Shown in pieces: positions 1-46,146 of a stretch of DNA of 46,146 nucleotides. Position 1 is the first letter of the stretch, and the number at the start of each line of letters is the position of its first letter. The notes beneath the pieces were generated by a model, which saw only the letters and a program-made list of their open reading frames with translations, had not been told where the DNA came from and ran no database searches. Origin of the DNA: an uncultured Flavobacteriaceae bacterium (lineage in GTDB: Bacteria > Bacteroidota > Bacteroidia > Flavobacteriales > Flavobacteriaceae); NCBI GenBank assembly GCA_938010765.1, contig CALLVX010000087.1, forward strand, positions 1 through 46,146, given 5' to 3'. The position numbers and the translations under genes were made by a program.

Positions 1-1
1 G

Positions 2-34
2 CTGAATTATATACTGGAATACAATAAGCATTAA
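2..34 (+). CDS. C-terminal end of a truncated upstream gene, probably type III pantothenate kinase
   Basis: The first 34 bases hold an open frame reading LNYILEYNKH and then TAA, directly abutting the ATG of the next gene. The 'GLNxILxxN' style ending resembles the C-terminus of flavobacterial type III pantothenate kinase (CoaX). That gene commonly precedes this outer-membrane/TPR/lptC run in Flavobacteriaceae. Only ten residues are visible, so the identity rests mostly on gene order and is tentative. Confidence 0.4.
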   Translation: MNYILEYNKH

Positions 35-1324
35 ATGGTAAAAAATCTTATTATTGCTGTACTATGTCTTACAGCAGCAGGTGTTTACGCACAGAATGGC
101 ACCGTATCTCCCTACTCGTATTTTGGTATCGGTGACTCCAGATCCTTTGGAACCGTCGAGAATCAAATGATGGGTTCTATGGGTGTGTATGGTGACAGTA
201 TTCATATCAATTTGAAAAACCCTGCGGCGTACAGTAAATTGGGTATCGCCTTGAACAATAAAACGGGGCTTACCACTTATGCTGCAGGAATCTCTAACAA
301 ACAAATTGTTCTAAAGAGTTTTACCGAGGAGCAATCGACCACCACTACCAATCTAGACTACCTTTCTTTGGGTTTCAGTCTGGGCAAGGGGCTGGGTGTC
401 GGCTTCGGGCTCGCACCTTTTTCTTCGGTAGGGTTCAATGCCATTTCTGAGAGTACCAATGGCGATGGTACAAGTGTGATCAACGCTTTTTCGGGAGACG
501 GTGGGCTTAATAAGGTCTACTTTTCAGTAGGTTATGAGATTTTTAAGGATTTTAGTGCGGGGGTGACCGCCAATTTTAATTTCGGAAAACTTGAAAACGA
601 GCGTTTGCAAAGCGTTGAAAACGTGCAATTTGGAACACAAGACATACGAGAATCTCGGGTAAATGGGCTCGATTTCAACTATGCCCTCTATTATACCCCT
701 CAAATAATACAGAAATATAGACTGTTCACTTCGGTAAGAATCAATACGCAGGCAAATTTAACTTCTGAAAATACACGCAGATTGGGGTCGTATTCGGTAG
801 CCGATAATCAGCCGATAGAAACTATTGAGGTTGATTTGGATGCGGTAAATCTGCGAAATACCGATTTGAAGATTCCTACTACCGTTACATTGGGGGTAGG
901 ATTCGGTGAGGATAAAAAATGGTTTTTAGGTACTGAATATAGCCTTCAAGGCCTTAGTTCATTCTCCAACGATTTTCTCGGCGTGGACAATATTGCTTAT
1001 AAAGATGCCAGTTCCGTATCTTTTGGAGGTTTTTATATTCCTGATTTTGACGCCTTTAATGGCTATTTTAATAGGGTTACCTACAGGGCGGGAATCCGTT
1101 ACGATAAAACCGGAATGCTTGTTAATAATACGGCGATTAATAATCTTGGCATAACTTTTGGAGTTGGTCTACCACTCGGCAGGGAACTATCTAATTTAAA
1201 CCTCGGTTTCGAATTAGGACGAAGAGGAACCACTTCTGCCGATCTCATTGAGGAGAGCTATTTAAAAATCAATTTAGGCTTCTCTTTTAATGATCTTTGG
1301 TTCAGAAAGCGAAAAATAAATTAA
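35..1324 (+). CDS. putative outer-membrane beta-barrel protein
   Basis: A 429-residue protein with a Sec signal peptide (MVKNLIIAVLCLTAAGVYAQ, cleavage likely after AQ). It continues as alternating Gly/aromatic beta-strand sequence such as 'YFGIGDSR', 'LGFSLGKGLGVGFGLAPF' and 'LGVGFGEDKKWFLGTEYS', ending in 'INLGFSFNDLWFRKRKIN'. This pattern is typical of Bacteroidota outer-membrane barrels of FadL/PorV-like appearance. No enzymatic motif is seen. It starts immediately after the preceding stop and is followed after 33 bp by a TPR protein and lptC, so it is probably co-transcribed with envelope-assembly genes. A role in outer-membrane transport or biogenesis is inferred; the substrate is unknown. 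Confidence 0.75.
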   Translation: MVKNLIIAVLCLTAAGVYAQNGTVSPYSYFGIGDSRSFGTVENQMMGSMGVYGDSIHINLKNPAAYSKLGIALNNKTGLTTYAAGISNKQIVLKSFTEEQSTTTTNLDYLSLGFSLGKGLGVGFGLAPFSSVGFNAISESTNGDGTSVINAFSGDGGLNKVYFSVGYEIFKDFSAGVTANFNFGKLENERLQSVENVQFGTQDIRESRVNGLDFNYALYYTPQIIQKYRLFTSVRINTQANLTSENTRRLGSYSVADNQPIETIEVDLDAVNLRNTDLKIPTTVTLGVGFGEDKKWFLGTEYSLQGLSSFSNDFLGVDNIAYKDASSVSFGGFYIPDFDAFNGYFNRVTYRAGIRYDKTGMLVNNTAINNLGITFGVGLPLGRELSNLNLGFELGRRGTTSADLIEESYLKINLGFSFNDLWFRKRKIN

Positions 1325-1357
1325 AATTAGTACATTAACAACTTTAAACCACGACAA

Positions 1358-2728
1358 ATGAAAACGAAACTTTACTTCACGGCGATTATGCTTTTAGGGC
1401 TTATGGGAGTAAGTCATGCGCAGGCCCAAAATCCTGAATGTACCACGAACCTATCTATTTTTGTGGAACATGCGAAAGTTAAAAATTACGACGCGGCGTA
1501 TACTCCGTGGAAAATGGTCTATGACCAATGTCCAGATTTAAATAGGGCCACCTATGTATATGGAGAACGAATCCTGAAGGATAAAGTCAAAAAAACGAGC
1601 GGTGCCGATAAGGATGGTTTTATAGGAGATTTACTTGCATTGTATGAAAATTACATGAAGTACTTTCCGAAGAAAGCGGTAAAAGGTGATATGATGCCTA
1701 AAATGGTATTGACTAAGTACGATAATAAAATGATCTCGGATACCGAGATTTATGAGGATTTAAGCAGTGCCTTTAAAGAAGACAGGGATAATTTTACGAA
1801 TCCTAAGGCCTTATACCTTTATTTCTCTAGTTTGGTAGATTTGAATGCTGCAGGTAAGAAAGAATTGCAAGAGGTCTTTGATGTATACGATGATGTTAAT
1901 GAGAAGATCGAAGAGGAGAACACTAAGCTTACGGATAGGATTGCCAAATTACTTCCCAAAGAAGAAGCAGGTACCTTGACCTCTAAGGAAAAGAAGCAGT
2001 TGAAATCATATAACAGTTACTCAGAGAATTATGGTAAAATTGCCGGTAGTATTGATTCAAAACTTGGTAAGTTGGCAGATTGCGACAACTTGATTCCATT
2101 GTACCAGAAGAGTTTTGATTCCAAAAAAGGCGATGTGAAATGGGTAAAGCGTGCCGTAGGAAGAATGTTTAACAAGGAATGTACAGACGATCCTATGTTC
2201 AAGAAATTGTTCGAAGCACAGTTGGCACTAGATCCATCGGCCGATGCGTATGTATACGGAGGCACTTTAAAGCAAAAAGCGGGCGACACCAAAGGTGCGG
2301 TTGCAGACTTTAACAAGGCCTTAGGGTTGGAAACTGACGCGAAAAAGAAATCGAGTATCGCATATAAGGTTGCAACCATTTATAGAAGAGGAAGCAAGTC
2401 TACTGCGCGTTCGTACGCTCAAAAAGCGATCGATGCGAACCCTGCAAACGGAAAGGCCTATTTGTTAATTGCAAGTTTATATGCTAGTAGTGCGAACAGT
2501 TGTGGTAAGACCGCTTTCGAGAAACGTGCTATCTACTGGAAAGCTGCTGAAACTGCTCGAAAGGCTGGGCGTGTAGATCCATCTTTGAGCGGGCGGGCAA
2601 GCAAAGCGGCGGCAAGTTACTCAGCGAAGGCTCCTAACAAAGAAATGATTTTTCAAGAAGGTATGGCCGGTAAAACGGTTACGTTTAGCTGCTGGGTAGG
2701 TGGTAGCGTAAAGGTTCCTAATTTATAG
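1358..2728 (+). CDS. secreted tetratricopeptide-repeat protein
   Basis: A 456-residue protein with a signal peptide (MKTKLYFTAIMLLGLMGVSHAQA) followed by an all-helical, Lys/Ala-rich sequence. TPR-like units are clear toward the C-terminus, around residues 290-400 ('AYVYGGTLKQKAGDTKGAVADFNKAL', then 'AYKVATIYRRGSKSTARSYAQKAI', 'GKAYLLIASLYA'). Cysteines near residues 28, 55, 240, 273 and 383 could form periplasmic disulfides. It lies between an outer-membrane barrel and lptC, with one base before lptC, so it is probably a periplasmic scaffold in the same operon. This family is conserved at this place in Flavobacteriaceae; its specific function is not known to me. Confidence 0.8.
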   Translation: MKTKLYFTAIMLLGLMGVSHAQAQNPECTTNLSIFVEHAKVKNYDAAYTPWKMVYDQCPDLNRATYVYGERILKDKVKKTSGADKDGFIGDLLALYENYMKYFPKKAVKGDMMPKMVLTKYDNKMISDTEIYEDLSSAFKEDRDNFTNPKALYLYFSSLVDLNAAGKKELQEVFDVYDDVNEKIEEENTKLTDRIAKLLPKEEAGTLTSKEKKQLKSYNSYSENYGKIAGSIDSKLGKLADCDNLIPLYQKSFDSKKGDVKWVKRAVGRMFNKECTDDPMFKKLFEAQLALDPSADAYVYGGTLKQKAGDTKGAVADFNKALGLETDAKKKSSIAYKVATIYRRGSKSTARSYAQKAIDANPANGKAYLLIASLYASSANSCGKTAFEKRAIYWKAAETARKAGRVDPSLSGRASKAAASYSAKAPNKEMIFQEGMAGKTVTFSCWVGGSVKVPNL

Positions 2729-2729
2729 G

Positions 2730-3347
2730 ATGCCATTTAATACAACATATACACTTAAAAGCATTGCCAAATTCTGTATGGCAATGCTTTTTTTTTCGGC
2801 CTGTAACGATGATTATAAAAGGGTCGGGGGAGAAGCGATACCAAAAATCTTTCCGCAAGGTATCGGTGAGAATTTTGTGCTTACCTATACCGAAGCACCC
2901 GAGGTGATGGAAATGGACGATATAGATTCGTCTAGAGTACTCGCTGTTCTTACGAGCCCTTTGAGTAATAATTTTGACAATCTCGAATTTCCTTATAGAA
3001 CCTTTCCGAAAGGGTTGGCGGTAGACCTCTTTGATGAGGAGGGAAACAAGAACACGATTGTCGCCGACTATGGCATTATTTATTCAGCTACAAATTTAAT
3101 AGATTTACGGGGTAATGTGGTAGTTTTGACCAAGGATGGGAAAAAACTCGAAACCCCACAACTGTATTATGATCAGGGCAACGAATGGATATTTACACAG
3201 GAAAAATTTACATTTGAAAACCCAGATGACGGCACTATTATGGATGGGGTAGGGATGGATTTCAACAAAGACTTGACTTTTTTTAGTGCCCATAAAACAT
3301 TTGGTGTAATGACCATTAAAGACGATAAAGAGAAAAAAGATGATTAA
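2730..3347 (+). CDS. lptC: LPS export periplasmic protein LptC
   Basis: A 205-residue lipoprotein; the signal sequence ends in 'LFFSAC' (lipobox Cys about residue 25). The body is beta-rich and of the LptC/OstA-like kind: 'FPKGLAVDLFDEEGNKNTIVADYGIIYSATNLIDLRGNVVVLTKDGKKLETPQLYYDQ'. It reproduces the OstA-fold signature of repeated 'ax.G.......l.l.G.V.v...dG..l.T..L.yd'. LptC bridges the LptBFG transporter to LptA during lipopolysaccharide export. It begins one base after the TPR gene stop and overlaps the next gene by 8 bp, so translation is probably coupled. The C-terminal 'KDDKEKKDD' tail is simple charged sequence. Confidence 0.88.
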   Translation: MPFNTTYTLKSIAKFCMAMLFFSACNDDYKRVGGEAIPKIFPQGIGENFVLTYTEAPEVMEMDDIDSSRVLAVLTSPLSNNFDNLEFPYRTFPKGLAVDLFDEEGNKNTIVADYGIIYSATNLIDLRGNVVVLTKDGKKLETPQLYYDQGNEWIFTQEKFTFENPDDGTIMDGVGMDFNKDLTFFSAHKTFGVMTIKDDKEKKDD

Positions 3348-3543
3348 GTTTTTAAAATATACCGAGTATGTATACTTGGTGGTGGCCTTTTTCGCATGCT
3401 ATCGCATTTTTACCGATTGGAATGTGGATCGCAACAATGCCTATCTATTCATTTTTTTTGCTGTAGTTTCGACCGGGATGTTCCTGTTTAGAAGAAATTA
3501 TCGGCGTAAGTTTGAACAAAGACAACGCGATAACGAACGCTAG
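3340..3543 (+). CDS. small two-helix membrane protein
   Basis: A 67-residue protein with two hydrophobic segments, about residues 10-25 and 35-52, and a very basic C-terminus ('RRNYRRKFEQRQRDNER'), so the tail is expected in the cytoplasm. It overlaps the end of lptC by 8 bp and is followed by the CNNM gene after 2 bp, which supports it as a real operon member. A short protein of this type sits between lptC and the CorC-like gene in related genomes. Function unknown. Confidence 0.7.
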   Translation: MIKFLKYTEYVYLVVAFFACYRIFTDWNVDRNNAYLFIFFAVVSTGMFLFRRNYRRKFEQRQRDNER

Positions 3544-3545
3544 CC

Positions 3546-4832
3546 TTGGAAACAACTGTTTTAATTATTCTTTTGTCATTAGTATTTTCCGCCTTTTTTT
3601 CGGGACTGGAAATTGCGTTTATTTCCGCGAATAAAATACACATAGAAATTGAGAAAAAGCAAGAGGGCTTTTTGGCAAAGGTACTCACTCGATTAACCAA
3701 AAAACCATCAAAGTTTATTGCGACCATGCTCATTGGGAACAATATAGCTTTGGTTATTTATGGGTTATACATGGGAGAGCTCTTGATGAGCTGGTTTCAG
3801 GGAATGTCATCGGATAATGGTTTTATAACGCTCATGTTGACCGATTTTAGACTCTTGACCCAGACGCTCATCTCTACCCTGATTATTTTGATGACCGCCG
3901 AGTTTTTGCCAAAAGTATTGTTTCAAATTTATTCAAACACCCTTTTGAAGGTTTTTGCCGTCCCTGCGTATCTTTTCTATGTGTTGTTTTCGCTTATTTC
4001 TGATTTTGTGATCAAAGTTTCCGATGTTATTCTAAAGGCATTTTTTAAGACCGAGGGCGATGAAGTGCAACTGGCCTTTAGCAAAATTGAACTAGGGGAT
4101 TACATTACGGAGCAAATGGAGACGGTCGAAGAGGAAGATTTGGTAGATTCGGAAATACAGATTTTTCAAAATGCATTGGAATTCGCAGAGGTAAAAGCAC
4201 GTGAAGTCATGGTGCCACGAACCGAGATAACGGCGGTAGAATTGCATGAAACACCCAAAAACCTTACCAAACTCTTTTCTGACACGGGATATTCTAAAAT
4301 CCTTATTTATAAGGATACCGTAGATGATATTATCGGGTATGTGCACTCGTATGAACTGTTTAAAAAGCCAAAAACCATTAAAAGTATTTTGCTCCCTGTC
4401 GAGTTTGTGCCCGAAACCATGTTGATTCAGGATATCTTGAACCTTTTGGTAAAAAAGCGCAAGAGCATGGCGGTGGTTTTGGATGAATATGGTGGTACTT
4501 CCGGTATTATGACAGTCGAGGATATTATCGAAGAGCTTTTTGGGGAAATCGAGGATGAACATGATAGTACGGATCATATAGAAGAGGAGGTAGGAGATAA
4601 TAAATACCGATTTTCTGCCCGTTTGGAAGTAGACTACCTCAATGAGACCTACAAGTGCGAATTGCCCGAAAGTGATGAATACGAAACCTTGGGCGGTTTG
4701 ATCGTAAGCGAGACCGGCGAAATTCCCGAACAAGACATGGAAATCATTGTAGCTAATTTTAGGTTTACCATTTTAGAGGTTTCCAGTACCAAAATCGATT
4801 TGGTAGCCATGGAAATCCTGGAAAAAGAATAA
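3546..4832 (+). CDS. CNNM/CorC-family membrane protein (hemolysin-like transporter)
   Basis: A 428-residue protein in the CNNM (DUF21)-CBS-CorC_HlyC layout. Residues 1-170 hold four membrane segments including the motif 'FSAFFSGLEIAFISANK'. Residues about 205-320 form a CBS pair ('REVMVPRTEITAVEL' to 'GGTSGIMTVEDIIEELFGEIEDEHD'). Residues about 340-425 form the CorC_HlyC domain ('ARLEVDYLNETY', 'YETLGGLI'). Family members are linked to Mg2+/Co2+ transport or to gliding (GldE); which applies here cannot be told. The start is a TTG two bases after the preceding stop. It is preferred because it gives the family-typical N-terminus, and no ATG lies nearby. Confidence 0.88.
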   Translation: METTVLIILLSLVFSAFFSGLEIAFISANKIHIEIEKKQEGFLAKVLTRLTKKPSKFIATMLIGNNIALVIYGLYMGELLMSWFQGMSSDNGFITLMLTDFRLLTQTLISTLIILMTAEFLPKVLFQIYSNTLLKVFAVPAYLFYVLFSLISDFVIKVSDVILKAFFKTEGDEVQLAFSKIELGDYITEQMETVEEEDLVDSEIQIFQNALEFAEVKAREVMVPRTEITAVELHETPKNLTKLFSDTGYSKILIYKDTVDDIIGYVHSYELFKKPKTIKSILLPVEFVPETMLIQDILNLLVKKRKSMAVVLDEYGGTSGIMTVEDIIEELFGEIEDEHDSTDHIEEEVGDNKYRFSARLEVDYLNETYKCELPESDEYETLGGLIVSETGEIPEQDMEIIVANFRFTILEVSSTKIDLVAMEILEKE

Positions 4833-4922
4833 TTCACCTCTTTATTTTTTTATTAGGCCGTATCTTCTGCCAAACCATTCAAAACTAGCTCTCCTATGCT
4901 TTAATAATTGAAAAGAAAATGG

Positions 4923-4930
4923 TAATTTCG
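4923..4930 (+). promoter_or_regulatory. possible -7 box upstream of the parvulin gene
   Basis: TAATTTCG differs by one base from the Bacteroidota -7 consensus TAnnTTTG and lies 26 bp before the ATG at 4957. There is no hairpin between the CNNM stop at 4832 and this box, so the gene could be read both from here and from the upstream operon. No convincing -33 TTTG is seen. Confidence 0.35.
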
Positions 4931-4956
4931 CAAACTGATTTTAAATTCACCATATC

Positions 4957-7092
4957 ATGGCCATTTTAGAGAATATTAGAAAGCGAACCACTGTTTTGAT
5001 TCTGATCATTGGGTTGGCGCTTTTTGCGTTCGTTATATCCGGAGTCTTTACCAGTAGCGGTTTAAGCGGAGGAAAAACGGGTTCTACCGTTGCCGAAATT
5101 AATGGGCAAGAAGTGTCTATCGACGAGTTTCGAGGCCTAGTAGACAATGCACAACGCAGTTCGCCTCCAGGTACCTCTACCATGCAAGTGGTCAACCAGG
5201 TATGGGACCAGCAATTGCGAAAAAGTATTTTAGAGCAGCAATTCGAAGACTTGGGCGTTTCTATCGAACAAGACCAGATTATCAACTTTTTGAAGACATC
5301 GGGTTATGCCCAGAGTCCAGAGTTCCAAAATGCCGATGGTGTTTTTGACGAGAACATCTTTAGAAACTCCGTTGCGAACTGGAAGGAAAGCGAGCCTGTG
5401 CGCTATGACCTTTGGCTACAGACCGAAAAAGCGATCATTCAACAAGCAAAGGAGCAAACCTATTTTAACCTGATCAAAGCGGGGGTGGGCGCCACCTTAA
5501 AAGAGGGAGAGTTTGAGTACCGTTTGGCCAACGAAAAAATGGACTTAAAATACGTGCGGGTGCCTTTTTCATCTATTCCCGATAGTAGCATCACGGTTAC
5601 CAAAAGCGAAATCGCAACCTATATCAACGAGCATAAGGAAGACTTCAAACAAGACGAGGCGAGAGATATTCAGTTTGTCTTTTTTGAAGAAAAGCCTTCG
5701 GATGGTGATATTAAATCGATCCAAGACCAGGTCGATAATTTGTTGGAGGACAGTTATACGTTTAATGAGGACAAGCAGGCGATAGAAGGTTCTGCCATTA
5801 ATGATACCATTTTAGGGTTTAAAAATACGACGGATATCGGTGCGTTCCTGGATCGCAATTCGGATATTAAATTCGATACCATTTATAAAGAGAAGAAAGA
5901 ATTGGCGCCTTTGTTCGCCGATACTTTAATGACATTGCAAGTGGGACAGATATACGGCCCTTACCGCGATGGGGATTATTACAAGGTTTCTAAAATGATC
6001 GGTAGAAGACCCAATGGTACGGTAAAGGCCAGTCATATTCTTATCGCGTACCAAGGTGCTGAACGAGCAAACCCCGAAGTTACAAGAACAAAAGAAGAGG
6101 CAGAAGAGAAAGCGAAAGAGCTTTTGAAAGAAGCTAGAAAAGATGCAACCGTTTTTGTTGAGTTGGCTCGAGATAATTCTGATGGTCCATCCGCACCGAA
6201 TGGTGGGGATTTGGGCTATTTCCGAGAAGGTATTATGACTCCTAAATTCAACGATTTTGCTTTTAACAATACAATCGGTACGATTGGATTGGTAGAAACT
6301 GATTTCGGGTTTCATATCGTAAAAGTAGATGACAAACAAGACCTTGTGCAAATAGGAACTTTGGCAAGAGAAGTGGAGCCTTCGGAAGAAACAGTTAATT
6401 CGTTGTTTACAGAGGCAACCAGTTTTGAATTAGAATCGATTGAAACCGATAAAGCGTTTTCAGATTATGCGAAAGAAAAGGAATACATTGTGCGTCCTGT
6501 AAATAAAATCAAGGCAATGGATGAAAACCTTCCAGGACTTGGCGCACAACGTAGTATTGTGCAATGGGCATTTAATCCGGAAACAAAGACGGGAGAGATA
6601 AAGCGTTTTAATATTGCCAATGGCTATGCCGTAGCGCAATTGACGGCAAAATACGATGAAGGCGTAACAAGTGTAGAAGATGCCTCTGCGGCAGTACTTC
6701 CTAAAATTAGAAAAGAGCGGAAAACTGCCCAAATTATCGGTGCCAATAAAGGAAAATCAATGGATGATATTGCGAAAGACAATAGCCTTTCGGTCTCCAA
6801 TGCTTCTTCTGTAACCGTAAAATCACCTACCATTCCTGGAGCAGGTTCTGAACCTGCTATTGTAGGGACCGCTTTCGCAATGAAGGAGAATGAAACATCG
6901 GGCCTTTTAGAAGGAAATACTGGAGTATTCATGGTAACGGTCGTTAAAAGAGAAGAGCCTGTGAAACTAGATAATTATAGTACGTATGCCAATACCTTGA
7001 AAAATGCAAGTGTTTCTAAAGTAAACACAGCGGTAGTAGATGCCCTTAAAGAGAATTCTGAAATCTCGGACAAGCGAAACACGTTCTACTAG
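4957..7092 (+). CDS. membrane-anchored SurA/PpiD-like peptidyl-prolyl isomerase
   Basis: A 711-residue protein. One N-terminal transmembrane helix (about residues 13-33, 'VLILIIGLALFAFVISGVF') anchors a SurA_N-type chaperone region. A parvulin domain follows at about residues 345-455, starting 'ASHILIAYQG' and including 'DNSDGPSAPNGGDLGYFREGIMTPKF' and 'TDFGFHIVKVDD'. A second, degenerate PPIase-like part follows. This matches PpiD of Bacteroidota, a periplasmic foldase for outer-membrane and secreted proteins, in keeping with the envelope genes upstream. It is convergent with the GHMP kinase gene (7 bp between stops). Confidence 0.88.
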   Translation: MAILENIRKRTTVLILIIGLALFAFVISGVFTSSGLSGGKTGSTVAEINGQEVSIDEFRGLVDNAQRSSPPGTSTMQVVNQVWDQQLRKSILEQQFEDLGVSIEQDQIINFLKTSGYAQSPEFQNADGVFDENIFRNSVANWKESEPVRYDLWLQTEKAIIQQAKEQTYFNLIKAGVGATLKEGEFEYRLANEKMDLKYVRVPFSSIPDSSITVTKSEIATYINEHKEDFKQDEARDIQFVFFEEKPSDGDIKSIQDQVDNLLEDSYTFNEDKQAIEGSAINDTILGFKNTTDIGAFLDRNSDIKFDTIYKEKKELAPLFADTLMTLQVGQIYGPYRDGDYYKVSKMIGRRPNGTVKASHILIAYQGAERANPEVTRTKEEAEEKAKELLKEARKDATVFVELARDNSDGPSAPNGGDLGYFREGIMTPKFNDFAFNNTIGTIGLVETDFGFHIVKVDDKQDLVQIGTLAREVEPSEETVNSLFTEATSFELESIETDKAFSDYAKEKEYIVRPVNKIKAMDENLPGLGAQRSIVQWAFNPETKTGEIKRFNIANGYAVAQLTAKYDEGVTSVEDASAAVLPKIRKERKTAQIIGANKGKSMDDIAKDNSLSVSNASSVTVKSPTIPGAGSEPAIVGTAFAMKENETSGLLEGNTGVFMVTVVKREEPVKLDNYSTYANTLKNASVSKVNTAVVDALKENSEISDKRNTFY

Positions 7093-7099
7093 AAACCTT

Positions 7100-8005
7100 T
7101 TATAAAATCATTTGAGAAAAGGGTATGATAACATTGTACCCTTTTTCTTTGAAATAAACCATCTTAGTTGCATCTCCTGTTGCTAAGACGAAGTCACCTC
7201 CCCAAGCACCTAGACTTTTTACGGCCCCGGAATAATCGGGAAACAGCTTCGATTGAATAGTTTCGATACCAAGAACATCCGATAATACTTGTTCGTGCCA
7301 TTGCATCAACCACTGAAAGTCATCGATGCTTTGAGAAGTAACCATTCTCTTGGTAATTTGTGTTATTTGATCCGTAAATTTTGCATCGATGGTGCGGTTT
7401 CGATAGGCCGCAATCGCATCCCTGCTGTTTTGTTTCTGGTTGAGATATACAAAATAAAGCGAATCTTTAAATGGAATTTCTCTCGGTAGCTTCTTTACGT
7501 TGGGAGTGCCATTAACAAGTTGAAAGAGAATAGGTTTGGGGTGCTGTGCACAGGCGATATCGTACCCGCTACCACCAAAAGTAGTCTTTAACAGGTTGTA
7601 GGGGTCCACGCCGCTCCAGTTGGCAATGTTGTTGATCAACGTAGAGGAAGAACCCAATCCCCAATCTCTTGGAAAGCTAAGTTCCGCTTTGGCTTGCACC
7701 CCATCAACATTCTTTAAAAAAGAAGGATTTAAGCGCAGTGCCTCCCTCAGTACTTTTTGCAAGGCCTCTGCAATAGTATTGTCGGAACTTGTAAGCAAAT
7801 TCAAGGACGTTAGCCGATAGGTCGCTTCAAACCAAATGGCTCCGGTTTCATCGATACTTGCCCAGGAGAGTAGCCCGGTCTGTTGGGGAAGAATGCGTAA
7901 GTATTGCCCATATTTTGTAGGTATTGCCCAACCTTGGGCGCCATCTAAAATGGCATATTCACCCGAAATGAGCAGTTTTCCATTGCTATAGAATTCCTGC
8001 CTCAT
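7100..8005 (-). CDS. GYDIA-family GHMP kinase (mevalonate-kinase-like)
   Basis: A 301-residue small-molecule kinase. 'GKLLISGEYAILDG' at the N-terminus matches the mevalonate-kinase opening, 'WGLGSSSTLINNIA' is the GHMP ATP-binding loop (about residues 115-128), and 'GGSGYDIACA' is the family-naming motif. The ATG overlaps the TGA of the upstream HMG-CoA reductase gene (ATGA), so the two are translationally coupled. Together they suggest mevalonate synthesis followed by phosphorylation in the isoprenoid route. Which phosphorylation step this family catalyses is not settled by sequence alone. Confidence 0.88.
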   Translation of the reverse strand: MRQEFYSNGKLLISGEYAILDGAQGWAIPTKYGQYLRILPQQTGLLSWASIDETGAIWFEATYRLTSLNLLTSSDNTIAEALQKVLREALRLNPSFLKNVDGVQAKAELSFPRDWGLGSSSTLINNIANWSGVDPYNLLKTTFGGSGYDIACAQHPKPILFQLVNGTPNVKKLPREIPFKDSLYFVYLNQKQNSRDAIAAYRNRTIDAKFTDQITQITKRMVTSQSIDDFQWLMQWHEQVLSDVLGIETIQSKLFPDYSGAVKSLGAWGGDFVLATGDATKMVYFKEKGYNVIIPFSQMIL

Positions 8006-9324
8006 TCCTTATTTTTCAATTTCTCAAAAGCCGCCGCAGCCGCGCTATGGGTTACGGTATTGGTTTTGAAATGTGCCACAAGCTTTTTCTTTTCTTCGGC
8101 ATTGGCACCCAATTGGTTCAAGATGTTCATTAGGTGCATTTTCATATGCCCCTCCTGTATTCCCGTAGTGACCAAGGAACTCACAGCGGCAAAATTTTGT
8201 GCCAGCCCGGCGACCGCAACAATCTGCATCAGTTCCTTGGCAGAAGGTTTGCCTAAGATTTCTAACGCTAACTTCACCAAAGGGTGTAGTTTGGTGAGGC
8301 CGCCAACGGTTCCCAAAGCAAGTGGTATTTCGATCCAAAAGGAGAAAGTACCTGCTGCTACCTTCGCATGTGTAAGACTGGTATATTGCCCATCTTTGGC
8401 AGCATAGGCATGAACACCGGCTTCTACCGCCCTAAAATCATTGCCAGTGGCAATTACTACTGCGTCAATACCGTTCATGATTCCCTTGTTATGGGTAACG
8501 GCCCTATAAGGTGCTACTTTCGCTATCTGTATGGCCCTCACCATTTTTTCAGCGAATACCTGCGGAGTAACTTTTTTGCTCAACGTTAACTGATCTACCG
8601 GGCAGCTTACTTCGGCTTTCACCAAGCAATTGGGTACGTAGTTCGAAAGAATGCTCATTACGACCTCGATTGCCTTCTCCGTTTCTGTAAATGGTTCATA
8701 CCGTTGTGATTCCCGTTTTAAAGTAGTTGCGAACTGCTCTAAACACGAATTGATGAAATTGGCACCCATGGCATCCAAGGTTTCAAAACAGCAATGCAAT
8801 TGGTAGTAGTTGGGTAGGTCGTTCGTACAATCTCGAAGTGTTATTTTAGTGACGCCACCACCACGCTTGTCCATATTCTTGGTAATGGGAGCGGCATCTT
8901 TGATCAGAATAGGCTGTATTTTATCGAAAAACCCCTGTAGTTTTTTAGGATCACCCCGAAACATAAAATGCACCTGTCCTATTTTTTCTGTAGATATGAC
9001 CTTGGTCTTAAACCCTCCACGAGGTAACCAAAATTTGGCCGCCTTGCTCACCGCTGCTACCACAGAGCTTTCCTCAATGGCCATGGGAATGACATGTAGT
9101 TGATCATTGATCAGAAAATTAGGGGCAACCCCGAGTGGCAGATAGTAATTGGTAATGGTATTTTCAATAAACTCGTCGTGCAGCTGTTGTAGTTGGGCAT
9201 CTGAGTTCCAATAACGCTTCAACAGCTTCTTGGTCTCCTCGGGATTGGAAGTATAGTTATTGGCTAACCATGTTATTTTTTCCGCTTTGGTAAACTTGGA
9301 AAATCCTTCAACTGGGGCGGTCAT
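8002..9324 (-). CDS. mvaA: hydroxymethylglutaryl-CoA reductase, class II
   Basis: A 440-residue enzyme of the class II HMG-CoA reductase family. Family motifs are visible: 'DAMGANFINSCLEQ' (substrate loop), 'GNDFRAVEAGVHAYA', 'THNKGIMNGIDAVVIATG' and 'LGTVGGLTKLHPLVKLAL'. It interconverts HMG-CoA and mevalonate; with the coupled GHMP kinase the biosynthetic direction is likely. The open frame extends upstream to 9381, but the start at 9324 (MTAPVEGFSKF) is chosen. The extension is a hydrophobic stretch absent from this cytosolic family, and a perfect -7 box lies inside it at 9345-9352. Confidence 0.92.
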   Translation of the reverse strand: MTAPVEGFSKFTKAEKITWLANNYTSNPEETKKLLKRYWNSDAQLQQLHDEFIENTITNYYLPLGVAPNFLINDQLHVIPMAIEESSVVAAVSKAAKFWLPRGGFKTKVISTEKIGQVHFMFRGDPKKLQGFFDKIQPILIKDAAPITKNMDKRGGGVTKITLRDCTNDLPNYYQLHCCFETLDAMGANFINSCLEQFATTLKRESQRYEPFTETEKAIEVVMSILSNYVPNCLVKAEVSCPVDQLTLSKKVTPQVFAEKMVRAIQIAKVAPYRAVTHNKGIMNGIDAVVIATGNDFRAVEAGVHAYAAKDGQYTSLTHAKVAAGTFSFWIEIPLALGTVGGLTKLHPLVKLALEILGKPSAKELMQIVAVAGLAQNFAAVSSLVTTGIQEGHMKMHLMNILNQLGANAEEKKKLVAHFKTNTVTHSAAAAAFEKLKNKE

Positions 9325-9344
9325 GCAGAATTGGTTTTGAAGCA

Positions 9345-9352
9345 CAAAGATA
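9345..9352 (-). promoter_or_regulatory. -7 box for the mvaA-GHMP kinase operon
   Basis: Read on the minus strand this is TATCTTTG, a perfect TAnnTTTG -7 element. It lies 20 bp before the ATG at 9324. Its position inside the longer open frame argues for the shorter mvaA start. A T-rich stretch (TGTTTTA) lies about 19 bp upstream as a weak -33 candidate. Confidence 0.5.
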
Positions 9353-9441
9353 CTAATTACCCCTATTAAAACAGTAAGCACTAATGTTGCGATAGCTGTT
9401 TGTTTTTACACAGAAAGTTTAATTATTCGTAAAATTATCAC

Positions 9442-9449
9442 TAAACTTG
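9442..9449 (+). promoter_or_regulatory. possible -7 box for the DPP IV-like gene
   Basis: TAAACTTG matches TAnnTTTG at all but one fixed position and lies 26 bp before the ATG at 9476, in the divergent region shared with mvaA. No strong -33 element is seen. Confidence 0.35.
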
Positions 9450-9475
9450 ATGGGTTAAAACAATTTCAATAGTTA

Positions 9476-11641
9476 ATGAGAAAAATAGCAGTCGTATTGT
9501 TGTTCTTGGTGGGTTCTATCTGTACCGTGTCGGCACAAGAAAAGAAGATTACCATAGACGAAATTTACAATGGTGCCTTTAGAACAGAAGGGCTAGATGC
9601 CCTTCAGTCACTTAAAAACGGAAAACAGTACACAATCCTTAGTCGCAATCGTGCTACCGGAAGCGTAACTATTGATACATACGATTATGCAACTCAGGAG
9701 AAAGTAGGTACAATAGTTTCTTCCTCAGATTTAGATGGGGTTAAGAGCTTTAGTACATATCATTTCAGTGAAGACGAATCAAAGGTGTTGTTAGCCACCG
9801 AGGTAGAATCTATTTTTAGGCGTTCTACTTGGGGAATCTATTATATGTATGATATTGCTACCAAAAAACTGACCAAAATTTCCGAATCCAAAATTCAAGA
9901 GCCGACCCTTTCCCCCAACGGTGATCAAGTGGCATTTGTCTCTGAAAACAACCTCTATATTTTTAGCCTCGCCTCTGGAACTACCGAACAATTAACGACC
10001 GATGGGGTGAAAAACAAAATAATTAACGGTGTTACCGATTGGGTTTACGAGGAAGAGTTTGCCTTCGTACGTGCCTTTGCTTGGAATGCCGATGGGACAA
10101 AAATTGCTTTCTTAAGGTTCGATGAGACCATGGTGCCCGAATTTTCTATGGATGTTTACGGTTCCGAACTGTATCAAAAACCCCACGTATTCAAATACCC
10201 GAAAGCAGGGGAAGAGAACGCCAAGGTTACACTGCACATGTATGATGTAAAAAGTAAGCAAGTTGCGAAAATAGATTTGGGAGATCCATATTATATTCCA
10301 AGAATTAAATGGATGAACAGTCCTGATTATCTTAGCGTACAGACCATCAATAGGCATCAAAATCATTTAAAACTACATTCGGTAAATACCAAGGATAATT
10401 CCGTATCGCTTTTGTTGGAAGAAAAAGATGCAGCCTATGTAGATGTTACCGATAACTTAACTTTTTTAGAAGACGATAGCTTTATCTGGACGAGTGAGAA
10501 AGATGGTAACAATCATATTTATCTACATAGGCAAGATGGTGCGCAAATGAACCAAATCACAAAAGGCCCGTGGGAGGTGACCGCGTACTATGGGTATGAC
10601 CAGAACGAGGACAAGGTGTACTACCAGTCTACCGAAAATGGATCGATCAATAGAGGTGTCTATAGTGTTGAGAGCAATGGAAAGAAACCAAAAGCCTTAG
10701 TGGCCAAGGCTGGTGTAAGTTCGGCCGATTTTAGTGCAGACTTCACTTATTTTATCAACTCCTATTCAAGCGCTACCGAACCCTATAGTTATTCTTTACA
10801 CGATGCTTTAACAGGCAAGAAGGTGAAAGAGATCAAGAATAATAAGGCTCTTTTAACAAAGTTAAAAGGGTATGATACCAGTGCAAAAGAGTTCTCGACC
10901 ATTCATATCAACGGGAACGATCTAAATATGTACATGATCAAGCCCAAAGACTTTGATCCCTCAAAAAAATATCCCTTATTTATGTATCAATATAGCGGTC
11001 CGGGATCACAAAGTGTTTCCAATCGTTGGGGAGGCGCGAATGATTACTGGTATCAAATGCTCGCTTCAGAAGGGTATATTGTGGTGTGTGTAGATGGTCG
11101 AGGAACCGGACTCAAAGGCCGGGATTTTAAAAAAATCACGCAAAAAGAACTCGGAAAATTTGAGGTTGAAGATCAGATTGCGGCGGCCAAAAAATTAAGT
11201 GAACTTCCCTATATCGATGCCGATAGAACGGGTATTTGGGGCTGGAGTTATGGTGGCTTTATGGCTACGAATTGTATCTTGAAAGGAAATGATACCTTCG
11301 AAATGGCCATTGCAGTCGCCCCGGTAACCAGTTGGCGCTTTTATGATACTATTTATACGGAACGTTATATGCAGACGCCACAAGAGAATGCAAGTGGGTA
11401 TGATGATAACTCTCCCTTTAATTATCCAGAGCTATTGAAAGGGAAGTACTTATTGATCCATGGTTCGGGCGATGATAATGTGCATGTTCAGAACAGTATG
11501 CGAATGATTGAAGCGCTGGTACAGGCCAATAAACAATTTGATTGGGCTATCTATCCCGATAAAAATCATAGTATTTATGGCGGTAATACCAGAATTCAAC
11601 TATACAACAAAATGACAAATTTTATTAAGGAAAACCTATAA
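9476..11641 (+). CDS. S9 family peptidase (dipeptidyl-peptidase IV type)
   Basis: A 721-residue secreted serine protease. It has a signal peptide (cleavage near 'VSAQ'), an eight-bladed-propeller-like N-terminal DPP IV domain with the 'DWVYEEEF' motif (the Glu pair that binds the substrate N-terminus), and a C-terminal alpha/beta-hydrolase domain. The catalytic triad is readable as Ser591 in 'GWSYGGF', Asp666/667 in 'GSGDDNVH' and His698 in 'KNHSIYGG'. It is expected to release Xaa-Pro dipeptides in the periplasm. The POT peptide transporter starts 12 bp downstream, so the pair would cleave and import short peptides. Confidence 0.92.
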   Translation: MRKIAVVLLFLVGSICTVSAQEKKITIDEIYNGAFRTEGLDALQSLKNGKQYTILSRNRATGSVTIDTYDYATQEKVGTIVSSSDLDGVKSFSTYHFSEDESKVLLATEVESIFRRSTWGIYYMYDIATKKLTKISESKIQEPTLSPNGDQVAFVSENNLYIFSLASGTTEQLTTDGVKNKIINGVTDWVYEEEFAFVRAFAWNADGTKIAFLRFDETMVPEFSMDVYGSELYQKPHVFKYPKAGEENAKVTLHMYDVKSKQVAKIDLGDPYYIPRIKWMNSPDYLSVQTINRHQNHLKLHSVNTKDNSVSLLLEEKDAAYVDVTDNLTFLEDDSFIWTSEKDGNNHIYLHRQDGAQMNQITKGPWEVTAYYGYDQNEDKVYYQSTENGSINRGVYSVESNGKKPKALVAKAGVSSADFSADFTYFINSYSSATEPYSYSLHDALTGKKVKEIKNNKALLTKLKGYDTSAKEFSTIHINGNDLNMYMIKPKDFDPSKKYPLFMYQYSGPGSQSVSNRWGGANDYWYQMLASEGYIVVCVDGRGTGLKGRDFKKITQKELGKFEVEDQIAAAKKLSELPYIDADRTGIWGWSYGGFMATNCILKGNDTFEMAIAVAPVTSWRFYDTIYTERYMQTPQENASGYDDNSPFNYPELLKGKYLLIHGSGDDNVHVQNSMRMIEALVQANKQFDWAIYPDKNHSIYGGNTRIQLYNKMTNFIKENL

Positions 11642-11653
11642 CCAAAAAAGACT

Positions 11654-13189
11654 ATGACAGAAGTAACCGACCCGATGGAACAGAAACAAATTTTAGGACA
11701 TCCAGTAGGGCTGTTCTATCTCTTTTTTGCAGAACTATGGGAGCGCTTTAGTTTTTATGGTATGCGGGCGTTGTTGACGCTTTACATGATCGAGGTAATA
11801 TTTGAGGCTTTGGTTGAACGAGATTTTGCAACGGCGGCCGTTTATGCTTCCTATGGGTCATTGGTCTATGCTTCTACGGTTATTGGAGGAAAGATTTCGG
11901 ATCAAATCTTGGGCATGCGCAATTCTATTTTCTTAGGCGGAATCTTAATGTCTATCGGGCATTTTGTGTTGGCGGTAGAAAATGATATCGCCTTCTTCTT
12001 GGCACTCTCCTTGATCATTGTCGGAAACGGGTTTTTTAAACCGAACATCTCCACTTTTGTGGGTACCTTATACGAAAAAGGAGATCCCAAAAAAGATTCT
12101 GGCTTTACCATATTTTATATGGGTATCAATATCGGTGGTTGGGTGGCACCCTTATTATGCGGCTGGTTGGCAGCCAAGTACGGCTGGCACTATGGTTTTG
12201 GTTTGGCAGGTATCGGTATGTTAACCGGACTGATTTTCTTTTGGAGCGGAATTAAAAAGAATGTTTTTGGTGATAGGGGATTACCACCAAATGATGAGGT
12301 ATTGGGAAAAAAAGTGATGGGGATAAAACAAGGAATATTGGTTCCCGTATTAGCCGTGCTTTCCGCACCGGTTATTGCCTACCTGTTAGCATCGTATAAG
12401 TCTCTTGGTGCCGAAGGTACTTTTTTCGGAGATCAAAATATTGTGAACGTTATCTTCAAACTGATTGGGCTGGCAGTAGTTGCCTATTTGGCCTATATCA
12501 TGTTCAAGGCAACCCTTGATGAGCGTAAGAAACTCGTTGTAGCCGTTTTAATTACCTTTTTTATGACCATTTTCTGGGGTTTTCACGAACTTTCGGGCAG
12601 TGTAATTACCCTTTTTGCGGCACGTAATATTGATTTAGAGGGTATTATGTCCGCAGCCCAGACAAACTCATTGAATTCGATGTTCATTATCATTCTGGCA
12701 ATTCCTATTTCGTTGATGTGGACATGGCTGAGTAAACGAAAATGGAACCCACGAACACCTTACAAATTTGGACTAGGATTGGTTTTCGCGGGAATCAGTT
12801 TTTATGTGCTGGCGATAAGTGGTGCAAGTGCCAACGAAAATGGCTTGGTCCCCTTCGCTTACCTTTTGCTTATGTATTTTTTATTATCTGTCGGAGAGTT
12901 GTTTATGTCGCCAGTGGGTCTGTCGAAAATTACTGACCTTTCTCCCTTGCGTATTATCGCTTTTATGATGGGGGTTTGGTTCTTATCATCGGCTTTTGCA
13001 TTTCAGATCGTTGGTTTTATTGGCAAGCAGCTGGCGATTGAAAGTACCGATAAAAATGTGGGCGGTTTTGATACCTTGGAAGTGTATACAGGTGGTTTTG
13101 ATTTGATTGCCAAATACGCGCTAGGAGCAGGTATAATTGTACTTGTTGCTTCCCCATTGATTAAAAGACTCATGGGGAAAGTGCATTAG
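11654..13189 (+). CDS. POT/PTR-family proton-dependent oligopeptide transporter
   Basis: A 511-residue major-facilitator protein with about 12-14 membrane segments. The POT signature 'ELWERFSFYGMRALLTLYM' (ExxERFxYYG proton-coupling motif) is near the N-terminus. The second family motif appears as 'GFTIFYMGINIGGWVAPLL', and 'LSVGELFMSPVGLS' is also typical. It should import di- and tripeptides. It lies 12 bp after the DPP IV-like gene, so one transcript is likely. Its last bases overlap the end of comEC on the other strand by 4 bp. Confidence 0.92.
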   Translation: MTEVTDPMEQKQILGHPVGLFYLFFAELWERFSFYGMRALLTLYMIEVIFEALVERDFATAAVYASYGSLVYASTVIGGKISDQILGMRNSIFLGGILMSIGHFVLAVENDIAFFLALSLIIVGNGFFKPNISTFVGTLYEKGDPKKDSGFTIFYMGINIGGWVAPLLCGWLAAKYGWHYGFGLAGIGMLTGLIFFWSGIKKNVFGDRGLPPNDEVLGKKVMGIKQGILVPVLAVLSAPVIAYLLASYKSLGAEGTFFGDQNIVNVIFKLIGLAVVAYLAYIMFKATLDERKKLVVAVLITFFMTIFWGFHELSGSVITLFAARNIDLEGIMSAAQTNSLNSMFIIILAIPISLMWTWLSKRKWNPRTPYKFGLGLVFAGISFYVLAISGASANENGLVPFAYLLLMYFLLSVGELFMSPVGLSKITDLSPLRIIAFMMGVWFLSSAFAFQIVGFIGKQLAIESTDKNVGGFDTLEVYTGGFDLIAKYALGAGIIVLVASPLIKRLMGKVH

Positions 13190-15210
13190 TCACTGTCCTG
13201 GTCTAAAAAATAGGCTCCCTTTTCACCGGTATAGTGAAAAGGGAGTTTTTGTTTTTTACAGGTCGCTCGCCACCTAGCAATGGCATTGCTATAGTTGCTC
13301 CCATCGGCGATAATCATTTTGGGTTTCAAACTATCGACGGCCCTTGCCAAATGTATTTTTGGAGATTGGGTAAGGATGAGGTAATCTACCTGTTCCAGGG
13401 CCATCGGATATACCCCTGTACTGTCTACCAAAACAACTCGTTTACTACCCCAGGTGAAGCTATTCGGAATGGAACGATAGCTATTTTCGCTTGTACGTTC
13501 AGTGATTGCATAATCCTTGGCAATGGTGCCCACTTGAGTGCTATCGCTAGTTAATTGAAGCAGTGTGGTCCCTGATTGCTGTAATAGTAGCGTGTTTCCG
13601 GTTCTATGAGTAATAATGAAGGCTTCTTTTTGCTGTGTTTCGTAGTGCCGATAGAGTACCCATGATTGAAAGACAATGAGTAAAAAAAGCAGACTTGCGA
13701 CGCTCTTAAAACTCCCTTTTACAGCCGTGGTTATCAGTGCGATGATGATAAGATAGGAAAGGAATACCTGTGGTACATCAAAGGAAATGTTTTGAAAAAT
13801 GAAGGCTTCTTGATCAGCTATCCATGAAATGATACGGTTCATTGCACTGATCAAAAAACCATAACTATTGGCCACGAATGTTGGTAAGGAATCAAATAAG
13901 ACAAGCACGATTACCAGTATTCCCATCCCCAGGACAATTCCTAAAAAAGGCACGATCAACAGATTGGAAACAAAGAAAAGCCCTGGAAACTGATGAAAGT
14001 AAAAAAGACTGATAGGGAGTACACCTAACTGCGCGGCAATGCTCACCGAAAGTAATTGCCATATTTTTTTAAGAATGAAATTTTTTGGAATCAAAAGTTT
14101 TTGTAGCAAGGGATAGCACCAAACAATGGCAAACACCGCCGCGTAGCTCATTTGAAAACCTATATGAAACAACAAACGGGCATCGACCAATAGGATAAAA
14201 AACATACTTAAGGCCAAGATATTGAACGTATTACTGGGCCGATTCAAGTAGAGGGCATAGGCCACGAAACTGAACATGCTTACCGCCCTGACCACAGAGG
14301 CCGACATCCCCGCCAAAAAAGCGAACACCCATAGCAATAACACAGTAACGAGCAATTTTAAGGTTTTTCCTTTTGGAAGTCGCTCCAATGGACTCAATAG
14401 AAATTGAAGCAGCAATAATAAAATACCAATATGTAGTCCTGATACGGCCAAAATATGAACCGCCCCTGCGTTTTTATAGTCGTTGTAGGTTTGTTCCGAA
14501 AGATCATTGCGTTCTCCCAATAATAGCGCTTGAATAATGCTCAACTCCTTAGGGCCAAAGTGGGCCTCTTGTAGTTTCTTCTTGATTAAGTTTCGCAAAT
14601 AAGCGGCTTTACCGTTTAGTGTTGAGGTTCCCTTTTTTAGGAGAAAGGCACCCTTCGACACGCGCAGTTGATGGTCGATACCCATCTGGGCCATATATGT
14701 TTTGTAGTTGAATTGATGCGGGTTCAAAGGGGGGCGAATTTCGGTAAGCTTTGAAAATATAAGCAACTCGTTATCGACTTCGAAGGCGGGTTGCAAACTG
14801 TCATTAACAAGGTTCAGCAAAATTTTTCCGGAAGCGATTTGTTGGTCTAACGCTTGTACCTTAACAATGTAACGGCTCGAAAAACGACTGGGCTTTAAGA
14901 CATCGGTAACTTTAAGTCGCCATTCCTTTCGGTTTTGAAAATTGTGCTGTGAATAATGATCCGCAGTAGCTGTAGTATTTGACAATGAAATGGCCAAAAC
15001 CCCGATACTAAATGATGTTAAAGCCACTATCAGACCAAATGAAATTGAATCGGGCCGCCTTTTTTTTAGGAATGCAAATACTAAAAACCCTAGACAAGCG
15101 AAAGTGAGCCCTAAAGGAATATACATTGGTAGATTGTCCCAGTTGCCAATTAAAACCCCCAAGATCAAAAAGATCGTAAGTTGAATAGGAATGAATCGTA
15201 AGAGCCGCAT
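13186..15210 (-). CDS. comEC: ComEC/Rec2-family competence membrane protein
   Basis: A 674-residue polytopic protein. Two or three N-terminal membrane helices precede a DUF4131-like soluble region. The Competence domain then shows its usual motif, 'ALLLGERNDLSEQTYNDYKNAGAVHILAVSGLHIGILLLL', followed by further helices. ComEC forms the inner-membrane channel for DNA uptake. The C-terminus (about residues 540-674) shows no metallo-beta-lactamase HxHxDH motif, so the nuclease-like domain of Bacillus ComEC is absent or degenerate. The start at 15210 (MRLLRFIP) is chosen because the longer frame would overlap the NlpC/P60 gene. It is one base downstream of that gene's stop. Confidence 0.87.
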   Translation of the reverse strand: MRLLRFIPIQLTIFLILGVLIGNWDNLPMYIPLGLTFACLGFLVFAFLKKRRPDSISFGLIVALTSFSIGVLAISLSNTTATADHYSQHNFQNRKEWRLKVTDVLKPSRFSSRYIVKVQALDQQIASGKILLNLVNDSLQPAFEVDNELLIFSKLTEIRPPLNPHQFNYKTYMAQMGIDHQLRVSKGAFLLKKGTSTLNGKAAYLRNLIKKKLQEAHFGPKELSIIQALLLGERNDLSEQTYNDYKNAGAVHILAVSGLHIGILLLLLQFLLSPLERLPKGKTLKLLVTVLLLWVFAFLAGMSASVVRAVSMFSFVAYALYLNRPSNTFNILALSMFFILLVDARLLFHIGFQMSYAAVFAIVWCYPLLQKLLIPKNFILKKIWQLLSVSIAAQLGVLPISLFYFHQFPGLFFVSNLLIVPFLGIVLGMGILVIVLVLFDSLPTFVANSYGFLISAMNRIISWIADQEAFIFQNISFDVPQVFLSYLIIIALITTAVKGSFKSVASLLFLLIVFQSWVLYRHYETQQKEAFIITHRTGNTLLLQQSGTTLLQLTSDSTQVGTIAKDYAITERTSENSYRSIPNSFTWGSKRVVLVDSTGVYPMALEQVDYLILTQSPKIHLARAVDSLKPKMIIADGSNYSNAIARWRATCKKQKLPFHYTGEKGAYFLDQDSD
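13215..13256 (+). terminator. rho-independent terminator of the peptidase-transporter unit
   Basis: A perfect 12-bp stem (CTCCCTTTTCAC at 13215-13226 pairing with GTGAAAAGGGAG at 13234-13245, loop CGGTATA) is followed by TTTTTGTTTTTT. It sits 26 bp past the transporter stop. The whole structure lies inside the coding 3' end of the convergent comEC gene, where it encodes 'LPFHYTGEKGAY'. Confidence 0.85.
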
Positions 15211-15211
15211 A

Positions 15212-15766
15212 TTATAATACTCTGGTAGCCTTAACAAAAGCTTTGTGCCAATACCCTTCGCGTAGCGATGAGACAATTACGCCACGTGAGGAAGAGGAAT
15301 GAATAAATTTAATCTCATCCTTTTCGACCGCCACCACCATACCGACATGGTTGATGCGTTTTGCCCTGCGACTTGTTTTGAAAAATAGCAGGTCTCCTTT
15401 GACCACATTCTTGATTTTCACCCGCCTGCCTTCTTCTGCCATATGATAGGAGGTTCGTGGTAGTTGAATATCGTTTTTCCCGAAAGCAACATATAGTAAG
15501 CCAGAGCAGTCCATTCCTTTTCTGGTAGTGCCCCCGAATTTATAACGAGTGCCAGAGAATTCGAGCGCCGAATTAATAATATGATCTGCTTGGGTTGTTT
15601 TTCCGGTGCGCTTTGGGGGGGTATCCTGATTGTTTTCTGAAACAACTTCTCTTTCTTGGGAGGCACTTACCGAAACTTTTCGTGTTTTGCTATAGGTTGT
15701 CTGTTTTTTGACCGTACCGCATCCAATCAAAGAGAATAGTAAGAATAACAGAAGTAGTTTGCGCAT
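15212..15766 (-). CDS. C40-family NlpC/P60 cell-wall peptidase lipoprotein
   Basis: A 184-residue lipoprotein ('LLFSLIGC' lipobox) with a C-terminal NlpC/P60 domain. Catalytic Cys lies in 'GMDCSGLLYVAF', His in 'INHVGMVV', and a third polar residue in 'FIHSSSSRGV'. It is predicted to hydrolyse D-Glu-diaminopimelate bonds in peptidoglycan stem peptides, from the periplasmic face of a membrane. It ends one base before comEC, so the two are probably co-expressed, although no functional link is obvious. Confidence 0.88.
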   Translation of the reverse strand: MRKLLLLFLLFSLIGCGTVKKQTTYSKTRKVSVSASQEREVVSENNQDTPPKRTGKTTQADHIINSALEFSGTRYKFGGTTRKGMDCSGLLYVAFGKNDIQLPRTSYHMAEEGRRVKIKNVVKGDLLFFKTSRRAKRINHVGMVVAVEKDEIKFIHSSSSRGVIVSSLREGYWHKAFVKATRVL

Positions 15767-15836
15767 GCCAGAGGTGTAATCAAGATAGGGTGAAGTACTT
15801 TGGCTACCAAAATTAGAAAAAATATTTTGAAACCTA

Positions 15837-16982
15837 CTATTCGGAGGTTTTGGCCTCGTCTAGGGCAAGTCGTAAATCCTTCACAATCGAGCTGGCTATT
15901 TTTTCACTTGCACCTGGTCCTCCTAACTTTTTGGCCAGTTCCTCGTATACTTGTAACTGATGCAAACGTTCGGGACCTTCCAGAATTTTAGCGAGTTCCA
16001 ATCTGAGGTTTTGGGTGTTCAGCTTAGTTTGAATAAGCTCTGGAACAACTTCCTTGTCCATAATCAAATTGACCAAAGAAATGTATTTTAAAGTGATTAT
16101 CCGCTTTGCGATTTGATAGGATACCCAGTTGGCCCGATAACAGACCACCTGCGGTACTTTAAAGAGTGCCGTTTCCAATGTGGCAGTACCACTGGTTACC
16201 AAAGCGGCATGTGATAGGTGCAAGAGTTCATAGGTTTTGTTCAGGACAAAACCCACATTCGGATTGTCTAGAAAAGGAGTGTAAAAATCCCGATCAAGAC
16301 TAGGGGCTCCCGCAATTACGAACTCGTAATCCGGAAAGGCATTGACTACCGAGAGCATTAGGTGGAGCATTTTTTTGACTTCCTGTTTTCGGCTGCCCGG
16401 TAGCATGGCTACCAGCGGTTTTTCGCGGTCAAGATGGTTTTCTTTACGAAATTTTACGCTCTCTACTGGCTGTTTCGCCTCCAAGGCATCTACCAAGGGG
16501 TGGCCTACAAAATGCACCGGAAAATGATGCTTTTTCTCATAAAAGTCTTTTTCAAAAGGTAAGATCACGTACATGGTGTCGATATCCCTTTTTATTTTTT
16601 CAATGCGCTTTTCCCGAGAGGCCCAAATTTGAGGGGAGATATAATAATTGGTGCGATAGCCCAACGCTTTGGCCCATTTGGCAATGCGAAGGTTAAAACC
16701 AGAATAGTCAATAAAAATGAGTACGTCTGGATCAAAAGCTTGGATATCCCCTTTGCAAAATTTGATGTTCCTAAAAATAGCGCCAAGGTTCAAAAGCACT
16801 TCTAGAAACCCCATAAAGGCCATTTCTTTGTAATGTTTGGCCAAACTGCCCCCCGCTGCTTGCATTAGGTCACCTCCCCAGCAGCGTATAGCAGCATCTT
16901 GATCCTTGGCTTTGAGCGCCTTGATCAGGTTAGATCCATGCAGATCTCCAGATGCTTCTCCTGCGATGATGTAATACTTCAT
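15837..16982 (-). CDS. lpxB: lipid-A-disaccharide synthase
   Basis: A 381-residue GT19 glycosyltransferase. 'YYIIAGEASGDLHGSNLI' at the N-terminus and 'MLPGSRKQEVKKML' and 'VTSGTATLETALFKVPQVVCYR' further in are LpxB hallmarks. It condenses UDP-2,3-diacylglucosamine with lipid X to give the lipid A disaccharide. The start at 16982 (MKYYIIAG) is preferred over an ATG four codons upstream because it matches the family N-terminus. The surE-lpxB association is common in Bacteroidota. A heptad-like repeat and a hairpin lie just upstream. Confidence 0.93.
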   Translation of the reverse strand: MKYYIIAGEASGDLHGSNLIKALKAKDQDAAIRCWGGDLMQAAGGSLAKHYKEMAFMGFLEVLLNLGAIFRNIKFCKGDIQAFDPDVLIFIDYSGFNLRIAKWAKALGYRTNYYISPQIWASREKRIEKIKRDIDTMYVILPFEKDFYEKKHHFPVHFVGHPLVDALEAKQPVESVKFRKENHLDREKPLVAMLPGSRKQEVKKMLHLMLSVVNAFPDYEFVIAGAPSLDRDFYTPFLDNPNVGFVLNKTYELLHLSHAALVTSGTATLETALFKVPQVVCYRANWVSYQIAKRIITLKYISLVNLIMDKEVVPELIQTKLNTQNLRLELAKILEGPERLHQLQVYEELAKKLGGPGASEKIASSIVKDLRLALDEAKTSE

Positions 16983-16984
16983 GA

Positions 16985-17013
16985 GAATGTTCAAGTATCA
17001 AGTTCAAATGTCA
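16985..17013. repeat. degenerate heptad direct repeat upstream of lpxB
   Basis: Directly before the lpxB start the minus strand reads as four approximate 7-base units built on TTGA (TTGACAT, TTGAACT, TGATACT, TGAACAT). It is immediately followed upstream by a hairpin. Low-complexity sequence of this kind could be a slipped-strand tract or a mobile repeat remnant. No function can be read from it. Confidence 0.5.
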
Positions 17014-17034
17014 AGCGCAATTTTAGATTGCGCT
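17014..17034. repeat. perfect 8-bp hairpin between the small membrane protein gene and lpxB
   Basis: AGCGCAAT and ATTGCGCT flank a 5-base loop (TTTAG). In the direction of transcription (minus) it is not followed by a T-run, so it does not look like a canonical terminator. It may be a processing or attenuation structure between surE/small membrane protein and lpxB. Confidence 0.5.
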
Positions 17035-17090
17035 AGTAGCGTCTTTTCTATATAGTAAATGTACTAAGCGCGTTGAATACGTACCTATGC

Positions 17091-17372
17091 TTAAAATATC
17101 TTATAATATAGAATCAGTAAAGCGGTTAACAAGGTAGCCATTAAAACACCTTTTGCACGTTGGTCTCTTTTAATTTTTAAGAATCCAAAAAAAGCGGCAA
17201 GGTTAAGAATGGCACCCAAGGCCAAAAGACTACCTACATGGCCTTGTTGTATGGCCGCCTCATAGGTTTCTTGAATACCAAACTCTGAAAACAATAAAAT
17301 GTATAGCAGTGTTCCCAAGGTGTTGGCAATGAGACCAACTATAAAACCGATGAGGATTTCCTTTTTATTCAT
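17091..17372 (-). CDS. small membrane protein of unknown function
   Basis: A 93-residue protein with three hydrophobic segments, about residues 6-28, 45-65 and 75-92. The opening is 'MNKKEILIGFIVGLIANTLGTLLYILLF'. Its ATG overlaps the stop of surE by 8 bp, strong support for a genuine translationally coupled gene. I recognise no named domain. Placed between surE and lpxB it is a candidate membrane helper, but this is context only. Confidence 0.7.
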   Translation of the reverse strand: MNKKEILIGFIVGLIANTLGTLLYILLFSEFGIQETYEAAIQQGHVGSLLALGAILNLAAFFGFLKIKRDQRAKGVLMATLLTALLILYYKIF

Positions 17373-18144
17373 TTAAACTCCAGGTGTTGATTTGTTGTAT
17401 GCTATGGTGGGCGGTAAGGTCGAATTGGGTAGGAACCAATGAAATGTAACCGTCGGCCAAAGCCCATTCATCTGTGTCTTCCCCTTTATCCAAAAGCTCA
17501 AATTCTCCCGTAAGCCAATAATAGTCTTTGCCCATAGGACTAGTCCGTTTATCGAACTTTTCTTTCCAATTTGCACGTGCCTGTCGACATACTTTGATTC
17601 CTTTGATCGCTTCCTCGGAAAGCTTGGGAATGTTTACATTGAGCACGACACCCTCCGGTATTCCGTTTTTGATGGCTTTTTTAACAATGGTTTGAATAAA
17701 TTTTTTGGCCGGTTCAAAATCGGCTTTCCAACCATAGTCACATAATGAAAAACCAATCGCCGGTACCCCTTCGATACCCGCTTCGATTGCGGCACTCATG
17801 GTACCGGAATAGATTACATTGATCGAAGCGTTTGAACCGTGGTTGATACCACTGACGCAGATGTCCGGTTTACGCTTTAAAAGCTCCTGAAGCCCTAATT
17901 TAACGCAATCTGCCGGGGTGCCGCTACAGCTGTATTCCTCTTGGGCACCATCGGTTTCGTTGAGATGCATCCGTTTTAAATACAAGGTATTGTCTATGGT
18001 TATTGCATGCCCCATTCCTGATTGTGGACTATCGGGAGCAACGACAACTACGTCGCCAATTTCGCTCATAAATCGCACCAGGGAACGCAGCCCGGGGGCC
18101 GTTATTCCATCGTCATTGGTAACCAAAATCAAAGGTTTTGCCAT
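17365..18144 (-). CDS. surE: 5'/3'-nucleotidase SurE
   Basis: A 259-residue metal-dependent nucleotidase. 'LVTNDDGITAPGLRSL' supplies the Asp-Asp metal site, and 'SGINHGSNASINVIYSGTMSAA' is the second SurE signature. It dephosphorylates nucleoside monophosphates and some polyphosphates. The start at 18144 (MAKPLILV) is chosen over 18165, because the longer form would overlap the perfect -7 box at 18163-18170. Confidence 0.93.
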   Translation of the reverse strand: MAKPLILVTNDDGITAPGLRSLVRFMSEIGDVVVVAPDSPQSGMGHAITIDNTLYLKRMHLNETDGAQEEYSCSGTPADCVKLGLQELLKRKPDICVSGINHGSNASINVIYSGTMSAAIEAGIEGVPAIGFSLCDYGWKADFEPAKKFIQTIVKKAIKNGIPEGVVLNVNIPKLSEEAIKGIKVCRQARANWKEKFDKRTSPMGKDYYWLTGEFELLDKGEDTDEWALADGYISLVPTQFDLTAHHSIQQINTWSLNE

Positions 18145-18162
18145 ACCGTATAATTTACTGCG

Positions 18163-18170
18163 CAAAAATA
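18163..18170 (-). promoter_or_regulatory. -7 box for surE
   Basis: On the minus strand the sequence is TATTTTTG, a perfect TAnnTTTG element 18 bp before the surE ATG at 18144. It overlaps the alternative upstream ATG at 18165, which therefore is unlikely to be transcribed. Confidence 0.5.
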
Positions 18171-18234
18171 CGTTTTTAAAAAGGATATGTCCATGATGCT
18201 GTTTAACAAAATATTTGATCTTCGCTTACAGGCG

Positions 18235-18259
18235 TGGCACGGTTTTTTCAGTATCTTAG
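18235..18259 (+). promoter_or_regulatory. promoter candidate upstream of the tail-specific protease
   Basis: Two overlapping possibilities are seen 68-92 bp before the ATG. TGGCACG with TTTCA four bases later resembles a sigma-54 -24/-12 element but lacks the G of the -12 GC. TATCTTAG at 18252-18259 is one base from a TAnnTTTG -7 box. Neither is decisive. Confidence 0.3.
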
Positions 18260-18326
18260 GGAATTAGAAGTATTTTATAAATACTGTGACCCCCATTCAT
18301 GGGTTACAGGCTTAAAAAATTGATCA

Positions 18327-20483
18327 ATGAAAAGGAACTTGGCCTACGCTCTATTTGTAATGCTCATAGCGGTCGCTTCATGCAGCTTTACCAATCAATC
18401 AGCAGAAAATTTTGAAAATGATGACAAAGACAAGTTGTTGTTAGATTTGATAACCTATGTCTTGGAGAAGGGACATTACGAGCCCAAAACAATTAATGAT
18501 GATTTCTCGGTAAGTGTCTTCGAAGATTTTATATCGGTACTAGACCCTACGAAACGTTATTTCTTGGAATCTGATATTAGGGATTTTGAGCAATACAAGT
18601 TTCAGATAGATGATCAAATAAAGAATACTGAAATTACCTTTTTTAATGTGGTCTATGAACGTTTGATGGAGCGTATGGAAGGAGCCAAAGCAGTTTATAA
18701 GGAGGTTTTGAGTGAACCCTTCGATTACGCGCAAAAAGAAACGATCAATATCGAATACGAGGATTTGACTTTTGCGGATTCTAAAAAAGATTTAAAAGAA
18801 CGATGGAGAAAGCAGTTGAAGTACGCTACTTTAGGCACCTATGATTCTAAAATCACCATGGGTGAAAATATGAAAGATCTTTTTAAAGAAGGAGACGACA
18901 AAGAAGCTGAAAAACCAATGACTCCATTAGAAGCGGAAGTTGCTTCAAGAGAAGCTACGCAAAAGACGCTAGATGAGTTTTTCGACTTTGTAAACGACTT
19001 GGAGCGCAAGGATTGGTTCGTACAATACATCAATACTATTGTAGACGAGTTTGATCCACATACTTTTTATTTTGCGCCTGATGATAAAGAGAAGTTCGAT
19101 ATGAACATGTCGGGCAAGTTTGAAGGTATTGGAGCGCGGCTTCAGAAAAAACCTGAGGGAGCGAAAGTAGTCGAGGTTATTTCTGGTGGTCCGGTATGGC
19201 GTGATCAACGGTTAGAAGTAGGTGATCAAATCTTAAAAGTAGGACAGGCTGGGGAAGCGCCTATCAATATTGTAGGAATGCGTTTGGACGATGCCATTAA
19301 ACTGATCAAAGGGCCACAAGGTACCGTAGTGGATCTTACCGTTCGGAAAGTAGACGGCTCGGTTGCTGTTATTTCCCTTACCCGAGATGTGGTTGAATTA
19401 GAAGAATCTTTTGCAAAATCGGCGAATATTATTAAAGGAGATACAAAATTTGGATTGATCAACCTTCCTAAGTTTTATGTAGATTTCGATGACTACAGTG
19501 AACGAAACGCTGCTACTGATGTGGCGAAAGAAGTAGAACGGTTAAAGCAAGAAGGTGCCGAAGGGCTTATTCTTGATCTTCGTGATAATGGCGGAGGGTC
19601 TTTGAAAACGGTTGTTGAAATGGCCGGCCTCTTCATTAAAGACGGCCCTATAGTGCAGGTGCAATCTTCAGGTCAGGTGAAAGAAGTATATGAGGACAAA
19701 GACGAACGCATTCAATGGGATGGCCCATTGGTTATTTTGGTGAATGAACTATCGGCCTCTGCCTCTGAGATTTTGGCGGCAGCTATGCAAGACTATAAAA
19801 GGGCGGTTGTCATCGGTAGCAAACAGACTTTTGGGAAAGGAACCGTTCAAAATGTACTTCCTTTAGATAATATAGTTCGGAGCAATGAACATGGAGATTT
19901 GGGCGCTATTAAATTAACTACCCAAAAATTCTATCGTATTAATGGAGGGTCTACCCAATTAGAAGGGGTAAAAAGTGATGTAGTCGTTCCAGACAAATAT
20001 TCTTATATCGATTTAGGGGAACGCGATCAGGCAAATCCTTTAAAATGGGATAAAATTACCGCTGCAGATTATCGTTTGTGGGAAGGGTATATCGATTATG
20101 AGCAAACAGTAGCCAATAGTAAAAAACGGATTGCACAGAATGCGCAGATTAAGTTGATAGAAGAGAATGCCAAATGGCTAAAGTCCGAGCAAGATGAATT
20201 GGAGATATCTCTTAATTACGGGGATTATAAGGCGGAGGAAGCAAAGGATAAAGAAAAGCTTAACTATTTCAAAAAACTTTCGGAGTATGATAACAAATTA
20301 TCATTTCGTTCGCTGAAATACGAAGAGGAGTTGTTTACCAAAGATTCGGTACTACGGGAAAAAAGAGATCGTTGGCATAAGAACTTGGCGAAAGATGTAT
20401 ATGTTGAAGAAGCTATTAATGTGTTACAAGATTTGAAAATCAATAACATTAAAAGAGGAAAATTGGCAAGCGTTAAAGGATAG
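18327..20483 (+). CDS. carboxy-terminal processing (tail-specific) protease, S41A family
   Basis: A 718-residue periplasmic protease of the Prc/Tsp type. The signal sequence ends in 'AVASCS', so it may be a lipoprotein. A PDZ domain occupies about residues 240-335 ('FEGIGARLQKK', 'GDQILKVGQ'). The S41 catalytic region has Ser478 and Asp489 in 'SASASEILAAAMQDYKRA' and Lys504 in 'TFGKGTVQ', aligning with E. coli Tsp Ser430, Asp441 and Lys455. A long helical C-terminal DUF3340-like region follows. It is expected to degrade or trim envelope proteins. A strong terminator follows. Confidence 0.93.
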   Translation: MKRNLAYALFVMLIAVASCSFTNQSAENFENDDKDKLLLDLITYVLEKGHYEPKTINDDFSVSVFEDFISVLDPTKRYFLESDIRDFEQYKFQIDDQIKNTEITFFNVVYERLMERMEGAKAVYKEVLSEPFDYAQKETINIEYEDLTFADSKKDLKERWRKQLKYATLGTYDSKITMGENMKDLFKEGDDKEAEKPMTPLEAEVASREATQKTLDEFFDFVNDLERKDWFVQYINTIVDEFDPHTFYFAPDDKEKFDMNMSGKFEGIGARLQKKPEGAKVVEVISGGPVWRDQRLEVGDQILKVGQAGEAPINIVGMRLDDAIKLIKGPQGTVVDLTVRKVDGSVAVISLTRDVVELEESFAKSANIIKGDTKFGLINLPKFYVDFDDYSERNAATDVAKEVERLKQEGAEGLILDLRDNGGGSLKTVVEMAGLFIKDGPIVQVQSSGQVKEVYEDKDERIQWDGPLVILVNELSASASEILAAAMQDYKRAVVIGSKQTFGKGTVQNVLPLDNIVRSNEHGDLGAIKLTTQKFYRINGGSTQLEGVKSDVVVPDKYSYIDLGERDQANPLKWDKITAADYRLWEGYIDYEQTVANSKKRIAQNAQIKLIEENAKWLKSEQDELEISLNYGDYKAEEAKDKEKLNYFKKLSEYDNKLSFRSLKYEEELFTKDSVLREKRDRWHKNLAKDVYVEEAINVLQDLKINNIKRGKLASVKG

Positions 20484-20503
20484 CCTTTATTTCTATAAAT
20501 CAA

Positions 20504-20544
20504 AACAACCCCCTTGATGCCGACATCAAGGGGGTTGTTTTTTT
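20504..20544. terminator. bidirectional terminator between the protease gene and msrA
   Basis: A perfect 16-bp stem (20504-20519 with 20524-20539, loop CCGA) carries a core of CCCCC/GGGGG. It is followed by TTTTTTT on the plus strand and preceded by AAAA, giving a T-run on the minus strand. It can end both convergent transcripts. Confidence 0.92.
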
Positions 20545-20560
20545 ATGGTCGGAATCCGTT

Positions 20561-21100
20561 TTACTTTAATTTATTGGCATGCAGCTTGCGCAACTTAGAA
20601 AGTTTAGGGCCGATTACGGCACTGCAATAGCCTTGCGAGCTATTGTTGCGATAATAGTCCTGGTGATAGTCCTCTGCCTCATAAACAAGGCCCAATGGGC
20701 TTATCTCGGTCACGATCGCCCCGTCAAAGTAGGGCGCTACCTCTGTTGCTGTCTGCTCGGCCACCTCTTTTTGAACTTGATCATGATAATAGATGACAGA
20801 CCTATACTGTGTTCCCACATCGGCGCCTTGGCGATTTAATGTAGTGGGGTCGTGGGTGGTCATAAATATTAATAAGATATCATGGTACGAAATGATACTA
20901 GCATCAAAGGTGATTTGTACGATTTCTGCGTGGCCCGTAAGTCCGGAACATATTTCACGATAGGTGGGTTTGCCCGGGGCGGTACCCCCAGTATATCCCG
21001 AAACTACTTTCTCCACTCCTTCTATTTCTTGAAAAACGGCTTCGGTACACCAAAAACAGCCACCGCCAACGGTAGCTACCTGCAATTTTTTATTGCTCAT
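20561..21100 (-). CDS. msrA: peptide-methionine (S)-S-oxide reductase MsrA
   Basis: A 179-residue enzyme. 'GGGCFWCTEAVFQEIEGV' contains the catalytic Cys of the GCFWC motif, and 'SGYTGG', 'GHAEIVQITFD' and 'QYRSVIYYHDQ' are family blocks. It reduces the S epimer of oxidised methionine. Its start overlaps the msrB stop by 4 bp, so the two are coupled and cover both stereoisomers. No signal peptide is present, so it acts in the cytosol. Confidence 0.95.
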   Translation of the reverse strand: MSNKKLQVATVGGGCFWCTEAVFQEIEGVEKVVSGYTGGTAPGKPTYREICSGLTGHAEIVQITFDASIISYHDILLIFMTTHDPTTLNRQGADVGTQYRSVIYYHDQVQKEVAEQTATEVAPYFDGAIVTEISPLGLVYEAEDYHQDYYRNNSSQGYCSAVIGPKLSKLRKLHANKLK

Positions 21101-21555
21101 TGGTTTCTTTTTTCAGTTTGCAGTTTCATCGCGGCAGAGTTAATACAATAGCGTAGTCCGCTAGGTTCTGGGCCGTCGGGAAAAACATGGCCCAAATGGG
21201 CATCACAAGTATTGCAAAGCACTTCTACCCTGACCATACCAAAAGTCACATCTTTGATATACTGAATAGCATTTTCTTTGATAGGTTGGGTAAAGCTTGG
21301 CCAGCCTGTTCCTGATTCGAACTTAATGGTCGAATCGAACAAAGGGGTATCACAACAGATACAGTTATACTTTCCGGCCTCATGAATACCACAGAGTGCT
21401 CCTGTATGGGGTGCTTCCGTACCTTTTTTTCGAGTGACCCTAAATTCTTCGAGGCTTAGCAACTCGCCCCATTCCGCAGCTGTTTTTTCAACTCTACGGT
21501 CAGGTGTCGGATTTCCATTTATACTAAAACTGATAATATCTTTCCAAGTAATCAT
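21097..21555 (-). CDS. msrB: peptide-methionine (R)-S-oxide reductase MsrB
   Basis: A 152-residue enzyme. Zinc-binding pairs are visible as 'CICC' and 'CNTC', the substrate motif as 'FESGTGWPSF', and the catalytic Cys in 'RYCINSAA'. It reduces the R epimer of methionine sulfoxide and is the first gene of a two-gene msrB-msrA unit. No export signal is seen. The intergenic region upstream shows no clear minus-strand promoter. Confidence 0.95.
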   Translation of the reverse strand: MITWKDIISFSINGNPTPDRRVEKTAAEWGELLSLEEFRVTRKKGTEAPHTGALCGIHEAGKYNCICCDTPLFDSTIKFESGTGWPSFTQPIKENAIQYIKDVTFGMVRVEVLCNTCDAHLGHVFPDGPEPSGLRYCINSAAMKLQTEKRNQ

Positions 21556-21669
21556 AGCTTAAATCAATTTTTCTTTTCCTGCAAGTTAGTTAATCGCAGT
21601 CTAGATTCCTTATCCCATTGGTCGAAATTTGGTGTTAAAACATACACGATAAAGCTCCTATGAATTCGC

Positions 21670-21677
21670 TACATTTG
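21670..21677 (+). promoter_or_regulatory. -7 box just before the nuclease gene
   Basis: TACATTTG is a perfect TAnnTTTG element, but it ends only 4 bp before the annotated ATG at 21682. If functional the transcript would be nearly leaderless, or translation would begin at a later Met (residue 18). No clear -33 box is seen. Confidence 0.35.
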
Positions 21678-21681
21678 AGGC

Positions 21682-22506
21682 ATGGTACGTGTAAATTCAA
21701 AACAACGAAATAAAACTATATACTCATTATTGATGATTGTTTGTGTCGTTGCTATTTGGGCATTTCAAAATTTTTATACGCCAGATACCTACGCTGTAGT
21801 TTCAGGTGAGGAAGGCGCTGCTACGCGAATACCAACCTACTTTATGCCGACATCTACAGCGGGGGCGGTTATTATGCATGAACACTTTACACTTTCGTAT
21901 AGTGAGCCACATGAGCAAGCCGAATGGGTGGCCTATCTTCTTAAGAAAGAGCATTTGACTTATGATGATCGTAAACGACCTTACTTTATAGAAGACCCGA
22001 AGGTGCGAACCAAGTCGGCCGATTGGCGTAACTATAAAGGTTCGGGTTACGATCGGGGCCACTTATGCCCAGCGGGGGACCGTAGGTTTTCAGAGCAAGC
22101 TTACAACGAGACTTTTTATACGAGTAATATAAGTCCGCAAGACCGTGATTTTAACGCTGGGGTTTGGAACCGTTTGGAGCAACAGGTGCGCCGATGGGCT
22201 AAAAAAGAAGGCGTTTTATTTGTTGTTACCGGCGGAGTTTTATCAGATGGTCTTGATGAAATTGGCAGCGAAGATGTTACCGTTCCTAACTCCTACTATA
22301 AAATAATCGCCACGGGTACATCAGATGATATGAAAGTATTGGGCTTTTTGATGAAAGGAGAGGAAAGTACCAAACCCTTACAACAGTTTGCCGTTACTGT
22401 GGATGAAATTGAAAAGCGTACCGGAATCGATTTTTTTGAAGAATTACCTGATAAACTCGAAGCAGACTTAGAAAGCAGGGTAAGGATAGGGGAGTGGCAA
22501 TTTTAG
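21682..22506 (+). CDS. secreted or anchored DNA/RNA non-specific endonuclease (NUC1 family)
   Basis: A 274-residue protein. A hydrophobic segment at about residues 14-30 acts as signal or anchor. The nuclease domain has the catalytic motif 'DRGHLCPAGDRRF' (DRGH) and the metal-binding Asn of 'NISPQDRDFNAGVWNRLE'. These nucleases cut DNA and RNA outside the cytoplasm, for nutrient release, biofilm DNA turnover or competence. It is convergent with rodA, with only 9 bp between stops. The start is uncertain because a -7-like box lies almost at the ATG. Confidence 0.88.
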   Translation: MVRVNSKQRNKTIYSLLMIVCVVAIWAFQNFYTPDTYAVVSGEEGAATRIPTYFMPTSTAGAVIMHEHFTLSYSEPHEQAEWVAYLLKKEHLTYDDRKRPYFIEDPKVRTKSADWRNYKGSGYDRGHLCPAGDRRFSEQAYNETFYTSNISPQDRDFNAGVWNRLEQQVRRWAKKEGVLFVVTGGVLSDGLDEIGSEDVTVPNSYYKIIATGTSDDMKVLGFLMKGEESTKPLQQFAVTVDEIEKRTGIDFFEELPDKLEADLESRVRIGEWQF

Positions 22507-22515
22507 AAATCGGGT

Positions 22516-23799
22516 TTAAATCCCTTCTTTTAGTCTGTTCGTATCCAACTTTAGGAAAATAAATAAAAGTATGGTGAAGAACAGAAGGCCAGAGCCACCA
22601 TAGCTAAAAAAGGGTAGTGGAATCCCAATGGTAGGAAGTACCCCAATGACCATTCCGATATTAATAAAATAGTGAATCAGGAGAATAGAAATTACTCCAT
22701 ACCCATACATTCGGCTAAAGCTGTTCTTTTGTCGTTCTGCGAGGTATACCAATCGCAATAACATTAGTGTAAATAGTAAAACTACCGTTGCAGTGCCAAC
22801 AAACCCCCATTCTTCCCCTACCGTACTAAATATGTAATCGGTATGCTGTTCTGGTACAAAATCTCCCTTGGTACGGGTGCCTTCTAAGAAGCCTTTTCCG
22901 AAAAATCCGCCAGATTCAATGGCTTTCTCCGATTGATATGTATTGTATCCGATCGTTTTTCGAATTTGCTCTAGTTTTGCAGGGTCTTTCTCTAGGCGTA
23001 GCCAAAGACTAAACCTGTCGCGATGCCGTTGTTCAAAAACATTGTTAAATACAAAATTGACCGATAAGGAAAAAAGAATGGCGACTACCGCAAATGTAAT
23101 CAAGGGTAAAACGGGTATTTTAAAACGTTTTTTCTTTAAAATAAAGAACATTACAATTAATAGGATAATAACAATGCTCACCCATGTAGTACCGAACATA
23201 AGGGTGGTTACAAAGACTAGCACGGCTAAAAATGCGATTCCCAGGTAGTAGAGCGGAAGTCCCTCTCTAAAGATTACAAAAGAAAGCGCAAAAAATACCA
23301 AGGCACTTCCGGGGTCTGGTTGCGGGACAATCAATATCGCAGGGATAAGAATAATCAAGAAAGAATAAAGCTGATCTTTTCTGCGTTTAATATCGGTTTG
23401 TATATCACTTAGATATTTTGCCAGGGCAAGTGCTGTGCCCACTTTTGCAAGTTCAGAAGGTTGCAGGTTGAAAAAACCAAGATCGTACCAAGAAGTGGCC
23501 CCGGCAATTGTTTTTCCAAAAATGAAAAGACCGAGCAATAATAGTATCGAAATGGTATAGAAAACACTTGAAAAACGTTCGAAAAAGCTTGCTTCCAAGG
23601 CAAGTATGACTACAATGGCTACAAAACTTGTGCCTATGAAAAAAAGTTGTTTGCCATGTAAGGCCGAGAAGTTAAAGACAGATGGTTCAGCATCGGTAAA
23701 GGTGCTTGAATAAATATTTAGCCATCCAATTGCTACCAACATAAGGTAAAACAGAACGGTAAGCCAATCGATTCGTTTGAGAATACTTTTACCAAGCAC
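22516..23799 (-). CDS. rodA: rod-shape peptidoglycan glycosyltransferase RodA (SEDS)
   Basis: A 427-residue polytopic SEDS protein. The conserved C-terminal block 'GMVIGVLPTIGIPLPFFSYGGSGLL' is present. It polymerises glycan strands together with PBP2 during elongation. A longer ATG frame begins at 23826, but I prefer the GTG at 23799 (…LGKSILKRIDWLTV). It overlaps mrdA by only 11 bp and gives the short N-terminus usual before the 'IDW' of flavobacterial RodA. Last gene of the elongasome cluster. Confidence 0.88.
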   Translation of the reverse strand: MLGKSILKRIDWLTVLFYLMLVAIGWLNIYSSTFTDAEPSVFNFSALHGKQLFFIGTSFVAIVVILALEASFFERFSSVFYTISILLLLGLFIFGKTIAGATSWYDLGFFNLQPSELAKVGTALALAKYLSDIQTDIKRRKDQLYSFLIILIPAILIVPQPDPGSALVFFALSFVIFREGLPLYYLGIAFLAVLVFVTTLMFGTTWVSIVIILLIVMFFILKKKRFKIPVLPLITFAVVAILFSLSVNFVFNNVFEQRHRDRFSLWLRLEKDPAKLEQIRKTIGYNTYQSEKAIESGGFFGKGFLEGTRTKGDFVPEQHTDYIFSTVGEEWGFVGTATVVLLFTLMLLRLVYLAERQKNSFSRMYGYGVISILLIHYFINIGMVIGVLPTIGIPLPFFSYGGSGLLFFTILLFIFLKLDTNRLKEGI

Positions 23800-25657
23800 G
23801 CACGTTGATTTTAAATTCTTCCCCACTATAGGGCTTTGCGTATTCGTGTTCCAGCGTCTTTTCGAGCATTCGTTGCTCTAGATCGGTACGTGTAATTTTG
23901 CCTTTGATGTACTTTTCGATCATCAAAGACGCTATGTGACCTGCGTAGCGAGACCCATAATACCCATTTTCAATATACACTGCGATGGCTATTTTAGGAT
24001 TGTCTACTGGCGCAAAGGCTACGAATACAGAATTGTCCGTCAGTTGTGTCTTTACCCCGTCTATTTTCATAAAGTTCTCGACGGTACCAGTTTTTCCTGC
24101 AATGGCTATGTCTGGTACTTGAACCCACCTTGCGGTACCATGATTATATACATCGGCCATCCCCTGTACAACAGGTTCAAAATGTTTCTTGTCGATAGTG
24201 GTATGTCTGGCCTCGGTAAATTGCGGATTATCGATATCCTTGCCTTCCACTTTTTTAAGAATGTGCGGGGTATAGAAATGCCCACGATTTGCAATTGCTG
24301 CCGTCATATTTGCCAATTGCAGGGGGGTTACCGCTACTTCTCCTTGTCCTATGGCATTAGAGTAGGTAGTGGAGGCCGACCAGCGCTTGGCGCCATACCA
24401 TTTGTCGTACATGGCGCGGTTGGGGATACGACCTCGTCTTCCCGTATGCAAATCGGAACCGAGGTAGCCACCTAGGCCGAAGCTCTCCATGTGTTTTTCC
24501 CAAGCATCCATACCCTCTCCCATGGACGGGAAAACATCAAAAATTTTCCGGTACACACCCACAAAATATGCATTGCATGAATTATAAATTCCACTGTTCA
24601 AGTTACGGGTTCCGCCTCCGCAATGGCATCCTTTTTTGCTTCTGCCAATATAAAACCCGCCAGAGCAACCAATGCTTGTGCTAGGTGTAATGGCGCCTTC
24701 TTGCAGCGCTACTAAGGCATTGAGCGTTTTAAAAGGAGATCCAGGCGCCTTCTCGAATGAAATTGAGCGGTCGAACAGTGGCTTGGATATTGAATCGTAA
24801 TGAAGTTTGCTATAATTGTGTGAGCGCTCCCTCCCTACCAGTAACGAAGGGTCATAGGTGGGGCCTGAAATCATAGACAGTATTTCGCCAGTGGCGGGTT
24901 CAATAGCTACAATACCACCATGTTTTCCGTGCATGAGGCGCTCCCCATACTCCTGTAAAACTTTATCGATGGTAATATGTATTTCTTTTCCCTGTTCGGG
25001 AAGTGTATCCAATTGGCCATCCTTATAGGGGCCAATGTCTCGGTTAAAACGATCTTTTTGAATATACTGTACACCTTTTCGCCCTCTTAGGATTTCTTCA
25101 TAGACTTTTTCGATGCCGATTCGTCCGGTAAGCTCTCCTTGTTTAAAATAGGGGTTTCGAGCCAAATCGCGTTCGTTTACCTCACTAATATAACCAAGCA
25201 CGTTGGCCGCACTGTTAGTGTCATAATAACGTAGGGATCTCTTTTGAATATAAAACCCCTTGTAATGCCGCATTTTTTCCTGTAGTCTGGCATAGTCTTG
25301 TTTGGAAAGTTGGGGTACCAAAACAGAGGGGAGCCTGGGAGAGTATATTCTTGCCTTTTTCAGTTCTTTGATAAATTTTTCCTTGGGTACTCCAAGAAGC
25401 GTACAAAACTCAAGCGTATCCAATGCGCGTACTTCCCTGGGAATAACCATTACATCATAGGCCGGGTCATTACCTACCAACAACTTTCCGTTGCGATCAT
25501 AGATATAGCCTCGCTCGGGATAATCATAAATCGCTTTTATCGCAGGGTCCTCCATGACCTGGTCAGGTGAAAAACTGAAAATTTGAAGATAGCTGAGCCT
25601 ACCGAGAAAAGTAATTCCGATGATAACGATGATAGAGGAAAGTAATATCTTTTTCAT
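23789..25657 (-). CDS. mrdA: penicillin-binding protein 2 (elongation transpeptidase)
   Basis: A 622-residue class B PBP. It has one N-terminal membrane helix, a PBP dimerisation region, and a transpeptidase domain. The three active-site motifs are readable: SxxK in 'PGSPFKTLNALVAL', SxN in 'TYSNAIGQGE', and KTG in 'AGKTGTVEN'. It crosslinks new peptidoglycan in the elongasome with RodA and MreBCD. The start overlaps the mreD stop by 4 bp. Confidence 0.94.
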   Translation of the reverse strand: MKKILLSSIIVIIGITFLGRLSYLQIFSFSPDQVMEDPAIKAIYDYPERGYIYDRNGKLLVGNDPAYDVMVIPREVRALDTLEFCTLLGVPKEKFIKELKKARIYSPRLPSVLVPQLSKQDYARLQEKMRHYKGFYIQKRSLRYYDTNSAANVLGYISEVNERDLARNPYFKQGELTGRIGIEKVYEEILRGRKGVQYIQKDRFNRDIGPYKDGQLDTLPEQGKEIHITIDKVLQEYGERLMHGKHGGIVAIEPATGEILSMISGPTYDPSLLVGRERSHNYSKLHYDSISKPLFDRSISFEKAPGSPFKTLNALVALQEGAITPSTSIGCSGGFYIGRSKKGCHCGGGTRNLNSGIYNSCNAYFVGVYRKIFDVFPSMGEGMDAWEKHMESFGLGGYLGSDLHTGRRGRIPNRAMYDKWYGAKRWSASTTYSNAIGQGEVAVTPLQLANMTAAIANRGHFYTPHILKKVEGKDIDNPQFTEARHTTIDKKHFEPVVQGMADVYNHGTARWVQVPDIAIAGKTGTVENFMKIDGVKTQLTDNSVFVAFAPVDNPKIAIAVYIENGYYGSRYAGHIASLMIEKYIKGKITRTDLEQRMLEKTLEHEYAKPYSGEEFKINVRAW

Positions 25658-26160
25658 TCTTTTTTGGCGCTAAAAAGAGAATTGAACAATAGGCACAAAA
25701 CGATAGAGGCCGCCCCTATGGCGACTACTTTTTTCAAAATCAACAGTATGTTTGCAAAGCTGAATATTTCTAATGTAAAGAACACTGTATGATGTACTAT
25801 TATTAATAACGCCAAAAATGTAAATTGTTGTGCCCTAGTACTATTAGAAAGTCGAAAACTTTGAAATTCAATATTAACCCCAAAAACAAATCGCATGATC
25901 GCGGGGCGTATATAAGCGATTGTTACTGTCGAAGCTGAATGAATTGCCATAGTGTCCGAAAATAGATCGATAAAAAATCCTAGCAGAAAACTAAGTCCAA
26001 TAAAGGCGGCCCTGTTTTCGTTTACCGGAAACCAGTACAGAAAAAGAATGTAGACCATTGGATTAATGAAACCAAAGAAGTTAAGTCGGTTAAAAACCAA
26101 CACCTGTACCAATATTAGCAGTACAAATCGAATGATATTTACAAAGTAATTATTGTTCAT
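25654..26160 (-). CDS. mreD: rod shape-determining protein MreD
   Basis: A 168-residue protein with about five hydrophobic helices and little soluble sequence ('FVLLILVQVLVFNRLNFFGFINPMVYILFLYWFP' opens it). MreD sequences are weakly conserved. The call rests on size, topology and its position between mreC (11-bp overlap) and mrdA (4-bp overlap). Confidence 0.88.
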   Translation of the reverse strand: MNNNYFVNIIRFVLLILVQVLVFNRLNFFGFINPMVYILFLYWFPVNENRAAFIGLSFLLGFFIDLFSDTMAIHSASTVTIAYIRPAIMRFVFGVNIEFQSFRLSNSTRAQQFTFLALLIIVHHTVFFTLEIFSFANILLILKKVVAIGAASIVLCLLFNSLFSAKKE

Positions 26161-26968
26161 TGATGGTTTCTGCTTCGAGTTCTAAAATTTCCTCCCGATC
26201 ATTGTTTTGTACGATATATACATTTTTAATATTGGTCATATCATTAAATAAACGTACATCTATTTGATAAAAACTGTTCGAGGTATCCAAATCAAATTTT
26301 TGTATCGTTCCTATTGGGATATCTCCCGGAAAAATACTGCTCATTCCTCCAGTAACAATGGTATCCCCTACCGTAAGAGGTACAAGACGAGGAATGTCTA
26401 CTAACTGAACCACATTATAACGCTGCGCGTTCCAGACCAAGGAGCCAAAATGCGCCGTATTTTTTAGTTTGGCATTTATGGTCGACTTTTCATTTAAAAT
26501 ACTTTGTACCGAGGAATAATTGCCCGAGGTATTTTCAACGATTCCCAAAATACCCTTCTCGGTAATGACGCCCATATCTGGCAGTACACTGTCTTTTTCT
26601 CCCTGGTTGATCGTAATATAATTTCTTGGTTCGGCATAACTGTTCTTGATTACTTGCCCTGTGGTAATAGTATAAACTGATTGGGTAGAATCTAAGGCCG
26701 ACACATTTTGCGTTTCGCGGTTAAAGAGCAACTTCCGAAGTTGTTTGTTCTCCTCTACTAGCTTTGCATTTTCTTCAGAAAGCCCAAAATAAGTTGAAAA
26801 ACCATTGAAAGTTTCATAAACAGAGCCGGTAATCCAATTGCTTGAATTGAAAAAACGCGATTGATGATATGAATGTGACTGCACAGTAAAGCCTAATGCA
26901 ATAAATAACAAGAATAGATAGAGTAGGAAATTCTTGTTCCGTATTACAAAATTAATGATCTGTTGCAT
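26150..26968 (-). CDS. mreC: rod shape-determining protein MreC
   Basis: A 272-residue protein with one N-terminal membrane helix (about residues 11-30), then a short coiled coil ('SEENAKLVEENKQLRKLL') and the periplasmic MreC beta domain ('NYITINQGEKDSVLPDMGVITEKGILGIVENTSGNYSSVQSIL'). It links MreB filaments to PBP2 in the periplasm. It is separated from mreB by a 110-bp gap with no obvious hairpin. Confidence 0.93.
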   Translation of the reverse strand: MQQIINFVIRNKNFLLYLFLLFIALGFTVQSHSYHQSRFFNSSNWITGSVYETFNGFSTYFGLSEENAKLVEENKQLRKLLFNRETQNVSALDSTQSVYTITTGQVIKNSYAEPRNYITINQGEKDSVLPDMGVITEKGILGIVENTSGNYSSVQSILNEKSTINAKLKNTAHFGSLVWNAQRYNVVQLVDIPRLVPLTVGDTIVTGGMSSIFPGDIPIGTIQKFDLDTSNSFYQIDVRLFNDMTNIKNVYIVQNNDREEILELEAETINEQ

Positions 26969-27078
26969 TCACTCGCTAATTTAGCTGCTTGCTATCGTCT
27001 GGAATCTAGTTGGTTTGAAGTTACGGGCATACAGGCCTCGTTTATAGACACTATTATTTTCGTCTTTTCCTCGAAATC

Positions 27079-28107
27079 TTATTTGATAAGGATACTCTTA
27101 TAACGATCTAAGTTTTTAAGGGCAATTCCGGTACCTCTAACAACGGCCCGTAACGGATCTTCTGCAATATATACAGGGAGATCGGTTTTTTGGGAAAGCC
27201 TTCTATCGAGTCCACGCAGCATTGAACCGCCACCAGCAAGATAAATACCTGTATTGTAGATATCCGCTGCAAGTTCTGGAGGTGTTTGTGACAAGGTCTC
27301 CATAACAGCATCTTCTACACGAAGAATCGATTTGTCGAGGGCCTTCGCAATTTCTCGGTACGAAATCTGTACCTGTTTTGGTTTTCCGGTCAATAAATCA
27401 CGTCCTTGGACCGATTTTTCATCTGGCGGATTCTGAAGGTCTTCAGTAGCCGAACCAATTTCAATTTTTATATTTTCTGCTGTACTTTCCCCAACATATA
27501 AGTTGTGTTGGGTACGCATATAGTAAATGATGTCGTTTGTAAACACGTCACCTGCAATTTTCACAGATTTATCACAAACGATACCACCTAGTGCAATTAC
27601 TGCAATTTCGGTAGTACCACCACCTATATCCACGATCATGTTTCCTTTTGGCTGCATAATGTCCAAGCCAATACCGATAGCCGCTGCCATAGGCTCATGT
27701 ATCAAGTATACTTCTTTACCATTTACACGTTCAGCAGATTCTTTTACAGCACGCATTTCAACTTCGGTAATTCCGGAAGGTATGCAGATGACCATTCGCA
27801 ATGCAGGAGGGAACCATTTCTTCTTTAAGGCAGGGATATTTTTGATGAACATATTGATCATCTTTTCCGAAGCATCAAAATCGGCGATCACCCCATCTTT
27901 CAAAGGTCGGATCGTCTTAATGTTTTCATGGGTCTTGCCCTGCATCATATTGGCTTCTTTGCCAACTGCAATGATTTTGCCCGAAATTCGGTCACGGGCA
28001 ACTATAGACGGACTGTCGACGACGACTTTGTCCATGTGGATGATGAGGGTGTTCGCAGTTCCTAGGTCGATTGCGATTTCCTCGGTCAAGAAATCAAAAA
28101 ATCCCAT
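27079..28107 (-). CDS. mreB: rod shape-determining actin homologue MreB
   Basis: A 342-residue actin-fold ATPase. 'IAIDLGTANTLI' (phosphate 1), 'MIVDIGGGTTEIAVIALGG' (phosphate 2) and 'GIYLAGGGSMLRGLDRRL' (adenosine) are all present. The N-terminal 'MGFFDFLTEEI' includes the amphipathic membrane-binding start. It organises the elongation machinery and heads the mreBCD-mrdA-rodA run. Confidence 0.96.
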   Translation of the reverse strand: MGFFDFLTEEIAIDLGTANTLIIHMDKVVVDSPSIVARDRISGKIIAVGKEANMMQGKTHENIKTIRPLKDGVIADFDASEKMINMFIKNIPALKKKWFPPALRMVICIPSGITEVEMRAVKESAERVNGKEVYLIHEPMAAAIGIGLDIMQPKGNMIVDIGGGTTEIAVIALGGIVCDKSVKIAGDVFTNDIIYYMRTQHNLYVGESTAENIKIEIGSATEDLQNPPDEKSVQGRDLLTGKPKQVQISYREIAKALDKSILRVEDAVMETLSQTPPELAADIYNTGIYLAGGGSMLRGLDRRLSQKTDLPVYIAEDPLRAVVRGTGIALKNLDRYKSILIK

Positions 28108-28157
28108 TTTTAATTCGTTTGGTTATGTTACAAGTTAGAGTGGGGTGTAACGTATCG

Positions 28158-28165
28158 TAAAAGTA
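28158..28165 (-). promoter_or_regulatory. possible -7 box for mreB
   Basis: On the minus strand this reads TACTTTTA, one base from TAnnTTTG, 50 bp upstream of the mreB ATG and just past the purH stop. It suggests that the mre cluster can be transcribed separately from purH. The -33 is not clear. Confidence 0.33.
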
Positions 28166-28171
28166 GTGAAA

Positions 28172-29701
28172 TTAATGCTTAAAATGACGGGTGCCCGTCA
28201 TAACCATCGCAACATCATTTTCATTACAATAGTCGATACTTAATTGGTCTTTTATAGACCCGCCCGGCTGTATAACGCTCGAAATGCCATTTTTATGCGA
28301 AATTTCTACACAATCTGGAAATGGGAAAAAAGCATCGCTCGCCATCACCGCTCCTTTAAGGTCAAAATTGAATGACTTTGCTTTGTTAATTGCTTGGTTT
28401 AGTGCATCTACACGAGATGTTTGCCCGGTACCACTGGCGCATAACTGTCGGTTTTTTGCCAAAACAATAGTGTTCGATTTGGTGTGCTTACAGAGTTTCG
28501 AAGCGAAGATTAAATCTTCGAGCTCTTCCTTCGTCGGTTCCTTATCGGTCACATATTGCAATTCGGCCACTGTATCGGTTTTGTAATCTTTATCCTGAAC
28601 CAATACCCCGTTCAAACAAGTTCGAACAATGGTATCTGGAAGCGTAACCTCATTTTGAATTAGGATGATCCTATTTTTCTTTCCTTTTAAAGTTTCGAGT
28701 GCCTCTTCCGAGTAGCTTGGCGCAATCACCACCTCACAAAACAATTGATGAATTTCTAAGGCGGTCGGGTTGTCTATTTCTACATTGCTAATAAGAATCC
28801 CGCCAAAGGCCGATACCGGATCGCCTGCCAAGGCATCTACATAGGCTTGGTGAATAGAGTTGCGAGTGGCAAGGCCACAGGCATTGTTGTGTTTTAAAAT
28901 GGCAAAGGTGGGGGCGTCTTTCCTAAATTCATTCATTAACAGTACAGCGGCATCTACATCGAGTAAATTATTATAAGACAATTCCTTGCCGTGCAATTTT
29001 GAAAACATCGCCTCAAAATTTCCAAAGAAAAAACCTTTTTGATGTGGGTTTTCGCCGTATCGTAATACTTTTCCTTTCGTCTCGCTTATTTTTAACACAG
29101 CCTCGGCATGATCTTTATTGAAGTAGTTAAAAATGGCTGTATCGTAATGGGAAGAAACATTGAACGATTTTGCCGCAAATCGCTTGCGATTTTCCAAGGT
29201 GGTACTCCCATTTCCATTAGATATAACAGTTAGGAAATCACTATAATCTTCCATAGAAGATACGCAGAGCACGTCTTTATAATTTTTAGCGGCGGCGCGA
29301 ATCAATGAGATGCCACCTATATCTATTTTTTCAATAATGTCTTGTTCCGAAGCACCGCTGGCCACTGTCTTTTCAAAAGGGTAGAGGTCAACGATCACAA
29401 TATCTAACTGAGGAATCTCGAACTCTTCTAATTGCGCAACATCGCCCTCGTGGTCTTGTCGGTTTAAGATACCCCCGAATACTTTTGGGTGCAAGGTTTT
29501 TACCCTTCCTCCTAAAATTGAAGGGTAGCTGGTTACCTCTTCTACGGGAACAACATCAATTCCAAGATCTTTGATAAATTTTTCGGTTCCCCCGGTCGAA
29601 TAGATAGTAATGCCAAGTTCATCGAACTTTCTGACAATTGGTTCCAATCCGTCTTTGTGGAAAACAGAAATTAAGGCTGAAGTAGCTTTTTTAGTACTCA
29701 T
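28172..29701 (-). CDS. purH: bifunctional AICAR transformylase / IMP cyclohydrolase
   Basis: A 509-residue enzyme that completes purine synthesis. The N-terminal IMP cyclohydrolase part opens 'KKATSALISVFHKDGLEPIVRKFDELGITIYSTGGT' and includes 'GRVKTLHPKVFGGIL'. The C-terminal transformylase part has 'KHTKSNTIVLAKNRQLCASGTGQTSRVDAL' and ends 'VMTGTRHFKH'. The start at 29701 (MSTKKAT) is preferred over 29734. It fits the family, and a perfect -7 box at 29736-29743 would put transcription initiation downstream of the longer start. purH followed by mreB is a frequent Bacteroidota order. Confidence 0.96.
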   Translation of the reverse strand: MSTKKATSALISVFHKDGLEPIVRKFDELGITIYSTGGTEKFIKDLGIDVVPVEEVTSYPSILGGRVKTLHPKVFGGILNRQDHEGDVAQLEEFEIPQLDIVIVDLYPFEKTVASGASEQDIIEKIDIGGISLIRAAAKNYKDVLCVSSMEDYSDFLTVISNGNGSTTLENRKRFAAKSFNVSSHYDTAIFNYFNKDHAEAVLKISETKGKVLRYGENPHQKGFFFGNFEAMFSKLHGKELSYNNLLDVDAAVLLMNEFRKDAPTFAILKHNNACGLATRNSIHQAYVDALAGDPVSAFGGILISNVEIDNPTALEIHQLFCEVVIAPSYSEEALETLKGKKNRIILIQNEVTLPDTIVRTCLNGVLVQDKDYKTDTVAELQYVTDKEPTKEELEDLIFASKLCKHTKSNTIVLAKNRQLCASGTGQTSRVDALNQAINKAKSFNFDLKGAVMASDAFFPFPDCVEISHKNGISSVIQPGGSIKDQLSIDYCNENDVAMVMTGTRHFKH

Positions 29702-29735
29702 TTTACTGCGTGTAATTTGTGGGTTAAGAGACACG

Positions 29736-29743
29736 CAAAAGTA
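29736..29743 (-). promoter_or_regulatory. -7 box for purH
   Basis: Minus strand TACTTTTG is a perfect TAnnTTTG element, 34 bp before the ATG at 29701. A TTTTG also lies upstream, but its spacing (13 bp) is short for a -33 box. Confidence 0.5.
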
Positions 29744-29870
29744 CCTTTTTTAAAAGCAAAACTAAGAGGAGGTTATCAACAAAACCCAGAAAGTTTTGAA
29801 CGATGTGAAGGGGGCTCACGGGCTTTTCTCCCGAGTGGGCATAAAGCGGTTTTGATCCCGTGGGAAGTGC

Positions 29871-30326
29871 TTATACCATTATTTTGGCCACTTCGTTATT
29901 TACAAACTCTAAAAAACGTTCATCTTCTTTGGTGAAGGCATCGGGGGTATCACTGTCAATATCTATTTGTCCTATATTTTCCCCTTTCAAGAATAACGGC
30001 ACAACGATCTCTGACTGTACGCTTATACTACAGGCGATATAGTTGTCTTGTGCTTGTACATCGGGTACCACGAAATTTTCGTTGGATACTGCTACCTGTC
30101 CGCAAATGCCTTTCCCGAAGGGTATGATCGTATGGTCTGTCGGCGCCCCGGCATAGGGGCCTAGTTTTAATTCTTCCCTGTCGCCGTTTCTGAAATAGAA
30201 ACCTACCCAATTATAGGTTTCCAACTCCTTTTTGAGAAACTCGCAAAGTGCTTGTAAGCGTTCCTCTACCGATGAATCGGTTTGAGAGAGAAGGGTCGTG
30301 ATCTGAGGGCGAAGGGTACTGAACAT
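29871..30326 (-). CDS. GAF-domain protein, probable free methionine-(R)-sulfoxide reductase family
   Basis: A 151-residue single GAF domain. The block 'GKGICGQVAVSNENFVVPDVQAQDNYIACSISVQSEIVVPLF' followed by 'GQIDIDSD' resembles the fRMsr (MsrC) consensus. Cys is present in the 'GICG' and 'YIAC' positions, which match two of the redox cysteines of the E. coli enzyme. If active it would reduce free methionine-R-sulfoxide in the cytosol and complement MsrA and MsrB encoded about 9 kb away. A sensory GAF role remains possible. Confidence 0.75.
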   Translation of the reverse strand: MFSTLRPQITTLLSQTDSSVEERLQALCEFLKKELETYNWVGFYFRNGDREELKLGPYAGAPTDHTIIPFGKGICGQVAVSNENFVVPDVQAQDNYIACSISVQSEIVVPLFLKGENIGQIDIDSDTPDAFTKEDERFLEFVNNEVAKIMV

Positions 30327-30342
30327 CTGAATATAATTTGAA

Positions 30343-30350
30343 CAAAAATA
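30343..30350 (-). promoter_or_regulatory. -7 box for the GAF/fRMsr gene
   Basis: Minus strand TATTTTTG is a perfect TAnnTTTG element, 16 bp upstream of the ATG at 30326. No clear -33 TTTG. Confidence 0.45.
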
Positions 30351-30422
30351 ATTATTTTCCCGCTTTGAAAATAGCCGCGCTCATAGATTTTGCAAAAGCG
30401 GTATCGGGAAAATTGATGCCAT

Positions 30423-30454
30423 AAAAAAAAGGGATGTTTCACAACATCCCTTTT
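30423..30454 (-). terminator. terminator after the 364-aa lipoprotein gene
   Basis: A perfect 8-bp stem (GGGATGTT at 30431-30438, AACATCCC at 30443-30450, loop TCAC) is flanked by A8 and T4. Transcripts of the minus-strand lipoprotein gene would therefore end in a U8 run. It lies 25 bp past that gene's stop. Confidence 0.87.
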
Positions 30455-30478
30455 AGTAATCTTATAAATTTTAATTTA

Positions 30479-31573
30479 TTAAGGCTGAATCTTTACATCG
30501 AATTCGATAAAATCGGTATTTCCAAAACCAGGTTGAATGGCCGTGATTTTTATCAAACCTTTCTTACCATAATTGTCAACGAACTCGATTACGTTGCCAA
30601 CGGCTAAATTGGTAATCTTCTGTGCTCCTGAACTGCTAATGTTATCTAAATCTCCAGATAGTGTAACACCATCAAACATAGCTGCATCCATAGTAGAAAC
30701 TCCAAAAAATGCTTCATTCAAGGTTTCTGTTGCAGCATCTTCTTCATCTGCACCGGGTTCAAGGCCCTGAACAGGAAAGCCAAAAGAGGCATCATATTGG
30801 GCCGTAGAGGCAAAAGATGCATTATCATCGGCAGAGACACCTGAGGCACCGTAGTAGTAACCAAAATCCCAGAAGGCTCTGAATTCGGGACCTACATTTA
30901 TCTTGTACACGGTTTCGTTTAAAAGAGAGAAGAACGTTTCGGTATTTCCATTTACATCTGGCGCGAATAATTTAACACCGGCAAATTCCCGTACCGAGGC
31001 AGCCGGGTTGGTTCCGGTACCGATGGTAACCGTAATGGTTCCTACCCCAAGGGCAAGTCGCTTGCTGGCATCTCTAAAATCTCCTTTTCCCTTCGTGGTC
31101 CAAAAACTGTATACTATAGACCCATTGTCTATATTCGGAACGGGAAGTTCAAATGTAAAATCAATTTCTTTTTTAGTAGCACCATCCAAGTCGATGGATC
31201 CATCTGCCTTTAAAGCCTTCGTTAAATCGGCACTGGTCAGATCAAAACTGTTGAATGGCATATCACCCTGTCCTGAGATGTTCTGGGTAATGTACATTCT
31301 ACGTTGCGTAATATCGGTAGAGGTGAAAATTACTCTCCCGGGAACCGTAGTGCCTACTTCGCCGCTAGAAGAAGCGGTGGTTATATTGCTTGAAATATCT
31401 CCTTCGTTAAAAACGATGGTGGCTACCGTTGGTGTAGTGGGGTCGTCACCTTGGTCCGGAACATCCGGAGTTTCGAAAATATTACCATCGTCCGAGGAAC
31501 AACTGGCGATAAATAAGGTTAATGACAAGGCCACCAAAGCTGTTTTCATGGTGGATTTTAAATAGTTTTTCAT
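30479..31573 (-). CDS. lipoprotein of unknown function
   Basis: A 364-residue protein with a lipoprotein signal ('LTLFIASCSSDDG') and a low-complexity Asp/Thr/Pro linker right after the Cys. A beta-rich region follows, without a motif I recognise ('FTSTDITQRRMYITQNISGQGDMPFNSFDLTSADL', 'IDFTFELPVPNIDNGSIVYSFWTT', 'KVQPG'-like ending 'FIEFDVKIQP'). The SSDD after the lipid Cys is a frequent surface-lipoprotein feature in Bacteroidota, so surface exposure is plausible. It is monocistronic with its own terminator. Confidence 0.7.
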   Translation of the reverse strand: MKNYLKSTMKTALVALSLTLFIASCSSDDGNIFETPDVPDQGDDPTTPTVATIVFNEGDISSNITTASSSGEVGTTVPGRVIFTSTDITQRRMYITQNISGQGDMPFNSFDLTSADLTKALKADGSIDLDGATKKEIDFTFELPVPNIDNGSIVYSFWTTKGKGDFRDASKRLALGVGTITVTIGTGTNPAASVREFAGVKLFAPDVNGNTETFFSLLNETVYKINVGPEFRAFWDFGYYYGASGVSADDNASFASTAQYDASFGFPVQGLEPGADEEDAATETLNEAFFGVSTMDAAMFDGVTLSGDLDNISSSGAQKITNLAVGNVIEFVDNYGKKGLIKITAIQPGFGNTDFIEFDVKIQP

Positions 31574-31818
31574 AAGTTTTACAATTAATGGATAATGTTA
31601 GTATGTTGGTCTAACGGTTTTGTAGGTTGTTTCGTATGCTAAAGTTCTTTTTTTTTAAAATATGAGTTATGAGTACGGTATGCTACTTTGAGAGTTGATA
31701 ACTGCCAATAAATTCATTTTTAGGAAATGGGTGATAGGCTTATTTTTACGAGAGTGGATATATCCGGGAACTAATCTTTTACAAGATTGCGGCCAATAAG
31801 CCAAAGAAACACTATGCT

Positions 31819-32496
31819 ATGAACAAAATTTATGGAATCGTACTGATCGGGTTGGCAATGCTTGGGTGCAAAGAAAAGACAATTGAAAAACCAACCTTTA
31901 TAGAAAAGGTAGTGTTCAATCAAGATTTGAAGGATGAGCTAAAAAGGATGGAAAAAGTAGATCAAATTGCTGCCTATATTCCGCAAGGCGAATACACCAA
32001 GATGTCGGAAAAAGAATGGACTTCATTTAAGGATAGTGTGTTTGCCACACATCAAAAACGGGTCGAGGAAATTTTTAATGAAGTTGGTTTTGTTGGGTAT
32101 GATCAGGCAGGGAAAGAGGGTTCCGATAACTTTTGGGTGCTGGTGCAACATGCAGACCATAAACCTGAATTTCAAAAAAAAGTTTTAGAGAAAATGAAGG
32201 TACAGGTCGATCGTGGCAATGCAACGGCTGAATATTACGGATATTTGGTAGACAGGGTGCAAATAAATACCGGAGAAGAACAGCTGTATGGAACACAATT
32301 CGAATACAACGAATTCGGACAGGCATTTCCCAAAAATATATCGGATACGACCGGAATCAACGCCAGAAGAATTTCGTTGGGACTAACACCTATGATCGAA
32401 CGAATGAATGAAATGACCTTGTTTCACTTTCAGATGAACAAAGAACATTTTGCGGAAAAAGGAATAACGGAGCCGAAATTGTACACGACCGATTAA
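31819..32496 (+). CDS. DUF6624-like lipoprotein
   Basis: A 225-residue protein with a lipobox ('LAMLGC', Cys about residue 17). The rest resembles the DUF6624 group. It contains 'GFVGYDQAGKEGSDNFWVLVQHADHKPEFQKKVLEKM', 'YLVDRVQINTGEEQLYGTQF' and 'ISDTTGINARRISLGL'. The conserved His-Ala-Asp and Gly-Glu-x-Gln-x-Tyr-Gly-Thr-Gln blocks are characteristic, but no activity is established. It is flanked by non-coding gaps on both sides, so it is probably transcribed alone. Confidence 0.72.
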   Translation: MNKIYGIVLIGLAMLGCKEKTIEKPTFIEKVVFNQDLKDELKRMEKVDQIAAYIPQGEYTKMSEKEWTSFKDSVFATHQKRVEEIFNEVGFVGYDQAGKEGSDNFWVLVQHADHKPEFQKKVLEKMKVQVDRGNATAEYYGYLVDRVQINTGEEQLYGTQFEYNEFGQAFPKNISDTTGINARRISLGLTPMIERMNEMTLFHFQMNKEHFAEKGITEPKLYTTD

Positions 32497-32534
32497 TACT
32501 AGTAAGAGCCCTAAAAAATAGAGCGATAAATGGT

Positions 32535-32551
32535 CCGTTTTAAAAAAACGG
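32535..32551 (+). other. small hairpin after the DUF6624 gene
   Basis: CCGTTTT and AAAACGG form a 7-bp stem with loop AAA, 39 bp past the stop codon at 32496. No T-run follows, so termination is uncertain. A TATCTTTT sequence at 32576-32583, close to a -7 box, could serve the next gene. Confidence 0.35.
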
Positions 32552-32635
32552 CGCTGTACTAATCCGAAAAATCAGTATCTTTTAAAGGCACCGCTTCATT
32601 CAAAATACTGTTGTATGGCATTAAAAAAATGACCA

Positions 32636-33202
32636 ATGAGAACCTCCTTGCTAGTATTATTTTTGCTGTATTTCTTAGTGGGATGCGCTGAGGAGAAATT
32701 AACGCATCAACAGAGTGTTACCACCTATTTCAATGCCAGAGATACCGGTAATTATCACGAATTAAAAACAGTTGTAGCCGATAGTATCACCATTGTTGCG
32801 GGAGATTTCGTTATGCCATACGCCCCTGATACTTTTTATGAACAATTTAAATGGGACTCCGTATTTCAACCGTCGTATGAAATAGTTGATCTGGTAGAAA
32901 TAGACGATGAGATCGTTGCGACCGTAACTTTAAATTCCATTCGTAATGCCTTTTTAAAAAACGCCGGGATGACATGTCGGTACAAAATCTCCTTCGCTTA
33001 CAGAAAAATCTCAAAAATCGAAGAATTGGAATGCAAGGGTGCTGATTGGAATATTTGGCAAAAAGAGCGGGATTCTTTGGTGAATTGGATCAAGAAAAAG
33101 CACCCTGAACTCGATGGTTTTATTCATAATATGACAATGAGTGGTGCGCTAAATTATCTAAAGGCGATCGAGTTGTACAAAAAAGCTAAAAACGACCTGT
33201 AA
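32636..33202 (+). CDS. small lipoprotein, possibly NTF2-like fold
   Basis: A 188-residue protein with lipobox 'YFLVGC' (Cys about residue 17). The following 'TTYFNARDTGNYHELKTVVADSITIVAGDFVMPYAPDTFYEQFKWDSVF' has the helix-strand layout of SnoaL/NTF2-like proteins. A helical C-terminus follows. The fold is suggested by pattern only; no catalytic residues can be assigned. Confidence 0.65.
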   Translation: MRTSLLVLFLLYFLVGCAEEKLTHQQSVTTYFNARDTGNYHELKTVVADSITIVAGDFVMPYAPDTFYEQFKWDSVFQPSYEIVDLVEIDDEIVATVTLNSIRNAFLKNAGMTCRYKISFAYRKISKIEELECKGADWNIWQKERDSLVNWIKKKHPELDGFIHNMTMSGALNYLKAIELYKKAKNDL

Positions 33203-33317
33203 ACACGCCTTATGAAAAACGCTGGCAACCCTTCTAAGTTCAAACTAACCACATAATTCCCTTAAATCCCAAAATACTAGCGTTGCCTTTCAGAACGTTA
33301 AAGAGTTGTAAAGAAAT

Positions 33318-33346
33318 TTTGAGCGATCTATTATTTCGTATTTTTA
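33318..33346 (+). promoter_or_regulatory. promoter of the metal-handling locus
   Basis: TTTG at 33318-33321 and TATTTTTA at 33339-33346 are separated by 17 bp. They resemble the Bacteroidota -33 TTTG / -7 TAnnTTTG pair with one mismatch. The box ends only 5 bp before the ATG at 33352, so the message would have almost no leader. Confidence 0.45.
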
Positions 33347-33351
33347 CACCG

Positions 33352-33750
33352 ATGAAGGTATATTTTCACAGACTGTTATCTGTTGCAATGGCACTGTTGT
33401 TGTTGGCTTCCACTACTTCGTGGAAAGTTGACAAACACTATTGTATGGGGCATTTGGTAGATTTGGCATTTTTTACCGATGCCAAAGGTTGTGGTATGGA
33501 TGAGATGGCCGTGGAAGGTTCAGTAATGACTTGTTGCGACAGTGAAACGGTGATTATTGATGCCCAGGACGACTTAAGCTTCTCCTTGGAAGAGAACGAT
33601 TTGGCCTCGCCAGTATTTTTGGTTGCATTTCTACATTCTTATAAAGTTGTTTTTCAGGTTCTTGAAAAACGGTTAGTACCTCATGAAGTATATCCACCAC
33701 CTTTACTAGTCAAGGATATTCAGCTGTTAGATCAAGTGTTCCTTATTTGA
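33352..33750 (+). CDS. HYC_CC_PP-family protein
   Basis: A 132-residue exported protein with the motifs that name the family. 'DKHYCMGHLVD' gives HYC, 'VMTCCDSE' gives CC, and 'EVYPPPLL' gives PP. A signal peptide (MKVYFHRLLSVAMALLLLAS) precedes them, and this is why the start at 33352 is chosen over the longer frame from 33283. The Cys/His content and the HMA and TonB genes downstream suggest binding or sensing of a soft metal ion such as copper. The function of the family is not established. Confidence 0.82.
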   Translation: MKVYFHRLLSVAMALLLLASTTSWKVDKHYCMGHLVDLAFFTDAKGCGMDEMAVEGSVMTCCDSETVIIDAQDDLSFSLEENDLASPVFLVAFLHSYKVVFQVLEKRLVPHEVYPPPLLVKDIQLLDQVFLI

Positions 33751-33863
33751 ATAGTATTTTTTGATTTGTCCCGACAAACTCGGAAAGCTATTGAGGTGTG
33801 TTCAATAGGCAAATTGATACAATTCTCATCTTCAAGAGAATGAAATACTGGTAATATCACAAG

Positions 33864-34592
33864 ATGAAACAAACATATTCGATCGGCGGAATGACCTGCA
33901 TGGGTTGTGTTACTGCCGTAAGTGGAAAACTGGCTGCAGTAGCCGGTATCGATCAGGTAGCTATAAGCCTTGAGAAGGAAGAAGCCACGCTGTCAATGAA
34001 ACGCCCGGTGGCTTTGGTCGAGCTGAAAGCTGCTTTGAATGGTAAATACACCATTTGGGAGCGGCCGGCAACGCAAGAAAGGGTAAAGCTTGCAAATCGT
34101 ACCAAGGAGCCTTCTAAGATACAACAGCTAAGACCATTGCTGTTGATTTTTGCCTATCTCTTTTCAGCCTCTTTTCTGCTGCATTTTAAGCAATGGGATA
34201 TGAAGGAGGCCATGCTCGATTTTATGGGGTTGTTTTACATTGTTTTTAGCTTTTTTAAGCTGTTGGATCTAAAAGGTTTTCCTGCAAGCTTTCGAATGTA
34301 CGATCCCTTGGCGAAAGTGGTTCCAGGGTATGCATGGGTGTACCCTTTTCTAGAGTTGGCGCTGGGGTTATTATTTCTGTTTCGATTTCAGGTTGAATTG
34401 GCCCTTATCATCACTATTGTGGTGTTGGGTATTACAACTATTGGTGTTGCCAGAACGCTTTTGGATAAAAAGAAGATTCAGTGTGCTTGCCTTGGTACGG
34501 CGCTAAAACTGCCGATGACAGAGGCTACACTGATCGAAAATTCTATCATGTTGACCATGGCCGCAGTGCTCTTGAGTCAATTTATATTCTAA
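33864..34592 (+). CDS. HMA-domain / MauE-like membrane fusion protein
   Basis: A 242-residue protein in two parts. Residues 1-67 are a heavy-metal-associated domain with 'GGMTCMGC' (CxxC). Residues about 88-240 are a four-helix MauE/DoxX-like redox membrane domain ending with 'CACLGTALKLPMTEATLIEN'. The fusion suggests metal-ion handling linked to thiol redox chemistry in the inner membrane. It lies between the HYC_CC_PP gene and the TonB receptor and is probably part of the same import system. Confidence 0.85.
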   Translation: MKQTYSIGGMTCMGCVTAVSGKLAAVAGIDQVAISLEKEEATLSMKRPVALVELKAALNGKYTIWERPATQERVKLANRTKEPSKIQQLRPLLLIFAYLFSASFLLHFKQWDMKEAMLDFMGLFYIVFSFFKLLDLKGFPASFRMYDPLAKVVPGYAWVYPFLELALGLLFLFRFQVELALIITIVVLGITTIGVARTLLDKKKIQCACLGTALKLPMTEATLIENSIMLTMAAVLLSQFIF

Positions 34593-34660
34593 AAAAAAAA
34601 TAACGAGGCGATCCAATGGTGTTTTAGGGCAGTTGGATTGCACTTACGATAAAGAAACAA

Positions 34661-36901
34661 ATGAAATTATATATAGCAATAATCCTCACATTGTTGTTTT
34701 CAGTACCAATGCTTTCACAGGATAAAGTGGATGGTATGGTCATGGAAGCGAATTCGGTAGGTAAGCATATAGGGCTTTCGGGAGCTAATGTGTATTGGAT
34801 GAACTCCCAGATCGGGACGGTTACCAATGAAGAAGGGCTTTTTGCCATCCCGTATAGCAAGGAGTACAGGAAATTGATCATCAGTTTTGTAGGTTTTGAA
34901 TCGGATACATTGACTATCAACGAGCCGAAAACGATCCATCATTCACTACAACCCTCCAATGAATTGGATGAAGTGGTAGTAGCACAAAAGAAAGAAGCCG
35001 TAAAAAAAGCCTATTTCAGTGCCCAAAATGTGATTACTGTGAACAGTGCAGAACTTTTAAAGGCGGCATGCTGCAACCTCTCAGAAAGTTTTGAGACCAA
35101 CCCGGCCATCGATGTCAACTTTTCAGATGCGCTGACAGGAACAAAACAGATTCAAATGCTCGGGCTAACCAGTCCTTATTTGTTGATTACTCAAGAGAAC
35201 ATTCCAATGGTGCGAGGGGCTTCGCAAGCATTTGGGTTAACCTTTACCCCGGGTACCTGGGTAGAGAGTATTCAAATTACCAAAGGCGCAGGGAGCGTCG
35301 TGAATGGCTATGAAAGTATCTCGGGGCAAATCAATACAGAGTTGGTAAAACCGTTAACGGATAAAAGCCTATTTGTAAACGGGTATGCCAACAGAAATGG
35401 ACGGTTAGAGCTCAATACCCATTTTAATCGAAAATTAACCGATAAACTAAGTATGGGTTTTTATATTCATGGAAATCGAAGAGACGCAAAAGAAGATCGC
35501 AACGATGATGGTTTTTTAGATGCACCCTTGGCCAATCAACTAAATGTAATGAACCGCTGGCAATACCAAAACCCGGAAACAGGATGGGTCAGTTTTATTA
35601 ATTTTCGATTCTTAAATGACGAAAAACAAGTAGGACAAGTAAATTTTAACCCTGAAAAAGATCGCTTCACTACAAATTCATGGGGTAGCGAAATAAATAC
35701 CCGTAGGTTCGATTCCTCTATTAAACTGGGCTATGTTTTTCCTGAATTACCCTTTCAGAGTGTTGGGTTTCAAGCTTCTTATAGCAAACACAAACAAGAT
35801 TCCTATTACGGTTTTAGAGCATATGATATTGAGCATGAGAGCATGTACTCTAACCTTATTTTTAATTCGATCATAGGGAATACCCGAAGTAAATTCAAAA
35901 CGGGCATTACTTTGGCGTACGATGGCTATGAAGAAGTGGTAAATACGCAAGATTTTGATAGAAAAGATAATTCAATAGGGGCCTTTTTCGAGTATAGTTA
36001 TGAAGACCTTGAGAAAATTAGCCTTACTGCCGGTGTTCGGGTCGATACCCACAACCGTCTGGGAACATTTATTACACCACGGTTGCACGTGCGGTATACA
36101 CCTTGGGAAAAGGCAAGCCTTCGCGGCTCATTCGGACGCGGTAAAAGAGCGGCGAATATTTTTGCAGAAAATCAGCAATTGTTTGCCTCTTCTAGAAGTA
36201 TTCAAATTGTTGATGCCGGAGGTTCGATCTATGGTTTGGACCCTGAAGACGCCTGGAATTATGGGGTTAGTTTTTTGCAGGGCTTTACATTTTTGGAACG
36301 CCCGGGAAATATCACCTTCGACTTTTACAGAACTGATTTTAGAAACCAAGTTGTGGTAGATTGGGAGAACCCACGAGCGGTTTTCTTCTTCAATTTAGAG
36401 GGGAAAAGTTTCGCCAACAGTTTTCAGATCGAGCTGAACCATGAAATTCTGAATAATCTAGAGTTCCGTACCGCCTATAAATATTATAACGTAAAAACTG
36501 ACTACCGTTCGGGTAGTCTGCAGAAACCTTTATTGGCACCACACCGCTTTTTTGCAAATTTGGGATATGAAACCGAATCCAAAGAGAACGGAGCGCAATG
36601 GCGATTTGATTATACCTTGCATACCCTAGGCGAACAGCGGTTGCCGAATACCGACGTGAATCCGCCCGAATTCAGGCTTGGGGAATTTACCAAGGGCTAT
36701 AGTTTAATGAATGCACAAGTAACCAAGGTTTTTTCAAAGGCTTTTGAAGTGTACGTCGGAGGAGAAAATTTAACTAATTTTAGACAAATGAACCCTGTTT
36801 TAAGTGCCGATGACCCGTTTGGCGCAAATTTTGATACGAGTATTGTATACGCCCCTATTATGGGAAGGATGTTTTACGGGGGATTTAGATTTAGTCTATA
36901 A
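34661..36901 (+). CDS. TonB-dependent receptor, probably for a metal ion or chelate
   Basis: A 746-residue outer-membrane receptor. It has a signal peptide, a CarboxypepD_reg-like domain (about residues 22-100), a plug (about 115-225) and a 22-strand barrel ending in 'GGFRFSL'. The plug carries the unusual 'KAACCNLSESFETNPAIDVNFSDALTGTKQIQMLGL', where the Cys pair could bind metal. There is no SusD partner, arguing against glycan uptake. The adjacent HMA proteins on both sides point to copper or another soft metal. The substrate is inferred. Confidence 0.88.
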   Translation: MKLYIAIILTLLFSVPMLSQDKVDGMVMEANSVGKHIGLSGANVYWMNSQIGTVTNEEGLFAIPYSKEYRKLIISFVGFESDTLTINEPKTIHHSLQPSNELDEVVVAQKKEAVKKAYFSAQNVITVNSAELLKAACCNLSESFETNPAIDVNFSDALTGTKQIQMLGLTSPYLLITQENIPMVRGASQAFGLTFTPGTWVESIQITKGAGSVVNGYESISGQINTELVKPLTDKSLFVNGYANRNGRLELNTHFNRKLTDKLSMGFYIHGNRRDAKEDRNDDGFLDAPLANQLNVMNRWQYQNPETGWVSFINFRFLNDEKQVGQVNFNPEKDRFTTNSWGSEINTRRFDSSIKLGYVFPELPFQSVGFQASYSKHKQDSYYGFRAYDIEHESMYSNLIFNSIIGNTRSKFKTGITLAYDGYEEVVNTQDFDRKDNSIGAFFEYSYEDLEKISLTAGVRVDTHNRLGTFITPRLHVRYTPWEKASLRGSFGRGKRAANIFAENQQLFASSRSIQIVDAGGSIYGLDPEDAWNYGVSFLQGFTFLERPGNITFDFYRTDFRNQVVVDWENPRAVFFFNLEGKSFANSFQIELNHEILNNLEFRTAYKYYNVKTDYRSGSLQKPLLAPHRFFANLGYETESKENGAQWRFDYTLHTLGEQRLPNTDVNPPEFRLGEFTKGYSLMNAQVTKVFSKAFEVYVGGENLTNFRQMNPVLSADDPFGANFDTSIVYAPIMGRMFYGGFRFSL

Positions 36902-36917
36902 AATAAAATTGAAACAA

Positions 36918-37274
36918 ATGAAAAAAATAATATTTGGAATTTTGGTACTATTCTGTTCTGCAGCACTAGTTGCTCAAGAAAAGAATAAAAAAATAGCTTT
37001 TGAGGTAGACGGTGTCTGTGAAATGTGTAAAATACGCATTGAAAAGGCAGCATTGGGCGTTCCCGGTGTTAAATATGCGCTCTGGGATATTCCTTCGCAC
37101 CAATTGTCGCTGATCGTTGACGAACGGAAAACGAATCCCATGAAAATAAAATCGGCATTGGTCGCCGTTGGGCATGATACCAAAGAATTAAAGGCGAGCC
37201 AAGAGGCTTATGATTCGGTACATCCATGCTGCAAATACAGGGATGGTGATTTAGAGGATAGCGAGCATCATTAA
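36918..37274 (+). CDS. periplasmic heavy-metal-associated (HMA) protein
   Basis: A 118-residue protein. A signal peptide (MKKIIFGILVLFCSAALVAQ) precedes an HMA fold with 'DGVCEMCKIRIEKAALGVPGVKYALWD', where CxxC is the metal ligand. The C-terminus adds 'HPCCKYRDG' and 'SEHH', further ligands. The start at 36918 rather than 36804 avoids overlap with the receptor gene and yields the signal peptide. It probably carries the metal brought in by the receptor. Confidence 0.85.
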   Translation: MKKIIFGILVLFCSAALVAQEKNKKIAFEVDGVCEMCKIRIEKAALGVPGVKYALWDIPSHQLSLIVDERKTNPMKIKSALVAVGHDTKELKASQEAYDSVHPCCKYRDGDLEDSEHH

Positions 37275-37300
37275 ATAGGATTACCAATCGGATAAAAAAT

Positions 37301-37328
37301 GTCTCCTAATTTAGGGGGCGTTTTTTTT
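37301..37328 (+). terminator. terminator after the HMA gene
   Basis: GTCTCCTA and TAGGGGGC form an 8-bp stem (two G-T pairs) with loop ATT. TTTTTTTT follows after one base. It lies 26 bp past the stop and would end the metal locus transcript before the decayed PepSY gene. Confidence 0.75.
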
Positions 37329-37378
37329 ATAGATAGGGCAAATAATTTCATTGGAAAGGGTTTGATTTTTATCTTCCG

Positions 37379-38073
37379 TCTTACTATAAAATCAGAAAGG
37401 TTCATCGGTATTTAGGGCTATTTCTAGGGATAAAATTTTGGTTGTGAACGGTGAGCGGCTTGTATTTTTAGTTGGACGTATATCGATGAAATTCATGGAG
37501 ACCATTTTCGTGCAGCCACGCAAGTACCGCTGGTTTTTGACAGTTTGGTGAGCCCGACCTCTATAACGTATACATTAAAGATTAGTTCATTAGAATTACG
37601 AGACATTGGTAGTGTACCGCATTACTGGATCAAGGAAGAAGTGCTGGCCAATGCCAGGACCGGCATGGTTAGAGCTGGTATCTCGAAAGAAGAAGCTTCG
37701 CAGGTGGCTGAGAAAAATACGCGTTCCTGATTTAAAGGTGACAGAAATTGTCCGTATAGATTCGGTCGGGAAGCACAGTGAATACCGTGGAAGACCGCTC
37801 CCTGCCTATGCATTCTCATACGAATCTTGAGAAAATGTAAAAGCCTATGTTTCAAGGGCCGATGATTCGTTTCAAACGGTGCGACATCGCGATTGGCGTT
37901 GGTTCTACTTTTTATGGATGACCCATACGATGGATTATAAGGGAAGAGACGATTTTAATACCATCCTTTTACGTGTATTCTCCTTATTGGGTTTCATTAA
38001 CGTGCTTAGCGGTTTTGCGCTTTGGTATGTAAGTTCATCTACCTTGCGAAAACTACAAAAGCCAAATTCTTAA
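37379..38073 (+). pseudogene. decayed PepSY-domain membrane protein gene
   Basis: Conceptual translation across frames gives the recognisable family order. It runs YYKIRKVHRYLGLFLGI, TVSGLYF, SWTYIDEIHGDHF, RGRPLPAYAFSYE, WRWFYFLWMTHTMDYKGRDDF and LSGFALWYVSS. Four lesions break it: TGA at 37445-37447 where Trp is expected, a one-base insertion in the T5 run at 37465-37469, a further one-base shift near the A5 run at 37710-37720, and TGA at 37828-37830. No ATG start is evident. Intact relatives (about 220 residues) are inner-membrane proteins often found with metal or heme uptake genes, which fits the neighbours. The remnants are well conserved, so the loss looks recent. Confidence 0.85.
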
Positions 38074-38167
38074 GTTGTTCCTAAGCCTAATCTTTCAATA
38101 GTTGCTTCACTTGTAAGGTTTTAGGTTTTTTTCGCACTAAAAAGGCATAGCTATGAAATAACCGCTT

Positions 38168-39136
38168 GTGCGTTCGGTAATATTTTTATTTTTTGGTATT
38201 CTTTCTCTGGGACAATTGTCTGCACAGACCTGTTGTTCAGGCGGTGTGCCGCTATCGAATAATCTTGGTTTGCCCAATGAAGGAAAAGGTTCTTTTATAG
38301 TAGGTTTAAATTACGACTACAATCATCTGAATACCCTGAATGCCGGTACCGAAAAATTAGATGATGACTCGCGATCGCGTAACACGAATTCGATACTCTT
38401 GAATGCGGGGTATGCAATAGATGAACGCCTATCTGTCGAGGCCCTGTTTACATGGGTGAACCAAACACGTACCATTCGTCAATTTGGCAATGAAAGTTTT
38501 ACGGAGACCCGTGGCATAGGGGATGCAGTTTTCTTGATAAAATATGCATTTCCCGAATTATTGGGAATCGGTACCATATTGAATTTAGGACTAGGAACAA
38601 AAGCACCTTTTGGAAAGTCAAATTTGACTTCGGAAGAGGGGTTTCAATTAACCGCCGATTTGCAGCCCGGTAGTGGTGCATGGGATATTCTGGGGTGGAC
38701 ATCTATCTCTAAAAAACTTGGATTTCGACCTTCGGCGACCGCTTCGGGAAGTATTACGTATCGCCTTACAGCCAAGAACAATTCGTACCTGAATGATTCT
38801 TCGGTCTACGAATTCGGGGATGTTTTACAGGCAAATGTGGGGTATACCGATCAATTTTTGTTGTTCAATACGGTAGTGGACCCCGGCCTTATTCTGAAGT
38901 ACAGAAAGGCTTTTGCAGATCAAATAGATGGCTCTGACCTTCCTAATACGGGAGGGCAATGGGTGTTTGTACGCCCAGAATTGGCGGCACAACTCTCTAA
39001 AAACATGAAGTTGCTTACGAGACTAGAACTTCCAATTTATAGTAAGGTCGTCGGTACCCAATTAACACCCACGCTTCGGTTTACTGCCGGAATCTCGTAT
39101 ACATTTATTAAAAATAATATAACCCTTGTAAATTAG
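38168..39136 (+). CDS. putative outer-membrane transporter, start possibly broken
   Basis: A 322-residue beta-barrel-like protein: signal peptide to 'LSAQ', then 'TCCSGGVPLSNNLGLPNEGKGSFIVGLNYDY' and repeated amphipathic strands ending 'FTAGISYTFIKNNITLVN'. The reported start is a GTG. In the same frame an ATG at 38153 reads Met-Lys-stop-Pro-Leu-Val, because codon 3 is TAA (38159-38161) where AAA would give MKKPLVRSVIFLFFG, a standard signal peptide. The gene may thus be recently inactivated or saved by the GTG. A Cys-Cys motif at the mature N-terminus fits the metal-locus context. Confidence 0.7.
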   Translation: MRSVIFLFFGILSLGQLSAQTCCSGGVPLSNNLGLPNEGKGSFIVGLNYDYNHLNTLNAGTEKLDDDSRSRNTNSILLNAGYAIDERLSVEALFTWVNQTRTIRQFGNESFTETRGIGDAVFLIKYAFPELLGIGTILNLGLGTKAPFGKSNLTSEEGFQLTADLQPGSGAWDILGWTSISKKLGFRPSATASGSITYRLTAKNNSYLNDSSVYEFGDVLQANVGYTDQFLLFNTVVDPGLILKYRKAFADQIDGSDLPNTGGQWVFVRPELAAQLSKNMKLLTRLELPIYSKVVGTQLTPTLRFTAGISYTFIKNNITLVN

Positions 39137-40204
39137 ATGATCATGAAAAACCAATTGTTGATTCTTAGTACAGCGTTATTTTTTAGTGCCTGCAGTTCTT
39201 CCAGCACGCAAGAAACGACCGTTGACCCCGAAGAAGTAGTAAACAACTCAACAGAATGGAGCATTCCTATAGAAGATGTACTAGACGGTGGTCCGGGGAG
39301 AGATGGTATTCCGGCGCTGGAAAATCCGAGTTTCGTAAATGCCGACCAATCGGCAATTTTGCTCGATTCTGATTTGGTCATTGGCTATAAAAATGGGAAC
39401 GATGTGCGCGCCTACCAGCATATCGTTTTGGATTGGCACGAAATAGTGAACGACAATATTGGGTCGGAGTCCTTGGCTGTTGTCTATTGCCCATTAACAG
39501 GCACGGGTATTGGGTGGAATCGCATTATTGATGGGAAAGAAACTTCTTTTGGTGTTTCGGGCCTGTTGTACCAAACCAATTTGGTGCCATTTGATAGGGC
39601 CACCAAAAGCAATTGGTCGCAGTTATTGAACGAGGCTGTAAATGGATCGCTGATTGGAAAAAAAGCCGAGTTGATTACACTGTTCGAGACAGATTGGAAG
39701 ACTTGGAAAACCATGTATCCAGAAACGAAAATTTTAAATTTAAACACGGGCTTTTCGCGAACTTATGGTGTATACCCTTATGTAGATTACCGTACCAATA
39801 ACGACTTTTTTATTTTTCCCACCCCGAAAGACGACCGGCTTCCTTCTAAAGAACGGGTACTTGCAATTCTAGATGGGGAAAAGGCAAAAGCCTATCGTTT
39901 TAGCGATTTCAAAACAACCAATCTTATTAATGATAGCTTTAATGGTAAGTTCTATCTAGTGGTAGGCAATGAGAACTTTATGATGGCCTATAAATTGTCG
40001 GCTGCGCAAGATGCCGATAATTTTGAGTACGTCTTCAATGGAAACTCAGGGACGGTCGTACAAGGTGATGACGGTACCCAATACGATATCTTTGGCAGTG
40101 TTGTGAGCGGTCCCGGCACCAATGCTTTGGAACCCGCCACAGCGCTTATGGGGTATTGGTTCTCGTTCCCCGCATTCTACGATACTGAACTCTATAGTAA
40201 CTAA
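39137..40204 (+). CDS. DUF3179-domain lipoprotein
   Basis: A 355-residue lipoprotein ('FFSACSSSS' lipobox) of the DUF3179 family. Family blocks are 'SIPIEDVLDGGPGRDGIPAL', 'YCPLTGTGIGWNR', 'FGVSGLLYQTNLVPFDRATKSNWSQL' and 'YPETKILNLNTGFSR'. Start at 39137, or two codons later at 39143 (MKNQLLIL). The gene begins directly after the stop of the outer-membrane protein, suggesting a shared transcript. The function of DUF3179 proteins is not established. Confidence 0.85.
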   Translation: MIMKNQLLILSTALFFSACSSSSTQETTVDPEEVVNNSTEWSIPIEDVLDGGPGRDGIPALENPSFVNADQSAILLDSDLVIGYKNGNDVRAYQHIVLDWHEIVNDNIGSESLAVVYCPLTGTGIGWNRIIDGKETSFGVSGLLYQTNLVPFDRATKSNWSQLLNEAVNGSLIGKKAELITLFETDWKTWKTMYPETKILNLNTGFSRTYGVYPYVDYRTNNDFFIFPTPKDDRLPSKERVLAILDGEKAKAYRFSDFKTTNLINDSFNGKFYLVVGNENFMMAYKLSAAQDADNFEYVFNGNSGTVVQGDDGTQYDIFGSVVSGPGTNALEPATALMGYWFSFPAFYDTELYSN

Positions 40205-40304
40205 CACGGGTAACCCCCTCTTCTTAGTGGGGTAAATAGCTTTGATAGGGTAAACAAGGACAGTAGATTTTATAGGAAGTTGTTTTATTTCTCAAATATG
40301 CTGC

Positions 40305-40465
40305 TGAAGTGATTTAAACTTTTTCCATTCGCTAAAAAATTGCTCTTTTCTACCCATTTATTGTCTTTTTTCCTTCCATAACTCTGCTATGCAACTCAAA
40401 AAAGCCTTCAAATAGTCAAAAAACATCTAATTTTCGCCAGAAAGCAAAAAGTTTAAATCACTTCA
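40305..40465. repeat. 161-bp segment bounded by 20-bp perfect inverted repeats (MITE-like)
   Basis: TGAAGTGATTTAAACTTTTT at 40305-40324 is the exact reverse complement of 40446-40465. The 121-bp interior is AT-rich and non-coding. The immediate flanks read CTGC on the left and CTGT on the right, so a 3-bp target duplication (CTG) is possible but not convincing. It could be a miniature inverted-repeat element or a long-stem regulatory structure in the leader of the first LRR gene. The rest of this 507-bp gap holds no other coding sequence I can support. Confidence 0.6.
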
Positions 40466-40515
40466 CTGTATAGATAGCTTGTTTGGTATTTGCAGTAACT
40501 ATTTTCTTTCCGAAA

Positions 40516-40550
40516 TTGGGGGTAAAGCCCCTTTTTCCATACTTTAATAA
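40516..40550 (+). repeat. intergenic repeat copy 1 (upstream of LRR gene 1)
   Basis: TTGGGGGTAAAGCCCC followed by T5 and a TACTTTAATAA segment. Two further copies lie at 43418 and 46032, ungapped. The G/C halves can form a short GGGG-CCCC hairpin, and the spacing between TTG and TACT (21 bp) is identical in all three. It lies 196 bp before the LRR start codon. Promoter, operator or attenuator are all possible. Confidence 0.6.
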
Positions 40551-40711
40551 TGAGTACCCCTACATTTTGCCAGTTACACAGTTCATAAGTAGACTTCTAT
40601 ACATCACCTGCCTTCAATAATAGAAAACTTTAAAAAAGGTTTTTAGCGTGTATGTAAGCTATATTAGACCTTATTTAGCAAGCAAATATTAAATAGATAA
40701 AACAAGAATTC

Positions 40712-43135
40712 ATGGGTGACATTGCTAAAGCCAAACGGATAATTAATATAGCAAAAAGAACCGGTAAGCTTCTTAATTTGAGCAATTTGGAATTGACCGG
40801 TGATGATATTGCCACTTTATTGCCAACAATCAAGGAGAGCATGCCCAATCTTGAAAAACTTGATTTAGGAAATAATAGAATAGCTGAACTACCACCCGAA
40901 ATAGGGGGCCTTACGAATCTTAAAGAACTTAGATTAGCTAAAAACGAACTAACTAAAGTGCCTCCCGAAATTGGGAATCTAAAAGCGCTAGAGAACCTGT
41001 TCTTGAAAGGTAACCGACTAGCAACGGTGCCTCCCGAAATTGGGAACCTTACGAATCTTAGATTGTTAGGCTTAAGTGCAAACAAGCTCACTACCCTCCC
41101 TACCGAAATTGGGAACCTTAAAAAACTTGAAACATTCGGTGTGGCTGATAACGAGCTCACAACTCTCCTCCCCGAAATAAAGGAGCTTGAAAAGCTTACG
41201 ACTTTATATGCAAATAATAACAAACTCACAACTCTTCCCCCTGAAATTGGGTCTCTAAAAGCGCTAGAGAAACTGTATTTGGGAAAAAACCAACTGGCAA
41301 CGGTACCTCCCGAAATTGGGAACCTTACGAATCTTAAGGTATTCTTTGTTGGGGAAAACCAATTTTCACATATACCTAAGGAAGTAATTGCGTTTGAGCA
41401 ACTGGAATGCCTTGATTTTCGGGGGAACAAACTTAAGGAGCTTTTACCCGATTTGGTTAACCTAAAAGATCTTAAGGGTTTGTATTTGGGAGATAACCTC
41501 TTAGAAAGTATCCCCGAAGTGGTGCTACAACTCACCGGTCTTGAAGAACTTGATTTATCAAAAAACAAATTGAAAAGCGTGAGCAAGGACCTAGCTAGGT
41601 TACAAGAACTTCTCATATTAAAATTAAATGAAAACGAACTAAGGGAACTACCACCGGAGATGGTTGGTTTGGTGAATCTTCAAAAACTTGAATTGGGTGG
41701 TAACAAATTCGTAGTTGTGCCGAATGTAGTACTGGAATTAAAGGGTCTTGAGAATCTTTCTATGCAGAAAAACGGGATGACCGATGTGCCAAAAGCAATA
41801 AAAGACCTCGCCAAAATTTCAGTATTGGATGTAACGGGTAACCCCCTAACCGCCAAAGCAATGATCCGCTTGGATGATACTTTTGGGACAAAGGCCAAAT
41901 TTAACAGGGCCCCTTTTAGGTCAAACCCAAAGCTTTTGAAGACATTGGATGTTATTTATCCTAAAAAAGGTGTTTTTAGTAGAGGCAAAGCTGCAGGTAA
42001 GGCCGCTAAAATAGATGCTTTGATTGTTCCCGGGCCCTTTACCGATGAAGAAGGTAAAATAGTGAACGCTCAACAAGTAGTGTATAGTCTTTTAAGGGGT
42101 ATACCTCTCGAAGGTCCAACGAAAAATGAGCTGTATTTCGAATCCTATAGAGACCTTGTAGAGCCTGTAATGGAGAACAAAACATTGCAAGAAAAAAAAA
42201 ATGATTTAGGAAAAATAGCCACTTCGTTGGGGAATTGTGAAACTCCGGTTTTGAATTTGTTGATGCAGACCTATGTTGGGAAATATATCTATAAGGACAA
42301 AGAGGCTCGTCCTTCTAATTTTGATGCAATAGTGGCGAGAGAAGCCTTTGAAAAAGCAATAGTCAGTAAACTATCGAATGCCGTAGACGAAGACGGAGAA
42401 AAAATCATGCCCAATAATGAAAAGGTAGAGCAGGTACAAGCGCTTGTAAATGCTTTTTTTTCAAAAGATGCGAGTACGAATGAACACAATAAGTTGAAAG
42501 TGGCTTTTCCCGAAGGAGGGCCCGATAAGCTTCCGAACAAAACTTTAAACGATGAATACGGGTATAAAATAGTAAAACCTGCCTTGGTAAGGGAAGCTGC
42601 AAAGATACTTTGCCAAACGGATGCAAATGGCACACTGGAAACAAATGATGATGGTGCCTATGTTTTTGACCCGAAGAAACTAGAGAGAATCGTAAATAAG
42701 TACAAAAATGGATTGGGAATTGTAAATCCTAGGGACAACAGAGTAGCAAACTATGAAAGTAAGATTCAAGAAGTAATGATGAAAGAAGAAAATCAGATTC
42801 TTTTTGTAGAGATCGATGAAGAGGGTGTTCATGAATTACTCGACTTTAATGCACAAAAAGAGGAACTGGAAGATATACTGTACGGGGTTGCCGATCAAGA
42901 GGTAGATGCAGAATATGAAAAATATTTTGCGGAGCAAACAGCCAAAATAGAAAAATTGGCCAACCGCTTGAACGGCAAACCTGAAGAAGCTGCTGAAAAG
43001 GATCAGACCTATAACCTCTCGTCATTTACTTCTGCCTTAAATGAGGGCCAAAGAAGCCAGGAAACCTCTCAAACTGCCCAAGTTTCTTCAAGCCCTCGGC
43101 AAAATCGAACAAATTCTCAAGGCCGCGGAATATGA
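40712..43135 (+). CDS. leucine-rich-repeat protein with an unrecognised C-terminal domain (paralogue A)
   Basis: An 807-residue protein without a signal peptide or membrane segment. Residues about 1-45 form a cap. About 14 LRRs of 23 residues follow (about 46-390, consensus LxxLxLxxNxLxxLPPEIGNLxx). A C-terminal domain (about 395-740) is shared with the next gene, and the Ser/Gln/Arg-rich tail ends in GRGI. Conserved points in the domain are 'FNRAPF', 'GPFxDxEGKIxNAQQV', 'LGNCxTPVL' (Cys509), 'IMPNxEKxEQVQ', Cys634 and 'ERIVNKYKNxLG'. Four LRRs are duplicated as a 276-bp block. The plan recalls LRR effectors such as IpaH/SspH, but the CxD motif of the NEL E3 ligase domain is not seen. Function unknown. 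Confidence 0.85.
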   Translation: MGDIAKAKRIINIAKRTGKLLNLSNLELTGDDIATLLPTIKESMPNLEKLDLGNNRIAELPPEIGGLTNLKELRLAKNELTKVPPEIGNLKALENLFLKGNRLATVPPEIGNLTNLRLLGLSANKLTTLPTEIGNLKKLETFGVADNELTTLLPEIKELEKLTTLYANNNKLTTLPPEIGSLKALEKLYLGKNQLATVPPEIGNLTNLKVFFVGENQFSHIPKEVIAFEQLECLDFRGNKLKELLPDLVNLKDLKGLYLGDNLLESIPEVVLQLTGLEELDLSKNKLKSVSKDLARLQELLILKLNENELRELPPEMVGLVNLQKLELGGNKFVVVPNVVLELKGLENLSMQKNGMTDVPKAIKDLAKISVLDVTGNPLTAKAMIRLDDTFGTKAKFNRAPFRSNPKLLKTLDVIYPKKGVFSRGKAAGKAAKIDALIVPGPFTDEEGKIVNAQQVVYSLLRGIPLEGPTKNELYFESYRDLVEPVMENKTLQEKKNDLGKIATSLGNCETPVLNLLMQTYVGKYIYKDKEARPSNFDAIVAREAFEKAIVSKLSNAVDEDGEKIMPNNEKVEQVQALVNAFFSKDASTNEHNKLKVAFPEGGPDKLPNKTLNDEYGYKIVKPALVREAAKILCQTDANGTLETNDDGAYVFDPKKLERIVNKYKNGLGIVNPRDNRVANYESKIQEVMMKEENQILFVEIDEEGVHELLDFNAQKEELEDILYGVADQEVDAEYEKYFAEQTAKIEKLANRLNGKPEEAAEKDQTYNLSSFTSALNEGQRSQETSQTAQVSSSPRQNRTNSQGRGI
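40957..41390 (+). repeat. 276-bp duplicated four-LRR block inside LRR gene 1
   Basis: A segment around 40970-41080 recurs 276 bp downstream (for example CTAAAAGCGCTAGAGAA at 40979 and 41255, and CGAAATTGGGAACCTTACGA near 41034 and 41310). 276 bp is exactly four 23-residue repeats, so the reading frame and repeat phase are kept. Confidence 0.8.
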
Positions 43136-43138
43136 ATA

Positions 43139-43798
43139 TAATACCTATGCTTAGAACGCTATAGTTCAGTTCATTCGCACCGTTGTATAGGAAGTGCTTT
43201 GTCTAAGGCTCGCGCTCTGATGTTTTATGGGTGCTCATTTTCTGCGTTTTATATCCCTGAGATATAGCGCAACTAAGAGCAAAATTGCCTTTTTAGAGAG
43301 ATACCAATTATTTTTTACTCAAGTGACAGGGAATCTTATTTAGTGCAAAACCTGCCCTAAAGATGGAAGAAAGGATGCTTTAATGAAACGTGTTCAAGTA
43401 CCTACAGGTTCTTGACATTGGGGGTAAACCCTGTTTTTCTATACTACAATAGGTGAGGCCCTTAAGGGTTGTGACGTATGCACTGAGACTTGGTTGCGAT
43501 AGTCTAAAATACATAAGAGCCCGTGCGGTATCGGTTTAGCACTGCTTCTGTAACAGGTAAAATATGATGCGGCGATAGCTTTTGAAGTAATCTTAAGCTG
43601 TCATGACCAACTGCCAACCGTTGTGATTTTCAATGCATAATCCAATCTTGATCTGTGGTAACTAAAAAAGATGTTGCAAGGGCCCTAAAAAAGGAACGTA
43701 GGTTGTTTTTGGATGCCGATTTCGTCTCTTTAGCAAAAAAAGGTTGCTCAAAGATACCAGTGTAGGCAAAAAGCAACGGTCAGGTAAAAGGAATATAC
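43139..43798. other. 660-bp gap between the two LRR genes
   Basis: No open frame of supportable size is present. A small palindrome (TATATC/GATATA, 43250-43266) and the second copy of the intergenic repeat (43418-43452) are the only structures I can point to. The remaining 346 bp before the second LRR start is long for a leader and shows no clear -7 box. Confidence 0.5.
43418..43452 (+). repeat. intergenic repeat copy 2 (upstream of LRR gene 2)
   Basis: TTGGGGGTAAACCCTG followed by T5 and TACTACAATAGG, aligned without gaps to the copies at 40516 and 46032. The hairpin is weaker here (GGG/CCC). It lies 381 bp upstream of the second LRR gene. Confidence 0.6.
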
Positions 43799-45868
43799 AT
43801 GGGAGATAAAGTAAAGGCAGAGTTTAATATTGGATTATCGGAAGGGCTAGGAAGGGGCGAATTGGATTTGAGCGGTTTAGCGTTGACCAATACTGATTTA
43901 GTTGAACTAATGCCACTGATTCAACGGGCGCTGCCTGATCTTAAAGTCCTAAACTTGGATGATAACAAACTATCGGAACTACCTCCGGAACTAGGCAATT
44001 TTACAGCGCTTACCGCACTTTCAGTAGAGAGGAATGAACTTACTGGCGTACCCGAAGAAATAAGTAAGCTTGAAAAATTGGAATTTCTGAATTTAAAGAA
44101 TAACCGATTAACCAATATGCCGAATGGAATTTGGATCATTGAAAATCTAAAATCTCCCGATTTAAATAATAATCCCTTATCCCGGGAAACATGGGATTCG
44201 TGGTTCAACACTTGGGAAAATAGAGAAAAAGCAGAATTCAGAATTGGTTATGCAGAGGCGCTAGGGCAGGGCGAATTGGATTTGAGTGGTTTAGGGTTAA
44301 CCAATACTGATTTAGTTGAACAAGTGCCACTAATTAAACGGATGCAGCCTAGTCTTAAAATTCTAAACTTAAATAATAACAAACTATCGGAACTACCACC
44401 AGAACTAGGCGATTTTACAGAGCTTACCGCACTTTCAGCAGAGAATAACGAACTTACTGGCGTATCTGAAGAAATAAGTAAGCTTGAAAAACTGGAGTTT
44501 CTGAATTTAATAGATAACCGATTAACCACTTTTCCTGAGGGAATACGTGAACTTCAGAGTCTTGAATCATTTTATGCAAAGGGTAACCCCTTATCAGCGC
44601 AAACAATGATTTTTTTAAATCGCACTTTTGGTAATAGAGCCAAGTTTAACAGGGCTCCTTTTGAATTGAATACCCATGGTAAACGAGTATTGAGGAAAAT
44701 TTATGGAAAAAAGGAAACTAAAGTCATTGCTTCTAAGATAAACGCCTTGGATATGACCGGACCTTTTCGTGATGGAGAAGGGAAAATTCTCAATGCCCAG
44801 CAGGTAGCGTATAGTGTTTTATCAAAAGTACCTCATAGAAAGGCCAATAAGATGTATTTTGAAGCTGTCAAGGACCTGTTAGCTCCTGTGCTGAATGAAT
44901 CGTCTTCGGCAGAGGAGAAAGAAGATAAGTTGCATGTAATGGCTTTTGCCTTAGGGAACTGTGCAACTCCGGTATTGGATTTATTGGTTCAAGCTTATAT
45001 TGGAAAATATAAGGATGAAAGCCAAGAAGATCGTCCTAAAAACTATGATGCCCTAGTAGCAAGGGAAGCCCTGGAAAAAGAAATTGATAGTAAGTTGGCC
45101 AATGCAACTAACGAAGCAGGGGTGGATATTATGCCCAATTTAGAAAAGATAGAACAGGTTCAAGGGCTTACAAACGCTGTGTTTCTTAGAGGTGGCCGTT
45201 CGATACCATTCAATAAGGTCAAGATAGTGTTTCCAAAAGGGGAGAAACCTAGGAGACTTCCCGGTAAAACAGCAGACACTAGATTTTCATTTAAAGAAGT
45301 AAGTCCGGTGTTGGCCACGGCCTTTGCAAAACTGGTCTGTAGAACAAATGCCGACGGCGCCCTTGAAACGAATGCCAAGGGGCACTATGTCTTTGATCCA
45401 CAGAAAATGGAAAGGATCGTAAATAAGTACAAAAATGCCTTGGGGGATACCAGTATCCGGGAGGCTTTGGTAGGAAAGTATCAGGAAGATATAAAAGGTG
45501 TTTTGGAGCTTAACGATGAACTTTACCTGTTTTTTGACAAGGAAGAGGTGGCAAATTTGTATAAACTTCCAGAGCAGCAAGAAGATCTGAGAGAAAGGTT
45601 GAATGAAGTTTCGGATGAAGAAGTTACCCGGGAATACGAGAAATTTGTAGAAGAAAAGACAGCGAAAATCGCAGCAGTACTCATACAATATACGGACAAG
45701 GAGATCATACTTCCTGAAAAGGGGCAAACCCAGGGGGAAACTTCCGATTTCTTAAGACTTACCACCCCTAAGAACGAAGAACAACGAAGCCATAGAACCT
45801 CGCAGACTGCCACCGGTGCTTCTAGTTCCCGCTTAGGCCGATCAACATCTCGGGGTCGTGGCATTTGA
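43799..45868 (+). CDS. leucine-rich-repeat protein with an unrecognised C-terminal domain (paralogue B)
   Basis: A 689-residue paralogue of the preceding gene. The N-terminal half is a tandem duplication of a 138-residue module, each a cap plus about four LRRs ('GELDLSGLxLTNTDLVE', 'NKLSELPPELG', 'EEISKLEKLEFLNL'). The unrecognised domain follows with 'FNRAPF', 'GPFRDGEGKILNAQQV', 'LGNCATPVL' (Cys388), 'IMPNLEKIEQVQ' and 'LVCRTN' (Cys514). The tail is 'SSSRLGRSTSRGRGI'. The two Cys are the only ones in the protein. No signal peptide is present. The shared tail could be an export or targeting signal, but that is speculation. Function unknown. Confidence 0.85.
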   Translation: MGDKVKAEFNIGLSEGLGRGELDLSGLALTNTDLVELMPLIQRALPDLKVLNLDDNKLSELPPELGNFTALTALSVERNELTGVPEEISKLEKLEFLNLKNNRLTNMPNGIWIIENLKSPDLNNNPLSRETWDSWFNTWENREKAEFRIGYAEALGQGELDLSGLGLTNTDLVEQVPLIKRMQPSLKILNLNNNKLSELPPELGDFTELTALSAENNELTGVSEEISKLEKLEFLNLIDNRLTTFPEGIRELQSLESFYAKGNPLSAQTMIFLNRTFGNRAKFNRAPFELNTHGKRVLRKIYGKKETKVIASKINALDMTGPFRDGEGKILNAQQVAYSVLSKVPHRKANKMYFEAVKDLLAPVLNESSSAEEKEDKLHVMAFALGNCATPVLDLLVQAYIGKYKDESQEDRPKNYDALVAREALEKEIDSKLANATNEAGVDIMPNLEKIEQVQGLTNAVFLRGGRSIPFNKVKIVFPKGEKPRRLPGKTADTRFSFKEVSPVLATAFAKLVCRTNADGALETNAKGHYVFDPQKMERIVNKYKNALGDTSIREALVGKYQEDIKGVLELNDELYLFFDKEEVANLYKLPEQQEDLRERLNEVSDEEVTREYEKFVEEKTAKIAAVLIQYTDKEIILPEKGQTQGETSDFLRLTTPKNEEQRSHRTSQTATGASSSRLGRSTSRGRGI
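43808..44635 (+). repeat. 414-bp tandem duplication inside LRR gene 2
   Basis: Two in-frame modules with a period of exactly 414 bp (138 codons; for example GCAGAGTTT at 43817 and GCAGAATTC at 44231). Nucleotide identity is still high, with stretches such as GGCGAATTGGATTTGAG shared exactly, so the event is fairly recent. Confidence 0.85.
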
Positions 45869-45922
45869 CCTGTACCGATTTGATCGTTTGCATGAATTTC
45901 CTTAATCGTATCGCTATGGTGC

Positions 45923-45947
45923 TAAAAGTTTCTAAAAGAAGCTTTTA
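45923..45947 (+). terminator. AT-rich hairpin after LRR gene 2
   Basis: TAAAAGTTTCT and AGAAGCTTTTA form an 11-bp stem with one G-T pair and loop AAA, 55 bp past the stop. A T-run does not follow directly, so it may be a transcript-end stabiliser rather than a strict terminator. Confidence 0.45.
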
Positions 45948-46031
45948 CACAGTATAATGTAGGTTTTTACTTTATAATTTAGGAGATTATATCCTATTTT
46001 GGGCAAAAAGGCCATTTTACCCTTCCGTTGC

Positions 46032-46066
46032 TTGGGGGTATCCCCCTTTTTCAAACACTATAACAA
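46032..46066 (+). repeat. intergenic repeat copy 3 (downstream of LRR gene 2)
   Basis: TTGGGGGTATCCCCC followed by T5 and CACTATAACAATAAGG. It has the same spacing as copies 1 and 2 and the best GGGG-GTAT-CCCC hairpin. By analogy it should precede another gene starting beyond the window. Confidence 0.6.
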
Positions 46067-46146
46067 TAAGGACCTTGTTGGGGATTTGATATAAGGTCAG
46101 GGAATTGTACGGGTTCTCCACTAACAAAGCTACCCACGAATCAATA

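Follow-up and report, generated by a model that had tools for sequence, protein, structure and literature searches.

Neighbouring leucine-rich repeat proteins of a flavobacterium share a constant cysteine-containing domain with a predicted NEL-like fold

The window, by which we mean the whole stretch of 46,146 nucleotides that was analysed, carries two leucine-rich repeat (LRR) genes, A and B, in tandem on the plus strand, on which all features below lie unless stated otherwise. Both have ATG starts in the list of open reading frames, and in both an LRR array is followed by a constant domain and a tail, as judged from the reading frames, LRR profiles and domain family. Gene A (40712..43135) encodes 807 residues: an N-terminal cap and LRR array (residues 1-395, 40712..41896), delimited by Pfam LRR matches and the domain border, a constant domain of 354 residues placed by alignment (396-749, 41897..42958), and a Ser/Arg/Gln-rich tail (750-807, 42959..43132). 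Gene B (43799..45868) encodes 689 residues, of which 282-627 (346 residues) form the constant domain and 628-689 (45680..45865) a Ser/Arg-rich tail. The N-terminal parts of both match the Pfam profile LRR_8 (E 4.7e-51 for A, E 7e-18 for B), and the domains are 48-49% identical. Coordinates, profiles and identity thus agree with the earlier note, which had read the genes as neighbouring LRR paralogues with a common C-terminal domain. It had also given the spacing of the only two cysteines in that domain as 125 residues in A and 126 in B, which are indeed C509 (42236..42238) with C634 (42611..42613) and C388 with C514, equivalent to each other by alignment.

Within B, residues 3-119 (43805..44155) and 141-257 (44219..44569) are two copies of one stretch, 70.9% identical over 117 aa when B is compared with itself by blastp; the stretch comprises the N-terminal cap and first LRRs, and the duplication looks recent. 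Antisense to the LRR part of A lies a 313-aa open frame (40675-41616 of the window, minus strand), most likely a by-product of repeated codons. The GC content of the genes is nothing unusual (0.400 for A, 0.410 for B, 0.411 for the window). A flavobacterial promoter pattern is absent, and among 14 upstream regions every 8-mer occurs in at most four.

A and B are members of a multigene family rather than just a pair, in which the LRR array varies and the C-terminal domain is constant, so that the pairing of variable repeats with a constant cysteine module, first noted for these two genes, is borne out across the family. In 21 domains from three genera, with identity down to 23%, the invariant columns are L60, P64, C107, T109, E171 and C233 (numbering follows the B domain; C107 corresponds to C388 and C233 to C514). 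Extending the alignment to 31 proteins and excluding one degenerate copy (L034), each of these residues is present in 30/30 undamaged domains, a count that includes the near-identical P0006-P0009, P0017, which has no LRRs, and L029, which is cut by the end of its locus, and whose members are related and hence not independent. Column 168 is Glu in 29 of the 30 and Asp in the other, and the residue two positions after C233 is Thr in 24/30. Because the alignment reaches 23% identity and both cysteines are kept in all 30 domains, we consider their conservation to exceed chance; the earlier note had called them invariant, and the loss in most homologues that would have told against it is not seen. 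In B, the invariant Cys388-x-Thr390 occupies 44960..44968, the always acidic Glu449 (position 168) to the invariant Glu452 (position 171) occupies 45143..45154, and Cys514 is encoded at 45338..45340.

The genome to which the window belongs (5.06 Mb, 87% complete) has nine matches to the family. Five are intact genes: besides A and B, there is a single one on each of the contigs C172, C27 and C151; contig C134 (3374 bases) holds a broken copy beside the C-terminal part of a second that is cut by the contig end, and contigs C33 and C94 stop inside further copies. Outside this genome the distribution is narrow. In the genus sample, 4/10 genomes carry the family, the window's genome included, and a search of 60 relatives returns the same four. 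Four carriers appear among 397 sampled Flavobacteriaceae genomes (the window's genome, G009 and, from two other genera, a single genome each), while in the phylum sample of 395 genomes the window's genome is the sole carrier. The carriers thus number six in total, from three genera, two of which are represented by one genome each. Protein searches of 5.8 billion sequences yield 19 ids, of which the window's genome accounts for five, and the two proteins of one relative's record (L010) are those found in G008, which is of the same genus as the window's genome. Viral contigs searched with one peptide pattern contain no relative. Family copies both multiply and decay: at three loci, intact genes have shorter, LRR-only copies nearby, four in all, and a copy in G464 has stop codons inside the match and has lost the first cysteine. 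In a tree of 26 domains (without support values), A and B cluster with the C172 copy, P0003 and P0004, and the C27 and C151 copies of the same genome are placed elsewhere.

Two further observations concern gene structure and surroundings. P0017, on an 8.2 kb contig, is a 364-residue protein consisting of domain and tail that begins at the domain's own Met, and may be a truncated gene or an effect of gene calling. A family gene adjoins the same sugar-kinase-like gene (92% over 232 residues) in G004 and the window's genome, with conserved gene order around it (L036 6802-11226; L044 13239-13985 with L009, the end of contig C33 of the window's genome), and is followed in G004 by two LRR-only copies.

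Profile searches with A, B and domain alignments return nothing convincing for the constant domain (in one search, among the best 25 of 43 families), and no Pfam or NCBIfam model covers it. The matches that do appear are weak and single (DUF1722 at E 4.7e-4 and NNH2 at 0.0018, each with 1/20 domains), the best PDB match is ribosomal protein S15 at 0.045, and PADLOC gives no match better than E 0.03. The confident assignment to a known domain against which the earlier note had set its reading is therefore not found. We also compared the domain by sequence with the NEL E3 ubiquitin ligases, taking as our yardstick nine NEL sequences, among them NopM of a rhizobial symbiont. Twenty domain sequences, searched at E up to 10, match 22 families between them, and PF14496 is not one of these. 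A search with PF14496 does recover NopM in pNGR234a. The same family matches 0/295 genomes of the class, but also 0/14 control genomes, and this count is accordingly not proof of absence. Alignment by hhalign to NopM alone and to the nine NEL sequences gives a probability of 0.2-0.3% (0.2% for the nine). Profile alignments to NEL anchored on the cysteine are not significant at any of six settings, 8% of all anchor pairs scoring as well as the cysteine pair at the loosest setting and 21-64% at the others.

Structural comparison gives a different picture. With two AF2 models of the domain, a NEL E3 ligase is the first match for both, and NEL chains alone cover the domain, although the Foldseek matches are not significant. 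For this reason NEL is not to be set aside but appears, on these models, as the closest of the known folds, and a fold like that of the NEL E3 ubiquitin ligases is predicted for the constant domain. The earlier note's judgement that this is not a clear NEL therefore stands in part: CxT replaces CxD in 30/30 domains and no NEL profile matches, yet NEL is the closest fold in both models. In the B model, a helical N-terminal part predicted to be NEL-like (model residues 1-270, 44642..45451) holds Cys107 on the loop that joins two helices, and Cys233 comes right after the predicted helix 222-232. A further helical part follows (model residues 271-346, 45452..45679), and is a possible counterpart of the NEL thumb; NELs are described as pairing a Cys-bearing N-terminal part with a C-terminal thumb to which E2-ubiquitin binds (PMC12506513, in excerpt). 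Inspection by eye shows a DxxE in 9/9 NELs, between Cys+60 and +70, and an acidic-x-x-Glu in 21/21 family domains, between Cys+50 and +76; B has its two acidic residues at +61 and +64. A NEL Asp at Cys+60 corresponds to the spacing of Cys337 and Asp397 in IpaH9.8 (residue numbers from excerpts of PMC7728815 and PMC9320238), and the acidic residue at 168 is likened to this catalytic Asp by eye, not by superposition.

From these data we propose, at a probability of roughly 0.45, that A and B carry a domain of predicted NEL-like fold which probably acts as a cysteine-based ligase on eukaryotic proteins selected by the LRR array. These targets would belong to a host or prey. Cys107 would take ubiquitin or a similar modifier from the host E2 as a thioester, and the acidic pair at 168/171 would occupy the place of the NEL DxxE. 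With Thr109 in place of the CxD Asp, the transfer step would differ from that of classical NELs; in IpaH3 this Asp is reported to be required for polyubiquitination and dispensable for E2-ubiquitin hydrolysis (PMC9320238, in excerpt). Cys233 could be a second active-site or structural residue specific to the family. The same invariance of Cys, Thr, Glu and Cys, the failure of any profile to link the domain to NEL or another family, and the insignificant Foldseek scores would also suit a thiol enzyme unrelated to NEL, in which Cys107 and Glu171, perhaps with Cys233, sit in a new helical fold and modify or cleave LRR-selected targets by other chemistry. We regard this as rather unlikely, as NEL structures rank first, and alone cover the domain, with two models.

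Over the C-terminal 45 residues of 27 family members (P0007-P0009 and fragments excluded), the mean net charge is +5.9 and Ser+Pro 10.7; the tails of 118 further ORFs on these stretches, each 200 aa or longer, average +0.55 and 4.2. An NLS-like pattern is present in 15/27 family tails, in 15/118 control tails and in 8/348 inner segments of family proteins. This pattern in the sequences suggests nuclear import for part of the family, and under the ligase reading the basic tails would direct some members to the eukaryotic nucleus; the tails of A and B themselves contain no canonical NLS pattern. In many members, and across the genera of the paralogues, a motif like L-x-x-[ML]-x-x-P-x-N (by eye) precedes the basic tail within the last 45-60 residues, and could be a sorting or binding signal.

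The route by which such proteins might leave the cell was sought in several ways. The type III secretion system (T3SS) core family FHIPEP (PF00771) matches 0/6 carrier genomes, two of which are incomplete (87% and 81%), while control genomes are matched. Its one occurrence in 12 genomes is in a non-carrier of the same genus (G002:C1:385977-388309, L067), where the C-terminal half of FHIPEP (positions 324-656) is matched twice, once in a 1357-residue open frame. The type VI protein VipB is found in 0/12 genomes. The contractile sheath family PF04984 occurs in 4/6 carriers versus 3/6 same-genus non-carriers and exceeds the cut-off in only 2/12; with counts this similar and so few matches above the cut-off, we see no association. 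Neither the 20 scanned window proteins nor the fetched neighbourhoods contain a secretion locus common to the copies, and the chromosomal neighbours of family genes are ordinary. By eye, A and B show no signal peptide and no type IX C-terminal sorting domain, and no Pfam family for the latter is among their matches.

These results would suit proteins that act inside the bacterium, for instance in defence or regulation, with basic tails that bind nucleic acid and not import factors: no signal peptide is apparent by eye, T3SS markers and VipB are lacking in the genomes searched, no contractile sheath is consistently present, and the neighbours are ordinary. Such a role is nevertheless unlikely in our view, given that PADLOC finds no match, that the nearest fold family acts on eukaryotic ubiquitin (PMC9320238, in excerpt), and that the gene turnover resembles that of effector families. 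Least probable of all is a non-enzymatic adaptor whose two cysteines bind metal or form a disulfide and merely hold the fold together; the second invariant Cys, one beyond the catalytic Cys of NELs, would suit it, but the equal invariance of Thr109 and Glu171 is more suggestive of an active site, a metal would find neither an invariant His nor another Cys as ligand, and disulfides are unlikely in a cytoplasmic protein. The comparison with an effector or recognition system made in the earlier note fits the turnover, the narrow distribution, the invariant Cys/Thr/Glu/Cys and the NLS-like tails seen in roughly half of the members; that the proteins are effectors, and that they are delivered, is our inference.

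Descriptions of NEL ligases concern Gram-negative bacteria, among them Salmonella, Shigella, Sinorhizobium and Ralstonia, which use type III secretion to inject them (PMC9320238, in excerpt), and our literature search, in which subscription journals were thinly covered, located no publication about NEL-type proteins from Flavobacteriaceae. NEL-like domains in members of this family that lack a T3SS would imply that ubiquitin hijacking of this kind is older or was reinvented, and would raise the question of how these bacteria deliver proteins into eukaryotic cells. The family would also offer a natural test of the role of the CxD aspartate, with threonine at this position in every undamaged copy. 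Its members are easily mistaken for plain LRR proteins, as the domain is covered by neither Pfam nor NCBIfam and only 4/19 ids carry any source name.

Among known systems, the Xanthomonas LRR effectors XopL, XopAE and XopAC have similar LRR arrays, and their NCBIfam models match A at E 1e-44 to 2e-36, but the best stretches fall within the LRR part and leave the constant domain unmatched; the scores, 153 bits at most, stay far below the curated cut-offs, which range from 450 to 600. The 15/27 members with NLS-like basic tails resemble nucleomodulins (a class named in PMC7232420), which are bacterial proteins active in the nucleus of the host, whereas neither A nor B has a canonical NLS pattern and nuclear entry of the family is putative. 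The closest likeness is to the NEL family PF14496 (IpaH, SspH1, SspH2, SlrP, NopM), in which, as in A and B, an LRR array precedes a C-terminal helical domain with a Cys in a helix-loop-helix (predicted for our family) and an acidic-x-x-Glu downstream, and in which multiple copies per genome differ in their LRRs. In NopM, ligase activity depends on Cys338 (PMC3355095, in excerpt), its sole Cys. In contrast, the present family has no detectable sequence similarity to NEL, has CxT rather than CxD in all 30 undamaged domains together with a second invariant Cys, and belongs to Flavobacteriaceae, with no T3SS marker in six carriers. Formally, then, it shares the N-terminal LRR feature of NELs and departs from them in profile, CxD and type III delivery. 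It is conceivable, though doubtful, that these proteins form another branch of thiol ligases guided by LRRs, with NEL-like domains and a CxT-Glu-Cys core in place of CxD, which evolved in Flavobacteriaceae without a T3SS, would be delivered by some other route and would be aimed in part at eukaryotic nuclei.
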